Program-made: the position numbers and the translations under genes
Part shown: positions 1 to 64,000 of the stretch, piece after piece
Position numbering within the stretch: the stretch's first letter is position 1
Layout of the letters: each line of letters starts with the position of its first letter
DNA from: Pseudonocardiaceae bacterium YIM PH 21723
GTDB lineage: Bacteria; Actinomycetota; Actinomycetes; Mycobacteriales; Pseudonocardiaceae
Assembly (NCBI GenBank): GCA_003600225.1
Contig: QZFT01000067.1
Coordinates: 1-64,000, forward strand
DNA length: 64,000 nucleotides
Direction: 5' to 3'
Notes under the pieces: model-generated
Told to the model about the DNA's origin: nothing
The model's database searches: none
Seen by the model: only the letters and a program-made list of their open reading frames with translations

Positions 1-74
1 CGTGGGTGCACCAGCGGTCCGAGGTACACGGCCTGCCGGTCGTACCGATCCCCGGTACCCGCCGGATCAAGTGA
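1..74 (+). pseudogene. C-terminal fragment of an aldo/keto reductase, probably truncated
   Basis: Read from base 3, this frame gives about 23 residues ending in LPVVPIPGTRRIK and a TGA at 72-74. The VVPIPGTRR string is the cofactor-loop signature near the end of many aldo/keto reductases, where it is normally followed by roughly 40-50 more residues. Here the frame stops four residues after GTRR, and a copy of a local repeat begins two bases past the stop. The gene therefore looks cut short at its 3' end. It runs off the left edge of the window, so the body of the protein cannot be judged. It could instead be an intact enzyme of a shorter family. Confidence 0.5.
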
Positions 75-75
75 G

Positions 76-97
76 CCCGAACATCGCCAACTTCGGG
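76..97. repeat. Single copy of the 22-bp intergenic repeat that forms the hairpin at 5053-5105
   Basis: These 22 bases are identical to 5085-5106, the right arm of the palindrome between mrp and tatB 5 kb away. Here only one arm is present, immediately after the early stop of the aldo/keto reductase fragment. That makes it a dispersed repeat unit and not simply a terminator built for one locus. Confidence 0.7.
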
Positions 98-105
98 TGT
101 GCGGC

Positions 106-474
106 CTAGGCCTCTTCGTCCTCTTCGGACTCGTCGTCCTCGTCAGCCTCGGCGACGTCGACCACGAAGCCGAAGGACTGACCGAAAGCCTCGGCGAGCG
201 CCTCCAGGCCCTCGGTGTCCTCGGCCTTGAGCGCCTCGACGGCGGCACCGATCTTGTTGATCAGGGCGAGGTGCAGGATCGCGTCGTCCTCGTCCTCCAG
301 CCCGTCGAAACCGGCGGAGGTGAAGGCCTGGGTCACCGAGAGCACGCCGGCCGGGTTGGTCGGCTCGACGGCCTCGATGGCAGCGACCAGCTTGCTGCGC
401 AGCAGGTCATAGGTACGGTCGAAAGCAGCTTCCAGCTCTTCGCTGACAGTGAACTCAGATGTCGTCACGCGCAA
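106..474 (-). CDS. Acidic hypothetical protein, 122 aa
   Basis: The protein is small and strongly acidic, and no domain is recognised. Residues 1-100 look helical, with Leu/Ala-rich segments around LEAAFDRTYDLLRSK and AVEALKAEDTEGLEALAEAF. The last 15 residues are almost all Asp and Glu (DEDDESEEDEEA). There is no signal peptide or membrane segment, so it is probably cytoplasmic. It lies 14 bp downstream of the PhzF-like gene on the same strand and may be co-transcribed with it. Codon use is typical of the window. Coding status is supported by the ATG start, length and GC3 pattern; function is unknown. Confidence 0.7.
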   Translation of the reverse strand: MRVTTSEFTVSEELEAAFDRTYDLLRSKLVAAIEAVEPTNPAGVLSVTQAFTSAGFDGLEDEDDAILHLALINKIGAAVEALKAEDTEGLEALAEAFGQSFGFVVDVAEADEDDESEEDEEA

Positions 475-488
475 ACCGTAGCCACCCG

Positions 489-1415
489 TCAGCGGCTGCC
501 ACGCACGGGGACATGCCTGTTCACGGATTCTTCAATCACCGGTGGCACACGGATCTGCCCAGTGGCAATCGGCGTGACCCCACCGCGTACGGAAACCATC
601 TCCGCGGCGCCGTCGACCGCCCGTACCCGGACGTCCAGCAGCGAGGGCCTGCCCATCTCCACGCCCTGCACGACGGCCAGGTCGGTGAGCCCGTACGCGG
701 GGAGCACCTTGCGGTCGGTGAGGTACACGCCCAGCCCCAGCGCGGCGGCTCCTGTTGCCGCGTCCTCGTCGGAACGCTCCAGGCCGAACTTGCGCACCCT
801 GGCCATCCGGTCCTCGGGGTCGTAGGCGACCACGACGACGCTGCGCGGCGAGTGTTCGATCACAGTGCCCGGCGGGATCAACGTGGCCCGGCCGAGCGCG
901 GAGGCGGTGACCGGCAGGTAGGCGAAGTCCATCCCGCAGCCGGCGATCCCGGCGGTGATCCCACTCGGATCCAGGTCGCTCGGCGCCAGGCCGACGGCGT
1001 CCAGCAGCGGCAGGGCGGCCAGTTCCGGGCCGACATGCGGCGCGGCTCCGGTCAGCGTGGAACCGGTTCCGTCCACCTGCACCTGGACCAGGCCCACGCC
1101 GCACTCCTGGAGCACCGTGCCCCGGCTGATCTGCCCGGATGTGGCCAGCACCCAGGAGGCACCGACACTCGGCAGACCGGCGAAGCCCAGCTCGGTCCCC
1201 GGGGTGAAGATCCGCAGCCGATAGGCGGCGTCCGGATGCGTGGGCCTCATCGGGAAGGCGGTCTCCGAGAAGCCGAATTCCCGGGCGATCGCCTGGAGCG
1301 ACTCGTCCGGAAGATCGTCCGCGCCATGCACCACGGCCAGTTGGTTTCCGGCGTATGGGCGTGAGGTAAAGACGTCGACCAGGTCATATGCGAGCTTGGT
1401 AACCGCTGCGGACAT
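489..1415 (-). CDS. PhzF-family isomerase/epimerase-like protein
   Basis: This is a 308-aa member of the PhzF family (two-domain diaminopimelate-epimerase fold), whose best-known member isomerises dihydro-hydroxyanthranilate in phenazine synthesis. The sequence opens with DLVDVFTSRPYAGNQLAVVH, typical of the family. The motif FGFSETAF near residue 45 holds the conserved catalytic Glu, followed by FTPGTELGFAGLPSVGA and, in the second half, DEDAATGAAA. No other phenazine genes are nearby, so the substrate is unknown. The ATG at 1415 gives the normal family start; an in-frame extension further upstream would run antisense to the next gene. Only 24 bp separate this start from that of the divergent CBS gene. 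Confidence 0.85.
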   Translation of the reverse strand: MSAAVTKLAYDLVDVFTSRPYAGNQLAVVHGADDLPDESLQAIAREFGFSETAFPMRPTHPDAAYRLRIFTPGTELGFAGLPSVGASWVLATSGQISRGTVLQECGVGLVQVQVDGTGSTLTGAAPHVGPELAALPLLDAVGLAPSDLDPSGITAGIAGCGMDFAYLPVTASALGRATLIPPGTVIEHSPRSVVVVAYDPEDRMARVRKFGLERSDEDAATGAAALGLGVYLTDRKVLPAYGLTDLAVVQGVEMGRPSLLDVRVRAVDGAAEMVSVRGGVTPIATGQIRVPPVIEESVNRHVPVRGSR

Positions 1416-1439
1416 GTATTCAGACGCTAGCCTGATGCG

Positions 1440-2711
1440 GTGGCAGCCAGCAAAAGGGTCTTCATCGCCCAACTCGCCGGACTGGGCGTCTTCGGCCCGG
1501 ACGGCGAGTCCATCGGCAAGGTCCGGGACGTCGTCGTCGGCTTGCGCAGCGAAGGACAGCCACCCCGGGTATTGGGGCTGCTCATCGAACTGATGACCCG
1601 GCGGCGGATCTTCGTGCCGATCGGCCGGGTCACCTCGATCGAGCCGAACGCGATCACGCTGACCACCGGATCGGTGAATCTGCGCAAGTTCGCCCAGCGG
1701 CCCACCGAGCTGCTGATCATCGGGCAGATCCTGGACAAGCGGGTCCGGTACAACGACGGCGACGCGGTGATCATGGACGCCGGGATGGAGCAGACCCGCA
1801 CCAGGGACTGGCTCGTCGGCTCCGTGGCCATCCGGCCCCGGCTGGGCCTCGGCCGCCGCGGCCCGATGGCCATCATCGAGTGGCACGAGGTCAGCGGGCT
1901 CGCCCTCGGCGACCTGCTGAGCCAGCCACAGGGCGTCCGCGGCCTGCTCACCTCGTTCGAGACGATGCGCGCCGCCGACGTGGCCCGCTCGCTGCGCTCG
2001 GTCCCCGAGGAACACCGCTACCTGATCGCCGACGCCCTCGACGACGAGCGCCTGGCCGACGTCCTCGAAGAGCTCCCGGAAGAGGATCAGAAGGCGCTGC
2101 TGGCCCACCTGGATGAGGAACGCGCCGCGGACATCCTGGAGGCGATGAACCCGGACGACGCGGCCGACCTGCTCGCCGAGCTGCCCGAGGTGGAGAAGGA
2201 GAAGCTCCTCGAACTGATGGAGCCGGAGGAATCCGAGCCGGTGCGCCGGCTGCTGGCCTACTCCTTCGACACCGCCGGTGGCCTGATGACCCCGGAGCCG
2301 GTCGTGCTGCTGCCGGACGCCACCGTCGCCGAGGCCCTCGCGCGGCTGCGCAACCCCGACCTCACCCCGGCGCTGGCCAGCATGGTCTTCGTCTGCCGGC
2401 CGCCCACCGCGACGCCGACCGGCCGGTACCTGGGCTGCGCGCACTTCCAGCGACTGCTGCGCGAACCACCCGCCGACCTGGTCTCCGGGGTCCTGGACAC
2501 CGACCTGGCGACGCTGTCCCCGGACGCCAAGCTGACCGAGGTCACCAAGTACTTCGCCGCGTACAACCTGGTCTGCGGACCGGTGCTGGACGACCAGGAG
2601 CACCTGCTGGGCGCGGTCACCGTGGACGACGTACTGGACCACCTGCTGCCGGAACACTGGCGCGAAGACGACCAGAACTGGTCGCGAGAAGAGGCCCCCG
2701 AGCATGCCTGA
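1440..2711 (+). CDS. MgtE N-terminal and CBS domain protein without a transport channel
   Basis: This 423-aa cytoplasmic protein begins with a PRC-barrel-like region (about 1-140, GKVRDVVVGL). An MgtE N-terminal superhelical domain follows (about 165-275), with acidic repeats such as LEELPEEDQKALLAHLDEERAADILE. The C-terminal third is a CBS pair (TAGGLMTPEPVVLLPDATVAEAL and VTVDDVLDHLLPEHW). The transmembrane channel of true MgtE magnesium transporters is missing, so it is more likely a nucleotide or Mg2+ sensor than a transporter. It overlaps the DUF1003 gene by 8 bp, implying coupling. A Mycobacterium counterpart (Rv1232c, from memory) sits in the same position. The start is a GTG with no obvious ribosome binding site and may be leaderless. 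Confidence 0.87.
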   Translation: MAASKRVFIAQLAGLGVFGPDGESIGKVRDVVVGLRSEGQPPRVLGLLIELMTRRRIFVPIGRVTSIEPNAITLTTGSVNLRKFAQRPTELLIIGQILDKRVRYNDGDAVIMDAGMEQTRTRDWLVGSVAIRPRLGLGRRGPMAIIEWHEVSGLALGDLLSQPQGVRGLLTSFETMRAADVARSLRSVPEEHRYLIADALDDERLADVLEELPEEDQKALLAHLDEERAADILEAMNPDDAADLLAELPEVEKEKLLELMEPEESEPVRRLLAYSFDTAGGLMTPEPVVLLPDATVAEALARLRNPDLTPALASMVFVCRPPTATPTGRYLGCAHFQRLLREPPADLVSGVLDTDLATLSPDAKLTEVTKYFAAYNLVCGPVLDDQEHLLGAVTVDDVLDHLLPEHWREDDQNWSREEAPEHA

Positions 2712-3297
2712 ACTGCTACCCCGCCGCCGACTCGATCAGCCCCGCGCACCGCGCAGGCTGGCCTTCGAGCTGGACCCGGAGGCGTTCGCCCGGTTCTCCG
2801 AGCGGATCGCCCGGTTCCTGGGCACCGGCCGGTTCCTGTTCTGGCAGAGCCTGTTCGTCACGGTCTGGATCGTGCTGAACCTGTTCGCCCTGTCCCTGCA
2901 GTGGGATCCGTACCCGTTCATCCTGCTGAACCTGGCGTTCTCCACCCAGGCCGCCTACGCGGCGCCGCTCATTTTGCTGGCGCAGAACCGTCAGGACGAC
3001 CGGGACCGGGTGTCCCTGGAAGAGGACCGGCAGCGGGCGGAGCAGACCAAGGCGGACACCGAATACCTGGCGCGCGAACTAGCGGCGCTGCGCATCGCCA
3101 TCGGCGAGGTCGCGACGCGGGACTACCTGCGCGGAGAGATCGACCGGCTGCGCGCGGATCTGGGTAAGAAACGCAAGCGGCCGAAGCTCACCGATCACAT
3201 TCACCTGGACGACGAGGACCTATCGCATCCAGACGAGGAGTTGGGAGATCCGGCAGGCCGCGACGCACGCACTCGCAACGGCCCGCCGAATCGCTGA
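2704..3297 (+). CDS. DUF1003 membrane protein
   Basis: The 197-aa protein has a soluble N-terminal stretch and two transmembrane helices around residues 45-65 and 70-95 (FLFWQSLFVTVWIVLNLFAL; PFILLNLAFSTQAAYAAPLI). This is the DUF1003 core, ending in the typical LAQNRQDDRDR. A charged, probably coiled-coil segment follows (RAEQTKADTEYLARELAALR), then a basic and acidic tail. Function is unknown. Its start lies inside the end of the CBS gene (8-bp overlap), a pairing also seen in mycobacteria, which suggests a joint role in membrane or ion homeostasis. Confidence 0.88.
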   Translation: MPELLPRRRLDQPRAPRRLAFELDPEAFARFSERIARFLGTGRFLFWQSLFVTVWIVLNLFALSLQWDPYPFILLNLAFSTQAAYAAPLILLAQNRQDDRDRVSLEEDRQRAEQTKADTEYLARELAALRIAIGEVATRDYLRGEIDRLRADLGKKRKRPKLTDHIHLDDEDLSHPDEELGDPAGRDARTRNGPPNR

Positions 3298-3323
3298 TTT
3301 CTGGCACTGTCCACTGGAGAAGA

Positions 3324-3785
3324 TCACTCGTCCCCGTCGGCCAACCTGGCGCAGGTTCGGGCGAGCAGATCGAGCTCGCCATTGCCGACCACCGAGACAA
3401 AGTGGCGTGAGATTCCGGAGAGATGGGTGTTGGCGGCCAACTGCAGCCGCTCCAGACCTCGATGGGTGAGAACGGCCATCACTCCACGACCGTCCTCATC
3501 GGACCGCTCCCTGCTGACCAGACCACCGCGTTCCAACCGGTCCACGAGTCGGGTGACCCCAGAACGGGAAAGCAGAACCGCGTCGGCCAGGTCCGTCATC
3601 CGCATACGGCGTTCACGGGACTCAGCAAGTTGCATCAACACGTCATACGCAGCCAGGGACAACCGTTGCTCGGCAACAAGTTCTGCTTCCAAGTTACGGG
3701 TGATTCTGGCGTGCGCACGCAGGAAAGACCGCCACGCGGACATCTCGCTTCGCGTGGGTAATCGTGCCGGGCTAGTTTCGGACAC
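3324..3785 (-). CDS. MarR-family transcriptional regulator
   Basis: This 153-aa winged-helix regulator carries the MarR core: helix-turn-helix RMTDLADAVLLSRSGVTRLVDRLERGGLV at about residues 62-90, then the wing SDEDGRGVMAVLT. It reads from a GTG at 3785, in a short region divergent from mrp (start 3898), so the 110 bp between them could hold its operator. It faces the DUF1003 gene tail-to-tail with only 26 bp between stops and no strong hairpin. The ligand is not predictable. Confidence 0.88.
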   Translation of the reverse strand: MSETSPARLPTRSEMSAWRSFLRAHARITRNLEAELVAEQRLSLAAYDVLMQLAESRERRMRMTDLADAVLLSRSGVTRLVDRLERGGLVSRERSDEDGRGVMAVLTHRGLERLQLAANTHLSGISRHFVSVVGNGELDLLARTCARLADGDE

Positions 3786-3897
3786 GTAGAGTAATGTTAC
3801 GGAACGCGTCCAGTCGGATGCACACTGCCCTCATAGGTAGTTATGGCCACTGTCGGCCACCTGCTGTTTCCCTGGCGGGCAGTCGTAGCATGGGGGT

Positions 3898-5043
3898 GTG
3901 ACCACCACAGCCAATACGCCAACGGAAGCGTCCGTACGCGAGGCTCTCAGCCGCGTGCAGGACCCGGAGATTCGCCGTCCGATCACCGAGATCGGCATGG
4001 TCAAATCGGTCGCCATCAGCGAAAACGGCGCCGTGGCCGTCGGCGTGTACCTCACCGTGGCCAGCTGTCCGATGAAGGACCGGATCGTCGAGGACGTGAC
4101 GGGCGCCGTTTCCTTGGTCGAAGGTGTGACATCTGTCACAGTTGATCTCGACGTGATGAGCGACGAGCAACGCACCACGCTGCGCAAAACGCTGCGCGGC
4201 GGCTCGGAAGAGCCGCGCATTCCGTTCGCCGAGCCCGGATCCATGACCCGGGTGTACTGCGTGGCCTCCGGAAAGGGCGGCGTCGGCAAGTCCAGCGTCA
4301 CCGTCAACCTGGCCGCCGCGATGGCCGCGCGCGGCCTGTCGGTCGGCGTGGTGGACGCGGACATCTACGGCCACTCCATCCCGCGGATGCTCGGCGCGGA
4401 GGGCAGGCCCACCCAGGTGGAGAAGATGATCATGCCACCGCAGGCCTGCGGCGTGAAGGTCATCTCCATCGGGATGTTCACCCCGGGCAACGCCCCGGTC
4501 GTGTGGCGTGGCCCGATGCTGCACCGCGCGTTGCAGCAGTTCCTGGCCGACGTGTTCTGGGGCGACCTGGACATCTTGCTGCTCGACCTGCCGCCGGGCA
4601 CCGGTGACGTGGCCATCTCGGTGGCCCAGCTGATCCCGGGCGCGGAGATCCTCGTGGTCACCACCCCGCAGCAGGCCGCCGCCGAGGTGGCCGAACGGGC
4701 CGGTGCGATCGCCGCGCAGACCAAGCAGCGCGTGGTCGGCGTCGTGGAGAACATGTCCTGGCTGGAGCTGCCGACCGGTGAGCGGATGGAGGTGTTCGGA
4801 TCCGGTGGCGGTCAGTTGGTAGCCGATTCGCTGACCCGCACCTTCGGCGCCGAGGTTCCGCTGCTCGGCCAGATCCCCCTCGACCCGCGGCTCCGTGAGT
4901 GCGGCGACGCCGGCAAGCCCCTGGTCCTGGAGTACCCCGATTCCCCCGCCGCCAAGGTGCTGTCCGACGTGGCGAAGAAGATCTCGGTCAAGGCCCGCGG
5001 CCTGGCCGGCAAGCTGCTGTCCGTCTCCCCCGCCGGACGCTGA
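3898..5043 (+). CDS. mrp: Mrp/NBP35-type P-loop ATPase, Fe-S cluster carrier
   Basis: This 381-aa protein has an N-terminal MIP18/DUF59 domain (about 5-85, VQDPEIRRPITEIGMV) and a ParA/MinD-like ATPase domain (about 105-370). The deviant Walker A is GKGGVGKSSV and the switch region is DADIYGHSIPRMLG. Family members hold and transfer Fe-S clusters in the cytoplasm. The usual C-terminal CxxC pair is not evident here, as in many actinobacterial Mrp proteins. The gene is monocistronic, divergent from marR and convergent with tatB, and is followed by a 22-bp-stem palindrome. The GTG at 3898 is chosen because it precedes the first conserved helix. Confidence 0.92.
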   Translation: MTTTANTPTEASVREALSRVQDPEIRRPITEIGMVKSVAISENGAVAVGVYLTVASCPMKDRIVEDVTGAVSLVEGVTSVTVDLDVMSDEQRTTLRKTLRGGSEEPRIPFAEPGSMTRVYCVASGKGGVGKSSVTVNLAAAMAARGLSVGVVDADIYGHSIPRMLGAEGRPTQVEKMIMPPQACGVKVISIGMFTPGNAPVVWRGPMLHRALQQFLADVFWGDLDILLLDLPPGTGDVAISVAQLIPGAEILVVTTPQQAAAEVAERAGAIAAQTKQRVVGVVENMSWLELPTGERMEVFGSGGGQLVADSLTRTFGAEVPLLGQIPLDPRLRECGDAGKPLVLEYPDSPAAKVLSDVAKKISVKARGLAGKLLSVSPAGR

Positions 5044-5052
5044 CTACTTGCG

Positions 5053-5105
5053 CCGAAGTTGGCGATGTTCGGGGGAAGAACGTCCCCGAACATCGCCAAC
5101 TTCGG
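5053..5105. terminator. 22-bp perfect inverted repeat between mrp and tatB
   Basis: The arms 5053-5074 and 5084-5105 are perfect complements around a 9-base loop. The stem lies between two convergent genes and could act on both strands. There is no T-tract on either side. One arm also occurs alone at 76-97. Confidence 0.7.
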
Positions 5106-5117
5106 GACTACGAAGGC

Positions 5118-5495
5118 TCAGGTGGCGTCGGGGTCGATGGGCGGGCGCTCGCCCGGCTCCAGGGGACGCAGGTCAGGGGCCTTGTAGGTCAGCGGGTACT
5201 CCGGCGAAGCGGCCGGCTTGACCGGCTGGTCGTCGTTCAGCAGGTGCTGGGTGATCAGGCCACTGGCGGACATGTTGCGCAACCGGCCGAGTTCCTCGAT
5301 GGGCTTACGAAACTCGTCGAACTCCGGGCCGATCTCCTGGCGCAGCTGATCCCGCGCGCCGGTGGCGAACTCCTTGGCCTTGCGGATGAACTTGCCTACG
5401 TTGGCCGCCGCCTCCGGAAGTCGTTCCGGGCCAAGGACGAACAGGCCGACGATCAGCAACACCAGCACTTCGCCCATTCCGATGTCATTGAACAT
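5118..5495 (-). CDS. tatB: Sec-independent translocase subunit TatB
   Basis: The 125-aa protein has one N-terminal membrane helix (about 5-22, GMGEVLVLLIVGLFVLGPERLP) followed by the Tat hinge and an amphipathic helix (EAAANVGKFIRKAKEFATGA). The FxxLGPERLPE signature, the long charged helical region and the length favour TatB over TatA. TatB forms the twin-arginine signal receptor with TatC. The gene follows htrA by 53 bp on the same strand, the order found in mycobacteria. Several Tat-type substrates (PhoD, the lactonase-like protein) are encoded later in the window. Confidence 0.9.
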   Translation of the reverse strand: MFNDIGMGEVLVLLIVGLFVLGPERLPEAAANVGKFIRKAKEFATGARDQLRQEIGPEFDEFRKPIEELGRLRNMSASGLITQHLLNDDQPVKPAASPEYPLTYKAPDLRPLEPGERPPIDPDAT

Positions 5496-5548
5496 CCGTC
5501 ACCCTCCGCAGGCCCCAGTGAACAAGGCCGAGTGTAGTCGGCGGCGCG

Positions 5549-7126
5549 TTAGTCGGACTTAAGCGTGACCTCAAGGGACAGTTCCCGGCCGGCCCGGCTC
5601 ACCTTGATCGGCAACTTCTCCCCGGGCTGATGCGCCCGCATGACGATCACCAGTTCCTCGGCGGTACCGACCTTGCGGCCGCCCAGCGAGGTGATGACAT
5701 CGCCCTCGGTGATGCCGGCCTCGGCGGCGGCCCCGCCCTGCTTCACGTTCTGCACCTGCGCGCCGGCGGCGACATCGGCGATCACCGACTTGGTGTTCAC
5801 CCCGAGATCGGCGTGCGTCACCTTGCCCTCGCGGATCAGTCCCTCGACGATCGGCCGGGCGTAGTCGATGGCCACGGCGAAGCCGATGCCGATGGATCCA
5901 CCGCCCTCACTGCCACTGCGGATCGCGGTGTTGATGCCCACCAGGTTGCCGTTGGAGTCGATCAGCGCGCCGCCGGAGTTACCGTGGTTGATCGCCGCGT
6001 CGGTCTGGATGGCGTCGATCACCACGTCTCCGCTGTCCGCGCCGCCGTCCAGCCGCACGGGCCGGTGCAGGGCGCTGACGATGCCCTGGGTGACCGTGCT
6101 GGACAGCGAGGAGGACAGCGGCGAGCCCACGGCCAATACCTGGTCGCCGACGGCCAGTTTGTCCGACTTGCCCAGCTTGATCACCGTCGGATTGGCGACG
6201 TTGACCTTCAGCACGGCCAGGTCGGTCTTCGGGTCCCGGCCGACGATGTTGGCCTTCACCCGGCTGCCGTCGGCGAAGATCGCGTCGATCTTCGCGGTGG
6301 TGGAGTTGGCCGCCATCTCGACGACGTGGTTGTTGGTCAGGATGTAGCCGGCGCCGTCGATGACCACCCCGGAGCCGCCCGCGCCGCTGTCCCCGACGCG
6401 CACCTCCAGGGTGACGACGGCGGGCACGACCTTCTTGGCGACGTTGGCGACCGACCCGGCGGGCCGGTTCTCACCGGGTTCGACCTGGGCCAGGGTGACA
6501 TCGGGTCCGGTGAGCGGGTTGCGGCTGTCGGCGGCGAACCAGCCGATCAGGCCGCCGATCACCGAGGAGGTCAGGGCGAGGCCGACGACGACACCGAACA
6601 GGCCGACGAGCGCGCTGGTGCGCACCCAGTTGCCGAACAGGACCTCGCGCAGGCCCAGCCGGGCCCCGCTGGTGAGCTCGCGCTGCTGCGTGGTCTCGGT
6701 GGCGGCGGGCATGCCGAGCATGGCTCCGGTGGCCGGGTTGCGCCAGGGATCGGCGGCACCGGTCTCCTCGGAGCCGGAAGTCCAGAAGTGTGGCTCGCCC
6801 GCAGGCGCCGTGTCCCGGTTGCCGGGCGGCCGTTGCAGCGGGCTCTCGACGCCCCGGGGTGCGGTGAAGGCCTGCACCAGGGCGGGAGCGGGCGGCTGGA
6901 CGGCCGATCCGTCGGCGTTCAGCTGCGGCTGGGTGCGCTGGTCGAAGGCACCGGAGACACCGGTGGGCCTGCCGAATTCCCGGGCATCCTCGGCGTCGAC
7001 CTGGGGCGCCTGGAGTGGGCGCGGGTTCAGCCGGTAGTCAGGGTCGGCCTGCGGGCCCGTGGGCGGACCCGCGTACTCGTCGGGCCCACCACCGGTCGGG
7101 GGCTTGTTGGCAGGCTCGTCGCTCAT
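5549..7126 (-). CDS. htrA: HtrA/DegP-like membrane-anchored serine protease with PDZ domain
   Basis: This 525-aa protease has a long Pro/Gly-rich cytoplasmic N-terminus (1 to about 160), one membrane helix (about 168-195, SALVGLFGVVVGLALTSSV), a trypsin-like domain and one PDZ domain (about 425-525). The triad is visible: His in LTNNHVVEMA, Asp in KTDLAVLKVN and Ser in HGNSGGALID. The family degrades or refolds damaged proteins outside the membrane. It lies directly downstream of the anti-sigma gene (47 bp gap) in a sigE-rseA-htrA-tatB series, so it is probably part of the sigma-E envelope stress response. In mycobacteria this protein is reported to help degrade RseA; that is family knowledge, not visible here. 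Confidence 0.93.
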   Translation of the reverse strand: MSDEPANKPPTGGGPDEYAGPPTGPQADPDYRLNPRPLQAPQVDAEDAREFGRPTGVSGAFDQRTQPQLNADGSAVQPPAPALVQAFTAPRGVESPLQRPPGNRDTAPAGEPHFWTSGSEETGAADPWRNPATGAMLGMPAATETTQQRELTSGARLGLREVLFGNWVRTSALVGLFGVVVGLALTSSVIGGLIGWFAADSRNPLTGPDVTLAQVEPGENRPAGSVANVAKKVVPAVVTLEVRVGDSGAGGSGVVIDGAGYILTNNHVVEMAANSTTAKIDAIFADGSRVKANIVGRDPKTDLAVLKVNVANPTVIKLGKSDKLAVGDQVLAVGSPLSSSLSSTVTQGIVSALHRPVRLDGGADSGDVVIDAIQTDAAINHGNSGGALIDSNGNLVGINTAIRSGSEGGGSIGIGFAVAIDYARPIVEGLIREGKVTHADLGVNTKSVIADVAAGAQVQNVKQGGAAAEAGITEGDVITSLGGRKVGTAEELVIVMRAHQPGEKLPIKVSRAGRELSLEVTLKSD

Positions 7127-7173
7127 GAATTCCCAGGTCTAGTGCAGCGGACGTGGACTACCGATCGGCAGGA

Positions 7174-7875
7174 TCAGTGTCCCGCTGAGCTCAACGAGGG
7201 AGCCGGGGTCGGCGTACCGGCATTGTCCCATGCCGAGGGGGCCGGCGTCAGTACTGACGTGCCAACCAGTGGAGAGGAAGTCGTGGGGACACCGGGCGCG
7301 CGGAGATCGAACTTGGCCGCGCCACCGTGGGCGGGGGCCAGTCGCTGCGGGTCGCCTGCGGCGGGCGCGGGCGGCGCGGGCTCGGCGGAGTCATCTAGGG
7401 GGACGACGAGGGCGAGGGCGCCCAGGACCAGGCCGGAGAACACCACTCCGGCGCCCTGGATCGTCCGGCGGTGCAGTTTGCGGCCGCCGAGTACGGAGTC
7501 TCCGGAGCCCAGCGGGGTGCTGGTACCGAGTACCGGACCACCGGCGAACCCACGGGAGGGCGTGCGCTGCACGGCGACCAGCTGGCCGTCCTCGGTGATG
7601 GCCAGGCCATCGGGGGCGCCGGGCAGCTCGGTGTGCTGCGGAATCGCCCGCAGCGCCTCCAGGAAGCTGGCGGACATGCCGGGCGTTCCGGCGGACCGAA
7701 CGGCGGCTCGAGCCTGACGCTGTGCGTTGACCTCATCCGCGCACTGGCGGCAGCGTGCGACGTGGCCGGCGGCCCGGCCGGCCGGACCGGCCGTCAGTTC
7801 CCCGTCCACGAACGCGGCTACCGCCTCGGTCGCGAGATGTGCTTCGCCCAAACCCCAGCCCCGGCCGTCACTCAT
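7174..7875 (-). CDS. rseA: Anti-sigma factor (zinc-finger type) for the adjacent SigE
   Basis: This 233-aa protein has an N-terminal zinc-binding anti-sigma domain with the HxxxCxxC signature (HVARCRQC, about residues 38-45). A likely membrane helix lies around residues 130-160 ([20 protein letters not shown]), and the outer tail is rich in Ala and Pro. It should hold SigE inactive until stress. Its ATG overlaps the sigE stop codon as ATGA (7872-7875), so translation is coupled and the two proteins are probably made in a fixed ratio. The mycobacterial RseA lacks a clear membrane helix, so the hydrophobic segment here is worth noting. Confidence 0.88.
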
Positions 7876-8501
7876 GCGCCGTGTCCTCCCTCTGAGTAGC
7901 GAAACCTGCGTGCTTCCAGTGCGGTCTTGAGCGCCTGGCGGCCCCGGTGGATGCGGCTGCGAACGGTGCCGAGCTTCACGCCCAGCGTCGCGCCGATCTC
8001 CTCGTAGGACAACCCCTCGACGTCACACAGCACGACCGCGGCGCGGAATTCCGGGCTCAGCTCGTCCAGTGCGGCCTGCAGGTCGGGGTCCAGGTGGGTC
8101 TCGGAGTAGACCTGCTCCGGGCTGGGTCCGTCGCCGGCCAGCCGGTCGGTGTCCTCGGGCAGGCCTTCCATCCGCAGACGAGAGCGGCGGCGGGCCATGT
8201 CCAGGAACAGGTTCGTGGTGATGCGGTGCAGCCATCCTTCAAAGGTGCCCGGCTGGTACGAGGCCAGCGAACGGAACACGCGGATGAAGGTCTCCTGCGT
8301 GAGGTCCTCGGCGTCGTGCTGGTTGCCGGACAGCCGGTAGGCCAGGCGGTACACCCGGTCACCGTGCTCGCGCACGATCTCTTCCCAGGACGGCGGCGAC
8401 CACTGCTGCTCGGGTGCGACCGCTACGGTCTGCACCTCTTCTACGGTGGTCATGGGCCCCCCAGCCTCCGTCTCCGGACGTTCGGTCAGTTGCGTGCGCA
8501 T
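7872..8501 (-). CDS. sigE: ECF RNA polymerase sigma factor SigE
   Basis: The start at 8501 gives 209 residues. Region 2 is about 45-115 ([33 protein letters not shown]) and region 4 about 145-200 ([36 protein letters not shown]). Sigma-E controls envelope stress genes. A Shine-Dalgarno-like AGGAGG sits 13-18 bases upstream of the chosen ATG. A second in-frame ATG at 8453 (193 aa) also has a GGGGGG stretch before it, and mycobacterial sigE is known for alternative starts. The gene is divergent from an O-methyltransferase, as in mycobacteria. A GGGAAC-N17-CGTT promoter lies about 40 bp upstream, which suggests autoregulation. Confidence 0.92.
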
Positions 8502-8541
8502 GGACAGCTGCGCACCTCCTCCTAGGCGTTCTGCCCCTTCC

Positions 8542-8568
8542 AACGGCGGGGGCAGGCGGATTGTTCCC
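8542..8568 (-). promoter_or_regulatory. Candidate ECF sigma-E type promoter for sigE
   Basis: Reading the minus strand, GGGAAC (8563-8568) is followed after 17 bases by CGTT (8542-8545). This matches the GGAAC / CGTT pattern of ECF sigma promoters. Transcription would begin near 8535, leaving a leader of about 35 bases with the AGGAGG site before the ATG at 8501. The spacing and position fit an autoregulated sigE. Confidence 0.6.
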
Positions 8569-8698
8569 GTGAGTGCCTGGTCCATACAGTGCCCGGCGGA
8601 GTTGAGCCAGCCGTAAGAGGACGCTGAGAGGAGCCTGAGAGTAATGAGATCGCGCCTTTCCACACGCGATCGGGAGACGACCGATAACCTGTGCACCC

Positions 8699-9334
8699 GT
8701 GACAGCCGATTCGCCGCAGGTACAGAGTTATGTCGACGAGTACCTGCGTGAGGACGAGATCCTGCAGGCCGCCAGAGCGCGTGGCCAGGAGCTCGGCTGT
8801 GTGCCGATCGCCCCTGCGGGCGGGGCCACCCTGCGGTTCATCGCGGCGACCCTGCAGGCCCGCACCGTGGTCGAGGTGGGCACCGGCGCCGGGGTCAGCG
8901 GCCTGTGGCTGCTGCGCGGCATGGCCGCGGACGGCGTACTGACCTCGATCGATGTCGAGCCGGAGAACCAGCGGGCGGCCAAGGCCACCTTCGTCGAGGC
9001 CGGCATCCCCGGTGGGCGCACCCGGCTGATCCTGGGCCAGGCCCTGGACGTGCTGCCCCGGCTGACCGACTCCGCCTACGACCTGGTCTTCGTGGACGCG
9101 CTGAAGACGGAGTACCCGCAGTACCTGGAGGAGGCGATCCGGCTGCTGCGCATCGGCGGCGTGGTCGCGATCGACAACATCCTGTGGCACGGCCGGGTCG
9201 CGGACCCGTCGCAGCGGGACGCGGCCACCATGGCGGTGCGCGAGGTGGCCCGGCTGGCGCGCGAGGACGACCGGTTGACGCCGGTCATGCTGCCGGTCGG
9301 CGACGGGCTGCTGGCGGCGACCCGGGTCGCCTAG
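8699..9334 (+). CDS. SAM-dependent O-methyltransferase (class I, catechol-type family)
   Basis: This 211-aa methyltransferase shows the SAM-binding motif [16 protein letters not shown] (about 58-73), the acidic motif [11 protein letters not shown] and the [19 protein letters not shown] motif of the family-3 O-methyltransferases, whose Asp and Lys bind metal and substrate. The substrate is unknown. Mycobacteria carry a homologue in the same place, divergent from sigE (Rv1220c, from memory). The GTG at 8699 is the only start that leaves room for a promoter between the two genes. It converges on glgC across a repeat-containing spacer. Confidence 0.88.
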
Positions 9335-9349
9335 CCGGGGCTGGGTCTG

Positions 9350-9450
9350 GGGCCGCTTCCGCGGGGCACCTGAAGGACGCCATCGTTTACTTGAGCGCGC
9401 TGAAGGCGTCCTTCGTTTACCTGGAGTACCGAAGGCCACCTTCAGGTGCG
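9350..9450. repeat. Dispersed intergenic repeat with two alternative hairpins, copy 1
   Basis: The segment from about 9350 to 9422 is nearly identical to 19457-19529 and includes GAAGGACGCCATCGTTTAC. Two mutually exclusive stems are possible. Bases 9367-9376 pair with 9439-9448 (10 bp), ending just before the glgC stop. Bases 9372-9381 pair with 9405-9414 (10 bp). It lies between the convergent O-methyltransferase and glgC genes and may serve as a two-way terminator. Confidence 0.7.
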
Positions 9451-10668
9451 TCAGAGGACGACGGCGCCCTTACCGAGCACCACCACTCCCCCGGCGCTCA
9501 CCGTGTAGTTCTCCAGGTCGAGGGCGCGGTCCACGCCGATCTGCGCGCCGTCGGACACCGTGACGTTCTTGTCCAGGATGGCGTGCCGCACGACGGCGCC
9601 CTTGCCCACCCGCGCTCCGGGGAGCAGCACGCTGCCCTCGACGATCGCACCGGCCTCCACGACCACGTCCGAGCTGATCACCGATCCGCTCACCTGACCG
9701 CCGGTGATGATCGATCCCGGGCCGACGATCGACTCGCTGGCCGTTCCGCCGTAGACGAACTTGGCGGGCGGCAGCGGCGGGGTCGCGGTGCGGATCGGCC
9801 ACTGCTGGTTGTACAGGTTGAACACCGGGTGCACGCTGACCAGGTCCATGTGCGACTCGTAGTAGGCGTCGAGGGTTCCGACGTCCCGCCAGTAGCCGCG
9901 ATCCCGCTCGGTGGCGCCGGGGACGACGTTGTCCTGGAAGTCGTAGACCGCCGCCTGGCCCTTGTTCACCAGCATCGGGATGATGTCGCCGCCCATGTCG
10001 TGCGCGGAGTCCGGGTTGTTGCCGTCCTCCTTCAACGCGTCCAGCAGCACCTCGGTGGTGAACACGTAGTTGCCCATGGACGCGAAGCTGACCTCGGGGT
10101 CGTCCGGCACCGGCGGCGGGTCGGCGGGCTTCTCCACGAACCGGGTGATCCGGCCCGCGGTGTCCGCGTCGATGACGCCGAAGGCGGTCGCTTCCGCCCG
10201 GGGAACCCGGATACCCGCCACGGTGACACCCGCCTCGGTGGCGATGTGCTGCTCGACCATCTGCGCCGGATTCATCCGGTACACGTGGTCGGCGCCGAAG
10301 ACGACGATGTAGTCCGGCCGCTCGTCGTACACCAGGTTCAGCGACTGGTAGATCGCGTCGGCGCTGCCGGTGTACCAGCGCGGGCCGAGCCGCTGCTGCG
10401 CGGGCACGGGCGTGATGTAGTGCCCGAGCAGACTGGACATCCGCCAGGTGGTGGAGATGTGCCGGTCCAGGGAATGCGACTTGTACTGGGTCAGCACGCA
10501 GATGCGTTCCAGCCCGGCATTGACCAGGTTCGACAACACGAAGTCGATGAGCCGATAGTTACCGCCGAATGGCACGGCCGGTTTGGCACGGTCCGCGGTC
10601 AGCGGCCACAAGCGTTTGCCTTCCCCGCCGGCCAGGACAATTCCCAACACGTGCGGTTGCCCTCTCAC
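9451..10668 (-). CDS. glgC: Glucose-1-phosphate adenylyltransferase (ADP-glucose pyrophosphorylase)
   Basis: This 405-aa enzyme makes ADP-glucose from ATP and glucose-1-phosphate, the donor for glycogen and maltose-1-phosphate synthesis. The nucleotidyltransferase signature is near the N-terminus ([27 protein letters not shown]), followed by [19 protein letters not shown], and VEKP with a conserved Lys. The C-terminal 110 residues form a left-handed beta-helix ([18 protein letters not shown]). Length is standard. It is divergent from glgM with 139 bp between GTG starts, so the two steps of the pathway probably share a control region. Confidence 0.95.
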
Positions 10669-10807
10669 AATCGTGACCCTATCCGCTCACCTATGCCCCC
10701 GGCCACCGTGACATGGCCCTGCTTACCAGGGTGTTCCGCGACGTTCACCCGGCCGCCGCACAAGCCGGGGGATACCCGGTCGTGACGGGCGGCTAACGTC
10801 GTATGGC

Positions 10808-11968
10808 GTGCGCATCGGACTACTGACTCGTGAGTACCCACCGGAGATCTACGGAGGGGCAGGTGTTCACGTCGAGTTCCTGGTGTCCCGCCTGCGGGAA
10901 CTGATGGACGTCGACGTGCACTGTTTCGGCGCCCCGCGGCCGGACGCGGTCGCGCACCGGCCCGCCGAGGAGCTGGAGGGGGCGAACGCCGCGCTGCGGA
11001 CCCTGTCGGTCGACCTCGCGATGACACATGCGGTGTCCGGGGTGGACCTGGTGCACTCGCACACCTGGTACGCGAACATGGCCGGTCACCTGTCCAAGCT
11101 GCTGCACTCGATTCCACACGTGATCACCGCGCACTCGCTGGAGCCGAGGCGGCCGTGGAAGGCGGAGCAGCTGGGCGGCGGCTACCGGCTGTCCTCCTGG
11201 GTGGAGCGCACGGCGTACGAGTCGGCGGACGCGATCATCGCGGTCAGCGAGGGCATGCGGCACGACGTGCTGGACTGCTACCCGGCGCTCGACCCGGAGC
11301 GGGTGCACGTGGTGCGCAACGGCATCGACACCGGTCGCTACTGGCCCGACCCGGATCGCAGCGCGCTGACCCGGTTCGGCATCGATCCGACGCGGCCGAT
11401 GGTGGTGTTCGTCGGCCGGATCACCCGGCAGAAGGGCGTCGGCCACCTGATCGCCGCCGCGCACGACATCGATCCGGCCGCGCAGGTGGTGCTGTGCGCA
11501 GGGGCTCCGGACACGCCACAGATCGCACAGGAGACCGCGGCCGCGGTGGCGGCGTTGTCCACCGACCGGCCGGGGGTGTTCTGGATCCAGGAGATGCTGG
11601 ACACCGTCTCCCTGCGCCAGCTGCTGTCCGCGGCGACCGTGTTCGTCTGCCCGTCGGTCTACGAGCCACTGGGGATCGTGAACCTGGAGGCCATGGCGTG
11701 CGGAACCGCCGTGGTGGCCTCCGACGTGGGCGGCATCCCGGAGGTGGTCGACGACGGGAGGACCGGCCTGCTGGCCCACTTCGACGAGCACGACCTGCCC
11801 GGCTACCGCGCGGCGCTGGCGAAGGCGATCAACGAGGTGCTCGCGGACCCGGACCAGGCCCGGCTGATGGGCGAGCGCGGCCGCAGACGGGTCAGCGCGG
11901 AGTTCACCTGGGAGGGCGTGGCGGAACGGACGGCCGCCGTCTACCGCCACGCCCTGCACCAGGACTGA
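10808..11968 (+). CDS. glgM: Actinobacterial GlgA/GlgM-type glycosyltransferase
   Basis: This 386-aa GT-B (GT4) transferase has an N-terminal TREYPPEIYGGAGVHVE loop and the C-terminal ExxxxxxxE site in YEPLGIVNLEAMACGTAVVASDVGG. In mycobacteria the protein at this position, once called GlgA, was shown to form maltose-1-phosphate from ADP-glucose and glucose-1-phosphate (GlgM), feeding the GlgE pathway. I adopt that name by synteny with glgC, but a plain glycogen synthase is possible. The GTG start at 10808 opens directly on the conserved MRIGLLTREYPPE. Confidence 0.88.
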   Translation: MRIGLLTREYPPEIYGGAGVHVEFLVSRLRELMDVDVHCFGAPRPDAVAHRPAEELEGANAALRTLSVDLAMTHAVSGVDLVHSHTWYANMAGHLSKLLHSIPHVITAHSLEPRRPWKAEQLGGGYRLSSWVERTAYESADAIIAVSEGMRHDVLDCYPALDPERVHVVRNGIDTGRYWPDPDRSALTRFGIDPTRPMVVFVGRITRQKGVGHLIAAAHDIDPAAQVVLCAGAPDTPQIAQETAAAVAALSTDRPGVFWIQEMLDTVSLRQLLSAATVFVCPSVYEPLGIVNLEAMACGTAVVASDVGGIPEVVDDGRTGLLAHFDEHDLPGYRAALAKAINEVLADPDQARLMGERGRRRVSAEFTWEGVAERTAAVYRHALHQD

Positions 11969-12002
11969 ACTGTCGGGGATTGGTCCACCCCTCCAACGCT
12001 CA

Positions 12003-12045
12003 CATGGGCGCCTTTCTCCCATTTAATGGGAGCATGGCGCTCATG
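12003..12045. terminator. Imperfect 19-bp inverted repeat between glgM and pepA
   Basis: Arms 12003-12021 and 12027-12045 match at 16 of 19 positions around a 5-base A/T loop. They lie between convergent genes. The surrounding 110 bases are less GC-rich than the genes and contain two GGATTGG direct repeats. No other feature is seen in this spacer. Confidence 0.6.
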
Positions 12046-12082
12046 CTTCGCAATGCCGGCGAGGGACTTGGAGTGGATTGGT

Positions 12083-13576
12083 TCAGCTGAAGGAGCGGAC
12101 CAGTTCCACCAGGGTGCGCGCGGAGAAGCCGGTGCCACCGGGCACGATCTCCGCGTAGACCTTGTCCGCGCGCGCCGGGCCGGCGATGTCCAGGTGCGCC
12201 CAGGGCAGGTCGCCGGTGAACGTGCGCAGGAACTGGGCGGCGAAGATGCCACCCGGGCCACTGGCCGACTGGACCACGTCGCCGACGGTGCCGCCGACCG
12301 ATTCCTGCACCTCGGGGAGCAGCGGCATCTGCCATAGCGCCTCGCCGACCCGGGCACCGGCGTCCACGATCCGGGTGGCCAGCGCGGTCTCACTGGCGAA
12401 CAGGCCGGCGGTGCGCAGGCCGAGCGCGACCTTCATCGCGCCGGTCAGCGTGGCCACGTCCACCAGCAGGTCCGGCTCCAGCCGGTCGACCGCGTAGGCC
12501 AGCGCGTCCGCGAGGACCATCCGGCCCTCGGCGTCGGTGTTGACCACCTCGGTGGTGATGCCGCCGTAGTGCCGGACCACGTCGCCGGGCCGGTAGGCGG
12601 TGCCGGAGACATGGTTCTCCGCGCACGGCACCAGGCCGGTGACCTGCACCGGGATCCGCAGCCGGGCGATCGCCAGCAGCGCGGCGATCACCGCTGCGCC
12701 ACCGGACATGTCGGTGCGCATCAGGTGCATGCCGTCGGCGGGCTTGATCGAGATGCCGCCGGTGTCGAAGGTGATGCCCTTGCCGACCAGCACCACGTGC
12801 GGCGTGCCGGGTGCGACGGTCGGCTGCCAGTGCATCTCCAGGAACCGGGGCGGCCGGGAGGAACCGGCGCCGACCGCGAGGACGCCGCCGAATCCCTGCT
12901 CGGTCAGCCACTGCTCGTCCCGTACGACCGCGGACAGCTGCGGGATCTCCGCGGCCAGCGCGGCGGCGGTGTCCGCTAGCCAGGCCGGGCTCTTGATGTT
13001 GGACGGCGTGTTCGCCAGGTCCCTGGCCAGCGCGCTGGCCCTGGCCAATTCCGCGGCCCGCTGCACATCGGGCTGCAAGATCACCGGATCGGTACCGGCG
13101 GGCGCGATCAGCTGGATGCGCTCGACCCGCGGCTCCCGCTCCTGCGCGGTGACCTTGAACTCGTAGCCGCCGAGCAACGCGCCGATCACCAGCGCCTGCA
13201 GGTGGGTGGCGCTGATCCCGGCGGGCAGCAACAGCTGCACCTCCGCAGGCGCGTCGTCCACAGAGTAGATCTTGCGTAGCAGCGCGGCGCCCGCGGTGCG
13301 CCAGGCCAGGTGCGCCGTGTCGCCGGCGACGTCGGCCCCGCCGACCCCGGCGATCCAGCCGCCACCGGGCAGCCGGTGCACCTCGCCCGCCTTGCCACTG
13401 ACCTGCAGTACTTCCAGGAAATCCGGGTCTGCGGTCCCGGTCAGCACCTGCGGGCCCGATGCCACGAACCCGGCCACGGGCACGTTCTGGTCCGGAACGG
13501 AGCCGACCCGCAGCTCAGGAACGGCGGTGGGCACGGAGGGCAGCGTCGCGCCCGGAGTCTCGATGAACGGCAGCAT
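12083..13576 (-). CDS. pepA: Leucyl aminopeptidase, M17 family
   Basis: This 497-aa cytosolic exopeptidase releases N-terminal residues from peptides using two metal ions. The metal and catalytic motifs are clear: GKGITFDTGGISIKPADGMH, RTDMSGGAAV and the family signature NTDAEGRMVLADAL. The poorly conserved N-terminal domain covers about 1-170. Length is normal. The mycobacterial homologue lies elsewhere, so this gene looks inserted between glgM and the DUF3117 gene relative to that order. It reads toward glgM. Confidence 0.93.
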   Translation of the reverse strand: MLPFIETPGATLPSVPTAVPELRVGSVPDQNVPVAGFVASGPQVLTGTADPDFLEVLQVSGKAGEVHRLPGGGWIAGVGGADVAGDTAHLAWRTAGAALLRKIYSVDDAPAEVQLLLPAGISATHLQALVIGALLGGYEFKVTAQEREPRVERIQLIAPAGTDPVILQPDVQRAAELARASALARDLANTPSNIKSPAWLADTAAALAAEIPQLSAVVRDEQWLTEQGFGGVLAVGAGSSRPPRFLEMHWQPTVAPGTPHVVLVGKGITFDTGGISIKPADGMHLMRTDMSGGAAVIAALLAIARLRIPVQVTGLVPCAENHVSGTAYRPGDVVRHYGGITTEVVNTDAEGRMVLADALAYAVDRLEPDLLVDVATLTGAMKVALGLRTAGLFASETALATRIVDAGARVGEALWQMPLLPEVQESVGGTVGDVVQSASGPGGIFAAQFLRTFTGDLPWAHLDIAGPARADKVYAEIVPGGTGFSARTLVELVRSFS

Positions 13577-13678
13577 CGCCGCCTCCTCCTTGAAGACAGG
13601 GTTGAGAAAGACTGAACCCCGGCACCAGAGAACCGGTGACCGGGGTCAGACAATCAGTCGTGGTGGTGAAAGCAGTGA

Positions 13679-13846
13679 TCAGGAGGTCGCACCTTGGAGC
13701 GCCACACCGAGGTTTACCGCCTCCTCGGTCGACATCTCGACCACGAGTCGCCCACCGCCCTCGAGCGGGACGCGCATTACGATCCCCCGCCCCTCCTTGG
13801 TCACCTCAAGGGGACCGTCACCGGTCCGGGGCTTCATGGCCGCCAT
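13679..13846 (-). CDS. DUF3117 small conserved actinobacterial protein
   Basis: The ATG at 13846 gives 55 residues beginning MAAMKPRTGDGPLEVTKEGR, the strongly conserved start of the DUF3117 family (Rv1211 in M. tuberculosis, from memory). The rest, IVMRVPLEGGGRLVVEMS, ends in a short helix. A GGAGGGAG ribosome site precedes the ATG. An upstream in-frame start would add residues not found in the family. Function is unknown; the protein is nearly invariant across actinobacteria. It sits 102 bp upstream of pepA on the same strand. Confidence 0.85.
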   Translation of the reverse strand: MAAMKPRTGDGPLEVTKEGRGIVMRVPLEGGGRLVVEMSTEEAVNLGVALQGATS

Positions 13847-14012
13847 AGCGTGCTCCCTCCATACGCAATCTTCCCCGTCTGGTGCACCGCCCGGCGAACC
13901 AGCACATAACACATTCTCCCCCATCCGGAGTCAGGGCGGAAACCGAGCCGATCATTTCGTGTCAGCGGGGTCGACTGTGCGGTGTGCGCACATCCTGTCA
14001 GACTCGGCGTTC

Positions 14013-14795
14013 ATGCGTGCCCGTTCGGCGTTGTTCGACGTCTACGGCGGCCATCTGCGCCGCCGCGGCGGGGAGGCCTCAGTGGCCGCCCTCGTCCTCC
14101 TGCTGGCCCCACTCGGCATCGCCGCACCGGCGGTGCGCACGGCCGTGTCCCGGATGGTGAAACAGGACTGGCTGGCCCCGGTGAAACTGCCGGAGGGTCC
14201 CGGCTACGCCATCACCCCGCGCGCCGAGCGCCGGCTGGACGAGGCGGCGGCCCGGATCTACCGGACCAGGCCCGCCACCTGGGACGGACGCTGGCATATC
14301 GTCGTGCTGGAGGAGCTCCCCGCGCGCACCGCCCGCGACCGGATCACCTCCTCGCTGCGTCTGCTCGGCTACGGAGAGCTGGGGCCGGCGACCTGGATCG
14401 CCCCGCGTCCGGCGGCCGAACTGCGCGAACTCCTGGCGGCCGAGCAGGTCGAGGCCCGGCTGTTCCACGGCGAGCACGACGGGCCGGATGCCGAGCTCGT
14501 GGCCACCGCGTGGGACCTGGATTCGCTCGCGGGCGACTACGCCGACTTCCTGGATCAGTGGCGGGATCGGCTGGCCCAGGCGGACGCGGGAAACTCCGGT
14601 GTGGCATTCGCCACGTCGCAACAACTGTTGCATTCCTGGCGCAACTTCCTGTTCTCCGACCCCGGACTCCCGGCCCGGCTGCTACCCGCCGACTGGCCTG
14701 GCCACGCGGCCGCGGAACTGTTTGACTCGCATACGGCGCGGCTCGCTCCGGCGGCCGGCCAGTTCGTGGATGACTGCCTTTCGCCTGCAACTTAA
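14013..14795 (+). CDS. paaX: PaaX-family transcriptional repressor
   Basis: The ATG at 14013 gives 260 residues in the PaaX arrangement. An N-terminal winged helix (ALFDVYGGHLRRRGGEASVAALVLLLAPLGIAAPAVRTAVSRM, split here by description only) is followed by a central domain (WDGRWHIVVLEE) and a C-terminal helical domain (LLHSWRNFLFSDPGLPARLLPADWPG). PaaX represses phenylacetate degradation genes until phenylacetyl-CoA binds. Fourteen bases downstream lies an enoyl-CoA hydratase of the same pathway type. No other paa gene is present, so the regulator may control only this pair or act in trans. No ribosome binding site is obvious. Confidence 0.85.
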   Translation: MRARSALFDVYGGHLRRRGGEASVAALVLLLAPLGIAAPAVRTAVSRMVKQDWLAPVKLPEGPGYAITPRAERRLDEAAARIYRTRPATWDGRWHIVVLEELPARTARDRITSSLRLLGYGELGPATWIAPRPAAELRELLAAEQVEARLFHGEHDGPDAELVATAWDLDSLAGDYADFLDQWRDRLAQADAGNSGVAFATSQQLLHSWRNFLFSDPGLPARLLPADWPGHAAAELFDSHTARLAPAAGQFVDDCLSPAT

Positions 14796-14808
14796 GGAGC
14801 GGCCACCG

Positions 14809-15594
14809 ATGTCCGACAGCCCCTTGTTGATCTCCGATGCCGAGGGCGTGCGCACCTTCACGCTGAACCGGCCCGAGTCCTACAACTCGGTGACCGTGGC
14901 GTTGAAGGAGGCCCTGCTCGACGGATTCGCCGCCGTGGCCAAGGACGACGGCGTGCGAGCGGTGGTGATCACCGGTGCGGGCAAGGCGTTCTGCGCGGGC
15001 CAGGACCTGAACGAGCACGTGGCGGAGCTGCGGTCCGGTTCGGACAATCCGCTGAAGACCGTGGAGGAGCACTACAACCCGCTGCTCACCGCGTTGACCG
15101 GGCTGGGCAAGCCGGTGATCGCCGCGATCAACGGCACGGCGGCGGGCGCGGGCGCGGCCATCGCCTACGCCTGTGACCTGCGGATCGCGTCCCCCCACGC
15201 GAAGTTCAAGGCCGCGTTCACCGGCATCGGGCTGACTGCGGACTCCGGCGCGTCCTGGACCCTGCCCCGGTTGATCGGCTACGGCCGGGCGATGGAGTTG
15301 TTCCTGCTGGACGCCCCGGTGACCGCGGAACGGGCCCTGGAGCTGGGCATGATCACCCGGATCGCGGAGGACCCGCTCGGCGAGGCGCAGGCGCTGGCCA
15401 CCCGGCTGGCGGCCGGCCCGACCACCGCGTACGCGAAGGTCAAAGAGGCGATGCTGAACTCGGCGAGCGCCGCGCTGTCCGACGCGCTGGCGGTCGAGGC
15501 CCGCACCCAGGCGGAGGCCGGTCGTACCGCGGATCACCGCGAGGCCGTCGACGCCTTCCTGGCCAAGCGCAAACCCGACTTCACCGGGCACTGA
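14809..15594 (+). CDS. Enoyl-CoA hydratase/isomerase, PaaG-like
   Basis: This 261-aa crotonase-fold enzyme has the oxyanion-hole motifs ITGAGKAFCAGQDLNEH (about 57-73) and NGTAAGAGAAIAYACDLRIAS (about 105-125). The GQDL motif and the Asp after TGIGLTADSGASW match PaaG-type isomerases, which have Asp where classical hydratases have Glu, and which isomerise ring-epoxyphenylacetyl-CoA. An AAGGAG site precedes the ATG at 14809. It is probably co-transcribed with and regulated by the upstream PaaX protein. Other crotonase activities cannot be excluded. Confidence 0.83.
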   Translation: MSDSPLLISDAEGVRTFTLNRPESYNSVTVALKEALLDGFAAVAKDDGVRAVVITGAGKAFCAGQDLNEHVAELRSGSDNPLKTVEEHYNPLLTALTGLGKPVIAAINGTAAGAGAAIAYACDLRIASPHAKFKAAFTGIGLTADSGASWTLPRLIGYGRAMELFLLDAPVTAERALELGMITRIAEDPLGEAQALATRLAAGPTTAYAKVKEAMLNSASAALSDALAVEARTQAEAGRTADHREAVDAFLAKRKPDFTGH

Positions 15595-15601
15595 GCTGAG
15601 A

Positions 15602-15654
15602 GGAGCAGTTTCCATGGAATCTGCCAAGGGCGCAGATTCCATGGAAACTGCTCC
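15602..15654. terminator. 23-bp perfect palindrome after the enoyl-CoA hydratase gene
   Basis: Arms 15602-15624 and 15632-15654 are perfectly complementary around a 7-base loop. The arms contain TTCCATGGAA and are much less GC-rich than the surroundings. It starts 8 bases after the hydratase stop and lies between convergent genes. There is no T-run. Confidence 0.75.
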
Positions 15655-15666
15655 GGAAACATTTCC

Positions 15667-15830
15667 GGCGGGGAGTCCTACGGTGCATGTCTCGCGCGTA
15701 AGACGCCCCTGCCGCGTCTCTCGCTGCGGTGCACCTGGGCCCTGCTTCCCGGATGCGGATGCTGCCGTAGGACTTCCCCGCCGCGGGTGTGTCCCGATCT
15801 AAGGACGGAGCAACCGCAGTAGTCGGTTGC
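15667..15830. other. Structured spacer with nested inverted repeats
   Basis: Bases 15667-15683 pair with 15765-15782 (one bulge), enclosing about 80 bases that themselves contain an AGACGC/GCGTCT hairpin. A separate 7-bp hairpin follows at 15810-15830. No convincing coding frame or SD is visible. This could be a structured RNA or a decayed repeat element; nothing decides between them. Confidence 0.4.
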
Positions 15831-15853
15831 AGCTTCCGGACAACTTTTTCGGG

Positions 15854-16417
15854 TTATCTCGCGAAGCAATCGCTCAGGTGGTCGTTCACCATGCCGGTGG
15901 CCTGCATCAGCGCGTAACAGGTCGTGGGTCCGACGAACCGGAAACCGCGGCGTTTCAGCTCCTTGGCCATGGCCTTCGACTCGTCGGTGATCGCCGGGAC
16001 ATCGGCCAGGGTCTCCGGGGCCGGACGCGGGCCGGCCGGGGCGAACGACCACAGCAGGTCGTCCAGCTCGCCGTCCAGGTCCAGCAGCGTGCGGGCGTTG
16101 TTGATGGTGGCCTCGATCTTCAGCCGGTTACGCACGATGCCCGCGTCGGCCAGCAGCCGCTGCACGTCCTCGTCGCCGTACTTCGCCACGACCTCCGGAT
16201 CGAACCCGGCGAACGCGGCCCGGAAGCCGGGCCGTTTTCGCAGGATGACCAGCCAGGACAGGCCGGACTGGAAGGCCTCCAGGCTCATCCGCTCGAACAG
16301 GGCGACGCTGCCGTGCAGCTGCCTGCCCCACTCGGTGTCGTGGTAGTCGATGTAGTCCTGCGCGCTGATCCCCCAAGGACAACGCAGTTTCCCGTCCGCA
16401 CCCGCGACGGCGTTCAT
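15854..16417 (-). CDS. tag: DNA-3-methyladenine glycosylase I
   Basis: This 187-aa base-excision repair enzyme removes 3-methyladenine. Family motifs are present: CPWGISAQDYIDYHDTEWG near the N-terminus (zinc Cys and the substrate-binding Glu), the LERMSLEAFQSGLSW-type region, and C-terminal RFVGPTTCYALMQATGMVNDH with zinc-binding Cys/His and the HxxxC tail (HLSDCF). The start abuts the stop of the SRPBCC gene with no spacing, so it is the last gene of the operon DivIVA-like, SRPBCC, tag. The same neighbour set occurs in mycobacteria. Confidence 0.92.
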   Translation of the reverse strand: MNAVAGADGKLRCPWGISAQDYIDYHDTEWGRQLHGSVALFERMSLEAFQSGLSWLVILRKRPGFRAAFAGFDPEVVAKYGDEDVQRLLADAGIVRNRLKIEATINNARTLLDLDGELDDLLWSFAPAGPRPAPETLADVPAITDESKAMAKELKRRGFRFVGPTTCYALMQATGMVNDHLSDCFAR

Positions 16418-16873
16418 TCAGTGCTCCCGATAGGTCACGCAGAATCGCGCGAAGTCACGCAGCGACCTGCGCACCCCCGCCTTGAACAGCGGGCCGGTGA
16501 ACAGCCAGCCGAGCCTGCCCAGCCAGGACCAGGGCAGCACCAGGTCCTCCCGCCAGTGGAACACCGCACCACCACCCGGGCGCGCCCGTACCTCGAAGGT
16601 GCCGGTGCCCCGGATCAACGCGCCGGTGTGCAGCACATCGCACCGGTACGGCGGCAGCCAGCCGGTGATCCGCATGGTGTCCAGGAACCCGACGCCGGCC
16701 AGCCCGGTGAACGCGGCCAGCTCGGAATCGACACTCCCGCCGTCGCCACGCACCACCGACACGGAGGTGCCCAGCATCCACTCACCCTGGCGTGCCCAGT
16801 CGACCGAGGCCGCCCAGACGGTCTCCGGTGGCGCGGCCACCGGAACGGACAGAGCGAGCGTCACCGTCGTCAT
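16418..16873 (-). CDS. SRPBCC (polyketide cyclase/START-like) protein
   Basis: This 151-aa protein has the START/SRPBCC pattern: a beta-strand start TVTLALSVPVAAPPETVWAA, the VGFLDTMRITGWLPPYRCD region, and a C-terminal long helix ending LRDFARFCV. Such proteins bind a hydrophobic ligand in a cavity. The ligand here is unknown. Its ATG overlaps the stop of the upstream DivIVA-like gene (ATGA, 16870-16873) and its stop touches the tag start, so all three are translationally linked. Confidence 0.8.
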   Translation of the reverse strand: MTTVTLALSVPVAAPPETVWAASVDWARQGEWMLGTSVSVVRGDGGSVDSELAAFTGLAGVGFLDTMRITGWLPPYRCDVLHTGALIRGTGTFEVRARPGGGAVFHWREDLVLPWSWLGRLGWLFTGPLFKAGVRRSLRDFARFCVTYREH

Positions 16874-17172
16874 GGCGAAGCGGTCTCCCGCTCCTCCAGT
16901 TCGGCGACCCTGGCGCGCAGTAAGTCCAGCTCGCCGGACAGCCGTTCCAGCACCCAGTCCACTTCGGACATGCGGTAGCCACGCAGCGCCTGCTGGAACC
17001 GCAGCGCGCGCACATCCTCACCGGTGACGCCCTCGGCGGGCAGTGTGGTCGGTGTGGATCCGGGCGGAAGTGGAGCGAGCTGCTCTCCGCGGCCGAAGAC
17101 CGCGGAGGCCAGCACGAACACCACAACCGCGACGAATGCCATCACGACGAGATAGATCAGTGCGGTGGTCAC
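16870..17172 (-). CDS. Membrane-anchored DivIVA-like protein
   Basis: From the GTG at 17172 the protein has 100 residues: one membrane helix at about 2-25 (TALIYLVVMAFVAVVVFVLASAVFG), a Pro/Thr-rich linker and a DivIVA-type helical segment (VRALRFQQALRGYRMSEVDWVLERL). The FRGYxxxEVD core is typical of DivIVA domains that recognise curved membrane or assemble at poles. A TTG at 17202 would add ten residues. The equivalent gene lies beside gpgS and tag in mycobacteria (Rv1209, from memory). It heads a three-gene overlapping operon. Confidence 0.8.
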   Translation of the reverse strand: MTTALIYLVVMAFVAVVVFVLASAVFGRGEQLAPLPPGSTPTTLPAEGVTGEDVRALRFQQALRGYRMSEVDWVLERLSGELDLLRARVAELEERETASP

Positions 17173-17240
17173 GGGTAGATGTTTACACGCCTGGTCCGAC
17201 AAGAGCAGTGGACGCAGGCCCGAACAGGCAGATCGTCCGG

Positions 17241-17579
17241 CTAGGCGAGTGCCGGGTGAGTACCGAAGCCAAGGACGCCGTCGATGGCCGTGGTGAACTC
17301 ACGCCAGGCGGAGCGCTCAATGGAAAGCGCTTGTTTACCGGCCTGGGTCAAGCGATATGTGCGGCGCTGCCTGCCACACACGGTGTTCCATTCACTGTGC
17401 AGGTAACCAGCGCGCTCTAAACGACGCAGTGCTGGATAAACGGTGCCGGTGGGTAGATCGAGTACACCACCGCTACGCATCTGCAATGCTTCGATGATCG
17501 CGTAACCGTGCAGCTGATCGCTATCCAAGGTTGCGAGCAACAACGCATCCAGATGTCCGCGTAATGCATCTGACTTCAC
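17241..17579 (-). CDS. PadR-family transcriptional regulator
   Basis: The 112-aa protein shows a PadR winged helix: ALLLATLDSDQLHGYAIIEAL, then LDLPTGTVYPALRRLERAGYL (recognition helix) and the wing GRQRRTYRLTQAG. PadR proteins repress nearby genes and often themselves. It is divergent from the large membrane protein at 17758, a common PadR/target layout. A CTACT-AACA-AGTAG inverted repeat overlaps its likely -35 element. Confidence 0.9.
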   Translation of the reverse strand: MKSDALRGHLDALLLATLDSDQLHGYAIIEALQMRSGGVLDLPTGTVYPALRRLERAGYLHSEWNTVCGRQRRTYRLTQAGKQALSIERSAWREFTTAIDGVLGFGTHPALA

Positions 17580-17586
17580 GACGCAG

Positions 17587-17617
17587 AGTGTATGAGGTCA
17601 CATCTACTAACAAGTAG
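17587..17617 (-). promoter_or_regulatory. Candidate promoter and operator for the PadR gene
   Basis: On the minus strand TTGTTA (17608-17613) is followed after 15 bases by TACACT (17587-17592), an acceptable but short-spaced sigma-A promoter. The inverted repeat CTACT-AACA-AGTAG (17604-17617) covers the -35 element, which would suit autorepression. Confidence 0.4.
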
Positions 17618-17757
17618 CTTCCACTGGTTTGAACCATGGGGCCAAATGGCTGATCCGGATGCGGAAATACCGCTCGGCATAGTTCGCTGGCTAGTCTCCG
17701 CACCGGTGGCCACGGGCGGGCAGGGATCGGATGCGATCGCAGAGAGTGAGCTCACGG

Positions 17758-19341
17758 ATGGAGATCCAGCCGACCGCTTCACCACTTCCACACGTCGCCA
17801 ACCTGCGTTCGACGGTGCCGGGAGGGGACCGGCGAGCGCCGGTCGACGAGGCCACCCGCCAACTCTGCGCCGCAGCGCACTGGGACGAGGATTTCGCGGC
17901 GGTGGCGATGGCGGAGTTCCTGGCAGAGCCCCGTCGGGCGGTGTGCCCGTCACCCGGAGTGGACACCGTCACGGTATTGCGGGAAACGATTTCCGCAAGC
18001 TCCCGAAGGCGGCTTCGCGACCTGATTTCCCTGGTCCTGTTGATCATGCTGTTTTGGTTCAGCCCGTATTTCGGGATTGCCTGGCTAGCGATCGCGCTGT
18101 GCAGTCACGCCTTCGCCGAGTTGTGCAATTGGCTGGACCGAAGCGGTTCACCCATCGGCAGCTATAGGCCGCGACGATGGCGGTACACGGCGGTATTCGG
18201 CCTATTGCTCTTTACTTCCGGTGCGATCGGCACCGGGCTCCTGAGGGCGCAGATGATGCCGGAAGCTGACCCAGACTTCACCAATTCGTTATGGCCTACG
18301 TCCATTGGATGGATATATCTACTACTGATCAGTGGGCTACTTCTCGCCGATCAACTGGCCGTGCGGGTCCTGCTGCGCCGCCGGTTCGGCCACGGGGTCT
18401 TCCCCGGAACCGAGGAGGAACGCACCTCGCGGCGTCATCAGGCCAGGCTGGGCGTGATCGCCGAGCACCAGGGCCACACGAACGTGATCGTCCGTTCCGG
18501 GGAGAACCCGTTCCCCGGCTTCGGGGACCGCACCCGGGGCTGGTCGATGGCGCTGCAACTGGGCGACCCGGATCTGCCCCGGCAGGCGCGGTTCACCCCG
18601 AAGGAGCTCTACGACCACATCTCCATGAGCCTGGAGTCGCTGCGTGGGTCACCGTTCCTCACGCCCGGCTGGCGGCTCCGCGACCTGGCGCTGAGCAGGC
18701 AGGCGGTGGTGACCGCGGCCGAACTGCTGGACCACCACGCCCTGGATATCCGCAGCCGCGCGGTGCTGCCCGATCCGGCGGGGGCTCCGGTCGGCGTGCT
18801 GGCGGCGGAGGAACTGGACAGCCTGGTCAACGCGTCCCCGGAGTGGATCCGCTATTACCTGCATGCCGGGGTGGAATCCTGGCGCCAGGACCTGGTGGTG
18901 TCCGCCTTCCTGCACATCGGCGCCGATCACCGCACGCTCTACCTGGAGTGGCACGGCCTGACGCTGGGTCCGGTGACCCCCGAGTACCGGGCACTGGCCG
19001 ACACGGCGTCCCAGGTGAGCACGGTGCTCGCCCGGACCAGCTATCGGCTGCTGACGCTCCCGGTGCAGTTGCTGCGGCACGCCTGGCAGCTGACACGGCG
19101 ACCGGCGGATGGCATCTCCCCCACGGCGAGCGACCTCGCCTACGGCGCGCGACGCAGCCTCCGTGAACTGGCCGCCGGCCCGGTCGGCTACACGGACCGG
19201 GTCGACGCGGAGCGCCACCTGAAGCTGCTGGAGAGCACCACCCTGACCGCCGTCGAGCGGTTCCTCACCGAACGTGGCATTTCCACGAACGAGCTACGGT
19301 CCCGCGCCGACGCCCTCGGGAACGCGACCCTGCTGCACTGA
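17758..19341 (+). CDS. Large hypothetical membrane protein, 527 aa
   Basis: I do not recognise the family. From the ATG at 17758 there is a soluble N-terminal region (about 1-75), then hydrophobic segments near residues 85-115 (LISLVLLIMLFWFSP, IAWLAIALCSHAF), about 140-160 (YTAVFGLLLFTSGAIGTGLL) and about 180-205 (IGWIYLLLISGLLLADQL). The C-terminal 300 residues look soluble, with no Cys pairs or known catalytic motif. An ATG at 17731 is an alternative start. It is divergent from padR, so PadR control is likely. The first 300 bases are less GC-rich than the rest, hinting at a mosaic origin. Confidence 0.72.
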   Translation: MEIQPTASPLPHVANLRSTVPGGDRRAPVDEATRQLCAAAHWDEDFAAVAMAEFLAEPRRAVCPSPGVDTVTVLRETISASSRRRLRDLISLVLLIMLFWFSPYFGIAWLAIALCSHAFAELCNWLDRSGSPIGSYRPRRWRYTAVFGLLLFTSGAIGTGLLRAQMMPEADPDFTNSLWPTSIGWIYLLLISGLLLADQLAVRVLLRRRFGHGVFPGTEEERTSRRHQARLGVIAEHQGHTNVIVRSGENPFPGFGDRTRGWSMALQLGDPDLPRQARFTPKELYDHISMSLESLRGSPFLTPGWRLRDLALSRQAVVTAAELLDHHALDIRSRAVLPDPAGAPVGVLAAEELDSLVNASPEWIRYYLHAGVESWRQDLVVSAFLHIGADHRTLYLEWHGLTLGPVTPEYRALADTASQVSTVLARTSYRLLTLPVQLLRHAWQLTRRPADGISPTASDLAYGARRSLRELAAGPVGYTDRVDAERHLKLLESTTLTAVERFLTERGISTNELRSRADALGNATLLH

Positions 19342-19343
19342 GG

Positions 19344-19849
19344 GGTCTGTTGCGTCTGGCCTGTCGTCGAAGGATGGCTTTGGAGGAGGAGACGGGCTGG
19401 GGGCCGCGTCTTTCCTGCCTGCGTGTCGGGTGGGGGCACGCCGGTCTGGTGGGAATGGGCCGCTTCCGCGGGGGACCTGAAGGACGCCATCGTTTACTTG
19501 AGCGCACTGAAGGCGTCCTTCGTTTACCTCGGGTAAACGAAGGACGCCTTCAGGTACCTACAGTCCACAGTGGACGGCCACATCGCAGGATCCCCGGCGT
19601 GTCGCAGCATTTCCGCACCGTGTCGCACCGGGCGGCCTTGATCAACGCGGAGTTTGGGCCGCTGGGCGCGCTGAAAGCGTCATCTAGGGCGCTCGGCCGA
19701 ACCGAGGATCACCGTCAGCCCGCGCAGCGGCCCCGACCAACCACAATGGCGTGCCCCCACCCAACAAGCAGACAGGCAGGAAAGACGCAACCCCCAGCCC
19801 GTCTCCCCTCCAAAGCCATCCTTCGACAAAGATCCAGAAGTAACAGACC
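19344..19849. repeat. Element-like block bounded by ~100-bp inverted repeats
   Basis: Bases 19344-19442 and 19748-19849 are inverted copies at roughly 80% identity, sharing GTCGAAGGATGGCTTTGGAG, GACGGGCTGGGGG, GCGTCTTTCCTGCCTG and GGTGGGGGCACGCC. The 300 bases between hold the second copy of the dispersed hairpin repeat and no convincing gene. The right arm ends at the gpgS stop codon. The block could be a non-autonomous mobile element or a pair of intergenic repeats. Target-site duplication was not found. Confidence 0.65.
19457..19553. repeat. Dispersed intergenic repeat, copy 2, with a 22-bp stem-loop
   Basis: Bases 19457-19529 are nearly identical to 9350-9422. Here the right part is a perfect 22-bp stem (19507-19528 with 19532-19553) closed by a 3-base TCG loop. 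A GTCCAC-A-GTGGAC palindrome follows at about 19566. It lies between convergent genes, as does copy 1. Confidence 0.75.
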
Positions 19850-20767
19850 TCAACGCCGCACGGTGCGCATCGCCGGGCGGTCGGGGACCGGCGGCGTGCT
19901 GGTCACCGGCAGCCACTCGCCACCTACCTGGGTGAACTGGGTCAGCTGAGGCGCGCTGTCGATGCCACAGCGGTCCAGCAGGGTGTTCAGGATCTGCCCG
20001 GCCATCACGCCCAGCCGGGACAGATCCCGGTTGCGGTGTTTGCGCACTCCCAGGTTGACCTGCGCAATGGCATTCAGGCCGTAGGCCGAGTGCACGTCCA
20101 GCAGCAGCCCGATCTCCACGCCGTAACCGCCGGCGAACGGGACGGACTCCAGCAGCCGCCGGGTGGCCGCGTACTCACCGCCGAGCGGCTGCACGATGCC
20201 CGCCAGTTCCGGGCGCAAGGCGTTCAGCAGCGGGCGGGCCAGCAGCTCGGTCACCCGGCCACCGCCGGTATCGCTGTCCTGCTCGCCGATGCGCAGCGGG
20301 CGGCGGTAGCAGCCCTTCACCAGCTCCACGCCATCCGAAACAAGCAGCGGCCCGAGCAGGGAAGGTACGAATCCCGCGTCGAAGTCGACCAGGTCGGAGT
20401 CCACGTAGACGATCAGGTCGCCGGTGGTCGCGGCCAACGCCCGCCACAGCACCTCACCCTTACCGGGTCGCGGCGGGCACTCCGGCAGCACGTCCTCGCG
20501 GCGCACCACCCGGGCTCCGGCGGCCGTGGCCACCTCGACGGTCCGGTCCACCGAACCGGAGTCCATGACCACCAGCTCGTCCACCAGGCCCTCGGCGACC
20601 AGCGGGCGGATGGCGGTGACGATGGCGCCCACCGTGTGTTCCTCGTCGAGGGCGGGCAGCACCACGCTGACCGTCCGGCCCGCCTTGGCGGCCACCAGCG
20701 AGGCGACCGTCCACGACGGGCTCTGCCAGGTGTGCGTGGCGAACCACCGCTCTACCGATTCCTGCAC
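19850..20767 (-). CDS. gpgS: Glucosyl-3-phosphoglycerate synthase
   Basis: This 305-aa retaining GT-A (GT81) enzyme transfers glucose from a nucleotide sugar to 3-phosphoglycerate, the first step toward glucosylglycerate and the methylglucose lipopolysaccharides of actinobacteria. Family marks are VSVVLPALDEEHTVGAIV, the metal-binding VDSDLVDFD, VKGCYRRPL and GGYGVEIGLLLD. It precedes folP2 in the mycobacterial cluster, and here it follows folP2 by 9 bp on the same strand. Length is close to the mycobacterial enzyme. Confidence 0.93.
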   Translation of the reverse strand: MQESVERWFATHTWQSPSWTVASLVAAKAGRTVSVVLPALDEEHTVGAIVTAIRPLVAEGLVDELVVMDSGSVDRTVEVATAAGARVVRREDVLPECPPRPGKGEVLWRALAATTGDLIVYVDSDLVDFDAGFVPSLLGPLLVSDGVELVKGCYRRPLRIGEQDSDTGGGRVTELLARPLLNALRPELAGIVQPLGGEYAATRRLLESVPFAGGYGVEIGLLLDVHSAYGLNAIAQVNLGVRKHRNRDLSRLGVMAGQILNTLLDRCGIDSAPQLTQFTQVGGEWLPVTSTPPVPDRPAMRTVRR

Positions 20768-20776
20768 GAGTTCTCC

Positions 20777-21649
20777 TTACGCCAGTCCGCGCACGACGCC
20801 CGCGGGCGGGCGGGTACCGGCGATCGCGGCGACCATCTCCACCACGTGCCGGGTCTGCGCGACCTGGTGGCAGCGGAACACCCGGGCACCGGTCCAGGCG
20901 GCGACCGCGGTGCCGGCCAGGGTGCCGTCCACCCGGTGGTCGAGGTCGGCGTTCAGCGTCTCGCCGATGAAGTCCTTGTTGGACAGTGCCATCAGCACCG
21001 GCCAGTCACGTGCCACCAGTTCGTCCAGCCGGCGTAGCAACGCCAGGCCGTGCCAGGTGTTCTTGCCGAAGTCGTGGGTGGGATCCACCAGGATTCCCTC
21101 GCGCGGCACGCCGAGCCCGACGAGGCGCTCGGCCTCGGCGGTGACCTGGTCGATCACGTCGGCGACCACGTCCTCGAACCGGACGCGGAACGGCCGGGTG
21201 CGGGGCGTGACGCCGCCGGTGTGCGAGCAGACCATGCCGGTGCCGAACTCGGCGGCGACCTCACCCAGGCCGGGATCGGCGCCCTGCCAGGTGTCGTTGA
21301 TCAGGTCCGCGCCGGCCAGGCAGGCCTCGCGGGCGACCTCGGACCGCCAGGTGTCCACGCTGATCACCAGGTCCGGATGACGCTCCCGGACCAGGCCGAT
21401 GAACCCGACGACCCGGCGGATCTCCTCGGCGGCGTCGACCTGCTCGCCGTGCGGCGCGGCCTTGACCCCGCCGATGTCCACGATGTCCGCACCCTCGGCC
21501 ACTGCCCGGTCCACGGCGGCGATGGCCTTGTCCTGCTGCCAGGTGGCGCCGCGGTCGTAGAAGGAGTCCCTGGTGCGGTTCACGATGGCCATCACCAGGG
21601 CGCGGTCATCGGGCAGGAGCTTGCCTCGGATGCGGAGCGGCAGCATCAA
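20777..21649 (-). CDS. folP2: Dihydropteroate synthase paralogue FolP2
   Basis: This 290-aa protein has the TIM-barrel dihydropteroate synthase fold: VMAIVNRTRDSFYDRG (the pterin-binding loop, normally NVTPDSF), ADIVDIGGVKAAPH, LVISVDTW, LINDTW and VDPTHDFGKNTWH. Several substitutions (NRTRDSFYD, DPTHDFGK where FolP1 usually has DPGIGFGK) are typical of FolP2. The mycobacterial FolP2 is reported to lack dihydropteroate synthase activity. Its coupling to gpgS suggests a role outside folate synthesis. Two adjacent Met codons make the start uncertain by one residue. Confidence 0.87.
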   Translation of the reverse strand: MMLPLRIRGKLLPDDRALVMAIVNRTRDSFYDRGATWQQDKAIAAVDRAVAEGADIVDIGGVKAAPHGEQVDAAEEIRRVVGFIGLVRERHPDLVISVDTWRSEVAREACLAGADLINDTWQGADPGLGEVAAEFGTGMVCSHTGGVTPRTRPFRVRFEDVVADVIDQVTAEAERLVGLGVPREGILVDPTHDFGKNTWHGLALLRRLDELVARDWPVLMALSNKDFIGETLNADLDHRVDGTLAGTAVAAWTGARVFRCHQVAQTRHVVEMVAAIAGTRPPAGVVRGLA

Positions 21650-21702
21650 CCCATCGTGCCATCACGCTGAGTAGAACCCCAGCGCTACGTAATGGGTGCC
21701 TC

Positions 21703-21769
21703 TTTTACGCTCCACGTGCGGGTGTAATACTGTGGCGGCGCTCACGCTACTCATCAGTAGCAACTGATG
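21703..21769 (+). promoter_or_regulatory. Candidate promoter and operator before the CocE-type hydrolase
   Basis: TTTTAC (21703-21708) and TAATAC (21725-21730), 16 bases apart, form a plausible sigma-A promoter with a TG-like extension before the -10. Downstream, the perfect inverted repeat CATCAGT-AGCA-ACTGATG (21752-21769) lies just after the expected start of transcription, where a repressor could bind. Confidence 0.4.
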
Positions 21770-21795
21770 GCATTTTCCCTGGCCAGGAGGCCCCC

Positions 21796-23385
21796 GTGCG
21801 TCGCTCCTTGCTCTGGTTAGTCACCCTCAGCCTTACCCTGCTCGCTATACCCGCCGTCTCGGCGTCGGCCTCCGCCGACTACGAGACCCGGTCCGTGCGC
21901 ATCCCCGGGTCCGAGGGCGTGTCCCTGGACTCGATCGTGATGACGCCGAAGTCCGGCGGCCCGCACCCGGTGCTGGTGCTGCCCGCGAGCTGGTCGGCCC
22001 CCAAGTACGAGTACTTCGTCCCGTCCACCAAGCTGGCCCGCTCCGGTTACGTGGTCGTGCAGTACAACCCGCGTGGCTGGTACGCCTCCACCGGGCGGAT
22101 CGACGTCGGCGGCCCCAAGGACATGGCGGACCTGTCCGCAGTGATCGACTGGGCGCTGGCCAACACCCCGGCCGACGCGTCCAAGGTGGGCCTCGCCGGC
22201 ATCTCCTACGGCGCGGGCTTCAGCCTGCTCGGCGCCGCGCACGACAAGCGGGTCAAGGCCGTCGCCGCGATGAGCGGCTGGACAGACCTGCGTGGTGCGC
22301 TGGAGCCGAACGGCACGCTGTCCATGCAGGTGGCGCTGGCCCTGGAGTTCCTCGGCCACACCGTCGGCCGCGCCGGCCCGGAGCTGGATCAGTCGCTGCT
22401 GGAGTTCGCCAAGGGCAACGTGTCCGGCATCCTGGACCCGATCGAGCCGGAGAAGCGGTCCCCGGCGACGTACATCGACCGGATCAACGCGCAGGGTGCG
22501 CCGATCCTGCTGGCCAACGCCTGGTCGGACTCGATCTTCCCGCCCAGCCAGTACACGAAGGACTTCTACGAGAAGCTCACCGTGCCCAAGCGGATGGAGT
22601 TCCAGCCCGGCGACCACGCCATGCCCGAGGGCGGCGGCCTTGCCGGGATCCCGAACGAGACCTGGGACTCGGTGACCCGCTGGATGGACCACTACCTGCG
22701 TGGCGTGGACAACGGCATCGACGGGGAGAACCCGGTCCGGCTCAAGCCCACCTTCGGCCCCGGCGCCTGGCGCACCTTCCCCAGCTGGAGCGCCGCGGTG
22801 CCCGCCGGGCAGAAGCGCTACCTGGGCGATGTGACCAAGCCGCCGCTGGACCGCACCGGATTCCTGGACACCGAGCCGCAGACCGGCTGGAAGCACACGA
22901 TCGTCACCGGTACCGAGACGCCGGCCTTCGCCGGTATCGCGGTCGCCAGCAACCTGGGCAAGCCGTTCGGCCTGCAACTGCCGACCAACCTGGCCCTGGC
23001 CAGCCGGTTCAACGCGGGCGTGTGGGCCACCGAGAAGTTCGGCGAGGCCACCCAGTTCACCGGGCCGGTCAAGCTGCACACCACGATCACGCCCAGCGCG
23101 AAGACCGCGCAGCTGGTCGGCTACCTGTACGACACGAACGCGCTGGGCATCAGCCAGCTGCTGTCCTACAAGCCGATCACCGTGCGGAACCTGACGCCGG
23201 GTGCGCCGGTACCGATCGACCTGAACTTCGAGCCGATCAACCAGGGCTTCGCCAGCGGCCACCGGCTGACCCTCGTGGTCGACTCGATGGACCTCATCTA
23301 TTTCCCGCTGAACGTCCCCGGTAGCCGGATCACCTTCAGCTCGCCGGCCGAGGATCCGTCGTACGCGGTCCTGCCGATCGGCTAG
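21796..23385 (+). CDS. Secreted CocE/NonD-type (S15) alpha/beta hydrolase
   Basis: This 529-aa exported protein has a Sec signal peptide (RRSLLWLVTLSLTLLAIPAVSASASA, cleavage about residue 28). The S15 catalytic domain has the nucleophile motif GLAGISYGAGFSLLG near residue 140, an Asp in WSDSIFPPSQ and His in QPGDHAMP. A C-terminal beta-sandwich follows (about 370-529), typical of X-Pro dipeptidyl-peptidase C-terminal regions. The family includes peptidases and esterases; the substrate is unknown. The GTG start follows CCAGGAGGC. It ends at a hairpin facing the LOG gene. Confidence 0.87.
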   Translation: MRRSLLWLVTLSLTLLAIPAVSASASADYETRSVRIPGSEGVSLDSIVMTPKSGGPHPVLVLPASWSAPKYEYFVPSTKLARSGYVVVQYNPRGWYASTGRIDVGGPKDMADLSAVIDWALANTPADASKVGLAGISYGAGFSLLGAAHDKRVKAVAAMSGWTDLRGALEPNGTLSMQVALALEFLGHTVGRAGPELDQSLLEFAKGNVSGILDPIEPEKRSPATYIDRINAQGAPILLANAWSDSIFPPSQYTKDFYEKLTVPKRMEFQPGDHAMPEGGGLAGIPNETWDSVTRWMDHYLRGVDNGIDGENPVRLKPTFGPGAWRTFPSWSAAVPAGQKRYLGDVTKPPLDRTGFLDTEPQTGWKHTIVTGTETPAFAGIAVASNLGKPFGLQLPTNLALASRFNAGVWATEKFGEATQFTGPVKLHTTITPSAKTAQLVGYLYDTNALGISQLLSYKPITVRNLTPGAPVPIDLNFEPINQGFASGHRLTLVVDSMDLIYFPLNVPGSRITFSSPAEDPSYAVLPIG

Positions 23386-23388
23386 TGG

Positions 23389-23446
23389 ATGCAAGCATGG
23401 TGGCTTTGCGAGCGTCTGACGCGCACAAGGCCACCATGCTCAGCAT
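23389..23446. terminator. Long imperfect inverted repeat between the S15 hydrolase and LOG genes
   Basis: Arms 23389-23410 and 23422-23446 share GCATGGTGGC and its complement, with small bulges, around an 11-base loop. The right arm touches the LOG stop codon. It lies between convergent genes. Confidence 0.65.
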
Positions 23447-24217
23447 TCAGTGGGCTTCTTCCCACGCCTGATAGGCCTTCTCGACCACGGCGATCGCGTC
23501 GTCGATGTCATCCGTCAGGTGCAGCAGGCCGACGTCCTTCTCGCTGATCTTGCCGCTGGACAGCACGGTGTTCGCGATCCAGTCGTACAGGCCCTGCCAG
23601 TACTCGGTGCCGAACAGCACCACCGGGAACTTGGTGACCTTCTTGGTCTGCACCAGGGTCAGCGCCTCGAACAGCTCGTCCAGGGTGCCGAAGCCGCCGG
23701 GCAGGCAGATGAACGCCTGCGAGTACTTCACGAACATGGTCTTGCGGGCGAAGAAGTAGCGGAAGTTCAGCCCCAGGTCCACCCACGGGTTGAGCCCCTG
23801 CTCGAACGGCAGTTCGATGCCGAGGCCGACGGACATGCCGCCCGCTTCCGAGGCACCGCGGTTGACCGCCTCCATGGCGCCGGGGCCACCGCCGGTGATC
23901 GCGGCGAAACCGGCCCGCGCCAGCGCGGCTCCCAGTTCCCGGCCGATCGCGTACTCGGGGTGGTCCTCCTTGGTCCGCGCGGAACCGAACACGGTCACCG
24001 CGCGGGGCAGCTCGGCCAACGCGCCGAAGCCCTCGACGAACTCGGACTGGATGCGCATGACGCGCCACGGGTCGGTGTGCACCCAGTCGGACGGTCCACG
24101 AGAGTCGAGCAGCCGCTGATCGGTGGTGCTCGTGTTCTCCGCCGCCTGGTCACGGCGCAGTAGGACAGGCCCACGTTGCACGTGGGGTGTGGAGGATTGC
24201 GACTTCTCGATACTCAT
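23447..24217 (-). CDS. LOG family protein (TIGR00730)
   Basis: The 256-aa protein contains the LOG signatures VTVFGSARTKED, ITGGGPGAMEAVNRGA and CLPGGFGTLDELFEALTLVQ. The PGGxGTxxE motif holds the phosphoribohydrolase active site that releases free cytokinin-type bases from nucleotide monophosphates, or acts as a nucleotide 5'-monophosphate hydrolase. A 60-residue N-terminal extension precedes the core. The M. tuberculosis homologue (Rv1205, from memory) makes cytokinin and lies at the same place near folP2. Substrate here is inferred. Confidence 0.88.
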   Translation of the reverse strand: MSIEKSQSSTPHVQRGPVLLRRDQAAENTSTTDQRLLDSRGPSDWVHTDPWRVMRIQSEFVEGFGALAELPRAVTVFGSARTKEDHPEYAIGRELGAALARAGFAAITGGGPGAMEAVNRGASEAGGMSVGLGIELPFEQGLNPWVDLGLNFRYFFARKTMFVKYSQAFICLPGGFGTLDELFEALTLVQTKKVTKFPVVLFGTEYWQGLYDWIANTVLSSGKISEKDVGLLHLTDDIDDAIAVVEKAYQAWEEAH

Positions 24218-24302
24218 AGCTCCAGGCTACGGGCAGGCCATTGCTCCATTTGCAGCATCCCGCGACAGCGTGATCAAGACGGAACCCGGAATTCTCCGCC
24301 GG

Positions 24303-25358
24303 TTAGCGGCTGAGGAACCCCCGCAGCACCTCGGTGCCCGCGGTGATCTTCGCCGGGTCGACGTACTCGTCCCGCTTGTGGGCCATGTTCGGGTCGCCCG
24401 GCCCGAAGTTGAGCGCCGGGATGCCGAGCGCGGAGAACCGGGAGACGTCGGTCCAGCCGTACTTGGCGACCGGTTCCTGGCCGGTCAGCCGGATGAAGTC
24501 CTGGACGACCGGCGCGGACAGGCCCGGCAACGCTCCCGGGGAGCCGTCGGTGAAGACCGGCTCGGCGAACAGCTCGCGGATGTGGTCCTGGGCCTGCGCC
24601 AGGCTGCGGTCGGGGGCGAACCGGAAGTTGACCTCCAGCACCGCCTCGTCGGGCACCACATTGCCCGCCACTCCCCCGGTGACCTTCACCGCCTGCAGAC
24701 CTTCGCGGTACACGCAGCCGTCGATGTCCACCGTGCGGGCCTGATAGTCACGAAGCGTGGCCAGCGCGTCGGCCGCGGCGTGGATCGCGTTGCTGCCCAG
24801 CCAGGACCGCGCCGAGTGCGCCCGGGTTCCGGTGAAGCGCAGCTGGAACCGCAGGGTGCCCTGGCAGCCCGCCTCCACCGCTCCGTTGGTCGGCTCACCG
24901 AGGATCGCCAGGTCGGCGGCGAGCCATTCCGGCAGCTCGCGCTCGACGAAGCCGAGCCCGTTGCGTGCGGCCTCGATCTCCTCGCAGTCGTAGAACACCA
25001 GGGTCAGGTCGTGCACGGGCTCGGCGATCGTGGCGGCCAGGTGCAGGAACACCGCGTCCCCGGCCTTCATGTCCGAGGTGCCGCAGCCGTACAACAGGCC
25101 ACCCTTGCGGCTGGACGGCACGTTGTCCGCGATCGGCACGGTGTCCAGGTGACCGGCCAGCATGACCCGGGATTCGCGGCCCAGGTTCGTCCGGGCCAGC
25201 ACATTGTTGCCCAGCCGGTGCAGCTCGAAGTGCGGCGCCTGCTCGGCGAGCGCCGCCTGCACGGCGTCGGCCAGGGCGGTTTCGTCACCGGAGACGCTGG
25301 GCACATCCACCAGCGCGGCGGTCAGTTCGATGGGGTCAGCAGTGAGGTCGAGGCGCAC
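24303..25358 (-). CDS. dapE: Succinyl-diaminopimelate desuccinylase
   Basis: This 351-aa M20-family zinc hydrolase makes LL-diaminopimelate in lysine and peptidoglycan synthesis. Motifs include [10 protein letters not shown] (first metal site), [21 protein letters not shown], the catalytic Glu pair in YDCEEIEA, and C-terminal [15 protein letters not shown]. The GTG at 25358 aligns with the mycobacterial start ([16 protein letters not shown]). A further ATG at 25397 would overlap the start of the divergent lipoprotein gene and is less likely. dapD lies nearby on the other strand. Confidence 0.9.
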
Positions 25359-25395
25359 GAGCGCCGACGTTACCGGGTCTGCCAAGGTATGCCGC

Positions 25396-25872
25396 ATGCG
25401 AATAGCGGCGTTCCTGCTGATGATCGTGAGCCTCACCGGATGTTCGCCCGCCGTGGTCAAGGGTCGTGCCATCGACATGCCGAGGTACGAGCAGGTCAAC
25501 CTGCGTCCGGTCGCGCAGAAGCTGAATCCGGCGGTGCTCGAACTGGCCGACCGGCCGACGTCCGCCGCCTGGCTGACCGAGGTGGCGACGCTCGCCGCGC
25601 AGATCAAGCAGCAACTGCCGGGCACCTACCGGCTCAAGGTCTGGGACGCGGTGAACAGCATCGACGCCGGCCACCGGGACTTCGGCGCGAAGAACTGCGC
25701 CCAGCCGTACCCCGTGCCCCCGGCGGTGCCCGGTGACGACAGGTCCCAGCTGGCGCACTCCCTCGCCAAGGCCCAGGAGATCAACCACACCCTGGACTGC
25801 GGCCGGTTCCTGCGCGATGCGGAGGCCGCGCTGAACGCGATCCAGACCTCCTTCGCCTCGGCTCTCATCTGA
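25396..25872 (+). CDS. Small lipoprotein of unknown function
   Basis: The 158-aa protein begins with a short signal peptide and a lipobox ([18 protein letters not shown], Cys16), so it is probably lipid-anchored outside the membrane. The mature part is mostly helical with two Cys ([10 protein letters not shown] and LDCGRFL) that could pair. No domain is recognised. It sits between divergent dapE and dapD; the 37 bp between its start and that of dapE must hold both promoters. It ends 20 bp before dapD and may be co-transcribed with it. Confidence 0.78.
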
Positions 25873-25892
25873 GGTTGGGTTACGGTTTTGCC

Positions 25893-26861
25893 GTGACTAT
25901 TGACCCGCAGCAGATCGGCGCGACCGCCGTCGGAATCGCCACCATCGACGCGAAGGGCGCGGTGCTCGACACCTGGTTCCCGCAGCCCGAACTCACCGAA
26001 TCCGCTGAGGCCGGCACCCAGCGGCTGACCGCCCAGGAGGCCTCCGCCGAGCTCGGCGGCGCCGTGTTCGGCCCGGATGAGGCCCGTGGCGTCGAGGTGG
26101 TCCCGGTACGCACCTCGATCGCCCGGCTGATCGACCCGCCGAAAGACGCGCACGACGTCTGGCTGCGGCTGCACCTGCTGTCCCACCGGCTGATCCAGCC
26201 GCACGGCTGCAACCTGGACGGCATCTTCGGCCTGCTGGCCAACGTCGTGTGGACCAGCCACGGCCCGTGCGCGGTGGACGGCTTCGAGGCGACCCGGCTG
26301 CGGCTGCGGGCCCGGGGCCCGGTGGCCGTGTACGGCGTGGACAAGTTCCCGCGGCTGGTCGACTACGTGCTGCCCACCGGCGTGCGGATCGCCGACGCCG
26401 ACCGGGTCCGCCTCGGCGCGCACCTGGCCGCGGGCACCACCGTGATGCACGAGGGCTTCGTGAACTTCAACGCCGGCACGCTGGGCAACTCCATGGTGGA
26501 GGGCCGGATCAGCGCGGGCGTCGTGGTCGGCGACGGCTCCGATGTCGGCGGCGGCGCCTCGATCATGGGCACGCTGTCCGGCGGCGGCAAGGAGACGATC
26601 AGCATCGGCGAGCGCTGCCTGCTGGGCGCGAACGCGGGCATCGGCATCTCGCTGGGCGACGACTGCGTGGTGGAGGCCGGCCTGTACGTCACCTCCGGCA
26701 CCAAGGTCACCGTCGCCGACGGCCAGGTGGTCAAGGCACGCGACCTCAGTGGCCGGTCCGGGCTGCTGTTCCGGCGCAATTCGACCACCGGCGCGGTCGA
26801 GGTCGTCGCACGTAAAGGCACCGGCGTTGAGCTGAATGCAGCACTGCACGCCAACGACTGA
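25893..26861 (+). CDS. dapD: 2,3,4,5-tetrahydropyridine-2,6-dicarboxylate N-succinyltransferase (actinobacterial type)
   Basis: This 322-aa trimeric enzyme adds succinate from succinyl-CoA in lysine and diaminopimelate synthesis. The N-terminal domain ([27 protein letters not shown], read in part) matches mycobacterial DapD. The C-terminal left-handed beta-helix is clear: [59 protein letters not shown]. The GTG at 25893 is preferred over a TTG at 25875. It works in the same pathway as dapE and the aminotransferase at 27962. Confidence 0.92.
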
Positions 26862-26879
26862 GCACCTAATATCTGGAAG

Positions 26880-27824
26880 ATGAGTCCGACAGCAGCGCCG
26901 AGCAGCGCCCCGGCGCTGCTCGGGCTCGATGATGAGCCGTTGACCGCCAAGTCCAAGGACCCGATCACCCACCATGTGCGGGTGGCCCTCGACGTCCGGC
27001 TGCGATCACTGGTCGAGCACACGGAAATCGCCCGGGTGGGTGAGGATCCCGAGGGCGTGCACCAGATGCGTACCTCGGTGCGCCGGATGCGCGCGGTGCT
27101 CAAGGCGGCCCGCCCGATGCTGGAGGCCCAGTGGGCCGACGCGTTGCGTGCCGAACTCGGCTGGCTGGGCCGGGCACTGGGCCCGGTGCGTGACCTGGAT
27201 GTGCTCCTCGAACGGCTGTACACCGAGGCGGAGACGTTCCCCGAGGACGAACGCGGGGCGGTGGACACCCTGGTCCAGGGCCTGGTGGACGAGCGCGAGG
27301 CGGCCAGGGAGGACATGCTCGCCGCGCTGGACTCCGAGCGCTTCCGCGGCCTGCTGGTCACCATCGCCGAGTCGGTGCAGCACGAGTTGCCGACGTCCGA
27401 TGTGGATGATCCGCCCGCGCTGATCGACCTGGTGCACAAGGAGTTCCGCAAGCTGCGCCGCGATGTGCGCCGGGCGGGCGAGAACCCGCCGGACGACGAG
27501 CTGCACGCGTTGCGCATCCGCGGCAAGCGGGTCCGCTACACGGCGGAACTGGTGGAGCCGGCGCTCGGCAAGCCGGTGCGCAGGCTGCTCAAGGCGACGA
27601 CCGCGTTCCAGGACGTGCTGGGCGATCACCAGGACGCGCACGTGGCCGACGAGCGGGTACGGGCGCTGCTGGACGCCCAGGGCGACGCGATCGACTGGGA
27701 CATCGTCTTCGTCGCCGGCCGGCTGGTGGAACGCGAGGTGGCCCGCCGGGCCGAGCTCCGCGAACTCTGGTGGCCCGCCTGGGAACACCTCGAATCCCGC
27801 GCCGAAGCCCTCTTCGACCGCTAG
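26880..27824 (+). CDS. CHAD domain protein, probable polyphosphate-binding
   Basis: This 314-aa all-helical protein has the CHAD pattern of conserved basic residues and His: VRVALDVRLRSLVEH, GVHQMRTSVRRMRAVL, LVHKEFRKLRRDVRRA, ELHALRIRGKRVRYTAEL and AFQDVLGDHQDAHVA. The domain forms a basic channel that binds inorganic polyphosphate. No CYTH or triphosphatase domain is attached. The start is 18 bp after dapD, suggesting one transcript. It converges on dapC across a hairpin. Confidence 0.88.
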   Translation: MSPTAAPSSAPALLGLDDEPLTAKSKDPITHHVRVALDVRLRSLVEHTEIARVGEDPEGVHQMRTSVRRMRAVLKAARPMLEAQWADALRAELGWLGRALGPVRDLDVLLERLYTEAETFPEDERGAVDTLVQGLVDEREAAREDMLAALDSERFRGLLVTIAESVQHELPTSDVDDPPALIDLVHKEFRKLRRDVRRAGENPPDDELHALRIRGKRVRYTAELVEPALGKPVRRLLKATTAFQDVLGDHQDAHVADERVRALLDAQGDAIDWDIVFVAGRLVEREVARRAELRELWWPAWEHLESRAEALFDR

Positions 27825-27925
27825 ATCGACTCCCCCGGATCAGGCCCCGCCCACCCAGGGGGCTGACCATCACCAACCTACCGAATCTACCAGTTGATCA
27901 AGCCGGATAGGCGCCGGTTGTGGAT

Positions 27926-27957
27926 GGTTCGCCGGGCTGTGGACAACCCGGCGAACC
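27926..27957. terminator. 11-bp stem-loop between the CHAD gene and dapC
   Basis: Arms 27926-27936 and 27947-27957 (GGTTCGCCGGG and complement) are perfect around a 10-base loop. The loop contains TGTGGACAA, an exact match to the actinobacterial DnaA box in reverse. It lies between convergent genes and touches the dapC stop region. Confidence 0.65.
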
Positions 27958-27961
27958 GCAG

Positions 27962-29050
27962 CTAGCGAGTCGCGGTCAGCCGGTAGATCGCGGCGGCGAT
28001 CCGCTCGTCGGTCGCGGTCAGCGCGAGGCGGACGTGCCGTGAACCGGCCGGGCCGTAAAAGGTGCCCGGAGCGGCCAGGATGCCCAGTGAGGACAGCCAG
28101 GACACGGTCTCCCAGGCGTCCTCGTCCCGGGTGGCCCACAGGTACAGGCCCGCCTGCGAGTGCTCGATCCGGAACCCGGAACCTTCCAGCGCGGGCTTCA
28201 ACGCGGCGCGGCGACGGGTGTAGACCTCGCGGCGCTCCGCCACGATCTTGTCCTCGGCGGCGGCGACGGTGATCGCCTCCTGCACCGGACGGGGCACGAT
28301 CATGCCCGCGTGCTTGCGTACGTGCAGCAGCGACGCGATCAACGCCGGGTCACCGGCCACGAACCCGGCCCGATAGCCGGCCAGGCTGGCCGACTTGGAC
28401 AGCGAGTGCACGGCGAGCAGGCCGGTCAGATCACCGCCGTGTACCCCGGGATGCAGCACCGAGGTCGGTACGGCCTCATAGTCCAGCGACAGGTAGCACT
28501 CGTCGGAGGCCACCACGGCACCCACCGCGCGGGCCGCGGCCACCGCAGCGGCCAGCTCGGCGGCGGGGAGCACCCGTCCGGTCGGGTTCGCCGGGGAGTT
28601 CAGCCACACCAGCTTGGCGCCTGCGGGCGGAGCCTCACCGTCGGCGAGGCGGACCACCTCGGCACCGGCCAGCCGGGCACCGACCTCGTAGGTCGGATAG
28701 GACAGCTCGGGAATCGCCACCACATCGCCGGCGCCCAGCCCGAGGAGGGTCGGCAGCCAGGCCACCAGCTCCTTGGAACCGATGGTGGGCAGGATCGCCG
28801 ACTCGGGCAGCTCGGTGGCGCCATAACGACGCACCAGCGAGTCCCGCACGGCCAGCCGCAGCGCGGGTGTGCCATGGGTGGTCGGGTAACCGGGGATGTC
28901 GGCGACCGAGGACAGCGCGTGCTGCAACTGCTCGGCGACCGGATCGACCGGAGTCCCCACCGAGAGATCGACAATGCCGCCCGGATGTGCCCGGGCGGCA
29001 TCGGCATGCTCGGCGAGCAGGTCCCACGGAAAGTCGGGAAGCTGAATCAC
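27962..29050 (-). CDS. dapC: Succinyldiaminopimelate transaminase
   Basis: This 362-aa fold-type I PLP aminotransferase has VWLNSPANPTGRVLPA, the Asp-containing SDECYLSLDYE, the Schiff-base Lys in VHSLSKSASLAGYRAGF and a C-terminal Arg in HVRLALT. Its place directly after fdxC and the dap genes nearby support the DapC role, transferring an amino group from glutamate in lysine synthesis. The start codon immediately follows the fdxC stop with no gap, as in mycobacteria. Confidence 0.9.
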   Translation of the reverse strand: MIQLPDFPWDLLAEHADAARAHPGGIVDLSVGTPVDPVAEQLQHALSSVADIPGYPTTHGTPALRLAVRDSLVRRYGATELPESAILPTIGSKELVAWLPTLLGLGAGDVVAIPELSYPTYEVGARLAGAEVVRLADGEAPPAGAKLVWLNSPANPTGRVLPAAELAAAVAAARAVGAVVASDECYLSLDYEAVPTSVLHPGVHGGDLTGLLAVHSLSKSASLAGYRAGFVAGDPALIASLLHVRKHAGMIVPRPVQEAITVAAAEDKIVAERREVYTRRRAALKPALEGSGFRIEHSQAGLYLWATRDEDAWETVSWLSSLGILAAPGTFYGPAGSRHVRLALTATDERIAAAIYRLTATR

Positions 29051-29371
29051 TTACTCGCCCTGCGGCGGCAGCTGCTTGATGAAGTCGGGGTCGTGCGGCA
29101 CCTTGCCGGTCTTCGACGCGCCGCCGGGCGAACCCAGCTCGTTGAAGAAGTCCACGTTGGCCTTGGTGTAGTCGCCCCACTGGTCCGGAACGTCGTCCTC
29201 GTAGTAAATGGCCTCTACCGGACACACCGGTTCACACGCGCCGCAGTCCACGCACTCGTCGGGGTGGATGTAGAGCATGCGGTCGCCCTCGTAGATGCAG
29301 TCGACGGGGCATTCCTCGATACATGCCTTGTCCAAGACATCGACGCACGGTTCGGCGATCACATAGGTCAC
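29051..29371 (-). CDS. fdxC: 7Fe ferredoxin FdxC
   Basis: This 106-aa ferredoxin contains the 3Fe-4S/4Fe-4S pattern: C in [20 protein letters not shown] and [16 protein letters not shown]. The C-terminal extension ([20 protein letters not shown]) is typical of actinobacterial 7Fe ferredoxins. It carries electrons to enzymes such as cytochromes P450. It starts at a GTG and runs directly into dapC. About 137 bp upstream lies a strong DtxR/IdeR-type iron box, which suggests iron-dependent expression. Confidence 0.93.
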
Positions 29372-29507
29372 GGCGACTCTCCCGGTTTCTTCTCGATCTC
29401 AGCCACGACGGTCAGCGCGGAAGTTCTGTTCGTCACGGCACCCCCAATTATGACTTGTTGCTTAGAGCTCCACACACGAGGTGCCCTAGTTCACGCCATC
29501 AATTTAG

Positions 29508-29526
29508 TCAGGTAAGGCTAACCTGA
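29508..29526 (-). promoter_or_regulatory. DtxR/IdeR-type iron box upstream of fdxC
   Basis: TCAGGTAAGGCTAACCTGA matches 17 of 19 positions of the IdeR consensus TWAGGTWAGSCTWACCTWA, and the two mismatches are symmetric. It lies upstream of fdxC and after the end of the next minus-strand gene, so fdxC-dapC is the only transcription unit it can serve on that strand. Confidence 0.7.
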
Positions 29527-29549
29527 CCTGCGATTTTCCACTTGTACGG

Positions 29550-29909
29550 TCAATCAACCGAAGGTTTTACCGGCGGAATGCCACCCAGCACGAAGGCAGC
29601 CGGGAGCATCCCGCAGAGCGGCAGTGCCAAAGAACGCCAATCCGACGTGATCAACAGCAGATCACCGCCGGGACCCAGCAGGCCGAGCGCGAACAAGGTC
29701 ACCGCCCACACCACCAACGGTAGCGCGGCGAGCCGCACCACCGGGTAGATCCGTCCGGCCGATCGCACGAGCCACGGGGTGGTGACGGCGGCCAGCAGCA
29801 ACGAGAACGGCGCCGGCACCGACCCGACGTACATCGGCAGGAACATCAGCTCGATGATCGCCAGCAGCGCCGCGTCCAGCAGCAGGAAGGCGAAGACCAG
29901 CCGACCCAT
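29550..29909 (-). CDS. Small membrane protein downstream of mshB
   Basis: The 119-aa protein consists of about four hydrophobic segments (VFAFLLLDAALLAIIELMFL, PAPFSLLLAAVTTPWLV, VVRLAALPLVVWAVTLFALGLL, ALPLCGMLPAAFVLGG) with little else. It has no recognised domain. The ATG overlaps the mshB stop (TGATG at 29907-29911), so translation is coupled. A hypothetical membrane gene also follows mshB in mycobacteria (Rv1171, from memory). Confidence 0.78.
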   Translation of the reverse strand: MGRLVFAFLLLDAALLAIIELMFLPMYVGSVPAPFSLLLAAVTTPWLVRSAGRIYPVVRLAALPLVVWAVTLFALGLLGPGGDLLLITSDWRSLALPLCGMLPAAFVLGGIPPVKPSVD

Positions 29910-30757
29910 CACCCGGTCACACCGAACAGATCCCGCGCGGTGCCCTGCGGATCTCCCTGCACGAGGGTGAAGTGCTCCACTCCGGGAACCGGCTGGGCGA
30001 TGCCGTTGGACAGCGCCAGCACCGGCACCCCGTCGACGCTGCGCCACACGGAGATCTGCGTAGCGTGCGCCCGCAGCGCGGTGAGCTTCGCGGGCAGGTG
30101 CCCGGTGATGTCGATCACGGTGGTGACCTGTTCGTCGGGCACCGCGGTCAGTTCACCCGGAGCGGGGACCTGGAAGGGCTGCCCGGGCAGGGTCGCCAGT
30201 TCGGCCACGCCGGAGTCGACGGTCGTCCGGGAGTTCACCGTGTAGTAGACGCGGTCCACCCCGCCCACGGCCGCCACGGCGGCCAGGGTGACCTGGTGGG
30301 CCCGGATGTGATCGGGATGCCCGTAGCCGCCGTCGGGGCCGTAGGTGATCACCACATTGGGTTTCAGCTCGCTGAGCAGCGCGGACAGCTGATCCGTCTG
30401 CTCGGCGAGGTCGCCGGCGATGAACGCGCGCGGGTTCGCGTTGGCCGCCGTGTCGACCATGCCGGAGTCCCGCCAGCGGCCGATGCCACCCAGGTAGCGG
30501 TGCTCGGTGACCCCCAGTGCCATGCAGGCGGAACGCAGCTCACCGAGCCGGTATCCGCCGAGCTGGTCGGCCTGATCGACCGCCAGCCCACGCAGTCCGT
30601 CCGGGATGATCTCGCCTTCTTCGCCGAGCGTGCAGGTCACCACGGAGACGTGTGCGCCGGCGGCGGCGTAGCGCGCGATCGTGCCGCCGGTCCAGATCGA
30701 TTCGTCGTCCGGGTGCGCGTGTACCAGAAGCAGCCGGAGCGGTGCGGTCAATGCCAC
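29909..30757 (-). CDS. mshB: N-acetyl-glucosaminyl-inositol deacetylase MshB (mycothiol synthesis)
   Basis: This 282-aa PIG-L/LmbE zinc deacetylase removes acetyl from GlcNAc-inositol, the second stage in mycothiol synthesis. Zinc ligands are in LLVHAHPDDESIWTGG near residue 13 and GGYGHPDHIRAHQ near 147. The sequence GEEGEIIPDGLRGLA is characteristic of MshB over the mycothiol conjugate amidase Mca. Mycothiol genes confirm an actinobacterium. It lies between lpqW and a coupled membrane protein. Confidence 0.92.
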   Translation of the reverse strand: MALTAPLRLLLVHAHPDDESIWTGGTIARYAAAGAHVSVVTCTLGEEGEIIPDGLRGLAVDQADQLGGYRLGELRSACMALGVTEHRYLGGIGRWRDSGMVDTAANANPRAFIAGDLAEQTDQLSALLSELKPNVVITYGPDGGYGHPDHIRAHQVTLAAVAAVGGVDRVYYTVNSRTTVDSGVAELATLPGQPFQVPAPGELTAVPDEQVTTVIDITGHLPAKLTALRAHATQISVWRSVDGVPVLALSNGIAQPVPGVEHFTLVQGDPQGTARDLFGVTG

Positions 30758-30841
30758 TCGATCAGCCTAAGACGCCGGGTTTCACCTGCGCTCGGCCACC
30801 CCCGGTCTGCGTCCGGTTGCGGAACCCGTGTTAGAACGCGA

Positions 30842-32533
30842 TCAACTCTTGCGCAGCCAGCCCGCAGCGGCCGCGAACGGGCCGGACAGCAGCGGCCCGG
30901 CCTCGACGCCCGCCATCTCCGGACGGACCACGAGGGTGTCGGAGAGCTGGAACAACGGGATGACCACCCACTGCCCCCACAGCCCGGCCTCGGTGGCCGA
31001 GAGGGTCTCGGACAGCGGCTGCGCGCCGGTGAGCGCGGCGTCGAAGCTGCCCTGCAGTGCGGGGTCGCAGAACCTGGCCAGGTTGGGCGGTCCCAGCTCC
31101 TTCTTGCCGCCACCGATCGGCGTGCGGCAGCCGTACCAGGAGGCGAGGCCGGTGGCCGGGTCGGCGGAGACCGGAGCCCCGACGACCGCGAGGTCGATCA
31201 CGGCGGCGGCATCGCTCGCCGAGTCCCCGGTGGCGACCAGCTGGGTGCCGAACAGTTCGCTCGCGTTCGGGGTGACCACCTTCGCCGGGACACCCGCGGC
31301 GCTGAGCTGCTGCTGGGCGTTGTCCGCGATCGCCTTGAACTGCTCCTGACCCGCGGGAGCGGCGATCACCAGGGACAACGGCTTGCCCGCCTTCGTCCAG
31401 ACACCGGCGACCTGCTGGTATCCGGCCTCGGTGAGCAATCCGGCGGCGTGCGCGGGGTCCGGGGTGGCGGGCGGGCCGGCCGGGATGGTGGGGCCGTACC
31501 CGGGCTGCTTGGGCGCCAGGAACTGGGCGTCGGCCTTCACCGCGTTCGCCAGGTTCCCCTCGGTACCCACGTTGATCAGCGCATTGCGGTCCAGCAGCGC
31601 GGCGATGGCGTTGCGCACCCGCACATCGGTCAGCTGCGGGCTGGCCGGGCGCAGCAGCAGCTGGGCGGTGACCGGAGCGGGCACGGTCACGGTGGAGACG
31701 GTGTCGGCCAGCGGTCCGAGCAGGGCCGCGGTGGCGGGCGTGGACCGGAGCACGGCGAGCTGGGTGTCCTTGTTGCGCAGCGCGCTGACCACTCCGGCGG
31801 GGTCCGACCTGCGCAGCAGGATGCGATCGGGTCCGGCCGAGGTGTCCCAGTAGCGGTCGTTGCGTTCCAGCACGATCTCGCCACGCTCGCGGTCGATGTT
31901 CTTCAGCGAGAACTGGCCACCGGAGGTCGGATAGGTGTCGTTGAACGAGCCGCTCCAGCCGCCGGGCGCGTCCTTGAGCAGGTGCGCGGGCAGCAGGTCG
32001 GTGAACAGCGACCGCCAGCCGGGATAGGGCTGGCTGAAGTTGACGATGACCGTCTTGCCACCGTCCCGCGAGTCGATCCCGGAGATCAACCGGTAGCCGG
32101 CCGGGTCGATCACGCCCGGCTCCGCGCTGAGCACCTTGGCCAGGTAGACGAAGTCCTCGGCGGCGATCGGTGCACCGTCCTGCCAGGTCGCCTCCCGCCG
32201 CAACGTGTAGGTCACCTGGAACGGACCACTGCCGGTGACCTGCGCGGATGTCGCCACGGCCGGGTCCAGCCGGGGCACGCCATCGGGTCCGGTGCGGAAC
32301 ACCGACGGCAGTACCAGGCTGGCGAGGGCCCGCGTGCCCATCGAGTTGTCGGCGAGCCGGTGCGGGTTGAGGCCACCGACCGCCGTGTCCATGCCGACCG
32401 TGATCTCTTTGAGGTTCGACGGCTTCTTGGTGGTGGTCGGGACCTGCTCCGGCGGCACCACCTGGGGCGGCGGCGCGTTGGTGCACGCGGTGGCGAGGGT
32501 GAGTACGAGCGCCAGCAACAACACCTTGCGCAT
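30842..32533 (-). CDS. lpqW: LpqW-like lipoprotein, family 5 extracellular solute-binding fold
   Basis: This 563-aa lipoprotein starts with MRKVLLLALVLTLATAC (lipobox Cys17). The rest has the periplasmic oligopeptide-binding (SBP_bac_5) fold: LEEI-type strand ITVGMDTAVGGLNPHRL, YTLRREATWQDGAPIAAEDFVY, FSQPYPGWRSLFTDLLPAHLL. No ABC permease is adjacent. In mycobacteria LpqW is not a transporter component but controls branching between phosphatidylinositol mannosides and lipoarabinomannan; synteny with mshB and typA suggests the same here. A GAGGAG site favours the ATG at 32533 over an upstream GTG. Confidence 0.87.
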   Translation of the reverse strand: MRKVLLLALVLTLATACTNAPPPQVVPPEQVPTTTKKPSNLKEITVGMDTAVGGLNPHRLADNSMGTRALASLVLPSVFRTGPDGVPRLDPAVATSAQVTGSGPFQVTYTLRREATWQDGAPIAAEDFVYLAKVLSAEPGVIDPAGYRLISGIDSRDGGKTVIVNFSQPYPGWRSLFTDLLPAHLLKDAPGGWSGSFNDTYPTSGGQFSLKNIDRERGEIVLERNDRYWDTSAGPDRILLRRSDPAGVVSALRNKDTQLAVLRSTPATAALLGPLADTVSTVTVPAPVTAQLLLRPASPQLTDVRVRNAIAALLDRNALINVGTEGNLANAVKADAQFLAPKQPGYGPTIPAGPPATPDPAHAAGLLTEAGYQQVAGVWTKAGKPLSLVIAAPAGQEQFKAIADNAQQQLSAAGVPAKVVTPNASELFGTQLVATGDSASDAAAVIDLAVVGAPVSADPATGLASWYGCRTPIGGGKKELGPPNLARFCDPALQGSFDAALTGAQPLSETLSATEAGLWGQWVVIPLFQLSDTLVVRPEMAGVEAGPLLSGPFAAAAGWLRKS

Positions 32534-32617
32534 TACGTAACTCACTCCTCTTCGCGAACGCCGCCCCTGGTGGGCCGGAGCGTACTGAAGAGACGCGTAG
32601 GCCCGCAGAGCGGTTGC

Positions 32618-34510
32618 CTACTGGACCTTGTCCCGCGACCGGGCACGGGCCCGCAGGTTGGAGTCCAGGATGAGCTTGCGCACCCGGACGGTGTTCGGGG
32701 TCACCTCGACGCACTCGTCGGAGGCACAGAACTCCAGCGCCTCCTCCAGGCTCAGGTTGCGCGGACGGGCCAGCGTCTCGGTCGCGTCGCTGGTGGAGGC
32801 GCGCATGTTGGTGAGCTTCTTCTCCCGGCAGACGTTGACGTCCATGTCCTCGGCGCGCGGGTTCTCGCCGACGACCATGCCCTGGTAGACCTCCAGGGTG
32901 GGCTCGACGAAGAAGGTGCCCCGGTCGGCCAGCTGGATCAGCGCGTACGCGGTCACCGGGCCGGAGCGGTCCGCCACCAGGGAACCCTGGTGCCGGGTGC
33001 GCAGCTCGCCGACCCACGGCTGGTATCCGGCGAAGATGTGGTTCGCGATGCCGGTACCGCGGGTCTCGGTGAGGAACTCGGTACGGAAGCCGATCAGGCC
33101 ACGGGCCGGGATCGTGTACTCGAGGCGGATGCGGCCGGTGCCGTGCCCGCTCATCTCCTTCATCTGACCCTTGCGGTTGGCGAGCAGCTGGGTGCAGGCA
33201 CCCAGGAACTCCTCCGGCACGTCGATGGTCAGGTCCTCGAACGGCTCGTGCTTCTTGCCGTCGATCGTCCGGACGACCACCTCGGGCTTGCCGACGGTCA
33301 GCTCGAAGCCCTCACGGCGCATCTGCTCGACCAGGATCGCCAGGGCCAGTTCGCCACGGCCCTGCACCTCCCAGGCGTCGGGACGCTCGGTGGGCAGCAC
33401 GCGGACGGAGACGTTACCGATCAGCTCGCGGTCCAGGCGGTCCTTCACCTGGCGAGCGGTCAGCAGCTTGCCGCCGCCCCTGCCGACCAGCGGCGAGGTG
33501 TTCACGCCGATGGTCATGGAGATGGCGGGCTCGTCCACGGTGATCCGGGGCAGCGCGACCGGGCTGTCCGCGTCGGCCAGGGTGTCGCCGATGGTGATGT
33601 CCGGGATACCGGCGATGGCCACCAGTTCACCGGCGGAGGCCTCTTCGGCCGGCACCCGGGTGAGTGCCTCGGTGACCAGCAGCTCGGTGATCTTCACGCG
33701 GGAGACGGTGCCGTCCTCGCGCATCCAGGCGACCTGCTGGCCCTTGCGCAGCCGGCCCGCGTGGATGCGGATCAGCGCGATACGGCCGAGGAAGGCGGAG
33801 GCGTCGAGGTTGGTGACCAGCGCCTGCAGCGGGGCGTCGGGGTCGGCGACCGGCGCCGGGATGTGGTTCAGCAGCACGTCGAACAGCGGGGTGAGGTCCT
33901 CGTTGTCCGGCAGGCCGCCGTCCTCGGGCTGGTTCAGGCTGGCGCGACCGGCACGCGCGGAGGCGTAGACGACCGGGATGTCCAGTGCGGAATCCTCGGC
34001 GCCGACCTCGGCGGCCAGGTCGAGCAGCAGATCGTGGGCCTCCTCGACGACCTCGGAGATCCGGGCGTCGGGGCGGTCGGTCTTGTTGACCACGAGGATG
34101 ACGGGCTTTCCGGCGGCCAGGGCCTTGCGCAGCACGAAGCGGGTCTGCGGCAGCGGGCCTTCGGACGCGTCGACCAGCAGAGCGACACCGTCGACCATGG
34201 CGAGGCCACGCTCGACCTCACCGCCGAAGTCGGCGTGACCGGGGGTGTCGATCACGTTGATCGTGACGACGCCGTCCTCGGTCTTGCGCGAGATCGCGGT
34301 GTTCTTCGCGAGAATGGTGATGCCCTTTTCCCGCTCGAGCTCGCCGGAGTCCATGACCCGGTCGACCAGCTCAGCTCGGGCCTCAAAGGCACCGGACTGG
34401 CGGAGCATGGCGTCGACGAGGGTGGTCTTTCCGTGGTCGACGTGCGCGACAATGGCCACATTGCGCAGGTCAGTGCGCTGGGAGACCTGGGCGGTGGTGG
34501 TGCCAGACAC
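32618..34510 (-). CDS. typA: Translational GTPase TypA/BipA
   Basis: The 630-aa GTPase has G1 [14 protein letters not shown]3 DTPGHADFG and G4 VNKTD, followed by EF-G-like beta-barrel and C-terminal domains ([39 protein letters not shown]). TypA binds the ribosome and matters in stress and cold. The GTG at 34510 follows CAGGAGCTCCACC, a good ribosome site; a longer in-frame start lacks one. lpqW follows it on the same strand. Confidence 0.94.
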
Positions 34511-34656
34511 GGTGGAGCTCCTGGGTTGAGCGAAGGGGTGTGCGGACGCAGGGTTCACGAAAGCGCGCCAGCGGGGGCCCATCATGGGCGGGTACGGCCA
34601 TCGTCGGCCGCAGACAGATTACCTGTTCGCATCTTGTGCTCAGCGACACATCAGGC

Positions 34657-34675
34657 AGAGGCAAGCCTAACCTAT
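34657..34675 (+). promoter_or_regulatory. Weaker DtxR/IdeR-like box before the 36-aa Cys-rich protein
   Basis: AGAGGCAAGCCTAACCTAT matches 15 of 19 positions of the iron-box consensus, and the right half is nearly complete (AGCCTAACCTAT). It ends 34 bases before the start of the small gene at 34710, so it would overlap or abut that gene's promoter. Confidence 0.45.
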
Positions 34676-34709
34676 TGTGCATTACGGGGTGCTGAACGGA
34701 GGGAACGCT

Positions 34710-34820
34710 GTGGGCAAGGTCAAGCTGAAGAAGAAGTGTTGTCGCTCGAAACCTCGCTGCAAACGCTGCCCCGTCGCCTACTTACTGGCCCAGAAGGCCA
34801 AGGAGAAGGGCAAGAAGTAA
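34710..34820 (+). CDS. 36-residue Cys-rich basic protein
   Basis: A GTG start with a good GGAGGGAA site opens a 36-residue frame: KVKLKKKCC, SKPRCKRCPVAYLL, then a Lys-rich tail. Four Cys in a CC-x5-C-x2-C arrangement inside Lys/Arg-rich sequence suggest a small zinc- or iron-binding, possibly nucleic-acid-binding protein. Similar tiny proteins occur in other actinobacteria to my memory, but I know of no assigned function. It is divergent from typA, with a candidate iron box in the shared region. Gene calling often misses frames this short. Confidence 0.72.
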   Translation: MGKVKLKKKCCRSKPRCKRCPVAYLLAQKAKEKGKK

Positions 34821-34958
34821 CTCTCCTCCGGTCAAGCTTTCAGCACAAGCGGGTCACCGCCCTTGGCCGCCCGCCCGCCGTCCCACCAGAATCGGTCGCT
34901 GCATTTCCACCGGCGAATCGCCGTATGTGGGCTACCTATTCCAGGGCGGCGGAATTTC

Positions 34959-35690
34959 ATGGATTCCCTCAATCCGAATACCAGGTTACTGGTGCTCATC
35001 GGTATCGCGGCGAACATTCTCGGAGTGGTCAGCGCCGTGGTGAGCTGGGTCAGGGCGGACACCCTGTTCCTGGCACTGTCGATCATCGCCGTGGCGCTGG
35101 TGGCAGCTGCCCTCCTGCGGCGGCGCAACCTCCGGCTGGCGGTGACCCTGCTAAGCCTCGGCTGCCTGGTCCTCGGCGGGACGATCGCGGTCCGGGTCGA
35201 TCACTGGATCACCCCATCCGCACCTGCCGTCGCTGCACCCAGCACCCCTGCCACCTCGACGAACAGCACAACCGAGGCCGCGACGGCGGTCTCCGGATCG
35301 ACCGCTCCACGGACGCTGGTCGACACCGACTTCGTGCTGCCCCGCAAGATGGCGATCGACGTGGACAGCAAGGCCTCGCAGGCGGTGGACGCACCCGACG
35401 GAGCCACCGGGAAGCTGGACTTCTTCCACGACTGGGGCCAGGTGATGTCCGACCGGGTCGACGTGGTGCGGGCACCCAATGTGTTCAGCTATTCCGGCGG
35501 TGCACTATCGAAGGCCTATTTCACCTGCAAGGGCGATCTGGAGAAATCCCCGTACTCGTTCGCCGGGGAATCCAGCCAATTCTGCTTCGTCACCTCGGAC
35601 GGGCATCCGGCATACGGAGATATTCGGCGATCCCGGGACGACCACGCCTTCGTCATTCACGTCATCGTGTGGGACGCGACGGCGAGTTGA
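34959..35690 (+). CDS. Hypothetical membrane-anchored protein, 243 aa
   Basis: The protein has two or three N-terminal hydrophobic helices (about 12-35, LLVLIGIAANILGVVSAVVSW; about 38-60; about 68-85) and a Ser/Thr/Ala-rich linker (about 95-130). An extracellular-looking domain with two Cys follows (KAYFTCKGDLEK, SSQFCFVTSDG). No family is recognised. The ATG at 34959 is chosen because the upstream extension is Arg/His-rich and unlike a membrane protein start. Its 3' end overlaps the convergent Nudix gene by 29 bp. Confidence 0.7.
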   Translation: MDSLNPNTRLLVLIGIAANILGVVSAVVSWVRADTLFLALSIIAVALVAAALLRRRNLRLAVTLLSLGCLVLGGTIAVRVDHWITPSAPAVAAPSTPATSTNSTTEAATAVSGSTAPRTLVDTDFVLPRKMAIDVDSKASQAVDAPDGATGKLDFFHDWGQVMSDRVDVVRAPNVFSYSGGALSKAYFTCKGDLEKSPYSFAGESSQFCFVTSDGHPAYGDIRRSRDDHAFVIHVIVWDATAS

Positions 35691-36075
35691 GCAGCTTGCG
35701 CAGGTCCGGCAGCAGCGCCCAGTCGGCGTCCAGCCAGTCCACGTCGTCCAGCTCGTCGGCGGAGAGCCAGCGCAGCGCGAGGTGCTCCAAGGCCTGCGGG
35801 GCGGCGGAGCCGGGTGTGAGGGAACCCGCATAGGTCCGCAGCACCCACGGCGGGTTCAGCGGCAGATCGGGCCCCACCTTCTCGCCGACCAGCACCGTGG
35901 CACCGAGTTCCTCCAGGCATTCCCTGGCCAGCGCGTCCGCATCGGACTCGCCCTGCTCGACCTTGCCGCCTGGCAACTCCCACTTGCCGGCCATCGACGG
36001 CGGCTCGGAGCGCTGGGCGGCGAGCAGCAGCCCCTCATGGACCAGGGCAACGGACACCACGACCGCCTCACTCAT
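35662..36075 (-). CDS. Nudix hydrolase, MutT-like
   Basis: This 137-aa protein has a complete Nudix box, GKVEQGESDADALARECLEELG (first 20 residues: the GX5EX7REUXEEXG pattern), at about residues 37-59. It opens with the VVVSVALVHEGLLLAAQRS strand and has the MAGKWELPGGKVE context of small MutT-type (8-oxo-dGTP or CTP) pyrophosphohydrolases. It probably cleans oxidised nucleotides. The ATG at 36075 matches the family start. Confidence 0.87.
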   Translation of the reverse strand: MSEAVVVSVALVHEGLLLAAQRSEPPSMAGKWELPGGKVEQGESDADALARECLEELGATVLVGEKVGPDLPLNPPWVLRTYAGSLTPGSAAPQALEHLALRWLSADELDDVDWLDADWALLPDLRKLLNSPSRPTR

Positions 36076-36121
36076 CTGGCGGATTCTAGTACCGGGCTCA
36101 CGCCTGCCTACGCTGGGTTTC

Positions 36122-36478
36122 ATGATCGCGATCCTGCAGTGCGTCGTGCTGGACTGTCCGGATGTCAGCGTGCTCGCCGGCTTCTACCAGGGCCTGCTCG
36201 GCGGCGAGATCAACCGGCCGGATTCCCGGTGGTCCGTGGATGACGACTGGGCCACGCTGCACGTTCCCGGCGGCCAGGTGCTCGCCTTCCAGCGGGTGGC
36301 CGATCACCGGCCACCACGCCGGACCGATCAGCAGTTCCACCTCGATCTCGAGGTGGCCGACCTGGACCAGGCGCAGCGGGCGGTACTGGACCTCGGCGGC
36401 GCGCTCGTGGACGCCACACACAGCTGGCGAGTCTTCCGTGACCCGGCCGCTCACCCGTTCTGCCTGGTCAGGCACTAA
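36122..36478 (+). CDS. VOC (glyoxalase-like) family protein
   Basis: The 118-aa protein has two beta-alpha-beta-beta-beta modules of the VOC superfamily: IAILQCVVLDCPDVSVLAGFYQGLLG, then QQFHLDLEVADLDQAQRAVLDLGG and a closing DPAAHPFCLVRH. The His and terminal residues could bind a metal. Members range from glyoxalases to antibiotic-binding proteins; this one resembles the stand-alone Glyoxalase-like group of unknown role. It overlaps the end of the histidine kinase gene tail-to-tail by 11 bp. Confidence 0.82.
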   Translation: MIAILQCVVLDCPDVSVLAGFYQGLLGGEINRPDSRWSVDDDWATLHVPGGQVLAFQRVADHRPPRRTDQQFHLDLEVADLDQAQRAVLDLGGALVDATHSWRVFRDPAAHPFCLVRH

Positions 36479-37766
36479 GCCAGCGGACCTCCAGCCGGGC
36501 ACCGCCGTCCGGGGACGGCAACGCGTACACCCGGCCACCCCGGCCACGCACGAGTTCGTCGACCAGCGCCAGCCCGAGCCCGGAACCACCGGACTCGCGG
36601 CCACGGGCGTCGTCCACCCGATAGTACCGGTCGAACACCCGCTCCCGATCGGCCTCCGGGATCCCGGGGCCGTCGTCGTCCACCAGCAGCCGGACCTGGC
36701 CCGGTAACGGGGTCACCGTGATCCGGATGACCGACCGGGCGTACCGGGCGGCGTTGCGCAGCAGGTTGTCCAGCACCAGCGCCACCTCCGTCGGCGTGGC
36801 CAGCACCGTCACCGGCACCGTGGCCTGCAACAATACCGGCCGGGTTGCCCGCTCCACCGCCAGCCGGGCCGCGGCAGTGAGGTCCACCGGTTCCGCCGTG
36901 CCGAGCCGGTCGGCATCGGCCTTGGCCAGCAGCAACAGATCGTCCACCAGCCCGGACAGCCGCTGGGCCTCCGCGGCGATCTCGGCGAACACCTCCTGCG
37001 GCGGGGCCGAGCCCGGATGGGCCAGCGCCACATCGGCCTGCACCCGGATCGCGGACACCGGGGACCGCAGTTCGTGCGCGGCGTCGCCGGTGAACCGGCG
37101 CAGCCGCTCGTGGGCCGCGTCCCGGCGGGCCAGCAGCGCGTTCAGCGATTCGGCCAGTTCCCGGAGCTCGTCCTTGGCCGGCGACACCGGCAGCCGCTCC
37201 CCCGCGGGCAGCCCGACGGCCGCGGTGCGCAGCGCACGCACCGGTTGCAGCGCCGCCCATGCCGCCAGGTAGGCCCCGCCGACCAGCACCATCGAGCCGA
37301 TGATCACCGCGACCCCGAGGATGCGGGTGATCCGCTGTGGCGTCTGGTCGTAGTCGCCGAACGCGCCCACCGCGACGACCAGCCGGGGACGGCCGTCCGG
37401 CGCGGTGATCACCGACGCCAGCAGCCGGTCCTGCCTGCGCTGGACGACATCTCCCCGGCGCAGCGCGTCCAGCTGTCCGGCGGTCAGTTCGAGCCCGGGC
37501 CGGTCGTCCTGCGGCGTGCCCGCGGTGTCCAGCAGCCGGATGCCGATCCGGGCGTCGTTGGACTGCGGCGCCTTGCCAGCGGCCACCTGGTCCCGCACGG
37601 TGGTCAGCTGCGTCTGCAGGGCACTGTCCGCCGACAGCTGGGCCAGCCGCCCGATGGCCACCGCGCCCAGGCCGCCGAACAACGCCAGCAGCACGATGCC
37701 GATCCCGGCGGCCAGCACCGCGATCCGGGTCTGCACCCGCAACCGGTGCCACCAGCGACCGATCAC
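36468..37766 (-). CDS. Sensor histidine kinase
   Basis: This 432-aa kinase has a helix near 15-38, an extracellular sensor of about 120 residues, a second helix (about 150-175, ILGVAVIIGSMVLVGGAYLAA), a HAMP linker, the phospho-acceptor motif FTGDAAHELRSPVSAIR and a HATPase domain (DNLLRNAARYA, DDDGPGIPEADRERVFDRYYR, GGSGLGLALV). Its start overlaps the response regulator stop by 4 bp, so the pair is co-translated. The pair is divergent from a LolA/RseB-like gene and ABC transporter that it may control. Confidence 0.9.
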   Translation of the reverse strand: MIGRWWHRLRVQTRIAVLAAGIGIVLLALFGGLGAVAIGRLAQLSADSALQTQLTTVRDQVAAGKAPQSNDARIGIRLLDTAGTPQDDRPGLELTAGQLDALRRGDVVQRRQDRLLASVITAPDGRPRLVVAVGAFGDYDQTPQRITRILGVAVIIGSMVLVGGAYLAAWAALQPVRALRTAAVGLPAGERLPVSPAKDELRELAESLNALLARRDAAHERLRRFTGDAAHELRSPVSAIRVQADVALAHPGSAPPQEVFAEIAAEAQRLSGLVDDLLLLAKADADRLGTAEPVDLTAAARLAVERATRPVLLQATVPVTVLATPTEVALVLDNLLRNAARYARSVIRITVTPLPGQVRLLVDDDGPGIPEADRERVFDRYYRVDDARGRESGGSGLGLALVDELVRGRGGRVYALPSPDGGARLEVRWLSA

Positions 37767-38434
37767 GGCACGTCGACCAGATAACCGTGCCCGCGCACGG
37801 TCTGCAGCAGGCCGTCGGCCCCGGCGGCCACCAGCTTGCGCCGCACATAGCCGACGTACTGCTCGACGGTGTTGCTGGTGACCTCCTCATCACCCCACAC
37901 TTCCACCAGCAGCTCCTTCTTCCGCACCAGGCTGCCCGCCCGGCCGGCCAGCGCGGCCAGCACATCGAACTCCCGGGGTGACAGCTCCATCGGACGATCT
38001 TCCCAGCTCACCGCATGTTTGGCCCGGTCGATCACCAGGCCACCCACCCGGATCGGCCCCCGGTTCGTCTCACCGCGCCGCAGCGCCGCCTTCAGCTGCG
38101 CCACCAGCACCACGAAGGCGAACGGCTTGGTCACATAGCCATCCGCTCCCAGGTCCAGCCCGTCCGCCTGCTCCTCGTCGGTGTCCTTGGCGGACAGCAT
38201 CACCACCGGGGTCCACACCCCGGCGGCGCGCATCTGCTTGAGCACCTCATAGCCGGACAACCCGGGCAGCATGACGTCCAGCACGAGGGCGTCGAAGGTC
38301 CCGGTCCTCGCCGCGCGTAACGCGGTCACCCCATCACCGACACCGACCACCTCCATCCCCTCGCCGGCCAGGCCGCGTTCCAGCCCGCGGCGTATCCCCT
38401 GCTCGTCATCGACCACCAGCACCCGTGGTTTCAC
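37763..38434 (-). CDS. OmpR-family response regulator
   Basis: The 223-aa protein has a receiver domain (VLVVDDEQ, phospho-Asp in ALVLDVMLPG, Lys in YVTKPF) and a C-terminal winged helix (LSPREFDVLAALAGRAGSLVRK, TVEQYVGYVRRKL, VRGHGYLV). It begins at a GTG, 115 bp from the divergent export gene at 38550. That short region likely carries its binding sites. Confidence 0.92.
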   Translation of the reverse strand: MKPRVLVVDDEQGIRRGLERGLAGEGMEVVGVGDGVTALRAARTGTFDALVLDVMLPGLSGYEVLKQMRAAGVWTPVVMLSAKDTDEEQADGLDLGADGYVTKPFAFVVLVAQLKAALRRGETNRGPIRVGGLVIDRAKHAVSWEDRPMELSPREFDVLAALAGRAGSLVRKKELLVEVWGDEEVTSNTVEQYVGYVRRKLVAAGADGLLQTVRGHGYLVDVP

Positions 38435-38549
38435 GACCCCAGCATGCCGCAGGTTTTCCGGTCGCCGACGCCGTTCTCAGTGGTCTCTCAGCGAACGCCC
38501 GGCATCGTCGATGGCATCGGGGTACGACCACCCCGAGCTGGAGGAGAAC

Positions 38550-39611
38550 ATGGACCGCAAGAAGGCGACCATCGCGGCCACGGCGGGCACCCTCGTCGGG
38601 GCGCTCGGGCTGGCGGCGCTGGCACTGCCACCCGTGGCGGGCGCGGCGCCGACGCTGCCGCAGGTGTCAGCCGAAGACCTGGTGCAGTCGGTGCTGACCG
38701 TGACCCCGCCCGCGATGGCGGGCACCTTCGAGGTGACCAACAAGCTGAACCTGCCCTCGATCCCGTCCGGCCCGATGCTCGGCGAGAACACCAAGGCCCG
38801 GGTCTGGTCGGACGGAGAGCACCGGTTCCGGCTGTCGCTGGTCAAGCCGAACAGCGAGCAGACCGTGGTGAACGACGGCGACACGGTGTGGTCCTACGAC
38901 TCGTCGAGCCGCACCGCGCACAAGGCGGAGCGGGGACCGGACGGGAAGAAGGAGAGCGCCGGGGAGAACCCCGCCGAGGTGGCGAAACAGCTGGTAGGCG
39001 CCGTGCGGGCGGACAGCGATCTCTCGGTGGACGGCACCGCCACGGTCGCCGGCCAGCCGGTGTACACGCTGGTGCTGACACCCAAGCCGGACGAGCGCAC
39101 GCTACTGCGTCAGGTGCGGGTCGCGGTCGATGCCGCACACCGGATCCCGGTGCAGGTCAGCGTGCTGGCCAACGGCTCGGCCGACCCGGTGTTCCAGGCC
39201 GGCTTCAGCTCGCTGGACTTCAGCAAGCCGGAGGCCCGGCTGTTCCAGTTCACCCCGCCCGCCGGCACCAAGGTGGAGACGGGTGCGGACAAGCAGCACA
39301 AGCCCGCCGAGCTGCTGCCCACGCTGCCGGACATGGCCAAGGAGCACGACTCCAAGGTCATCGGTAAGGGCTGGGAGCGGGTGCTGGTCACCAAGGTCGA
39401 CCTGCCCGCGGCGACCACCGACCAGACCCAGGGTGCGCAGGACCCGCGGGCACTGGCGAAGCGGTTCGGTAAGCCGGTGAACGGCGCGTGGGGCGACGGC
39501 TGGGAGTACTCGCTGCCCATCGGCACCGCCCTGCTCACCTCGGACGGCCGGGTGGCCGTCGGCCTGGTGCCGCATCAGGTCCTCGTCGAGGCACTACAGG
39601 AGGGCAAGTGA
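38550..39611 (+). CDS. Secreted LolA/RseB-like protein next to an ABC transporter
   Basis: The 353-aa exported protein has a signal peptide (about 1-32, TLVGALGLAALALPPVAGAA) and the LolA/MucB-RseB beta-barrel pattern: AMAGTFEVTNKLNLPS, DGEHRFRLSL, VVNDGDTVWSYDSSSRTAHK, VYTLVLTPKPDE. Such proteins bind lipids or sense them. Its GTGA junction with the ATPase gene shows a three-gene operon. A GGAGGAG site precedes the ATG. Divergence from the two-component genes suggests signal feedback or regulated export. Confidence 0.82.
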   Translation: MDRKKATIAATAGTLVGALGLAALALPPVAGAAPTLPQVSAEDLVQSVLTVTPPAMAGTFEVTNKLNLPSIPSGPMLGENTKARVWSDGEHRFRLSLVKPNSEQTVVNDGDTVWSYDSSSRTAHKAERGPDGKKESAGENPAEVAKQLVGAVRADSDLSVDGTATVAGQPVYTLVLTPKPDERTLLRQVRVAVDAAHRIPVQVSVLANGSADPVFQAGFSSLDFSKPEARLFQFTPPAGTKVETGADKQHKPAELLPTLPDMAKEHDSKVIGKGWERVLVTKVDLPAATTDQTQGAQDPRALAKRFGKPVNGAWGDGWEYSLPIGTALLTSDGRVAVGLVPHQVLVEALQEGK

Positions 39612-40579
39612 CGGTAACCGCCATCGTGCGGGAACCGGCGGGGGCGGCCACACCGGCCGCCCCCGGCCTGGCCGCCCGCACCGAAGGACTGCGCAAGGTC
39701 TTCCGCGGCACCGTCGCGGTGGACGACGTCAACCTGGCGGTGCCCGACGGCGCCGTACTGGGGCTGCTCGGCCCCAACGGATCGGGCAAGACCACGACGA
39801 TCCGCATGCTGCTCGGGCTGACAGCTCCGACGGCGGGTCACGTGGAGCTGTTCGGTCACCGGATGCCCGAGGCGGCGAGCCGGGTACTGCCCGAGGTGGG
39901 CGCGCTGGTCGAAGGCCCCGGTTTCCATCCGTATCTGTCCGGCCGGGGGAACCTGTTCCGGCTGGCCGCCGCCGAACCACTGCTGAACAGCAGGGATGCG
40001 GACCGGGCCGTGTCCGAGGCACTCGACCGGGTCGGCCTGTCCGACGCGGCGAACCGGGCGTACAAGGGCTACTCGCTCGGCATGAAGCAGCGGCTGGGGC
40101 TGGCCGCGGCTCTGCTGGTACCCCGCCGGCTCGTGGTGCTGGACGAGCCGACCAACGGACTGGACCCGGCGGGGACCCGGGAGATCCGCCAGGTCATCGG
40201 TGGCCTGCGGGCGGCGGGCACCACGGTGATCGTGTCCTCCCACCTACTGGCCGAGATCGAGGCGACCTGCACCCACGTCGCGGTGATGAACAAGGGCGTC
40301 GTCGTCGCTCAGGGTCCGTTGCGCGAGCTGCTGTCCGACGGATCGTCCACCGTGGACGTGTCCACATCGGACACAGCGGCCGCGGCAGCGGTCTTACGGG
40401 ACAACGGGTTCGCCGCACAGCCCATCCCGGAGGGCCTGCGGGTGGAGCTGGGCGACCGGGATTCCGCCGAGCTGATCCGGCAACTGGTGCTGGGCGGAGT
40501 GCCGGTCCACGAGGCCACCCGGCGCCGCGGTGGCCTGGAGGAACTGTTCGCCACACTGACGGAGGAGGAGCGGGGATGA
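39608..40579 (+). CDS. ABC transporter ATP-binding protein
   Basis: The 323-aa ATPase has Walker A GPNGSGKTT, a signature region YSLGMKQRLGLAAALL, Walker B LVVLDEPTNGLDP and the switch His in VIVSSHLL. A 70-residue C-terminal domain (DVSTSDTAAAAAVLRDNG) is typical of drug and bacitracin-type exporters. It overlaps both neighbours by 4 bp. With the permease at 40576 it likely exports a lipid, peptide or antibiotic. Confidence 0.92.
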   Translation: MTVTAIVREPAGAATPAAPGLAARTEGLRKVFRGTVAVDDVNLAVPDGAVLGLLGPNGSGKTTTIRMLLGLTAPTAGHVELFGHRMPEAASRVLPEVGALVEGPGFHPYLSGRGNLFRLAAAEPLLNSRDADRAVSEALDRVGLSDAANRAYKGYSLGMKQRLGLAAALLVPRRLVVLDEPTNGLDPAGTREIRQVIGGLRAAGTTVIVSSHLLAEIEATCTHVAVMNKGVVVAQGPLRELLSDGSSTVDVSTSDTAAAAAVLRDNGFAAQPIPEGLRVELGDRDSAELIRQLVLGGVPVHEATRRRGGLEELFATLTEEERG

Positions 40580-41433
40580 CCGCGATAACCCTCGACGGAG
40601 CGCCATCACTGCAGCCACGGACCGCGCCGTTCGGCCGGCTGCTCGCCTCGGAGATCCGGTTACTGCTGCGCAGGCCACGCACCATCGTGGCGCTGGCCGT
40701 GCTGGCCCTGGTGCCGGTGCTGATCGGGGTCGGCATCTGGGCCGCGGGCGGGGACAGCGGTGGCGGGCCGCCGCTATTCGACATGCTCAGCGGCAACGGA
40801 CTGCTGTTACCCCTGGCAGCCCTGATGGTGGCGCTGCCGTTGCTGTTGCCGCTCACCGTCTCCATGGCCGCGGCGGATGCCATCGCCGGGGAGGCCAACC
40901 ACGGTTCGCTGCGCGGGCTGCTGCTGGCCCCCGTCGGCCGGATCCGCCTGGTCGCGATGAAGGCGATCGGGGTGGCCGCGGTCATCGCGGTCGGGTTGTC
41001 CGTGCTGCTGGTGTTCGGCGTGCTCAGCGGCTGGATCTTCCTGGGCGGCAACGGGTTGATCACCCTGTCCGGCACCACCCTGTCCTTTGTGGACGGGATG
41101 GGCCGGGTGCTGCTCGCGATGGTGCTGATCTTCACGCAGCTGGCGGCCGTCGGCGCGGTGGCGCTGGCGATCTCGGCGAGCACCGATCATCCACTGGTGG
41201 TCATGGCGGGCACGCTGGGCATGTTGATCGTGTTCACCGTGCTGTCCAACATCTCCGCCCTGGACTGGCTGCACCCCATGCTGCTGACCACAGGCTGGAT
41301 GTCCATGGCGGCCGATCTGCTGCGAGATCCACTGACGCTGGACGGAACCGGCGGGCCGCTGTTACGCGCCGGCTGCTACGTGATCATCGGGCTGGGGCTG
41401 GCCACGGTGCGCATGCTGAACAGGGAGGGGTGA
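40576..41433 (+). CDS. ABC-2 type transporter permease
   Basis: The 285-aa protein has about six membrane helices, including TIVALAVLALVPVLIGVGIW, LLLPLAALMVALPLLLPLTV and the final CYVIIGLGLATVRML. It is an ABC2_membrane_2/3-like permease, the partner of the preceding ATPase, with which it overlaps by 4 bp. The cargo is unknown. Confidence 0.88.
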   Translation: MTAITLDGAPSLQPRTAPFGRLLASEIRLLLRRPRTIVALAVLALVPVLIGVGIWAAGGDSGGGPPLFDMLSGNGLLLPLAALMVALPLLLPLTVSMAAADAIAGEANHGSLRGLLLAPVGRIRLVAMKAIGVAAVIAVGLSVLLVFGVLSGWIFLGGNGLITLSGTTLSFVDGMGRVLLAMVLIFTQLAAVGAVALAISASTDHPLVVMAGTLGMLIVFTVLSNISALDWLHPMLLTTGWMSMAADLLRDPLTLDGTGGPLLRAGCYVIIGLGLATVRMLNREG

Positions 41434-41452
41434 TCGGCAGTACCGTGAGGCC

Positions 41453-42424
41453 ATGACCGGCGATCTTCGGTTCAGTGTCGTGCTGCAGGCTCAGCACACG
41501 GCGGAGCACACCGAGGCGGAGACGCTGGCCAGGGCGGTCGCCATCGCCACGGAGGCCGAGGCGCTGGGCTTCGACTGTGTCTGGACCACCGAGCACCACT
41601 TCAGCGGCCTGCACAAGACGCCGTCGGCACTGACCATGGCGGCGTTCCTGCTGGGCCGGACCAGCAGGATCGGCGTAGGTACGGCGGTGACGTTGCTGCT
41701 GCTGCACTCCCCGGTGCACGTGGCCGAACAGGTCGCCCTGCTGGACGTGGTGTCCGGCGGACGGTTCCGGTTCGGCGCCGGACGGGGCAGTCCGACCAAG
41801 GCCTATGCCGCGATCGGACCCGGCCGGGCGTACTGGGAGCACGGGCTGCCGGAAACGCTGGACCGGGTACTGGCCGCACTGCGTGGCCCGGTGGCTGGAT
41901 TCCAGGAGGCGGTGATCAGTCCACGCCCCACGACCCGGATTCCAGTCTCGCTCGCCGTGGGCTCGGACTCCACCGTGGACATCGCCGCGGCACGCGGCCT
42001 GTCCACTCAGCAGTTCGTCCGGCAGGACCTGGCGACCAGGGCGGCCCGGATCGAGCGACACCGGCGGCTGGCGCCGCCCGGTGAGTACCGGCACGGCTGC
42101 TGGGTGTTCACCCAGGTCGAGGACAGCCAGGCCGCCGCGGAGTCGGTGCTCCGGGAGAACCTGGAACACGGCCACGCCTACGTGCGACGGCACCGCAGGC
42201 GACCGGAGCTGTTGACCAGTCCGGTGCCCGAGCGCCTGGCCACGGTGCTGGCCAACGATCCGGTCGGGACACCCGGACGCTGCGTCGAGCAGTTCCGCAG
42301 GCTGGCGGCCACCGGCTGCACCGAGGCCCTGTGCCAGGTGGAGATGAGCCTGGACCTGGACTCCTCGATCACGAACCTGCGCAGGTTGGCCGCCGAGGTC
42401 ATCCCGGCGTATCGGCGGGCCTGA
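41453..42424 (+). CDS. Luciferase-like (LLM) flavin-dependent oxidoreductase, copy 1
   Basis: The 323-aa TIM-barrel protein shows LLM features: EAEALGFDCVWTTEHHFSGL, GRTSRIGVGTAVTLL, VHVAEQVALLDVVSGGRFRFGAGRG and ANDPVGTPGRCVEQFRRL. It uses FMN or F420 with an unknown substrate. It is a close paralogue of the next gene over the whole length, so the pair arose by tandem duplication. It has lost a segment of about 15 residues before the GTPGRC motif relative to copy 2. Confidence 0.86.
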   Translation: MTGDLRFSVVLQAQHTAEHTEAETLARAVAIATEAEALGFDCVWTTEHHFSGLHKTPSALTMAAFLLGRTSRIGVGTAVTLLLLHSPVHVAEQVALLDVVSGGRFRFGAGRGSPTKAYAAIGPGRAYWEHGLPETLDRVLAALRGPVAGFQEAVISPRPTTRIPVSLAVGSDSTVDIAAARGLSTQQFVRQDLATRAARIERHRRLAPPGEYRHGCWVFTQVEDSQAAAESVLRENLEHGHAYVRRHRRRPELLTSPVPERLATVLANDPVGTPGRCVEQFRRLAATGCTEALCQVEMSLDLDSSITNLRRLAAEVIPAYRRA

Positions 42425-42452
42425 CAACGGTGTCCGCCGGTAGCGTGGCGAC

Positions 42453-43463
42453 ATGCCCGGTGACCTGCGACTAAGCGTGATCCTGACGGCGCAGCCGGCG
42501 GCCGGCGAACCGGACACGGACACGTTCGCCAGGGCGACGGCCATAGCCTTGGAAGCGGAGGCGCTCGGCTTCGACTGCGTGTGGACCACCGAGCACCACT
42601 TCAGCGCGCTGCACCGCACACCCTCGGCACTCACCCTGGCCGGCTACCTACTCGGCCGGACCAGCAGCATCCACGTGGGCACCGCGGTCACCGTGCTGCC
42701 GCTGCACTCCCCGGTGCACGTCGCCGAACAGGTGGCGCTGCTGGACGTGGTGTCCGGCGGGCGCTTCCGGTTCGGTGCGGGACGCGCGGGACCGAGCGCC
42801 GCCTACGCGGCGATCGGCCGTGGCCTGCGCTACTGGGAGGAAGGATTCGCCGAAGCACTGGACCTGGTCCTGGCCGGGCTGAACGGCACCGTGTCCGCGG
42901 ACAGCGAGCTGTACCGGATTCCTGAGGTCACCGTGGTTCCCCGGCCCACCGGCAGCATTCCGGTGTCCGTCGCCGTCAGTTCGGAATCGACCGTGGACCT
43001 CGCGGCGGTGAGGGGGCTGGCCACTCAGCAGTTCACCAACGTCGACCTCGCCACCCGGGCGGCACGCATCCGCCGGCACGCGGAACTGGCGGCACCGGGC
43101 TACTACGACCACGGCTGCTGGGTACACGTCCAGGTCGCGGACACGCAGGCGGAAGCGGAGTCGATCCTGCGCACCCATCTGGACCGCACCCTCGGCTACC
43201 TGCTCAGCCGGAGGCAGAAGCTGATCGGCACGCCGACGAAAGCCAGGGCACTGTCGGACGATCCGCTCCCGGGGCGATTCGCCAGAACGGTGGCCAATGA
43301 CCCGGTGGGCACCCCGGAACGCTGCGCCCACCGGTTGCGCGCGCTGGCCGCCACCGGGTGCACGCAGGCCATCTGCCAGGTCGAGATGACCCGGGATCTG
43401 GACGCATCGCTGACGAACTTGCGCCGACTGGCCACCGAGGTCCTCCCAGCAGCGCTCGCGTGA
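42453..43463 (+). CDS. Luciferase-like (LLM) flavin-dependent oxidoreductase, copy 2
   Basis: The 336-aa protein shares with copy 1 the blocks EALGFDCVWTTEHHFSAL, SPVHVAEQVALLDVVSGGRF and TTGCTQAICQVEMTRDLD-like ends. The region after DRTLGYLLSRRQKL is longer than in copy 1. It may form a heterodimer with copy 1, as bacterial luciferase subunits do, or be a separate enzyme. The genes are 28 bp apart. The next gene is a pterin dehydratase. Confidence 0.86.
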   Translation: MPGDLRLSVILTAQPAAGEPDTDTFARATAIALEAEALGFDCVWTTEHHFSALHRTPSALTLAGYLLGRTSSIHVGTAVTVLPLHSPVHVAEQVALLDVVSGGRFRFGAGRAGPSAAYAAIGRGLRYWEEGFAEALDLVLAGLNGTVSADSELYRIPEVTVVPRPTGSIPVSVAVSSESTVDLAAVRGLATQQFTNVDLATRAARIRRHAELAAPGYYDHGCWVHVQVADTQAEAESILRTHLDRTLGYLLSRRQKLIGTPTKARALSDDPLPGRFARTVANDPVGTPERCAHRLRALAATGCTQAICQVEMTRDLDASLTNLRRLATEVLPAALA

Positions 43464-43490
43464 TCACCCTTTTCGGTCCACTATGGAGGC

Positions 43491-43799
43491 ATGGCGAAGC
43501 TGCTGAGTGACGATCAGATCGACGAGGCACTGGTCGGCCTGCCGGACTGGAATCGCGAAGGCGAGGAGCTGGTGCGCAGCGCGGAGCTGCCCGCCTTCCC
43601 ATTGGCGATCATGGTGGTGAACCGGATCGCCGAGATCGCGGAGAACGACAACCATCACCCGGACATCGACATCCGCTACCGCACACTGACCTTCCGCTGC
43701 TCCACGCACAGCAAGGCGGGCATCACCGATCTGGACATCAGCCTCGCCAGAGAGATCGACGGGGTGCTGGACGCGGTGTCCACGAATTCCGCCTCGTAA
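43491..43799 (+). CDS. 4a-hydroxytetrahydrobiopterin dehydratase (PCD/DCoH family)
   Basis: The 102-aa protein has the family active-site motif in NDNHHPDIDIRYRTLTFRCSTH, whose two His residues act in dehydration of the 4a-carbinolamine. The opening LLSDDQIDEALVGLPDWNREGEEL also fits. No aromatic amino acid hydroxylase is nearby, so the role may be in molybdopterin or unknown. It lies 27 bp after the second LLM gene and may share its transcript. Confidence 0.88.
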   Translation: MAKLLSDDQIDEALVGLPDWNREGEELVRSAELPAFPLAIMVVNRIAEIAENDNHHPDIDIRYRTLTFRCSTHSKAGITDLDISLAREIDGVLDAVSTNSAS

Positions 43800-43924
43800 C
43801 CTGCGGCGAGAATTCGACGGAGCGTAGCGAGGCAATACCCGGTCGATATTCACTTCCCCATTGCGCCTGAGCTCTCGAACAGCACACTGAGACGCACAGG
43901 AATGACACCCCTGGGGAGGTCGTC

Positions 43925-44989
43925 ATGACATCGCTCGACACCTACCGCCTGCTCGGGCGGTCCGGCCTGCGGGTTTCACCCCTGGCCCTGGGCACCATGA
44001 CCTTCGGCAACGACTGGGGCTGGGGCTCGGAACCGGATGAGGCCCGGCAGATATTCGACGCCTATGTGGACGCGGGCGGCAATTTCGTCGACACCGCAAG
44101 CAATTACACGAACGGCAACGCGGAGCAGCTGCTCGGCGAATTCATCACGGAGAACCGCGACAAACTGGTCATCGCCAGCAAGTACAGCCTGCTGCGCATC
44201 CCCGGCGATCCCAACTCCGGCGGAAACCACCGCAAAAGCATGATCTCCTCGGTGGAACAAAGCCTGCGCAGGCTGCGCACCGACTATCTGGACCTGCTCT
44301 ACCTCCACGCCTGGGACGACTCCACCCCGGCGGAGGAGATCCTGCGCGCGATGGACGACCTGGTGCATGCGGGCAAGGTCCTCTACCTGGGCATCTCCAA
44401 CAGCCCGGCCTGGCAGGCGGCCCGGATGCGGACCGTCGCGGACCTGCGGGGCTGGGCGCCGTTGATCGCGCTACAGGTTCCCTACAGCCTCGGTGAGCGC
44501 ACCGTGGAGCGTGAACTGCTGCCGATGGCGCAGGCGCTGGGGCTCGGCGTGGTTCCCTATTCGCCCCTGGCAGGCGGCGTGCTGACCGGCAAGTACGACC
44601 AGGCCCACCTGGGCCTCGACCCGGCCGTGCCGATGACCGGCAGCAGGCGGAACGTGGCGATCGCGAACGGTCAGCTGACGGCCCGGACCCTGGACATCAC
44701 CGAGACGGTGCGCCGGATCGCCGCCGACCTCGGCGTCACTCCGGCCCAGGTGGCCCTGGCCTGGCCCCTCCACCATCCGGCGGTCACCGCGCCGATCATC
44801 GGCGCCCGGACGCTGAAACAGCTGGTGGAAGACCTGGGCGCGCTCCCGGTGCGACTGGAACCGGAGCATCTGGACCGGCTCGCGACGGCAAGTTCGTACG
44901 CCCCCGGCCATCCACACGACTTCCTGGCCAGCCCCCTCGGCCGCGCGATCCTGTTCGGGGATGTGGTGATCGAAGGCCTCAACGGGTGA
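43925..44989 (+). CDS. Aldo/keto reductase, copy 1
   Basis: The 354-aa NADPH-dependent reductase carries the AKR marks: GRSGLRVSPLALGTMTFG, FVDTASNYTNGNAEQLLGEF (Asp and Tyr of the tetrad), the Lys in NRDKLVIASKYSLL, the His in DLLYLHAWD, and APIIGARTLKQLVEDLGAL at the cofactor site. Substrate unknown. A second copy lies at 45890. The C-terminus overlaps the XRE regulator by 11 bp tail-to-tail. Confidence 0.9.
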   Translation: MTSLDTYRLLGRSGLRVSPLALGTMTFGNDWGWGSEPDEARQIFDAYVDAGGNFVDTASNYTNGNAEQLLGEFITENRDKLVIASKYSLLRIPGDPNSGGNHRKSMISSVEQSLRRLRTDYLDLLYLHAWDDSTPAEEILRAMDDLVHAGKVLYLGISNSPAWQAARMRTVADLRGWAPLIALQVPYSLGERTVERELLPMAQALGLGVVPYSPLAGGVLTGKYDQAHLGLDPAVPMTGSRRNVAIANGQLTARTLDITETVRRIAADLGVTPAQVALAWPLHHPAVTAPIIGARTLKQLVEDLGALPVRLEPEHLDRLATASSYAPGHPHDFLASPLGRAILFGDVVIEGLNG

Positions 44990-45788
44990 TGGCGTCCAGC
45001 ACGCGCTGGGAAACCGGATCTGCGGCCCGGTAGATGATCAGCCGGTGGTCGGAGTCGCCCAGCGCGGTCAGCACATCGACCTCGACGGTGAGCGGCCCGC
45101 ACTCCGGATGACCGATCCGCTTGCTGGCCTGCCGCACGACCTTCACCTCGCGCAGCTCCCACAGCCGGGCGAACTCCGCGCTGTTCGCCCGCAGCTTCTC
45201 CACCAGCTCGGTCAGCGAGTGATCCTCCGGATGGGCGGCCCAGACCGCCCGCAGGTCCGCGATCGACTCGCGCAGCACGTACTCCCGATCCAGGTAGAGG
45301 TTGCTCACCACCGGATGGAAGAAACACAGCCAGAACACATTGCGCTGCGCCTGCGGCACGGCCGCGAAATCGCAGAGCAGCGCGGCCATCTGCTCATTCC
45401 AAGCGAGGACGTCGAACCGATGGTTGATCAACATCGCGGGTAGCGGCGACAGGTCGTGCACCAGCTGCTCCCGCACACCGCCCAGGAACCGCTGTCCGGT
45501 GGCGCGGTGCTGCGCGAGATCGAACAGGTACAGCCGCTCGTCCTCGTTCAGCCGCAACGCGCCAGCCAGTGCGTCGAGGACCTCCGGGGAGGGCCGCAGT
45601 CCCCGGCCCTGCTCCAACCGGATGACGTAGTCGACGCTCACCCCGGCCAGCTCGGCGACCTCCTCGCGCCGCAGACCGGGCGTGCGCCGGGTACCGCGCC
45701 GGGGCATCGGCGCAGGTGACAAGGCTTCTCTCCGGGCTCGCAGAAATGCCCCCAGCTCCCGGGTGTTACTGCTGGTCACCCGGCACAT
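44979..45788 (-). CDS. XRE/MmyB-type transcriptional regulator
   Basis: The 269-aa regulator has an N-terminal helix-turn-helix (GLRREEVAELAGVSVDYVIRLEQGRGLRPS) and a MmyB-like C-terminal ligand domain (PAMLINHRFDVLAWNEQMAAL, HPEDHSLTELVEKL, RLIIYRAADP). Members of the group bind fatty acids and often regulate an adjacent oxidoreductase. It is divergent from the second aldo/keto reductase and convergent with the first, so it probably governs one or both. The start could also be the GTG at 45779. Confidence 0.87.
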   Translation of the reverse strand: MCRVTSSNTRELGAFLRARREALSPAPMPRRGTRRTPGLRREEVAELAGVSVDYVIRLEQGRGLRPSPEVLDALAGALRLNEDERLYLFDLAQHRATGQRFLGGVREQLVHDLSPLPAMLINHRFDVLAWNEQMAALLCDFAAVPQAQRNVFWLCFFHPVVSNLYLDREYVLRESIADLRAVWAAHPEDHSLTELVEKLRANSAEFARLWELREVKVVRQASKRIGHPECGPLTVEVDVLTALGDSDHRLIIYRAADPVSQRVLDAITR

Positions 45789-45889
45789 TCTAGGTGGTAA
45801 TGCCGGTCCCAGGATGCTCTCTCCCTTATCCGCGGCCGGCGGACGCCGCAGGATTCCCGGCAGATTCAGCACTCTGGAGGGAAGACACT

Positions 45890-46987
45890 GTGACCACGCT
45901 GGACACCTACCGCCTGCTGGGCCGGTCCGGGCTGCGCGTCTCGCCGATGGCGCTGGGGGCCATGACCTTCGGCACCGACTGGGGCTGGGGGTCGGACGCC
46001 GAGGAGTCCCGGAGGGTCTTCGACACCTACGTCGGGGCCGGCGGCAACTTCATCGACACCGCGAGCATGTACACCAACGGCAGCTCGGAGAAACTGCTCG
46101 GCGAGTTCATCGGGGACCGGCGGGACGAGCTGGTGATCGCGACCAAGTACTCGCAGTCGTTGCGGCCCACCGATCCCAACGCCGGCGGCAACAACCGCAA
46201 GACCATGATCGCCTCGGTGGAACGCAGCCTGCGCCAGCTGCGGACCGACTACATCGACCTGTTCTACCTGCACTACTGGGACTTCACCACGCCGGTGCAG
46301 GAGGTACTGCGCGGCATGGACGACCTGGTGCGCGCGGGCAAGGTGCGTTACCTCGGCATCTCGGACATCCCGGCCTGGGAGGTGTCCCGGATGCAGACCA
46401 TCGCCGAGCTGCGTGGCTGGTCCCCGCTGATCGCCATGCAGGTCGTGTACAACCTCATCGAACGGGATGTGGAACGCGAGTTCATCCCGATGGCCAGGGA
46501 GATGGGGCTGGGCATCGTGCCGTTCTCGCCGCTGGCCTACGGCGTGCTGGCCGGCAAGTACACCCGCGCCGACCTGGGCTCGACGACCAGTGCCGACGTG
46601 GCGGGCACCCGGAAGAACGTGGCCGCGGCCAACGGGGCACTCACCGAACGCGGGCTGGACATCGCCGATGCGGTACGGCGGGTGGCCGCGGAGATCGGCG
46701 CGACCCCGGCGCAGGTGGCACTCGCCTGGACGCTGACCAATCCGGGCGTGACCTCGCCGATCATCGGCGCCCGCACCACCGATCAGCTGACCGACAACCT
46801 CGGTGCGCTGGACGTCCGGCTCGATGCCGGTCAGCTCAGGACCCTGGCCGAGGCGAGCGCGATCGAACCGGGCTTCCCGCACAACTTCCTGGTCAACGAG
46901 ATGGCCAACAGGACCATCTACGGCCAGGTCAGCATCGAAGGCATCACCGTCCAGGGTTCCCGAGCCAAAGCACTCACCACCCCGTGA
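45890..46987 (+). CDS. Aldo/keto reductase, copy 2
   Basis: The 365-aa enzyme starts at a GTG after CTGGAGGGAAG and closely matches copy 1: TYRLLGRSGLRVSPMALGAM, FIDTASMYTNGSSEKLLGEF, LVIATKYSQSL, DLFYLHYWDF and SPIIGARTTDQLTDNLGAL. Similarity spans the whole length. It is divergent from the XRE gene; the 101 bp between the starts likely hold the regulator's operator. It ends 90 bp before the defence-like pair. Confidence 0.9.
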   Translation: MTTLDTYRLLGRSGLRVSPMALGAMTFGTDWGWGSDAEESRRVFDTYVGAGGNFIDTASMYTNGSSEKLLGEFIGDRRDELVIATKYSQSLRPTDPNAGGNNRKTMIASVERSLRQLRTDYIDLFYLHYWDFTTPVQEVLRGMDDLVRAGKVRYLGISDIPAWEVSRMQTIAELRGWSPLIAMQVVYNLIERDVEREFIPMAREMGLGIVPFSPLAYGVLAGKYTRADLGSTTSADVAGTRKNVAAANGALTERGLDIADAVRRVAAEIGATPAQVALAWTLTNPGVTSPIIGARTTDQLTDNLGALDVRLDAGQLRTLAEASAIEPGFPHNFLVNEMANRTIYGQVSIEGITVQGSRAKALTTP

Positions 46988-47004
46988 CCAAACCCAGCAC
47001 CTCA

Positions 47005-47063
47005 GGTACAGTCAAAGAGCACCTCTCGTCACAAAACGACGAAAATAGACTCAAAACTGTACC
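47005..47063 (+). promoter_or_regulatory. AT-richer upstream region of the ATPase/RloB operon with inverted repeats
   Basis: GGTACAGT (47005-47012) and ACTGTACC (47056-47063) form a perfect spaced inverted repeat. Between them TCGTC (47026-47030) pairs with GACGA (47038-47042) and is followed by AAAAT. The region is clearly richer in A/T than the window. It ends 14 bp before the ATPase start, with its AAGGAG site. It could be an operator or a leader attenuator. Confidence 0.45.
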
Positions 47064-47077
47064 GAAGGAGCTGTGTC

Positions 47078-48280
47078 ATGTTGCTGCGGTTCCGCGCGGA
47101 GAACCACCGCTCACTGCGTGAGTCGGCGGAGTTCTCGTTGGTCACCACCGAATCCAGGGGTGTCGCTCCGGCCGATGGCGACTGGGCGGCGACCACCACC
47201 CGGGTCGCGGGCATCTACGGCGCCAACGCCTCCGGCAAGTCCACCGTGCTACACGCACTGGACTTCGCCCGGGCCGCGGTGCAGTTCTCCGCGACCCGGT
47301 GGGGGTCCCGGGAGCGGTTCGAGTTCCACCCGTTCCTGCTCGATGACGACGCGCGCGACGCGAACTCCAGCTACGAGTTCGATCTGATCGTCGACGAGGT
47401 GCGCTACACCTACGGTTTCGACTCGTCCGCGGCGGGCATCTACTCGGAGTGGCTGTACTCCTATCCCGCCGGACGGCGGCGCACGCTGTTCGAGCGGGCG
47501 AAGCAGGAGTTCACCTTCGGCCGCACCCTGCCCGGGGAGAACGTGACGATCAGCAAGCTGGTCCGGCCGACCGCGTTGTTCCTGTCGGTCGCGGCCAACA
47601 GCAACCACCCGGTGCTGTCCGGGATCTGGCAGCGGCTGGCCCACGAGATCCGATACGCCCGCTTCGATCAGGAGGACCAGCGCGAGCGGCTGGGTTTCGT
47701 GCGCGGCATGCTGGACGATCCGGACTTCGTGCAGTGGGCGAACGAACTGCTGGCCTTCGCCGACCTGGGGATCGCCGGAGTGAGCGTGGACCAGGACGTC
47801 GAGCAGAAGATCCGGTTCGTGCATCACAGCGATGACCCGAACCGCCGGTTCACCCTGTCCCTGGAGGAGGAGAGCAGCGGCACGGTCGCCTGGCTGAGCC
47901 TGGCGATCCCGGCGCTGTACTCCATCCATCAGGGACACGTGTTCCTGATCGACGAGATCGACTCCAGCCTGCATCCGCGGCTCACGGCCGCGCTGATCGG
48001 CATGTTCAAGGACCCGGAGATCAACACCTCCGGTGCACAACTGATCTTCACCTCGCACGACACCGCGTTGCTGGGCAACCTGGTCGGCGACGTGCTGTCC
48101 GCGGACGAGGTGTGGTTCACCGAGAAGCGGGCGGACGGGGTGACCGATCTGTACGCCCTGGAGGAGTTCCCCACTCGCAAGTCGGACAACATCGAGCGGC
48201 GTTATCTGCAGGGCCGGTACGGCGCGGTCCCGATGATCTCGCCGGAGGAACTGCGCACCGCCCTGACCGGGGCGAAGTAA
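47078..48280 (+). CDS. AAA15/21-type ATPase of a RloA/AbiLi-like defence pair
   Basis: The 400-aa protein is an SMC/OLD-like AAA ATPase: N-terminal LLRFRAENHRSLRESAEFSLV, Walker A GIYGANASGKSTVLHAL (about 44-57), a signature-like LEEESSGTVAWLSLAI, Walker B GHVFLIDEIDSSLHP and a switch His in LIFTSHDTALL. This layout is shared by AbiLi, RloA and PARIS AriA proteins. The next gene, four bases on, is a RloB-type protein, so the two probably act together against phage, with the ATPase as sensor. Function is inferred from family and pairing. Confidence 0.85.
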   Translation: MLLRFRAENHRSLRESAEFSLVTTESRGVAPADGDWAATTTRVAGIYGANASGKSTVLHALDFARAAVQFSATRWGSRERFEFHPFLLDDDARDANSSYEFDLIVDEVRYTYGFDSSAAGIYSEWLYSYPAGRRRTLFERAKQEFTFGRTLPGENVTISKLVRPTALFLSVAANSNHPVLSGIWQRLAHEIRYARFDQEDQRERLGFVRGMLDDPDFVQWANELLAFADLGIAGVSVDQDVEQKIRFVHHSDDPNRRFTLSLEEESSGTVAWLSLAIPALYSIHQGHVFLIDEIDSSLHPRLTAALIGMFKDPEINTSGAQLIFTSHDTALLGNLVGDVLSADEVWFTEKRADGVTDLYALEEFPTRKSDNIERRYLQGRYGAVPMISPEELRTALTGAK

Positions 48281-48284
48281 CCCG

Positions 48285-48875
48285 ATGCCACCGAAACGTC
48301 TCGACGAAGGCCTGTCCCGCAAGACCAATGTCCGCACCGAACGCAGGCGGATCCTGATCGTCACCGAGGGCACCGTCACGGAGCCCAGTTATTTCCGCAG
48401 ACTGGCCACCCATCTCCGGGAGACCGGAGTGCTGGTCCGCGGCGCCGACGTGATCGGCGTCGGCATGGACCCGCTGCGCATCGTGCAGCGCGCCGAGCAG
48501 GAGGCGGGCGATTCGGTCGGCCGCCGCGACGGATTCGACTCGGTGTGGTGCGTGTTCGATGTGGACGCGCATCGCAGGCTGCACAAGGCCGTCGCAGAGG
48601 CGGGCAGGCTGGGCTACCGGCTGGCGATCAGCAATCCGTGCATCGAGATCTGGCTGCTGTGGCACTACGCCGACTGCGTGGAGCCGATGACCGCGCGCTC
48701 GTTGCAGGCAGCGCTGGCCAGGCACGGCATGTCCGGCAAGCGGCTGCCGCACAGCTTCCCGTACCAGAATCTGGACCACGCGATAGGCCGCGCCGAATCG
48801 GCGGTCGCCGACATCCCGGACAACCCGGGCAGCCGCGTGTGGTCCCTGGCCGACTACCTCCGCACCGACGACTGA
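48285..48875 (+). CDS. RloB family protein, likely effector of the ATPase pair
   Basis: The 196-aa protein opens with a basic stretch and RRRILIVTEGTVTEPSYFRRLA, the Toprim-like start typical of RloB/AbiLii proteins with a conserved Glu. Then come SVWCVFDVDAHRRL with its paired Asp residues and AISNPCIEIWLLWHY. These acidic motifs resemble Toprim metal sites, suggesting a nuclease that is kept inactive until the ATPase signals. It starts 4 bp after the ATPase stop and ends at a strong hairpin. Confidence 0.83.
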   Translation: MPPKRLDEGLSRKTNVRTERRRILIVTEGTVTEPSYFRRLATHLRETGVLVRGADVIGVGMDPLRIVQRAEQEAGDSVGRRDGFDSVWCVFDVDAHRRLHKAVAEAGRLGYRLAISNPCIEIWLLWHYADCVEPMTARSLQAALARHGMSGKRLPHSFPYQNLDHAIGRAESAVADIPDNPGSRVWSLADYLRTDD

Positions 48876-48905
48876 CGGCACCCGTCATCCCAAGAGAAGC
48901 GCCCC

Positions 48906-48949
48906 CATCTTCAAGATGGATTCGGGCGGCCGAATCCATCTTGAAGATG
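48906..48949. terminator. 20-bp perfect palindrome after the RloB gene
   Basis: Arms 48906-48925 and 48930-48949 (beginning CATCTTCAAGATGG) pair perfectly around a 4-base loop. It follows the RloB stop by 30 bases and closes the operon. No T-tract follows. Confidence 0.75.
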
Positions 48950-48970
48950 CAACCGGCCGCCTTCCTCATC

Positions 48971-49105
48971 CCTGCCAAGACCGTCCCCACCCCTAAGACC
49001 ACATCTCCGTTTCCCCAAGATCGCTCCCACCTCATCCTCGCCAAGATCGACCTACCTCACCCTCCTCAAGATCACTCCCCACCCCTCCCCTTTTCAAGAT
49101 CACCC
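48971..49105 (+). repeat. Degenerate ~26-bp tandem repeat built on CAAGATC
   Basis: CAAGATC or a near copy starts at 48976, 49016, 49042, 49067 and 49095, with a weaker TAAGACC at 48994. The gaps are pyrimidine-rich (mostly C and T). The array ends in A7 followed by a GGGCCCC-type GC block near 49107-49133. No open frame with a ribosome site covers it. The rest of the 500-bp gap to phoD holds two DnaA-box matches and a promoter region. Confidence 0.6.
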
Positions 49106-49204
49106 AAAAAAAGGGCCCCGCCCCTTCCTGGGGGCGAACCACCCCCTCAGTTGGAACGAACTTTATCGGCGCGCGAGCGCTGTCAAGGGGCGTTGGGCGG
49201 GAGG

Positions 49205-49232
49205 TGTGGACAACCGGCCGGGTTGTGGACAA
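49205..49232 (-). promoter_or_regulatory. Two DnaA-box matches
   Basis: TGTGGACAA occurs at 49205-49213 and 49224-49232, the reverse complement of TTGTCCACA, the actinobacterial DnaA box. The two are 19 bp apart, about two helical turns. They are too few for an origin and may titrate DnaA or occur by chance. Confidence 0.4.
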
Positions 49233-49392
49233 CGGCCCGCCGGCGACCGGCGGGTGAACAACCCGTGTGCACCTTTCGGCCATAGGTTGAGCGGTATCCG
49301 GCATCACGGTCACGGTCTGCCGAACATGCCCTGAGCGGCGGAAATGCTCTTTACCCTGACGCGCGTTCTCCACGTTCTGCGACAGGAGTCCC

Positions 49393-50916
49393 ATGTCACC
49401 GTTGAACAGAAGAACCCTCATCGTCGGCGGTATCGCGGGCGGTGTCACCGCAGCCGGACTGACCGTGGCCAGCGCCGGCGTCGCGCCGCCACTGAGCTAC
49501 CCGTTCAAACTCGGCGTCGCCTCCGGGGAACCGTGGGCCGACGGGTTCGTGCTCTGGACCCGATTAGCGCCACATCCCCTGGACGCCGACGGGCTCGGCG
49601 GGATGTCCAACACCACCGTGCCGGTGGACTGGCAGGTGTCGACCAACCAGTCGTTCACCGGCATCGTCGCCTCCGGCACCTTCACCGCCACCCAGGCGTG
49701 GGCGCACAGCGTGCACGTCGAGGTCTCCGGACTCACCGCGGGAACCTGGTACTACTACCGGTTCCGCGCGGCCGGGCACATCTCCCCCGTCGGGCGCACC
49801 CGCACGGCGCCCGCCGTGGGCACCAGCCCGGCGATGACCATGCTGTTCACCTCGTGCTCGCACTACGAGTCCGGCTACTTCACCGCCTACCGCCGGATGG
49901 CCGAGGAGACGCCGGACGTCATCCTGCACCTGGGCGACTACATCTACGAGGGCAAGGCCGGCAGCGGCGTCCGATCACACAGCCCCGCCGTGGAGATCAG
50001 TTCGCTGGCCGACTACCGGGTGCGGCACGCGCAGTACAAGACCGACCCCGATCTGCAGGCGGCGCACCACATCGCCCCGTGGATCACCGTGTGGGACGAC
50101 CACGAGGTCGAGAACAACTACGCCGGCCTGACCCGGGCGGACTCCTCGCCGGCCGGGGACTTCGCCGCCCGCCGGACCGCCGCGTACAAGGCCTACTACG
50201 AACACATGCCGCTGCGCGCCGCCCAGGCGCCGAGCGGGGCGAACCTGCAGCTGTACCGCAGGCTCCGCTGGGGTTCGCTGGCCACCTTCCACATGCTGGA
50301 CACCCGGCAGTACCGCGATGACCAGGCCTGTGGCGACGGCACCAAGCTCTGCCCGGCCGCCGATGATCCACAAAGGACGATCACCGGCGCCGCCCAGGAG
50401 TCCTGGCTGCTGAACGGTCTCAACCAGAAACTGGGCACCTGGGACCTGATCGGCCAGCAGGTGTTCTTCGCCCAGAAACTGGCCGCGGCCGACGGCTCCA
50501 AGTCGATGGACTCCTGGGACGGCTACACCGCCAACCGCACCCGGATCCAGAACGGCTGGGACGCGCAGGGCAACGACAGCGTGGTGGTGCTGACCGGCGA
50601 CGTGCACCGTTCCTGGGCGGCGAACATCATGCACGACTACGCCGCGCAGGACCGGATCATCGGCACCGAACTGATCACCACGTCGGTCACCTCCAGCGGT
50701 GACGGCAACGCCGCCGAGAACGCGCTCGACCCGGCGCTGAACCCGCACGTGAAGTTCTACAAGAACCTGCGCGGCTACGTCCGCACCGTCACCTCGGCGG
50801 GCCAGATGAACGTGGACTTCCGCTTCGTGGACAAGGTCACCGTGCGGGACCGGCCGGTGACCACGGCGCAGAGCTACGTCATCCACGCTGGAAACCCCGG
50901 ATTGCAGGCGTCATGA
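49393..50916 (+). CDS. phoD: Alkaline phosphatase D / PhoD-like phosphodiesterase, Tat-exported
   Basis: The 507-aa protein has a twin-arginine signal (MSPLNRRTLIVGGIAGG), a PhoD N-terminal domain (FKLGVASGEPWADGFVLWTRLAP) and the metal-binding metallophosphoesterase motifs TSCSHYESGYF, DVILHLGDYIYEG, TVWDDHEVENNYAG and VVLTGDVHRSW. PhoD uses Fe and Ca to release phosphate from diesters and teichoic acids. A CAGGAGTC site precedes the ATG. It overlaps the next gene by 4 bp. TatB is encoded in the same window. Confidence 0.93.
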   Translation: MSPLNRRTLIVGGIAGGVTAAGLTVASAGVAPPLSYPFKLGVASGEPWADGFVLWTRLAPHPLDADGLGGMSNTTVPVDWQVSTNQSFTGIVASGTFTATQAWAHSVHVEVSGLTAGTWYYYRFRAAGHISPVGRTRTAPAVGTSPAMTMLFTSCSHYESGYFTAYRRMAEETPDVILHLGDYIYEGKAGSGVRSHSPAVEISSLADYRVRHAQYKTDPDLQAAHHIAPWITVWDDHEVENNYAGLTRADSSPAGDFAARRTAAYKAYYEHMPLRAAQAPSGANLQLYRRLRWGSLATFHMLDTRQYRDDQACGDGTKLCPAADDPQRTITGAAQESWLLNGLNQKLGTWDLIGQQVFFAQKLAAADGSKSMDSWDGYTANRTRIQNGWDAQGNDSVVVLTGDVHRSWAANIMHDYAAQDRIIGTELITTSVTSSGDGNAAENALDPALNPHVKFYKNLRGYVRTVTSAGQMNVDFRFVDKVTVRDRPVTTAQSYVIHAGNPGLQAS

Positions 50917-52106
50917 ACAGGAAACTGACCCTGGCCACCGTGATCGTCCTCTGTGGACTCGTGCTCACCGGCGCCGCCGGCGCGGCGGGCACCACGCCGG
51001 GCGACATCACCTGGACCACCGCGAACACCGATTCCACCGGCGACCAGGACAACGCGTCCGTCGCCACCGACCGCAACGGCTACACCGCCGTGGTGTGGGA
51101 GGACGACCGTGACAGCACCAATCCCGGCGATCCGCTGCACTCCGACATCTGGATCCGGCTGTACCACGAGGGTGTCTCCCAGTACGAGAAGAAGATCTCC
51201 GCCGGTGGCACCGGGAACTGGACCCACGTGCAGCCCGATGTGGCGCTGCACGACGACGGCAGCGCCGTGGTCGTGTGGTCCGAGGACCCGGACGGCAACG
51301 GGGTCTACAACATCGCCGTCCGCACGGTGAGCACCACCGGCACCGTGGCCGGCTCGGGCACCGCCAACGCCGACGCCGCCGGGCAGCAGTCGAAGCCCGC
51401 GGTGGCAGCGGATCCGGACAGCCCCGGGTTCGCGGTGGCCTGGGAGGACCAGCAGGGCACCGCGGCGCCGACCGTGCGGGCCGCCGGGTTCACCTCGCTC
51501 ACCGCCAAGGGCTACGAGGCCCAGGTGAACACCGGTGGTGGCGCCAGCCAGAATCCGGATATGGCGATGGGTGCCGTGGGCAACGCGATCGTGGTGTGGG
51601 ACAACGGAACCGACGTCATGCGCAAGATCCTCACTCCGACCGGTGGGGTCCAGCTGACGCAGGGCATCGTCAACGCGACCACCGGCGGCATCCGGCAGCA
51701 TGCCGCCGTGGCAGCGAACTTCGACGGTGACTTCGCGGTGGCCTGGCAGGCGAGCACCGCCCTGGCCACCCGGACCTTCGGCAAGGCGGGCAACGCACTG
51801 TCCACAACGGACGCCGCACTGCCCGCTGGCACCGATCCCCAGGTGGGCATCGACGACCAGCGGAACTCGGTCGTCGGCTGGGTGTCCACTCAGGACGTCT
51901 ACGCCAAGGGCTTTAACCCCGACGGCACCGGCACCACCCGGCTTCCGCAGCTGCTCACCGACAAGGTGACCACCGGCAGGCAGGACGAGCCCGCCCTCGC
52001 CGTCGACGCGTGGGGCGAGATCACCGTCGCCTACACCGACGACAACGACGGCAACGGCTTCGACCAGATCTATCTCGGCACCGGACTCACCAACACCGTC
52101 TGGTAA
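50913..52106 (+). CDS. Secreted repeat protein, possible beta-propeller
   Basis: The 397-aa protein has a Sec signal peptide (KLTLATVIVLCGLVLTGAAGAA). At least five repeats of a blade-like unit follow, with cores such as SVATDRNGYTAVVWEDDRDS, PDVALHDDGSAVVVWSEDPDGNG, AVAADPDSPGFAVAWEDQQG and ALAVDAWGEITVAYTDDNDGNG. The D-x-D-G/N motifs look like calcium loops. No catalytic residues stand out. It overlaps phoD by ATGA, so it is probably an exported partner of PhoD, perhaps a binding protein. Confidence 0.75.
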   Translation: MNRKLTLATVIVLCGLVLTGAAGAAGTTPGDITWTTANTDSTGDQDNASVATDRNGYTAVVWEDDRDSTNPGDPLHSDIWIRLYHEGVSQYEKKISAGGTGNWTHVQPDVALHDDGSAVVVWSEDPDGNGVYNIAVRTVSTTGTVAGSGTANADAAGQQSKPAVAADPDSPGFAVAWEDQQGTAAPTVRAAGFTSLTAKGYEAQVNTGGGASQNPDMAMGAVGNAIVVWDNGTDVMRKILTPTGGVQLTQGIVNATTGGIRQHAAVAANFDGDFAVAWQASTALATRTFGKAGNALSTTDAALPAGTDPQVGIDDQRNSVVGWVSTQDVYAKGFNPDGTGTTRLPQLLTDKVTTGRQDEPALAVDAWGEITVAYTDDNDGNGFDQIYLGTGLTNTVW

Positions 52107-52114
52107 TCGGAGAC

Positions 52115-52160
52115 CTCGATTTCGCGTGAAATCACCGGAGTGATTTCACGCGAAATCGAG
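52115..52160. terminator. 21-bp perfect palindrome after the repeat protein gene
   Basis: Arms 52115-52135 and 52140-52160 (core TCGATTTCGCGTGAAATCAC) are perfectly complementary with a 4-base loop. It starts 9 bases after the stop codon and lies between tandem genes. The following 150 bases are A/T-richer and hold likely promoter elements. Confidence 0.75.
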
Positions 52161-52309
52161 CCCCATATCGTCGCATGCGAATGCTATATCCAATGGCGAC
52201 GAGCAATACTCCTGACTAGGGACTTTATAGTTAACACCTGACAGTAGTGCTATGTCTACTGCCCGTGTTCAAAGCGACCAAAAGCCGGATCAGCTGGGGA
52301 TGAACAGTC

Positions 52310-52331
52310 CATTTCCGAACGCTCGGAAATG
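52310..52331 (+). promoter_or_regulatory. Palindrome with T-run before the S1 protease
   Basis: CATTTCCGA-ACGC-TCGGAAATG (52310-52331) is a perfect 9-bp inverted repeat followed by TTTT, 67 bases before the protease start. It could be an operator or, given the T-run, an attenuator. A TTAACA/TATGTC-like promoter lies upstream near 52230-52255. Confidence 0.45.
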
Positions 52332-52397
52332 TTTTACATTGAGGCCGTACTACAGAAATCCGCTCTCCGGATTCCCCTGCTCTGTAGGAGGCCCTTC

Positions 52398-53156
52398 TTG
52401 AAGCGAATCCTTGCCCTGGCCTGCGCCGCGCTCGGTGCCCTGGCCCTCGTCGGCACCACCCAGACCGCGCTCACCAGCGAACCGGTCGCCCAGCCGCAGC
52501 GCATCATCGGCGGCACCCCGGTGCAGACCCCATACTCGTTCTACGCCCTGTTGATGAGCAACGGCCGCGGCGGCTGTGGCGCGTCCCTGATCGCCCCGCA
52601 GTGGCTCACCACCGCCACCCACTGCATCAGCAGCCCCACCGGGAAGAGCGTGCGCATCGGCTCGACCTCGATGAGCTCCGGCGGCGAGGTGATCAACGTC
52701 GGCCAGGTCATCAAGGGCCCGTCCGACCTCACGCTGATCAAGCTGGTCTCACCGAGCACCAAGACGCCGATCAAGCTGGCGAGCGTGGCGCCCGCCCCCG
52801 GCCAGGTGCACCGGCTCATCGGCCACGGTGCCACCAACCCGAACAACGGCCCCATGTCCGAGCAGTTGATGGAGGTCGACGTGTCCGTGGTCGCCAACAA
52901 CAGCTGCAGCCAGGGCGGCATCAACGCGCTGGAGCTCTGCTACCAGGGTTCCGGCGGCAAGTCCGCCTGTCACGGCGACTCGGGCGGCCCCTCCGTCTTC
53001 AACGGCGAGCTGTACGGCGCCACCCACGGTCCCGGCATCCCGTCGCTGGACTGCGCGGGCGGCCTCGGCATCTACGAGTCCATCTTCGCGCAGAAGGCCT
53101 GGATCAACCAGCAGACCGGCGGCGCCGTCTCCGCCTGGGAAGCAAGCCTGCGCTAG
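52398..53156 (+). CDS. Secreted trypsin-like (S1) serine protease
   Basis: The TTG at 52398 follows TAGGAGG at good spacing and gives 252 residues. A signal peptide (about 1-27, RILALACAALGALALVGTT) and short propeptide precede the mature IIGG start. The triad is His in LTTATHCI, Asp in PSDLTLIKL and Ser in CHGDSGGPS. The Ser-containing GGKSACHGD replaces the Asp of the trypsin specificity pocket, so cleavage preference may differ from trypsin. Several Cys pairs fit an exported enzyme. It is flanked by its own hairpins, so it is probably monocistronic. Confidence 0.9.
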   Translation: MKRILALACAALGALALVGTTQTALTSEPVAQPQRIIGGTPVQTPYSFYALLMSNGRGGCGASLIAPQWLTTATHCISSPTGKSVRIGSTSMSSGGEVINVGQVIKGPSDLTLIKLVSPSTKTPIKLASVAPAPGQVHRLIGHGATNPNNGPMSEQLMEVDVSVVANNSCSQGGINALELCYQGSGGKSACHGDSGGPSVFNGELYGATHGPGIPSLDCAGGLGIYESIFAQKAWINQQTGGAVSAWEASLR

Positions 53157-53166
53157 CGGGCATCGC

Positions 53167-53202
53167 CGGTGGTGGCCCCTACCCTGCGCGGGGCCACCAC
53201 CG
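53167..53202. terminator. 13-bp perfect stem-loop between the S1 protease and ridA
   Basis: CGGTGGTGGCCCC (53167-53179) pairs with 53190-53202 around a 10-base loop. It lies between convergent genes. Confidence 0.7.
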
Positions 53203-53214
53203 ACCGCTGAGCTT

Positions 53215-53592
53215 CTAGTCCAGGACGGCGAGGGCGTCGATCTCCACCAGCAGGCCCTTGGGCAGGCCCACGTAGATGGTGGTGCGGCCCGGGAAGTCCT
53301 TGCCCAGGTACTCGGCGTAGGCCGCGTTCATCTCGGCGAAGTGGTCCACGTCGGTCAGGTAGACGCGCAGCATGAGGACGTCGTCGAAGGTGGCGCCGCC
53401 CGCCTCCAGCACGGCCTTCACGTTGTCCAGGGTCTGCTTGGTCTGCTCGGTGACGGTGCTGCCCACGATCTGCAGGTTCGAGTCGAACGCGACCTGGCCG
53501 GAGACCTGCAGGATGTTGCCCTTGCGCACACCGTGCGACAGCGGCACGTGCGCCTTGGCGTGGGTCTCGGGCTGGATGAACGTCCTGGACAT
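53215..53592 (-). CDS. ridA: RidA/YjgF family enamine/imine deaminase
   Basis: The 125-aa protein has the RidA pattern: GNILQVSGQVAFDSN, QTKQTLDNVKAVLEAGGATFDDVLMLRVYLTD and the final GRTTIYVGLPKGLLVEIDALAVL. The Arg that holds the substrate carboxylate (usually R105) appears to lie in the GRTT segment. RidA hydrolyses reactive enamines or imines released by PLP dehydratases. It sits 12 bp after the IclR gene in the operon next to a PLP D-amino-acid dehydratase, so it may serve that enzyme. Confidence 0.87.
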   Translation of the reverse strand: MSRTFIQPETHAKAHVPLSHGVRKGNILQVSGQVAFDSNLQIVGSTVTEQTKQTLDNVKAVLEAGGATFDDVLMLRVYLTDVDHFAEMNAAYAEYLGKDFPGRTTIYVGLPKGLLVEIDALAVLD

Positions 53593-53603
53593 TATTGCCT
53601 TCC

Positions 53604-54347
53604 TTATCGGGAGTATCCGCATTCGACGGACGCCTTGTCCGCCGCGCGCAACAGATCCGGCACCAGGGCGAGCAGACCGTCCAGGTCCAGCAACACCTTC
53701 GGCACCGAGAGGGACAGGGCGGCCACCACCTCGCCGCGGGGTCCCTTGACGGGCGCGGCGATGCAGTGGATGAAGTCCTCGTGCTCGGAGTTGTCGATGG
53801 CGAACCCGCGTGCGGCCACTGTGGACAGCTCGGCCAGGTAGGCCTGCGGGGTGACGATCGTGTTCTCCGTCTTGCGCACGTAGTCGATGGAATCGGCGAT
53901 CTCTCGCCGGCGGGCCTCGGGAAGCGCCCCGATCAGCACCTTGGCCACCGCCGTGCAGTGCAACGCGGCGCGCTTGCCGATCCGGGAGTACATCCGCACC
54001 TGGTGGCGGCTCTCGAACTTGTCGATGTAGACCACCTCACCGTCCTCATAGGACGCCAGGTGCACGGTGTGCCCGGTCAGGTCGTTCAGTTCCCGCAGCG
54101 CCGGTTCGGTACTGCGCCGCACGTCGCGGTCCTCCAGCGAGCGGTGCGCCAGGTCGAACAACGCCGTACCCAGCCGGTAGTGGCGCACGTCGTCGCGCTG
54201 CACAAAACGGTGGCTCTCCAGGGTGCGCAACAGCCGCAACACCGTCGACTTGTGCACGCCGATGGTCTCGGCGAGCTCGTCGAGGGTGCGGGGCCCACCG
54301 GCCAGTCCGTCCAGAATGGTCAGTGCGCGGTCCAGGCTCTGGCTCAT
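53604..54347 (-). CDS. IclR-family transcriptional regulator
   Basis: The 247-aa regulator has an N-terminal winged helix (TLDELAETIGVHKSTVLRLLRTLESHRFV) and a C-terminal IclR effector domain (VHLASYEDGEVVYIDKFES, RGFAIDNSEHEDFIHCIAAPV). IclR proteins of this type regulate sugar-acid catabolism, with 2-keto-3-deoxygluconate a known ligand of KdgR. It overlaps the kinase gene by 4 bp and probably controls both divergent operons through the GTGCAA-N6-TTGCAC site at 55386. Confidence 0.9.
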   Translation of the reverse strand: MSQSLDRALTILDGLAGGPRTLDELAETIGVHKSTVLRLLRTLESHRFVQRDDVRHYRLGTALFDLAHRSLEDRDVRRSTEPALRELNDLTGHTVHLASYEDGEVVYIDKFESRHQVRMYSRIGKRAALHCTAVAKVLIGALPEARRREIADSIDYVRKTENTIVTPQAYLAELSTVAARGFAIDNSEHEDFIHCIAAPVKGPRGEVVAALSLSVPKVLLDLDGLLALVPDLLRAADKASVECGYSR

Positions 54348-55294
54348 CGGACTCCCTGTGTCGTGAGGTGGGCGTCCGCCCAGCCCTGGGCGTCGGCGTC
54401 CAGCAGGGCGCGGACCATCTCCCGGGGCAGCGGCAGGCCGACGTCGTCATGCGTGCGCAGCGCGACCGCGGCCTGCAGGTGGCCGGAACGCAGTCGCCGG
54501 GCCGGGGATTCACCGGCCAGGGTGGCGGCCAGGAATCCAGCGGCGAAGGCGTCGCCGGCACCGATGGGTTCCACCACCTCCACCCGGAGCGCGGGTTCGA
54601 AGATCTCGGCGCCGTCCTCCAGCAGCGTGGCGCCCCTGGCTCCGTGCTTGACGACCACTGTGGACGGTCCGGGCAGCAGCCTGCGGATCTCCTGCGGCGC
54701 GGAGACGCCCCAGACCAGTTCGGCCTCGTCATCCCCGACCAGCACGATGTCGGCCCGGTTGGCCAGTTCCAGCAGGACGGCCGGGTTGCGCTGGGTCCAC
54801 AGCCTGGGCCGCCAGTTCAGGTCGAACGACAGCCGGTGGGTGATGCGCGGTACGGCGATCAACGCCCGCATCAGGTCGAGGCAGGAATCGGAGAGTCCGG
54901 CGGTGATCCCGGTCAGGTGCAGCAGCCGCACGTTCAGATCGAGGTCGTCCACAAGGGACGGTCCCAGCGCCGAGGCGGCCGATCCCGAGCGGTAGTACCG
55001 CATCAAGCCGCTCTCCTTGATGTACAGGCCGGTCGGCCGGTCCGGATCCACCCGCACCCCGGAGACGTCCACCCCCTGGCCGGCGACCGCGGCGACCACC
55101 GCCTTGCCGAAGGCGTCATCGCCGACGGCGCTCACCCATTTCGCGGGTAAGCCCAGCTGGGCGAGGTTGCAGGCCACATTGGACTCGGCGCCGCCGAAGG
55201 TGCGGATCCAGGTGCGCACTTGATCAGCGGGTCCCGGTTCCCCCGGCACGAACAGCGCCATCGTCTCGCCGAGACAGAGCACATCGGTTTCCAC
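54344..55294 (-). CDS. kdgK: PfkB-family sugar kinase, likely 2-keto-3-deoxygluconate kinase
   Basis: The 316-aa kinase starts VLCLGETMALFVPGE, has FGGAESNVACNLAQLG (substrate site) and RPTGLYIKESG, and ends with VEPIGAGDAFAAGFLAATL, where the Asp is the catalytic base. These features and length match KdgK. It would make KDPG from 2-keto-3-deoxygluconate. The KDPG-type aldolase at 58300 would take the next step. It is the first gene of the leftward operon kinase, IclR, ridA. Confidence 0.87.
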   Translation of the reverse strand: METDVLCLGETMALFVPGEPGPADQVRTWIRTFGGAESNVACNLAQLGLPAKWVSAVGDDAFGKAVVAAVAGQGVDVSGVRVDPDRPTGLYIKESGLMRYYRSGSAASALGPSLVDDLDLNVRLLHLTGITAGLSDSCLDLMRALIAVPRITHRLSFDLNWRPRLWTQRNPAVLLELANRADIVLVGDDEAELVWGVSAPQEIRRLLPGPSTVVVKHGARGATLLEDGAEIFEPALRVEVVEPIGAGDAFAAGFLAATLAGESPARRLRSGHLQAAVALRTHDDVGLPLPREMVRALLDADAQGWADAHLTTQGVR

Positions 55295-55385
55295 CCGGCA
55301 ACCAACCTTTCGCGCCCATACCGTGACATCTCGCCGTTGACCTGACGGCGTTCGGGAGCGATGCTACACAGAACCTGAGCACATT

Positions 55386-55412
55386 GTGCAATGGTCGTTG
55401 CACCATACGCAA
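55386..55412. promoter_or_regulatory. Likely IclR operator between the divergent operons
   Basis: GTGCAA-N6-TTGCAC (55386-55403) is a perfect inverted repeat. The right half also pairs as TTGC-N7-GCAA (55398-55412), so two overlapping sites may exist. It lies 25-42 bases before the dehydratase start and in the 133 bp between the two operons. That is the natural place for the regulator encoded at 53604. Confidence 0.55.
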
Positions 55413-55427
55413 TACAAGGGAGTATTC

Positions 55428-56705
55428 GTGAGCATCGATGCGAAGGCGGTCGCCCGGCTGGCGGACGAGCGGATCGACTGGCGGTTCAAGGGACTGCCGG
55501 ACGCACTGCACGGCAAGACGGTGACCGAGGCGGTCGCGAGCCGCCCGAACCTGTTCTCCGACGGCTTCATCCCCCCGTTGGTCGTCCTCGATCACGATGC
55601 CATGGAACACAACCTGGCCACCATGCGTCACTGGTGTGAGTCGCGCGGCCTCGCGCTGGCCCCGCACGGCAAGACCCACATGGCCCCGCAGCTCTTCCAG
55701 CGGCACCTCGACGCGGGCGCCTGGGGCCTGACCTGCGCGAACGCCAGCCAGCTCCGGGTGTACCGGGCGTTCGGCGTGCAGCGGATCATGTTCGGCAACG
55801 AGCTGATCGACCCGGCCGCGCTGCGCTGGCTGGCCGCCGAGCTGTCCGCCGACCCGGAGTTCGAGTTCTACTGCTGGGCCGATTCGGTCCGCGGCGTCCA
55901 GCTGATGACCGAGGCGCTGCGCGACGCTCCGCTGCCGGTCAACGTGCTCGTCGAGGTGGGCATCGAGGGCGCACGCGCCGGGGCCCGCACCGTGGACGAC
56001 GCCGAGGCGGTGGCCGACGCCATCGTGGCCAGCCCGGCGCTGCGGCTGGCCGGTGTCGCCGGCTGGGAGGGTGGCCTGGCGGGCAACGCCTCCGAGGAGT
56101 CACTGGCCATTGTGGACGGTTTCCTGGACCGGGTCCGCGAGGTGGCCATCCGGCTCCGCTCCCGGATCTCCGGCCAGGCCATCGTCACCGTCGGCGGCAG
56201 CGCCTTCTTCGACCGGGTCGCCGACGCGCTCACCGCGCCGTGGCCGGCGGGCATGGACGTGCTCCCGATCATCCGCAGCGGCGCGTACCTCACCCACGAC
56301 GACGGCCTCTACCGGCGCAACTCCCCGCTGGGTGAGCACGCCCGGATCGACGGGGAGCCCGGTTTCCGCAGCGCGTTGCGCGCCTGGGCACAGGTCACCT
56401 CCACGCCCCAGGAAGGCCTGGCACTGCTGACCTTCGGCAAGCGGGACGCACCGTTCGACATCGACCTCCCGGTTCCGCAGCTGCGCCGCCGGGACGGTGT
56501 CACCACCGAACTGGCCGGCGCGAAACTGACCGCGCTGAACGACCAGCACGCCTTCCTCGACACCTCAGCCGTGGACGTTCAGGTCGGCGACTGGATCGCC
56601 TTCGGGCTGTCCCACCCGTGTACCACCTTCGACAAGTGGCAGCTGCTACCCGAGGTCGGCCCCGACGGCGAGACGGTCGTCGGCCTGATCCGCACCCACT
56701 TCTAA
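55428..56705 (+). CDS. PLP/zinc D-amino-acid dehydratase (D-serine-deaminase-like), candidate D-glucosaminate dehydratase
   Basis: The 425-aa fold-type III enzyme has the alanine-racemase-like PLP Lys at position 82 in LALAPHGKTHMAPQLF and a C-terminal zinc site in LSHPCTTFDKW. This is the DSD1/D-threonine aldolase type, which acts on D-amino acids. Its operon partners (KDG kinase, KDPG aldolase, N-acyl-D-amino-acid deacylase, GntP) point to a sugar amino acid, above all D-glucosaminate, which it would dehydrate to 2-keto-3-deoxygluconate and ammonia. That substrate is inference. The GTG follows AAGGGAGTATTC. Confidence 0.8.
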   Translation: MSIDAKAVARLADERIDWRFKGLPDALHGKTVTEAVASRPNLFSDGFIPPLVVLDHDAMEHNLATMRHWCESRGLALAPHGKTHMAPQLFQRHLDAGAWGLTCANASQLRVYRAFGVQRIMFGNELIDPAALRWLAAELSADPEFEFYCWADSVRGVQLMTEALRDAPLPVNVLVEVGIEGARAGARTVDDAEAVADAIVASPALRLAGVAGWEGGLAGNASEESLAIVDGFLDRVREVAIRLRSRISGQAIVTVGGSAFFDRVADALTAPWPAGMDVLPIIRSGAYLTHDDGLYRRNSPLGEHARIDGEPGFRSALRAWAQVTSTPQEGLALLTFGKRDAPFDIDLPVPQLRRRDGVTTELAGAKLTALNDQHAFLDTSAVDVQVGDWIAFGLSHPCTTFDKWQLLPEVGPDGETVVGLIRTHF

Positions 56706-56714
56706 AGGAGCGCC

Positions 56715-58298
56715 ATGGACATCGTCGTTCGCGGAGCGACCATTGTGGACGGAACGGGCGGGCCGTCCTACACAGCCGAGGTGGGAGTCCACAAGGGACG
56801 GATCGCCGAGATCGGTTCCGGGCTGACCGGAACCAGGGTGATCGAGGCCGACGGCCTGGTGCTCTCCCCCGGGTTCATCGACATGCACTCACACTCCGAC
56901 GTGCAGGTGCTGGCGAACCCCGATCACCTGGCGAAGGTCTCCCAGGGGGTGACCAGCGAGGTCTACGGGCAGGACGGGCTGTCCTACGCCCCGGTCGACG
57001 AGGACACCCTGGCCGCGCTGCGTGCCCAGCTGGCCGGCTGGAACGACGACCCCGCCGGGTTCGACTGGAACTGGCGCAGCGTCGGCGAATACCTGGACCG
57101 GCTCGATCAGGGCATCGCGGTGAACGCCGCCTACCTCGTCCCGCAGGGCACGGTACGGATGATGGTGCTCGGGTTCGAGGACCGGCCGGCCACCGAGTCC
57201 GAAGTGGACCGGATGTGCGAACTCGTGGCGACCGGGCTGGACGAGGGCGCCGTCGGCCTGTCCTCCGGGCTCACCTACACCCCCGGCATGTACGCGGACC
57301 TGGCCGAACTGGTCGCGCTGTGCCGGGTCACCGGGCGGCGCGGCGGCTACTACAGCCCACATCACCGCAGCTACGGTGCGAACGCGCTGGAGGCGTACGC
57401 CGAGATGGTGGACGTGGCGCTGCTGGCCGGATGTCCGCTGCACCTGGCCCACGCGACGATGAACTTCCCGGTGAACAAGGGCAGGGCGGGTGAACTGCTG
57501 ACCCTGCTGGACGGCGCGATCGCCGACGGCTGCGACATCAGCCTGGACACCTACCCCTACCTGCCGGGTGCCACCTACTTGTCCGCGCTGCTGCCCAGCT
57601 GGTCAGCGGAAGGCGGCCTGGAGGCCACCCTGGACCGACTGTCCGATCCGGACACTCGCGAACGGATCCGCCTCGATATCGAGGTGAACGGATCCGACGG
57701 CTGTCACGGCGTACCGGTCGACTGGGACACCATCGAGATCAACGGGGTGCGCCGGGACGAGAACCTGCACCTGGTCGGGCAGAGCGTCGCCGCCTCCGCC
57801 CGCCGGCTCGGCGTCCCGCCCGGCGAGCTCTACTTCGCGGTGCTGCGCTCCGAGCGGCTGGCCACCTCGTGCCTGATGCACGTCGGCCACGAGGAGAACG
57901 TGCGGGCCATCATGCGGCACCCGGCGCACACCGGAGGCAGCGACGGCCTGCTGGTCGGCGAGCGGCCGCACCCGCGCGCGTGGGGCACGTTCCCCCGCTA
58001 CCTGGGCCACTACGTGCGCGAACTCGGTGTACTCGGCCTCGAAGAGTGCGTCGCGCACCTGACCGGCCGGGCCGCCCGGCGGCTGCGGCTCACCGACCGC
58101 GGGCTCGTCCGCGAGGGCCACGCCGCCGACCTGGTGCTGTTCGACCCGGACACCATCGCGGACACCGCGACCTTCGACAACCCCCGCCAGGTCGCCACCG
58201 GGATCCCGTATGTGCTGGTCAACGGCGTTCCGGTGATCGACGGGGGCAATCACACGGGTGCCCTGCCCGGCCATTCGCTACGCAATCCAGGAGTCTGA
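56715..58298 (+). CDS. N-acyl-D-amino-acid deacylase (D-aminoacylase family)
   Basis: The 527-aa amidohydrolase has the first metal site FIDMHSHSD (residues 55-62), SHH in YYSPHHRSYGANALEAYA, HLAH in CPLHLAHATMNFP and a late SDG of the family (HTGGSDGLLVG). In characterised D-aminoacylases the loop after QGVT carries a metal-binding Cys (GNCG); here it reads GQDG, with Asp at about 87, so metal binding may differ. Placed 9 bp after the dehydratase, it may deacetylate N-acetyl-D-glucosaminate to feed that enzyme. Other N-acyl-D-amino acids are possible. Confidence 0.85.
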   Translation: MDIVVRGATIVDGTGGPSYTAEVGVHKGRIAEIGSGLTGTRVIEADGLVLSPGFIDMHSHSDVQVLANPDHLAKVSQGVTSEVYGQDGLSYAPVDEDTLAALRAQLAGWNDDPAGFDWNWRSVGEYLDRLDQGIAVNAAYLVPQGTVRMMVLGFEDRPATESEVDRMCELVATGLDEGAVGLSSGLTYTPGMYADLAELVALCRVTGRRGGYYSPHHRSYGANALEAYAEMVDVALLAGCPLHLAHATMNFPVNKGRAGELLTLLDGAIADGCDISLDTYPYLPGATYLSALLPSWSAEGGLEATLDRLSDPDTRERIRLDIEVNGSDGCHGVPVDWDTIEINGVRRDENLHLVGQSVAASARRLGVPPGELYFAVLRSERLATSCLMHVGHEENVRAIMRHPAHTGGSDGLLVGERPHPRAWGTFPRYLGHYVRELGVLGLEECVAHLTGRAARRLRLTDRGLVREGHAADLVLFDPDTIADTATFDNPRQVATGIPYVLVNGVPVIDGGNHTGALPGHSLRNPGV

Positions 58299-58299
58299 C

Positions 58300-58923
58300 G
58301 TGGACCTCATCGCGGAACTCGGTGCACGCCGAGCGCTGTGCATCATCCGGGCACCGCACATCGCGGACCCGGTCGGACTGGCCAGGACGCTGGTCGATGC
58401 CGGGCTGCCCATCGTGGAATTCGCCTTCACCACACCGAACGCGGTGCGGCTGATGGAACAGGCGGCCACAGTGGACGGTCTGATCCTGGGCGCGGGCACG
58501 GTGATGACCGAACAGAACGCGCGCGACGCGATCAACGCCGGGGCGAAGTTCCTGCTCACCCCAGGCCTGCGCCCCTCGGTCACCGACGAGGCCGCCCGGC
58601 ATGACGTGCCGGTCGTGCTCGGCGCGATGACCCCGACCGAGGTGGCGGACGCCGTCGACCTGGGCGCGGCCGCGGTGAAGGTCTTCCCCGCCGGGCGGAT
58701 GGGCCCCGGCTACTTCAAGGACCTGCACGGTCCTTACCCGGAGGTTCCGCTGGTGGCCTCGGGCGGACTGACCACCGAGAACGCCGCCGACTACCTGCGG
58801 GCGGGCGCCTTGGCGGTCACCGCGGGCAGCGGGGTGGTCTCCGGGCAGCTCGCCGCCGAGTCCGATCTGGCGGAGATCGGCAGGCGGGCCAAGGAATTCG
58901 TGGACGCGGTCAACCGCGTCTGA
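58300..58923 (+). CDS. eda: KDPG/KHG-type aldolase
   Basis: The GTG at 58300, after CCAGGAGTCTGAC, gives 207 residues of the class I KDPG aldolase fold: Glu40 in LPIVEFAFTTPNA, GAGTV, and the Schiff-base Lys127 in GAAAVKVFPAG. The usual EVTLRT motif is EFAFTT, so the Arg that binds the phosphate side in E. coli Eda is replaced by Thr, and substrate preference could be altered. It would split KDPG into pyruvate and glyceraldehyde-3-phosphate. One base separates it from the deacylase stop. Confidence 0.87.
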   Translation: MDLIAELGARRALCIIRAPHIADPVGLARTLVDAGLPIVEFAFTTPNAVRLMEQAATVDGLILGAGTVMTEQNARDAINAGAKFLLTPGLRPSVTDEAARHDVPVVLGAMTPTEVADAVDLGAAAVKVFPAGRMGPGYFKDLHGPYPEVPLVASGGLTTENAADYLRAGALAVTAGSGVVSGQLAAESDLAEIGRRAKEFVDAVNRV

Positions 58924-58958
58924 CTGGGAGCTATGCACTTAATCAGGGGGTCCCCGAC

Positions 58959-60344
58959 ATGGAATGGCTACAACACTCGACGAGCGGGCTGCTGACGCTC
59001 GCCGCGGCGGGCATCGCCCTGCTGCTTCTGATGATCATGCGATGGAAGGTCGAGCCCTTCATCGCCCTGCTGATCATCGGTGTGCTCACCGCGCTGGCCT
59101 CGGGCCGGCCGATCACCGAACTGGTCGGTGACATCCAGAAGTCCAACTCCGGATCGCTGATCGAGACCGGATTCGGCGGAATCCTCGGCCATATCGCGGT
59201 GATCATCGGTATGGGCGCTTTCCTCGGCGCGATCCTGGAGGCCTCCGGCGGCGCGCAGGTGCTCACCCGCAAACTGCTGCAACTGTTCGGCGAGAACAGG
59301 GCCGGGCTGGCCATGGGTCTCGCCGGCCTGATCTTCGGCATCCCGGTGTTCTTCGACATCGGCGTGTTCGTGCTGGCCCCGCTGGTCTACACCGTCGCCC
59401 GGCAGTCCGGCCGTTCGGTGCTGTTCTTCTGCCTGCCGCTGCTGGCCGGCCTGTCGATCACCCACGCGATGCTGCCGCCGCACCCCGGCCCGGTGGCCGC
59501 GGCGGGCCTGCTCGGCGTCGGTCTGGGCTGGGTCATCCTGTTCGGCGTCATCTGCGCCATCCCGGCCTGGGCCGCGGCGCTGGCCTTCGCGAGCTGGATC
59601 GGCAAGCGGATCAACCTCCAGGTGCCCGACGAGCTGATCGCCGCGGAGACCACGGAGGACTCGGAGCAGAACCCGCCGAAACTGTCCACAGTGGTCGGCA
59701 TCATCGCGGTTCCGTTGCTGCTCATCCTGTTCGGCACCTTCGGCAGCATCCTGTTGCCCAAGGGCTCGGCGGCGGCCCTGGCGGCCACCTTCTTCGGCAC
59801 CCCGGCCATCGCGCTGACCATCGCGGTGCTGCTGGCTTTCTGGCTGCTGGGCTATCGGCGCGGCATGAGCAAGGACGAGGTGTCCACGCTGGCCAACAAC
59901 GCGCTGCGACCGGTGGCCATGCTGTTGCTGGTGGTCGGCGCCGGCGCGTTCTACGGCAAGGTGCTGACGGTCAGCGGAATCGGCAAGGCCGTCCAGGGTT
60001 CCCTCGCGGACCTCGGTCTGCCCATCCTGGTCGCCGCCTACCTGATTTCCGCTGGTCTGCGCATCGCACAGGGCTCGGCCACCGCGGCGATCGCGGCGTC
60101 GGCGGCCATCATCGGCCCCGCTATAGCTACTTCGGGCTACTCACAGCCCCAGCTGGCGCTTATCGTTGCAGCGATCTGTGCTGGGTCGATCATCGCCTCT
60201 CACGTGAACGACGGTGGCTTCTGGATCGTGTCCAGGTATTTCGGCATCTCGGTGAAGGACACGCTGCGAACCTGGACCGTGCTGGAGACCATCCTGTCCG
60301 TGGTGGGCTTCCTGGTCGCCGCGGTACTCATGATCTTTGTCTAA
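58959..60344 (+). CDS. GntP-family sugar-acid permease
   Basis: The 461-aa protein has about 12-14 membrane helices and GntP marks: GFGGILGHIAVIIGMGAFLGAILEASGGA, FGIPVFFDIGVFVLAPLVY, HAMLPPHPGPVAAAG and GSATAAIAASAAIIGP. GntP proteins import gluconate and other sugar acids with protons. In this operon it would bring in the acid that is broken down by the dehydratase or deacylase. It follows the aldolase by 35 bp. Confidence 0.92.
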   Translation: MEWLQHSTSGLLTLAAAGIALLLLMIMRWKVEPFIALLIIGVLTALASGRPITELVGDIQKSNSGSLIETGFGGILGHIAVIIGMGAFLGAILEASGGAQVLTRKLLQLFGENRAGLAMGLAGLIFGIPVFFDIGVFVLAPLVYTVARQSGRSVLFFCLPLLAGLSITHAMLPPHPGPVAAAGLLGVGLGWVILFGVICAIPAWAAALAFASWIGKRINLQVPDELIAAETTEDSEQNPPKLSTVVGIIAVPLLLILFGTFGSILLPKGSAAALAATFFGTPAIALTIAVLLAFWLLGYRRGMSKDEVSTLANNALRPVAMLLLVVGAGAFYGKVLTVSGIGKAVQGSLADLGLPILVAAYLISAGLRIAQGSATAAIAASAAIIGPAIATSGYSQPQLALIVAAICAGSIIASHVNDGGFWIVSRYFGISVKDTLRTWTVLETILSVVGFLVAAVLMIFV

Positions 60345-60375
60345 CCCTGCATAGACATAGAGAGGACCATTAACG

Positions 60376-61500
60376 GTGGTAAGCAAGATGAACAGGCGGA
60401 CCCTGCTGGGTGCCGCCGGGATCGGCGGCCTGATGGTGGCCGCCGGAGTCCCCGTGGCCCGGCAGCTGGTATCCACTGTGGCCAGTGAGGCGGCCCTGTC
60501 GTCCACTGTGTACATCGGCAGCTACACCAGCTGGGGCACCCCGGCCGGGCCCGGTTTCCAGGTCGGCACCGCCGACCCGGTGACCGGCAAGCTGACCATC
60601 ACCGGCACCGTGGCCGGCGTGGCGGACCCGTCCTGGTTCGCGTACTCGGCGGACGGCCGGATCCTGTACTCCACCAATGAGGGCACCCCGGGTGCGGTCA
60701 CCGCGATCGACATCTCCAGCGACCAGCAGCCGAAGGTGCTGGCCACCGCCGCGGTCAAGGGCAACGGGCCGACGCACATCGCCCGGCACGGCCAGTTCCT
60801 GCTGACCGCGAACTACACCAGCGGCGACGTCTCGGTGCTCAAGCTGGGTGCCGACGGCAAGCCCGGTGCGGTCACCGACGTGGTCGCGCACGGCACCGGG
60901 GCACACGCCCACCAGGTCGTCACCGACCCCAGTGGACAGTGGCTGCTCGCGGTGGACCTGGGTACCGACTCGGTCTACGTGTACAAGGTGGACGGTGCGG
61001 GCAAGCTGACGCAGAACCAGCAGCTCAAGCTGCCCGCGGGCACCGGTCCTCGGCACCTGGCCTTCCACCCGGACGGCAAGCGGGCCTTCATCCTGGCCGA
61101 GCTGAACTCGACCCTGACCGTGGCCGGCTGGGACGCGGCGAGCGGCACGCTCACCGCGGGCAAGGTGCTCAGCACGCTCGGGGGCGCGACTCCGGCGGAG
61201 AACTACCCCGGCGAGGTGCAGGTGTCCCCGGACGGCCGGTTCGTCTACGCGACCAACCGCGGTCACGAGAGCATCGCCACCTTCAGCGTGGGCAGCGATG
61301 TGTCCTTTGTGGAGACAGTGCCGTCCGGCGGTTCCTGGCCGCGGCACCTGATCCTGGACCCGACCGGCAAGTGGGTCTACGTGTCCAACCAGCGCGCGGG
61401 CACGGTCAACTGGCTGCCCCGTGACCTGTCCACCGGCAGGCTCGGCCCCTCCGTGGGCTCGGTCTCCGTCGGCAACGTCGGCGTGGTGTCGTTCAAGTAG
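60376..61500 (+). CDS. Lactonase family beta-propeller protein with Tat-like signal
   Basis: The 374-aa protein has a twin-arginine type start (KMNRRTLLGAAGIGG) and a seven-bladed propeller of the 6-phosphogluconolactonase (YbhE/lactonase) family: VYIGSYTSWGTP, GPTHIARHGQFLLTANYTSGDVSVL, GPRHLAFHPDGKRAFILAELNSTL and VQVSPDGRFVYATNRGHESI. The HxxxD/E-type residues fit lactone hydrolysis. An exported lactonase could open aldonolactones (e.g. GlcNAc-1,5-lactone) to the acid that GntP imports. The GTG at 60376 or ATG at 60388 could be the start. Confidence 0.85.
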   Translation: MVSKMNRRTLLGAAGIGGLMVAAGVPVARQLVSTVASEAALSSTVYIGSYTSWGTPAGPGFQVGTADPVTGKLTITGTVAGVADPSWFAYSADGRILYSTNEGTPGAVTAIDISSDQQPKVLATAAVKGNGPTHIARHGQFLLTANYTSGDVSVLKLGADGKPGAVTDVVAHGTGAHAHQVVTDPSGQWLLAVDLGTDSVYVYKVDGAGKLTQNQQLKLPAGTGPRHLAFHPDGKRAFILAELNSTLTVAGWDAASGTLTAGKVLSTLGGATPAENYPGEVQVSPDGRFVYATNRGHESIATFSVGSDVSFVETVPSGGSWPRHLILDPTGKWVYVSNQRAGTVNWLPRDLSTGRLGPSVGSVSVGNVGVVSFK

Positions 61501-61506
61501 TGAGCG

Positions 61507-61553
61507 GTCACCGGACCGGATCGGTGCACCTGACACCGACCCGGTCCGGTGAC
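61507..61553. terminator. 20-bp inverted repeat after the lactonase gene
   Basis: Arms 61507-61526 and 61534-61553 match at 19 of 20 positions (one G-U pair) around a 7-base loop. It begins 6 bases after the stop and probably ends the five-gene operon. Confidence 0.75.
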
Positions 61554-61627
61554 ACTTTCGGCTGAAATAGAGTCATGGTCCGGCCGATGGTCGGTGTATT
61601 CGGAGAGAGACACCACCGAGGAGGACC

Positions 61628-62170
61628 ATGCGGAACCTCACCAGGGCGATCGGGGCCCTGCTCCTGACGGGCGCGATCGTGGCCACCGGAGTGACGCCTG
61701 CCTCGGCGGATGAGCACAAGATCGTCATCCTGTGGCGGCTGCAGAACACCGCCGACACGGATTACGAGTACACGACCGACCAGAACGAGATCGACGCCAA
61801 GCTCAGCCAGGGCTACCGGCGGGAAGGGTCGGCCGGGCGGGTGTTCACCCAGTACTACCACCCGGAAGGCACGATCCGCTTCTACCAGTGGTACAGCGCG
61901 GAAGCCACGGATCACCTGTACACGACGGAGGATCGGCCCGAACCGATCACAGTGGACGGACACCGGTATGTCCGCTCCAATGTGGACGAACAGCTGTATG
62001 CGCTGCCGGCCGGCTCCGCCGAGGGCAGACCGCTCGTCGAGTTGTACAAACACGACTCCCACCAGTCGACCCACTTCTACACGGTCGACGAGAAGGAAAT
62101 CGATGCCGCGGTGTCCGCGGGATATCGCGTGCAGGGCACCATCGCCCGCATTCTTCCCCCGCAGGACTAG
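61628..62170 (+). CDS. Secreted DUF5648-like repeat protein
   Basis: The 180-aa protein has a Sec signal peptide (about 1-28, IGALLLTGAIVATGVTPASA) and three related repeats of about 50 residues. The shared core is Y/F-YTxDxxEIDAxxSxGY (DYEYTTDQNEIDAKLSQGY, DHLYTTEDRPE, THFYTVDEKEIDAAVSAGY). This matches the DUF5648 pattern found in secreted, often carbohydrate-associated proteins. No enzyme domain is attached. A GAGGAGG site precedes the ATG. It lies between two hairpins, so is its own unit. Confidence 0.78.
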   Translation: MRNLTRAIGALLLTGAIVATGVTPASADEHKIVILWRLQNTADTDYEYTTDQNEIDAKLSQGYRREGSAGRVFTQYYHPEGTIRFYQWYSAEATDHLYTTEDRPEPITVDGHRYVRSNVDEQLYALPAGSAEGRPLVELYKHDSHQSTHFYTVDEKEIDAAVSAGYRVQGTIARILPPQD

Positions 62171-62303
62171 CCGGCCGGTTCCTCGGCGGGCAGGGCCAGG
62201 AATCCGGTGGATGCGTGCCCGGTGAAGGCCCAGGAGCATGCATTTGTCCAAGACCGCTCACAACCGGACGAAATAACCTGGCCGGGCGTTCGAGGAGGGA
62301 ACG

Positions 62304-62335
62304 GTTGAGGGGCATACCCGGGGGTGCCCCTCAAC
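62304..62335. terminator. 11-bp stem-loop between the DUF5648-like gene and the PucR gene
   Basis: GTTGAGGGGCA (62304-62314) pairs with 62325-62335 around a 10-base loop, between convergent genes. The 130 bases before it hold nothing else recognisable. Confidence 0.65.
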
Positions 62336-62338
62336 GCA

Positions 62339-63409
62339 TCACCCTGCGCCCAGCTCGGACCGGCGCAGGGCCCACCACAGCTCGGCCATCGAGTCCGGAT
62401 CGCGCGGGTCGAACCCGGTGATCTGCTGGTATCGACTGATCCGGTAGCGCACGGTGTTCGGGTGCACGATCAGCCGGGCGGCGGTCTCCTCGACCCGCAT
62501 CCCGCCCGCCAGATGTGCGCGGAGCGTCGCGAGCAGCACCTCGTCCACCTCGGCGGGCAGATAGCGGCGCATCAGGTCGTCCCCGATCTCGGCTTCGGCG
62601 AGCACCGCGGGGAGCAGCGCGAGTTCGGCCTGTTCCACGGCACCGGTGCGGCCGAAGGCGACGGCGGTGCGCAGGGCGCGGGTGGCCCTGGCGAACGCGG
62701 CGGGCAGCCGCTCGGGGCGAACGGCGGGACCGAGACCGACGGGAACCTCGACATCCCTGCCATTGATCACATCGGCGAACCCGGCATGATCACCGTCGAT
62801 GGTGGTGACCAGCGCGATCCGGCCACCGGCGGTCAGCCGGCGGAGCAGGGCATGATCCGTTCCGGCCAGCCGGAACGGTACGTAATGGCCGTCGGGCTCC
62901 ACGCCGTACCGGTCGAATTCGGTGGCCACCCCCAGCAGCACGTCGTGGGCGAACCTGTCCCGCCGCTGGTCGAGCGGTTCGGTCTGCCGGAACCCGGCGC
63001 CGATCGCGGCTGCCGCCTGGTCGTTGAGGTCGATGGCGTAGTGATTGAGCTCGATCAGGTCCGACTCGGTGAAGCCGTACTTGCGACCGAGTTCGGTCAG
63101 CATCGCCAGGTTCTCCCGCATGTCGATCCGGAAGCCGGTGAGCAGTTCGTCGAGCTGGATCCCCTGGGCGGAGCGGAACGCACCGAACTCCCGGAGCCTG
63201 CTCAGATCCGCCTCGGAGAGCATCCGCCGCTCGGCGAAGGCCAGCATGATGCACCGATAGGCCTCGGAGTTGGCCCTCCGCAGCTCGTCCTCGGGCAGCC
63301 GGGCATAGGCGGGGCTGGTCTCGCGCATGTGCGTGAGCAGGCGGTCGGCGATCTCCGCGCGGCGCGCCAGGAGCTCGGCAACCAGGTTGTCCCAATTCCC
63401 GGTCTCCAC
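62339..63409 (-). CDS. PucR/CdaR-family transcriptional regulator
   Basis: The 356-aa regulator ends in the PucR helix-turn-helix (LRAHLAGGMRVEETAARLIVHPNTVRYRISRYQQITG, about 300-340). It is preceded by a GGDEF-like middle region and an N-terminal helical domain (DLSRLREFGAFRSAQGIQLDELLTGFR) seen in RsbRD-type sensors. Ligand unknown. It faces the chitin-acid-like operon but is separated by a hairpin. Upstream, bases 63410-63541 hold its probable promoter; no motif stands out. Confidence 0.87.
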   Translation of the reverse strand: METGNWDNLVAELLARRAEIADRLLTHMRETSPAYARLPEDELRRANSEAYRCIMLAFAERRMLSEADLSRLREFGAFRSAQGIQLDELLTGFRIDMRENLAMLTELGRKYGFTESDLIELNHYAIDLNDQAAAAIGAGFRQTEPLDQRRDRFAHDVLLGVATEFDRYGVEPDGHYVPFRLAGTDHALLRRLTAGGRIALVTTIDGDHAGFADVINGRDVEVPVGLGPAVRPERLPAAFARATRALRTAVAFGRTGAVEQAELALLPAVLAEAEIGDDLMRRYLPAEVDEVLLATLRAHLAGGMRVEETAARLIVHPNTVRYRISRYQQITGFDPRDPDSMAELWWALRRSELGAG

Positions 63410-63541
63410 GAGCCGAGCATAACCTCATCTTTTGGAGAAAACTCCAAACCGATGGGTGCATCGGTCCATAGCCGGGCGCCGGTGGCATAGCTCATGCTCG
63501 TCGCATCGCGTCTTACGCCCCGGACCGCACCGAATGCCGCG

Positions 63542-63582
63542 AAGGGCGTCCCTGCGTATCTGGGTTACGCGGGGACGCCCTT
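63542..63582. terminator. 17-bp inverted repeat upstream of the PucR gene
   Basis: Arms 63542-63558 and 63566-63582 pair with one G-U, around a 7-base loop. No gene ends immediately before it in the window on the plus strand. It is likely a two-way terminator for a gene to the right, or an insertion site for the element that follows. Confidence 0.6.
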
Positions 63583-63597
63583 GCGTGGTCTTCGTCG

Positions 63598-64000
63598 TTG
63601 AAGAACAGCCATCATGATGTGGCTATACGGGCGCGGAACCGATCTTCGAGTTCCGGTCAGCGGGACCGTCACTCGCAGGTGCCAAGCAGCGGATGTCCCT
63701 GGTGGGCATGGCCGTCGGCAGCACGACCAGGACCCGATCCAAGGTCATCGGAAGCACCGATGTGCCCTGGAACGAGGTACACCGTTCAAGACGGGCTGCC
63801 TGATGCCGGTTTTTCTGTAAGAGGTGGAGGCGACCAACCTCCGGAGTCAAGCTCGCTGGACGACGAGCCTCTGACGCGTCCCGAACGGGACGGGCCTGTG
63901 TGAAGTCCAGATCCGGCTGAACGGCCGGATCGAACGCACCCCTGCGGATACCTGACCGTGAGAACTCACGTAGACGGCGGACCACTCCAGCTTGAGAAAG
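63598..64000. other. Structured non-coding region, possible 5' part of a group II intron or other RNA element
   Basis: This 400-base end region has no plausible gene but many short hairpins. Several have GAAC-type loops: GTCCC-GAAC-GGGAC (about 63878), GATCCGGC-TGAACG-GCCGGATC (about 63911), CGTGA-GAAC-TCACG (about 63958). Others include CGGAAC/GTTCCG (about 63639) and GGAGG/CCTCC. A GTGTG at 63898-63902 resembles a group II intron 5' end. A minus-strand frame across it has the look of the spurious proteins often annotated beside intron maturases. The maturase, if present, is beyond the window. Confidence 0.4.

What the first reader, a model, noticed from the sequence alone, without database searches (positions are those of the whole stretch)
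34657..34820. 36-residue Cys-rich protein with an iron-box-like upstream site
A GTG frame with a good GGAGGGAA site encodes a 36-aa basic protein with CC-x5-C-x2-C. A 15/19 match to the IdeR consensus ends 34 bases before its start, opposite typA. A second iron box lies 5 kb away before fdxC, making coordinated iron control plausible. Genes this small are usually missed.
Basis: partly seen in the sequence, partly recalled or inferred. Interest (0 to 1): 0.6.

Follow-up and report, generated by a model that had tools for sequence, protein, structure and literature searches.

The report
Iron-controlled tiny cysteine protein family
A 36-residue protein with four fixed cysteines, beside typA in this actinomycete, belongs to an apparently undescribed family spread through actinobacteria that usually sits under an iron-repressor site and, in several lineages, next to the iron-storage gene ferritin, so it is probably made when iron runs short.

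Summary
The ORF (34710-34820, +) has a match in 114 of 150 sampled genomes of its taxonomic family and, more thinly, across Actinomycetota. All four Cys are invariant in a 47-row alignment, and close pairs differ mainly at third codon positions. The iron box is not chance: of 55 genera, one locus each, 43 have a site of at least 14/19 within 260 nt upstream, against 0 of 387 control windows from the same loci. The box stays with the gene in 15 of 22 genera where typA was not found beside it, and is missing in 20 of 20 named mycobacterial loci, 18 of them beside typA. It overlaps a TAnnnT -10-like element, the published layout of IdeR-repressed promoters. In 10 of those 22 genera a ferritin is close by, in four arrangements. 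No Pfam, NCBIfam or PDB match is convincing. Best reading: an IdeR-repressed microprotein whose four Cys hold a metal or Fe-S centre, made in iron starvation, perhaps to mobilise ferritin iron (Bfd-like) or spare iron. Regulation is well supported; the biochemistry is inferred. Against: the likely C. glutamicum homologue did not respond to dtxR loss.

The parts
34657..34675 (.). IdeR/DtxR-type iron box (15/19 to TWAGGTWAGSCTWACCTWA)
   Evidence: conserved upstream of orthologues
34673..34678 (+). candidate -10 element TATTGT (TAnnnT) overlapping the 3' end of the box
   Evidence: sequence; the same offset in 54 of 137 unique boxes of relatives; the promoter itself is inferred
34698..34705 (+). 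ribosome-binding site GGAGGGAA
34710..34820 (+). 36-aa Cys-rich microprotein gene (GTG start, stop included); Cys codons at 34737, 34740, 34758, 34767
32618..34585 (-). typA/bipA, divergent neighbour (longest start)
   Evidence: Pfam GTP_EFTU and BipA_C
29508..29526 (.). second iron box, 17/19
29051..29371 (-). ferredoxin (fdxC-like) gene downstream of the second box
   Evidence: Pfam Fer4

Best explanation
A real microprotein gene. With iron plentiful, Fe-IdeR sits on the single box over the -10 region and blocks transcription; in iron starvation it is made. A basic loop K-K-K-C-C-x3-P-R-C-x2-C-P followed by a helix presents four Cys that bind one metal centre, most likely iron or an Fe-S cluster. 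In the starved cell it most likely acts on the iron economy, by helping to release iron from ferritin (it would work like Bfd, without being one) or by tuning iron-using processes. Shown here: sequence, coding signature, invariant Cys, box conservation and its place over a -10-like element, gene neighbours. Inferred: IdeR binding, de-repression, metal binding, cellular role. My shares: IdeR control in this organism about 0.85; metal or Fe-S binding about 0.75; ferritin or Bfd-like role about 0.3.
For: Matches (own genome counted): 102 of 150 genomes of the same family by BLAST, 114 of 150 by profile at E 0.01, one of them marginal, 108 of 298 in the order, 43 of 296 in the class, 7 of 198 in the phylum. 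C-C-x5-C-x2-C-P invariant in 47 rows. Differences by codon position 406/272/1520 and 1398 synonymous against 488 non-synonymous codon differences in close pairs. Box: 43 of 55 genera at 14/19 or more against 0 of 387 control windows; in the named loci 42 of 53 non-mycobacterial. It is kept in 15 of 22 genera where typA was not found beside the gene. TAnnnT at the box end in 54 and inside the box in 60 of 137 unique upstreams, the layout that the review PMC10317159 gives for repressed genes: one box over the -10 or start (passages). One protein with the DtxR-family C domain in the genome. Other boxes in this genome stand beside HtaA, a DUF2470 protein, a siderophore-type binding protein, an ornithine/lysine monooxygenase, a formyltransferase and an acetyltransferase gene. 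Ferritin within 1 kb in 10 of the 22 genera without typA and 0 of the 33 with typA (92), Pfam-confirmed for one such ferritin. Confident AlphaFold model of a longer member, mean pLDDT 92.5.
Against: Nothing measured: no transcript, peptide or metal data. 12 of the 55 genera have no site of 14/19 (43), nor do 20 of 20 named mycobacterial and 11 of 53 other named loci (87). C. glutamicum cg1070, the likely homologue by position next to gapB (cg1069; inferred from C. pacaense), had a predicted DtxR site 18 nt upstream but no change in a dtxR mutant and was called most likely a false positive (PMC1382209, sections 7 and 8). In the window's own genome the ferritins are not neighbours (82), so the ferritin role is borrowed from relatives. 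The fourth Cys of known C-x6-C-x2-C-x5-C clusters is missing. The window box is a weaker match (15/19) than the 25 sites. A DtxR-family protein could also be a manganese regulator; IdeR and MntR were not told apart.
Confidence: 0.62

Rival explanations
1. An iron-sparing RNA- or ribosome-binding microprotein: made in iron starvation, its basic tails touch RNA or the ribosome (it sits beside typA, whose product is a ribosome-associated GTPase) and the Cys knuckle is structural zinc or an iron-sensing switch. It would work like FbpB, the small basic Fur-controlled partner of the FsrA RNA in Bacillus subtilis (recalled).
For: 15 K/R against 1 D/E in 36 residues; typA neighbour in 33 of 55 genera; longer members carry a helix, beta-hairpin and helix after the Cys loop, with weak Pfam hits to TrmB (3 of 47, best E 0.025) and MarR (1 of 47, E 0.051).
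Against: typA was not found beside the gene in 22 of 55 genera, 10 of which have a ferritin instead; no significant fold match to a nucleic-acid binder; no RNA-binding test.
Confidence: 0.25
2. A metal buffer, iron chaperone or Fe-S assembly helper: it holds Fe(II) or a cluster and hands it on during starvation, with ferritin as a regulatory neighbour only.
For: Four invariant Cys; weak likeness to Fe-S loops: Pfam EndIII_4Fe-2S E 0.0018 in 1 of 47 members, NCBIfam mutY in 9 of 47, best E 0.053.
Against: By eye, no gene of Fe-S assembly was noticed next to the gene in the 24 loci whose neighbours were printed (few were checked by profile); similarity too weak to count as homology.
Confidence: 0.2
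3. The box controls the neighbour (typA or ferritin) and the microprotein is a bystander.
For: The gene and its neighbour are mostly divergent and share one intergenic region.
Against: The box is there in 15 of 22 genera where typA was not found beside the gene, and absent in the 18 named mycobacterial loci that have typA. In leaderless-looking members the box ends a few bases before the microprotein start.
Confidence: 0.08
4. A chance ORF, a non-coding RNA, or a cysteine-responsive leader peptide of a downstream gene.
For: Very short ORF; tandem Cys codons as in known Cys leader peptides (recalled); in the window an ORF on the same strand follows (34863-35690 in its longest reading), and in 4 of the 12 relatives with a downstream gene called within 500 nt that gene is on the same strand.
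Against: Strong synonymous bias and conserved residues; in the other 8 of those 12 relatives the next gene is on the opposite strand (simple ORF picking); no Rfam match.
Confidence: 0.03

Closest known systems
Bacterioferritin-associated ferredoxin (Bfd)
   Same: Small Cys protein that works on stored iron when iron is short; Bfd reduces and releases bacterioferritin iron (starts of abstracts seen, PMC12261321 and PMC12363616).
   Different: Different Cys spacing (CC-x5-C-x2-C), no Pfam match, strongly basic; the ferritin neighbour is present only in some lineages and not in the window's genome.
Fe-S loop of endonuclease III/MutY (PF10576)
   Same: C-x6-C-x2-C with KP.C..CP within; weak profile hits in 1 of 47 (Pfam, E 0.0018) and 9 of 47 (NCBIfam mutY, best E 0.053) members.
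   Different: The fourth Cys (x5 after the third) is Leu26 here; a second Cys next to the first may replace it; no glycosylase domain.
YgbA-type 'nitrous oxide-stimulated promoter' proteins (NCBIfam PRK10410 models)
   Same: Weak NCBIfam hits: NF007715 in 2 of 47 members (best E 0.0025), three sister models in 3 of 47 each (best E 0.015 to 0.036).
   Different: Not aligned or tested further; the hits are far below any curated level and were not seen for the window protein.
FbpB of Bacillus subtilis
   Same: Small, basic, made under iron limitation (search listing only; details recalled).
   Different: No sequence comparison was made; a different regulator (Fur); a four-Cys signature is not recalled for FbpB.
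Predicted DtxR target cg1070 of Corynebacterium glutamicum
   Same: By number next to gapB (cg1069), as two family members are next to a GAPDH gene in C. pacaense; predicted DtxR box 18 nt upstream.
   Different: Published as not responding to dtxR loss; its protein sequence was not seen here.

Membership tests
IdeR/DtxR regulon | 19-bp box near TTAGGTTAGSCTAACCTAA | tested here: met
   15/19 at 34657-34675; mean 0.03 sites of 15 or more per shuffled window
IdeR/DtxR regulon | box conserved upstream of orthologues | tested here: met
   43 of 55 genera against 0 of 387 control windows; absent in 20 of 20 named mycobacterial loci
IdeR/DtxR regulon | single box over the -10 or start site in repressed genes | tested here: met
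   TAnnnT overlapping the box; by sequence only, no start-site mapping
IdeR/DtxR regulon | a DtxR-family iron regulator in the genome | tested here: met
   one Fe_dep_repr_C protein, E 1.2e-29; IdeR and MntR not told apart
IdeR/DtxR regulon | regulator binding and iron-dependent expression | not testable with these tools
   the published result for the presumed C. glutamicum homologue is negative
Bfd | Bfd [2Fe-2S] domain (Fer2_BFD) and its Cys spacing (both recalled) | tested here: not met
   no Fer2_BFD among the Pfam families found for 47 members at E 1; Cys spacing differs
Bfd | encoded next to a ferritin-type gene (recalled) | tested here: inconclusive
   10 of 22 genera without typA, 0 of 33 with typA; not in the window's genome
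EndoIII/MutY Fe-S loop | C-x6-C-x2-C-x5-C (recalled) | tested here: not met
   three of four Cys at the right spacing; Leu at the fourth; Pfam hit in 1 of 47
WhiB | four-Cys Fe-S domain of the WhiB profile | tested here: not met
   no WhiB among the Pfam families found for 47 members at E 1
FbpB-like RNA chaperones | sequence or functional homology | not tested
   no FbpB sequence was compared

The most novel reading that the evidence does not exclude
Actinobacteria have their own, undescribed ferritin iron-release or iron-sparing factor: an IdeR-repressed microprotein family with a new minimal four-Cys cluster site (C-C-x5-C-x2-C in as few as about 33 residues), which does in these bacteria what Bfd does in proteobacteria.
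Probability: 0.25. Interest if true: 0.85.

Novelty: new variant of a known kind. Interest (0 to 1): 0.68.

Why it matters
A family found in 114 of 150 sampled genomes of this taxonomic family and scattered through Actinomycetota, without a convincing Pfam, NCBIfam or PDB match, is predicted to belong to the iron-starvation response. How actinobacteria get iron back out of ferritin, and how they economise on iron, could be tested directly with one small gene and a clear promoter. It would also add one of the smallest natural metal or Fe-S binding proteins.

Tried and rejected
Direct annotation: no Pfam match to the window protein, only NCBIfam mutY at E 0.32; no PDB sequence match to the 47-row profile even at E 10; no plasmid or phage match at E 0.01 with a mycobacterial member as query, not the window protein; no Rfam match in 34000-35500. 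Foldseek found no PDB match up to E 10 for the 41-aa model; for the longer member 30 matches up to E 10, none better than 5.7, several of them DtxR-type, MarR-type or other winged-helix fragments, and one row at Z 2.0: not informative. Sigma-70 promoter and terminator consensus scans found nothing in 34500-35000. The exact cg1070 box was sought with up to 1 mismatch in 151 genomes of the group that I take to be Corynebacterium and not found, so cg1070 was not tied to a sequence. Literature searches gave no description of the family; the library lacks most subscription papers, and supplementary tables, including the IdeR site table for Saccharopolyspora erythraea, could not be read. The 55 genera were one locus per genus picked by me from those at hand, not at random: 28 of the 35 genera with a match in the same family. 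For two low-scoring genera (g164, g49) other loci do have a site of 14 or more, so the choice matters a little. The named loci are a capped list: 80 shown of at least 118 stretches. TAnnnT inside the box at offset 11 is partly built into the consensus itself.

Full report
What is there. The window gene reads as reported: GTG at 34710, 36 codons, stop ending at 34820, a GGAGGGAA site at 34698-34705, and the iron-box-like 19-mer at 34657-34675 ending 34 bases before the start. The peptide is strongly basic (computed pI 10.4) and has the motif CC-x5-C-x2-C. typA lies divergently on the other strand. The second box at 29508-29526 scores 17/19 and stands 136 nt upstream of a ferredoxin gene. The window contains two sites of at least 15/19 where 60 shuffles give 0.03 on average.

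It is a real gene. BLAST found the peptide in 102 of 150 genomes of the same taxonomic family and a profile of 47 members matched 114 of 150 at E 0.01, one of them marginally. A 14-row profile matched 108 of 298 genomes of the order, 43 of 296 of the class and 7 of 198 of the phylum; these samples overlap, include the window's own genome, and a few weak hits may be other proteins. In the 47-row alignment only five columns are invariant: the four Cys and the Pro after the last one. I located the members in the loci with a regular expression that asks for C-x6/7-C-x2-C, so three of the four Cys are built into that step; but all 151 loci of that step passed it (231 with the named ones), and the second Cys, not asked for there, was present in each. 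Among 192 distinct nucleotide cores (the look-alikes and cores without the exact spacing left out), pairs differing at no more than 6 bases differ 406, 272 and 1520 times at codon positions one, two and three, and 1398 codon differences are synonymous against 488 that are not. That is the mark of a translated, selected protein.

Iron control. I scored the best 19-mer within 260 nt upstream of the first Cys codon in one locus for each of 55 genera. 43 reach 14/19 or more and 38 reach 15 or more; of 387 windows of the same size from the same loci none reaches 14 and three reach 13. In the named loci of the capped scan, 42 of 53 non-mycobacterial actinobacterial loci reach 14 and 0 of 20 mycobacterial ones do. 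The box is not a typA feature: it is present in 15 of the 22 genera in which typA was not found beside the gene, and absent in the 18 mycobacterial loci that have typA there. Of 137 distinct upstream regions with a box, 54 have TAnnnT at the end of the box, as in the window (TATTGT, 34673-34678), and 60 have it inside the box, in some a few bases before the start codon, as in a leaderless transcript; the inner position is partly implied by the consensus. A review of IdeR states that repressed genes generally have one box, overlapping the -10 region or start site, whereas activated genes tend to have several (PMC10317159, passages). The window's genome has one protein with the DtxR-family C domain and 25 box sites within 3 mismatches against 2 for the reversed pattern. 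I picked one gene beside each of ten of its twelve best other sites and scanned them: HtaA, a DUF2470 protein, a pyridine-nucleotide reductase, a DAHP synthase, a GNAT acetyltransferase, a formyltransferase, a siderophore-type binding protein and an ornithine/lysine monooxygenase fit a haem, siderophore or redox response (my reading); an aromatic hydroxylase and a protein without a match do not say. At some sites a second flanking gene was not scanned.

Neighbours. typA is divergent from the gene in 33 of 55 genera. In 10 of the other 22 a ferritin lies within 1 kb, and in none of the 33: divergent in six (L113, L121, L122, L125, L132, L091), upstream on the same strand in one (L124), downstream on the same strand in two (L136, L140) and convergent in one (L093). 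Named examples are Geodermatophilus, Modestobacter, Aeromicrobium, Nocardioidaceae and one Patulibacter, the last without a box. One of these ferritins was checked with Pfam (E 1.2e-36); the others rest on similarity to it. In three Kribbella loci the gene follows a Peripla_BP_2-type protein, a family that includes siderophore-binding proteins. One member of another class lies near a Fur-family regulator and a ferritin-like gene (L092). In the window's own genome both ferritin matches are on other contigs.

Structure and likely chemistry. AlphaFold gives the window peptide a Cys loop followed by one helix, with pLDDT 88-89 over the Cys region, and a longer member a confident 56-residue domain (mean pLDDT 92.5): Cys loop, helix, beta-hairpin, helix. 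Tandem Cys are known Fe-S ligands in complex I (recalled). The sequence resemblances found are weak: the C-x6-C-x2-C part of the EndoIII/MutY Fe-S loop (1 of 47 in Pfam, E 0.0018; 9 of 47 in NCBIfam, best E 0.053) and the YgbA-type 'nitrous oxide-stimulated promoter' models (best E 0.0025, 2 of 47). None is enough to claim homology.

Against. Brune and colleagues predicted a DtxR site 18 nt upstream of cg1070 in C. glutamicum but saw no change in a dtxR mutant by microarray or RT-PCR and called such sites most likely false positives (PMC1382209, sections 7 and 8). cg1070 should be the neighbour of gapB (cg1069). C. pacaense carries two tandem members of this family between a GAPDH gene and the genes of peptidyl-tRNA hydrolase and ribosomal protein L25, with a 14/19 site 18 nt before the first. 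So cg1070 is probably the homologue, though I did not see its sequence. Together with the mycobacterial absence this means that iron control is not universal in the family. A genome-wide IdeR site prediction exists for Saccharopolyspora erythraea, of the same taxonomic family by my recollection (37 sites, 23 clusters; section 16 and passages read); its site table is in a supplement that I could not read, so this gene may already be listed there as a site. No expression or metal data were found in the searches made.

Verdict. Its biochemical role is open. I put a Bfd-like role in ferritin iron release first, at about 0.3, closely followed by an RNA- or ribosome-directed iron-sparing role and by a metal or cluster carrier.

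Noticed in passing
L162, L167, L191, L212, L231 (Dechloromonas, Azonexus and other betaproteobacteria): Very short ORFs of the type MGKKCCKSKPPCKNCPKRRKK carry the same Cys pattern; the reverse strand downstream of L162, L191 and L231 reads like tsaD by eye (not checked with a profile); no convincing Fur box. Homologous or convergent is not settled.
   Followed up: partly
L175 (Corynebacterium pacaense): Two tandem members of the family between a GAPDH gene and the genes of peptidyl-tRNA hydrolase and ribosomal protein L25, with a 14/19 site 18 nt before the first.
   Followed up: partly
L064 (G464, contig C233): Two copies of the gene about 1 kb apart in one genome.
   Followed up: no
L071, L073-L085, L087, L088 and Thermoleophilia loci such as L177, L230: Longer members carry a helix, beta-hairpin and helix tail resembling a small winged helix, with weak TrmB/MarR hits.
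   Followed up: partly
L092: A member near a Fur-family regulator and a ferritin-like gene, in another class of the phylum.
   Followed up: no
G000:C50:27841-27859: A one-mismatch iron box in the window's genome lies between a DUF2470 gene and, about 450 nt on, a ferritin domain.
   Followed up: no
34470-34585: The typA reading frame can start at 34585 or at a GTG further in (near 34513); the longest start is used here without proof.
   Followed up: no
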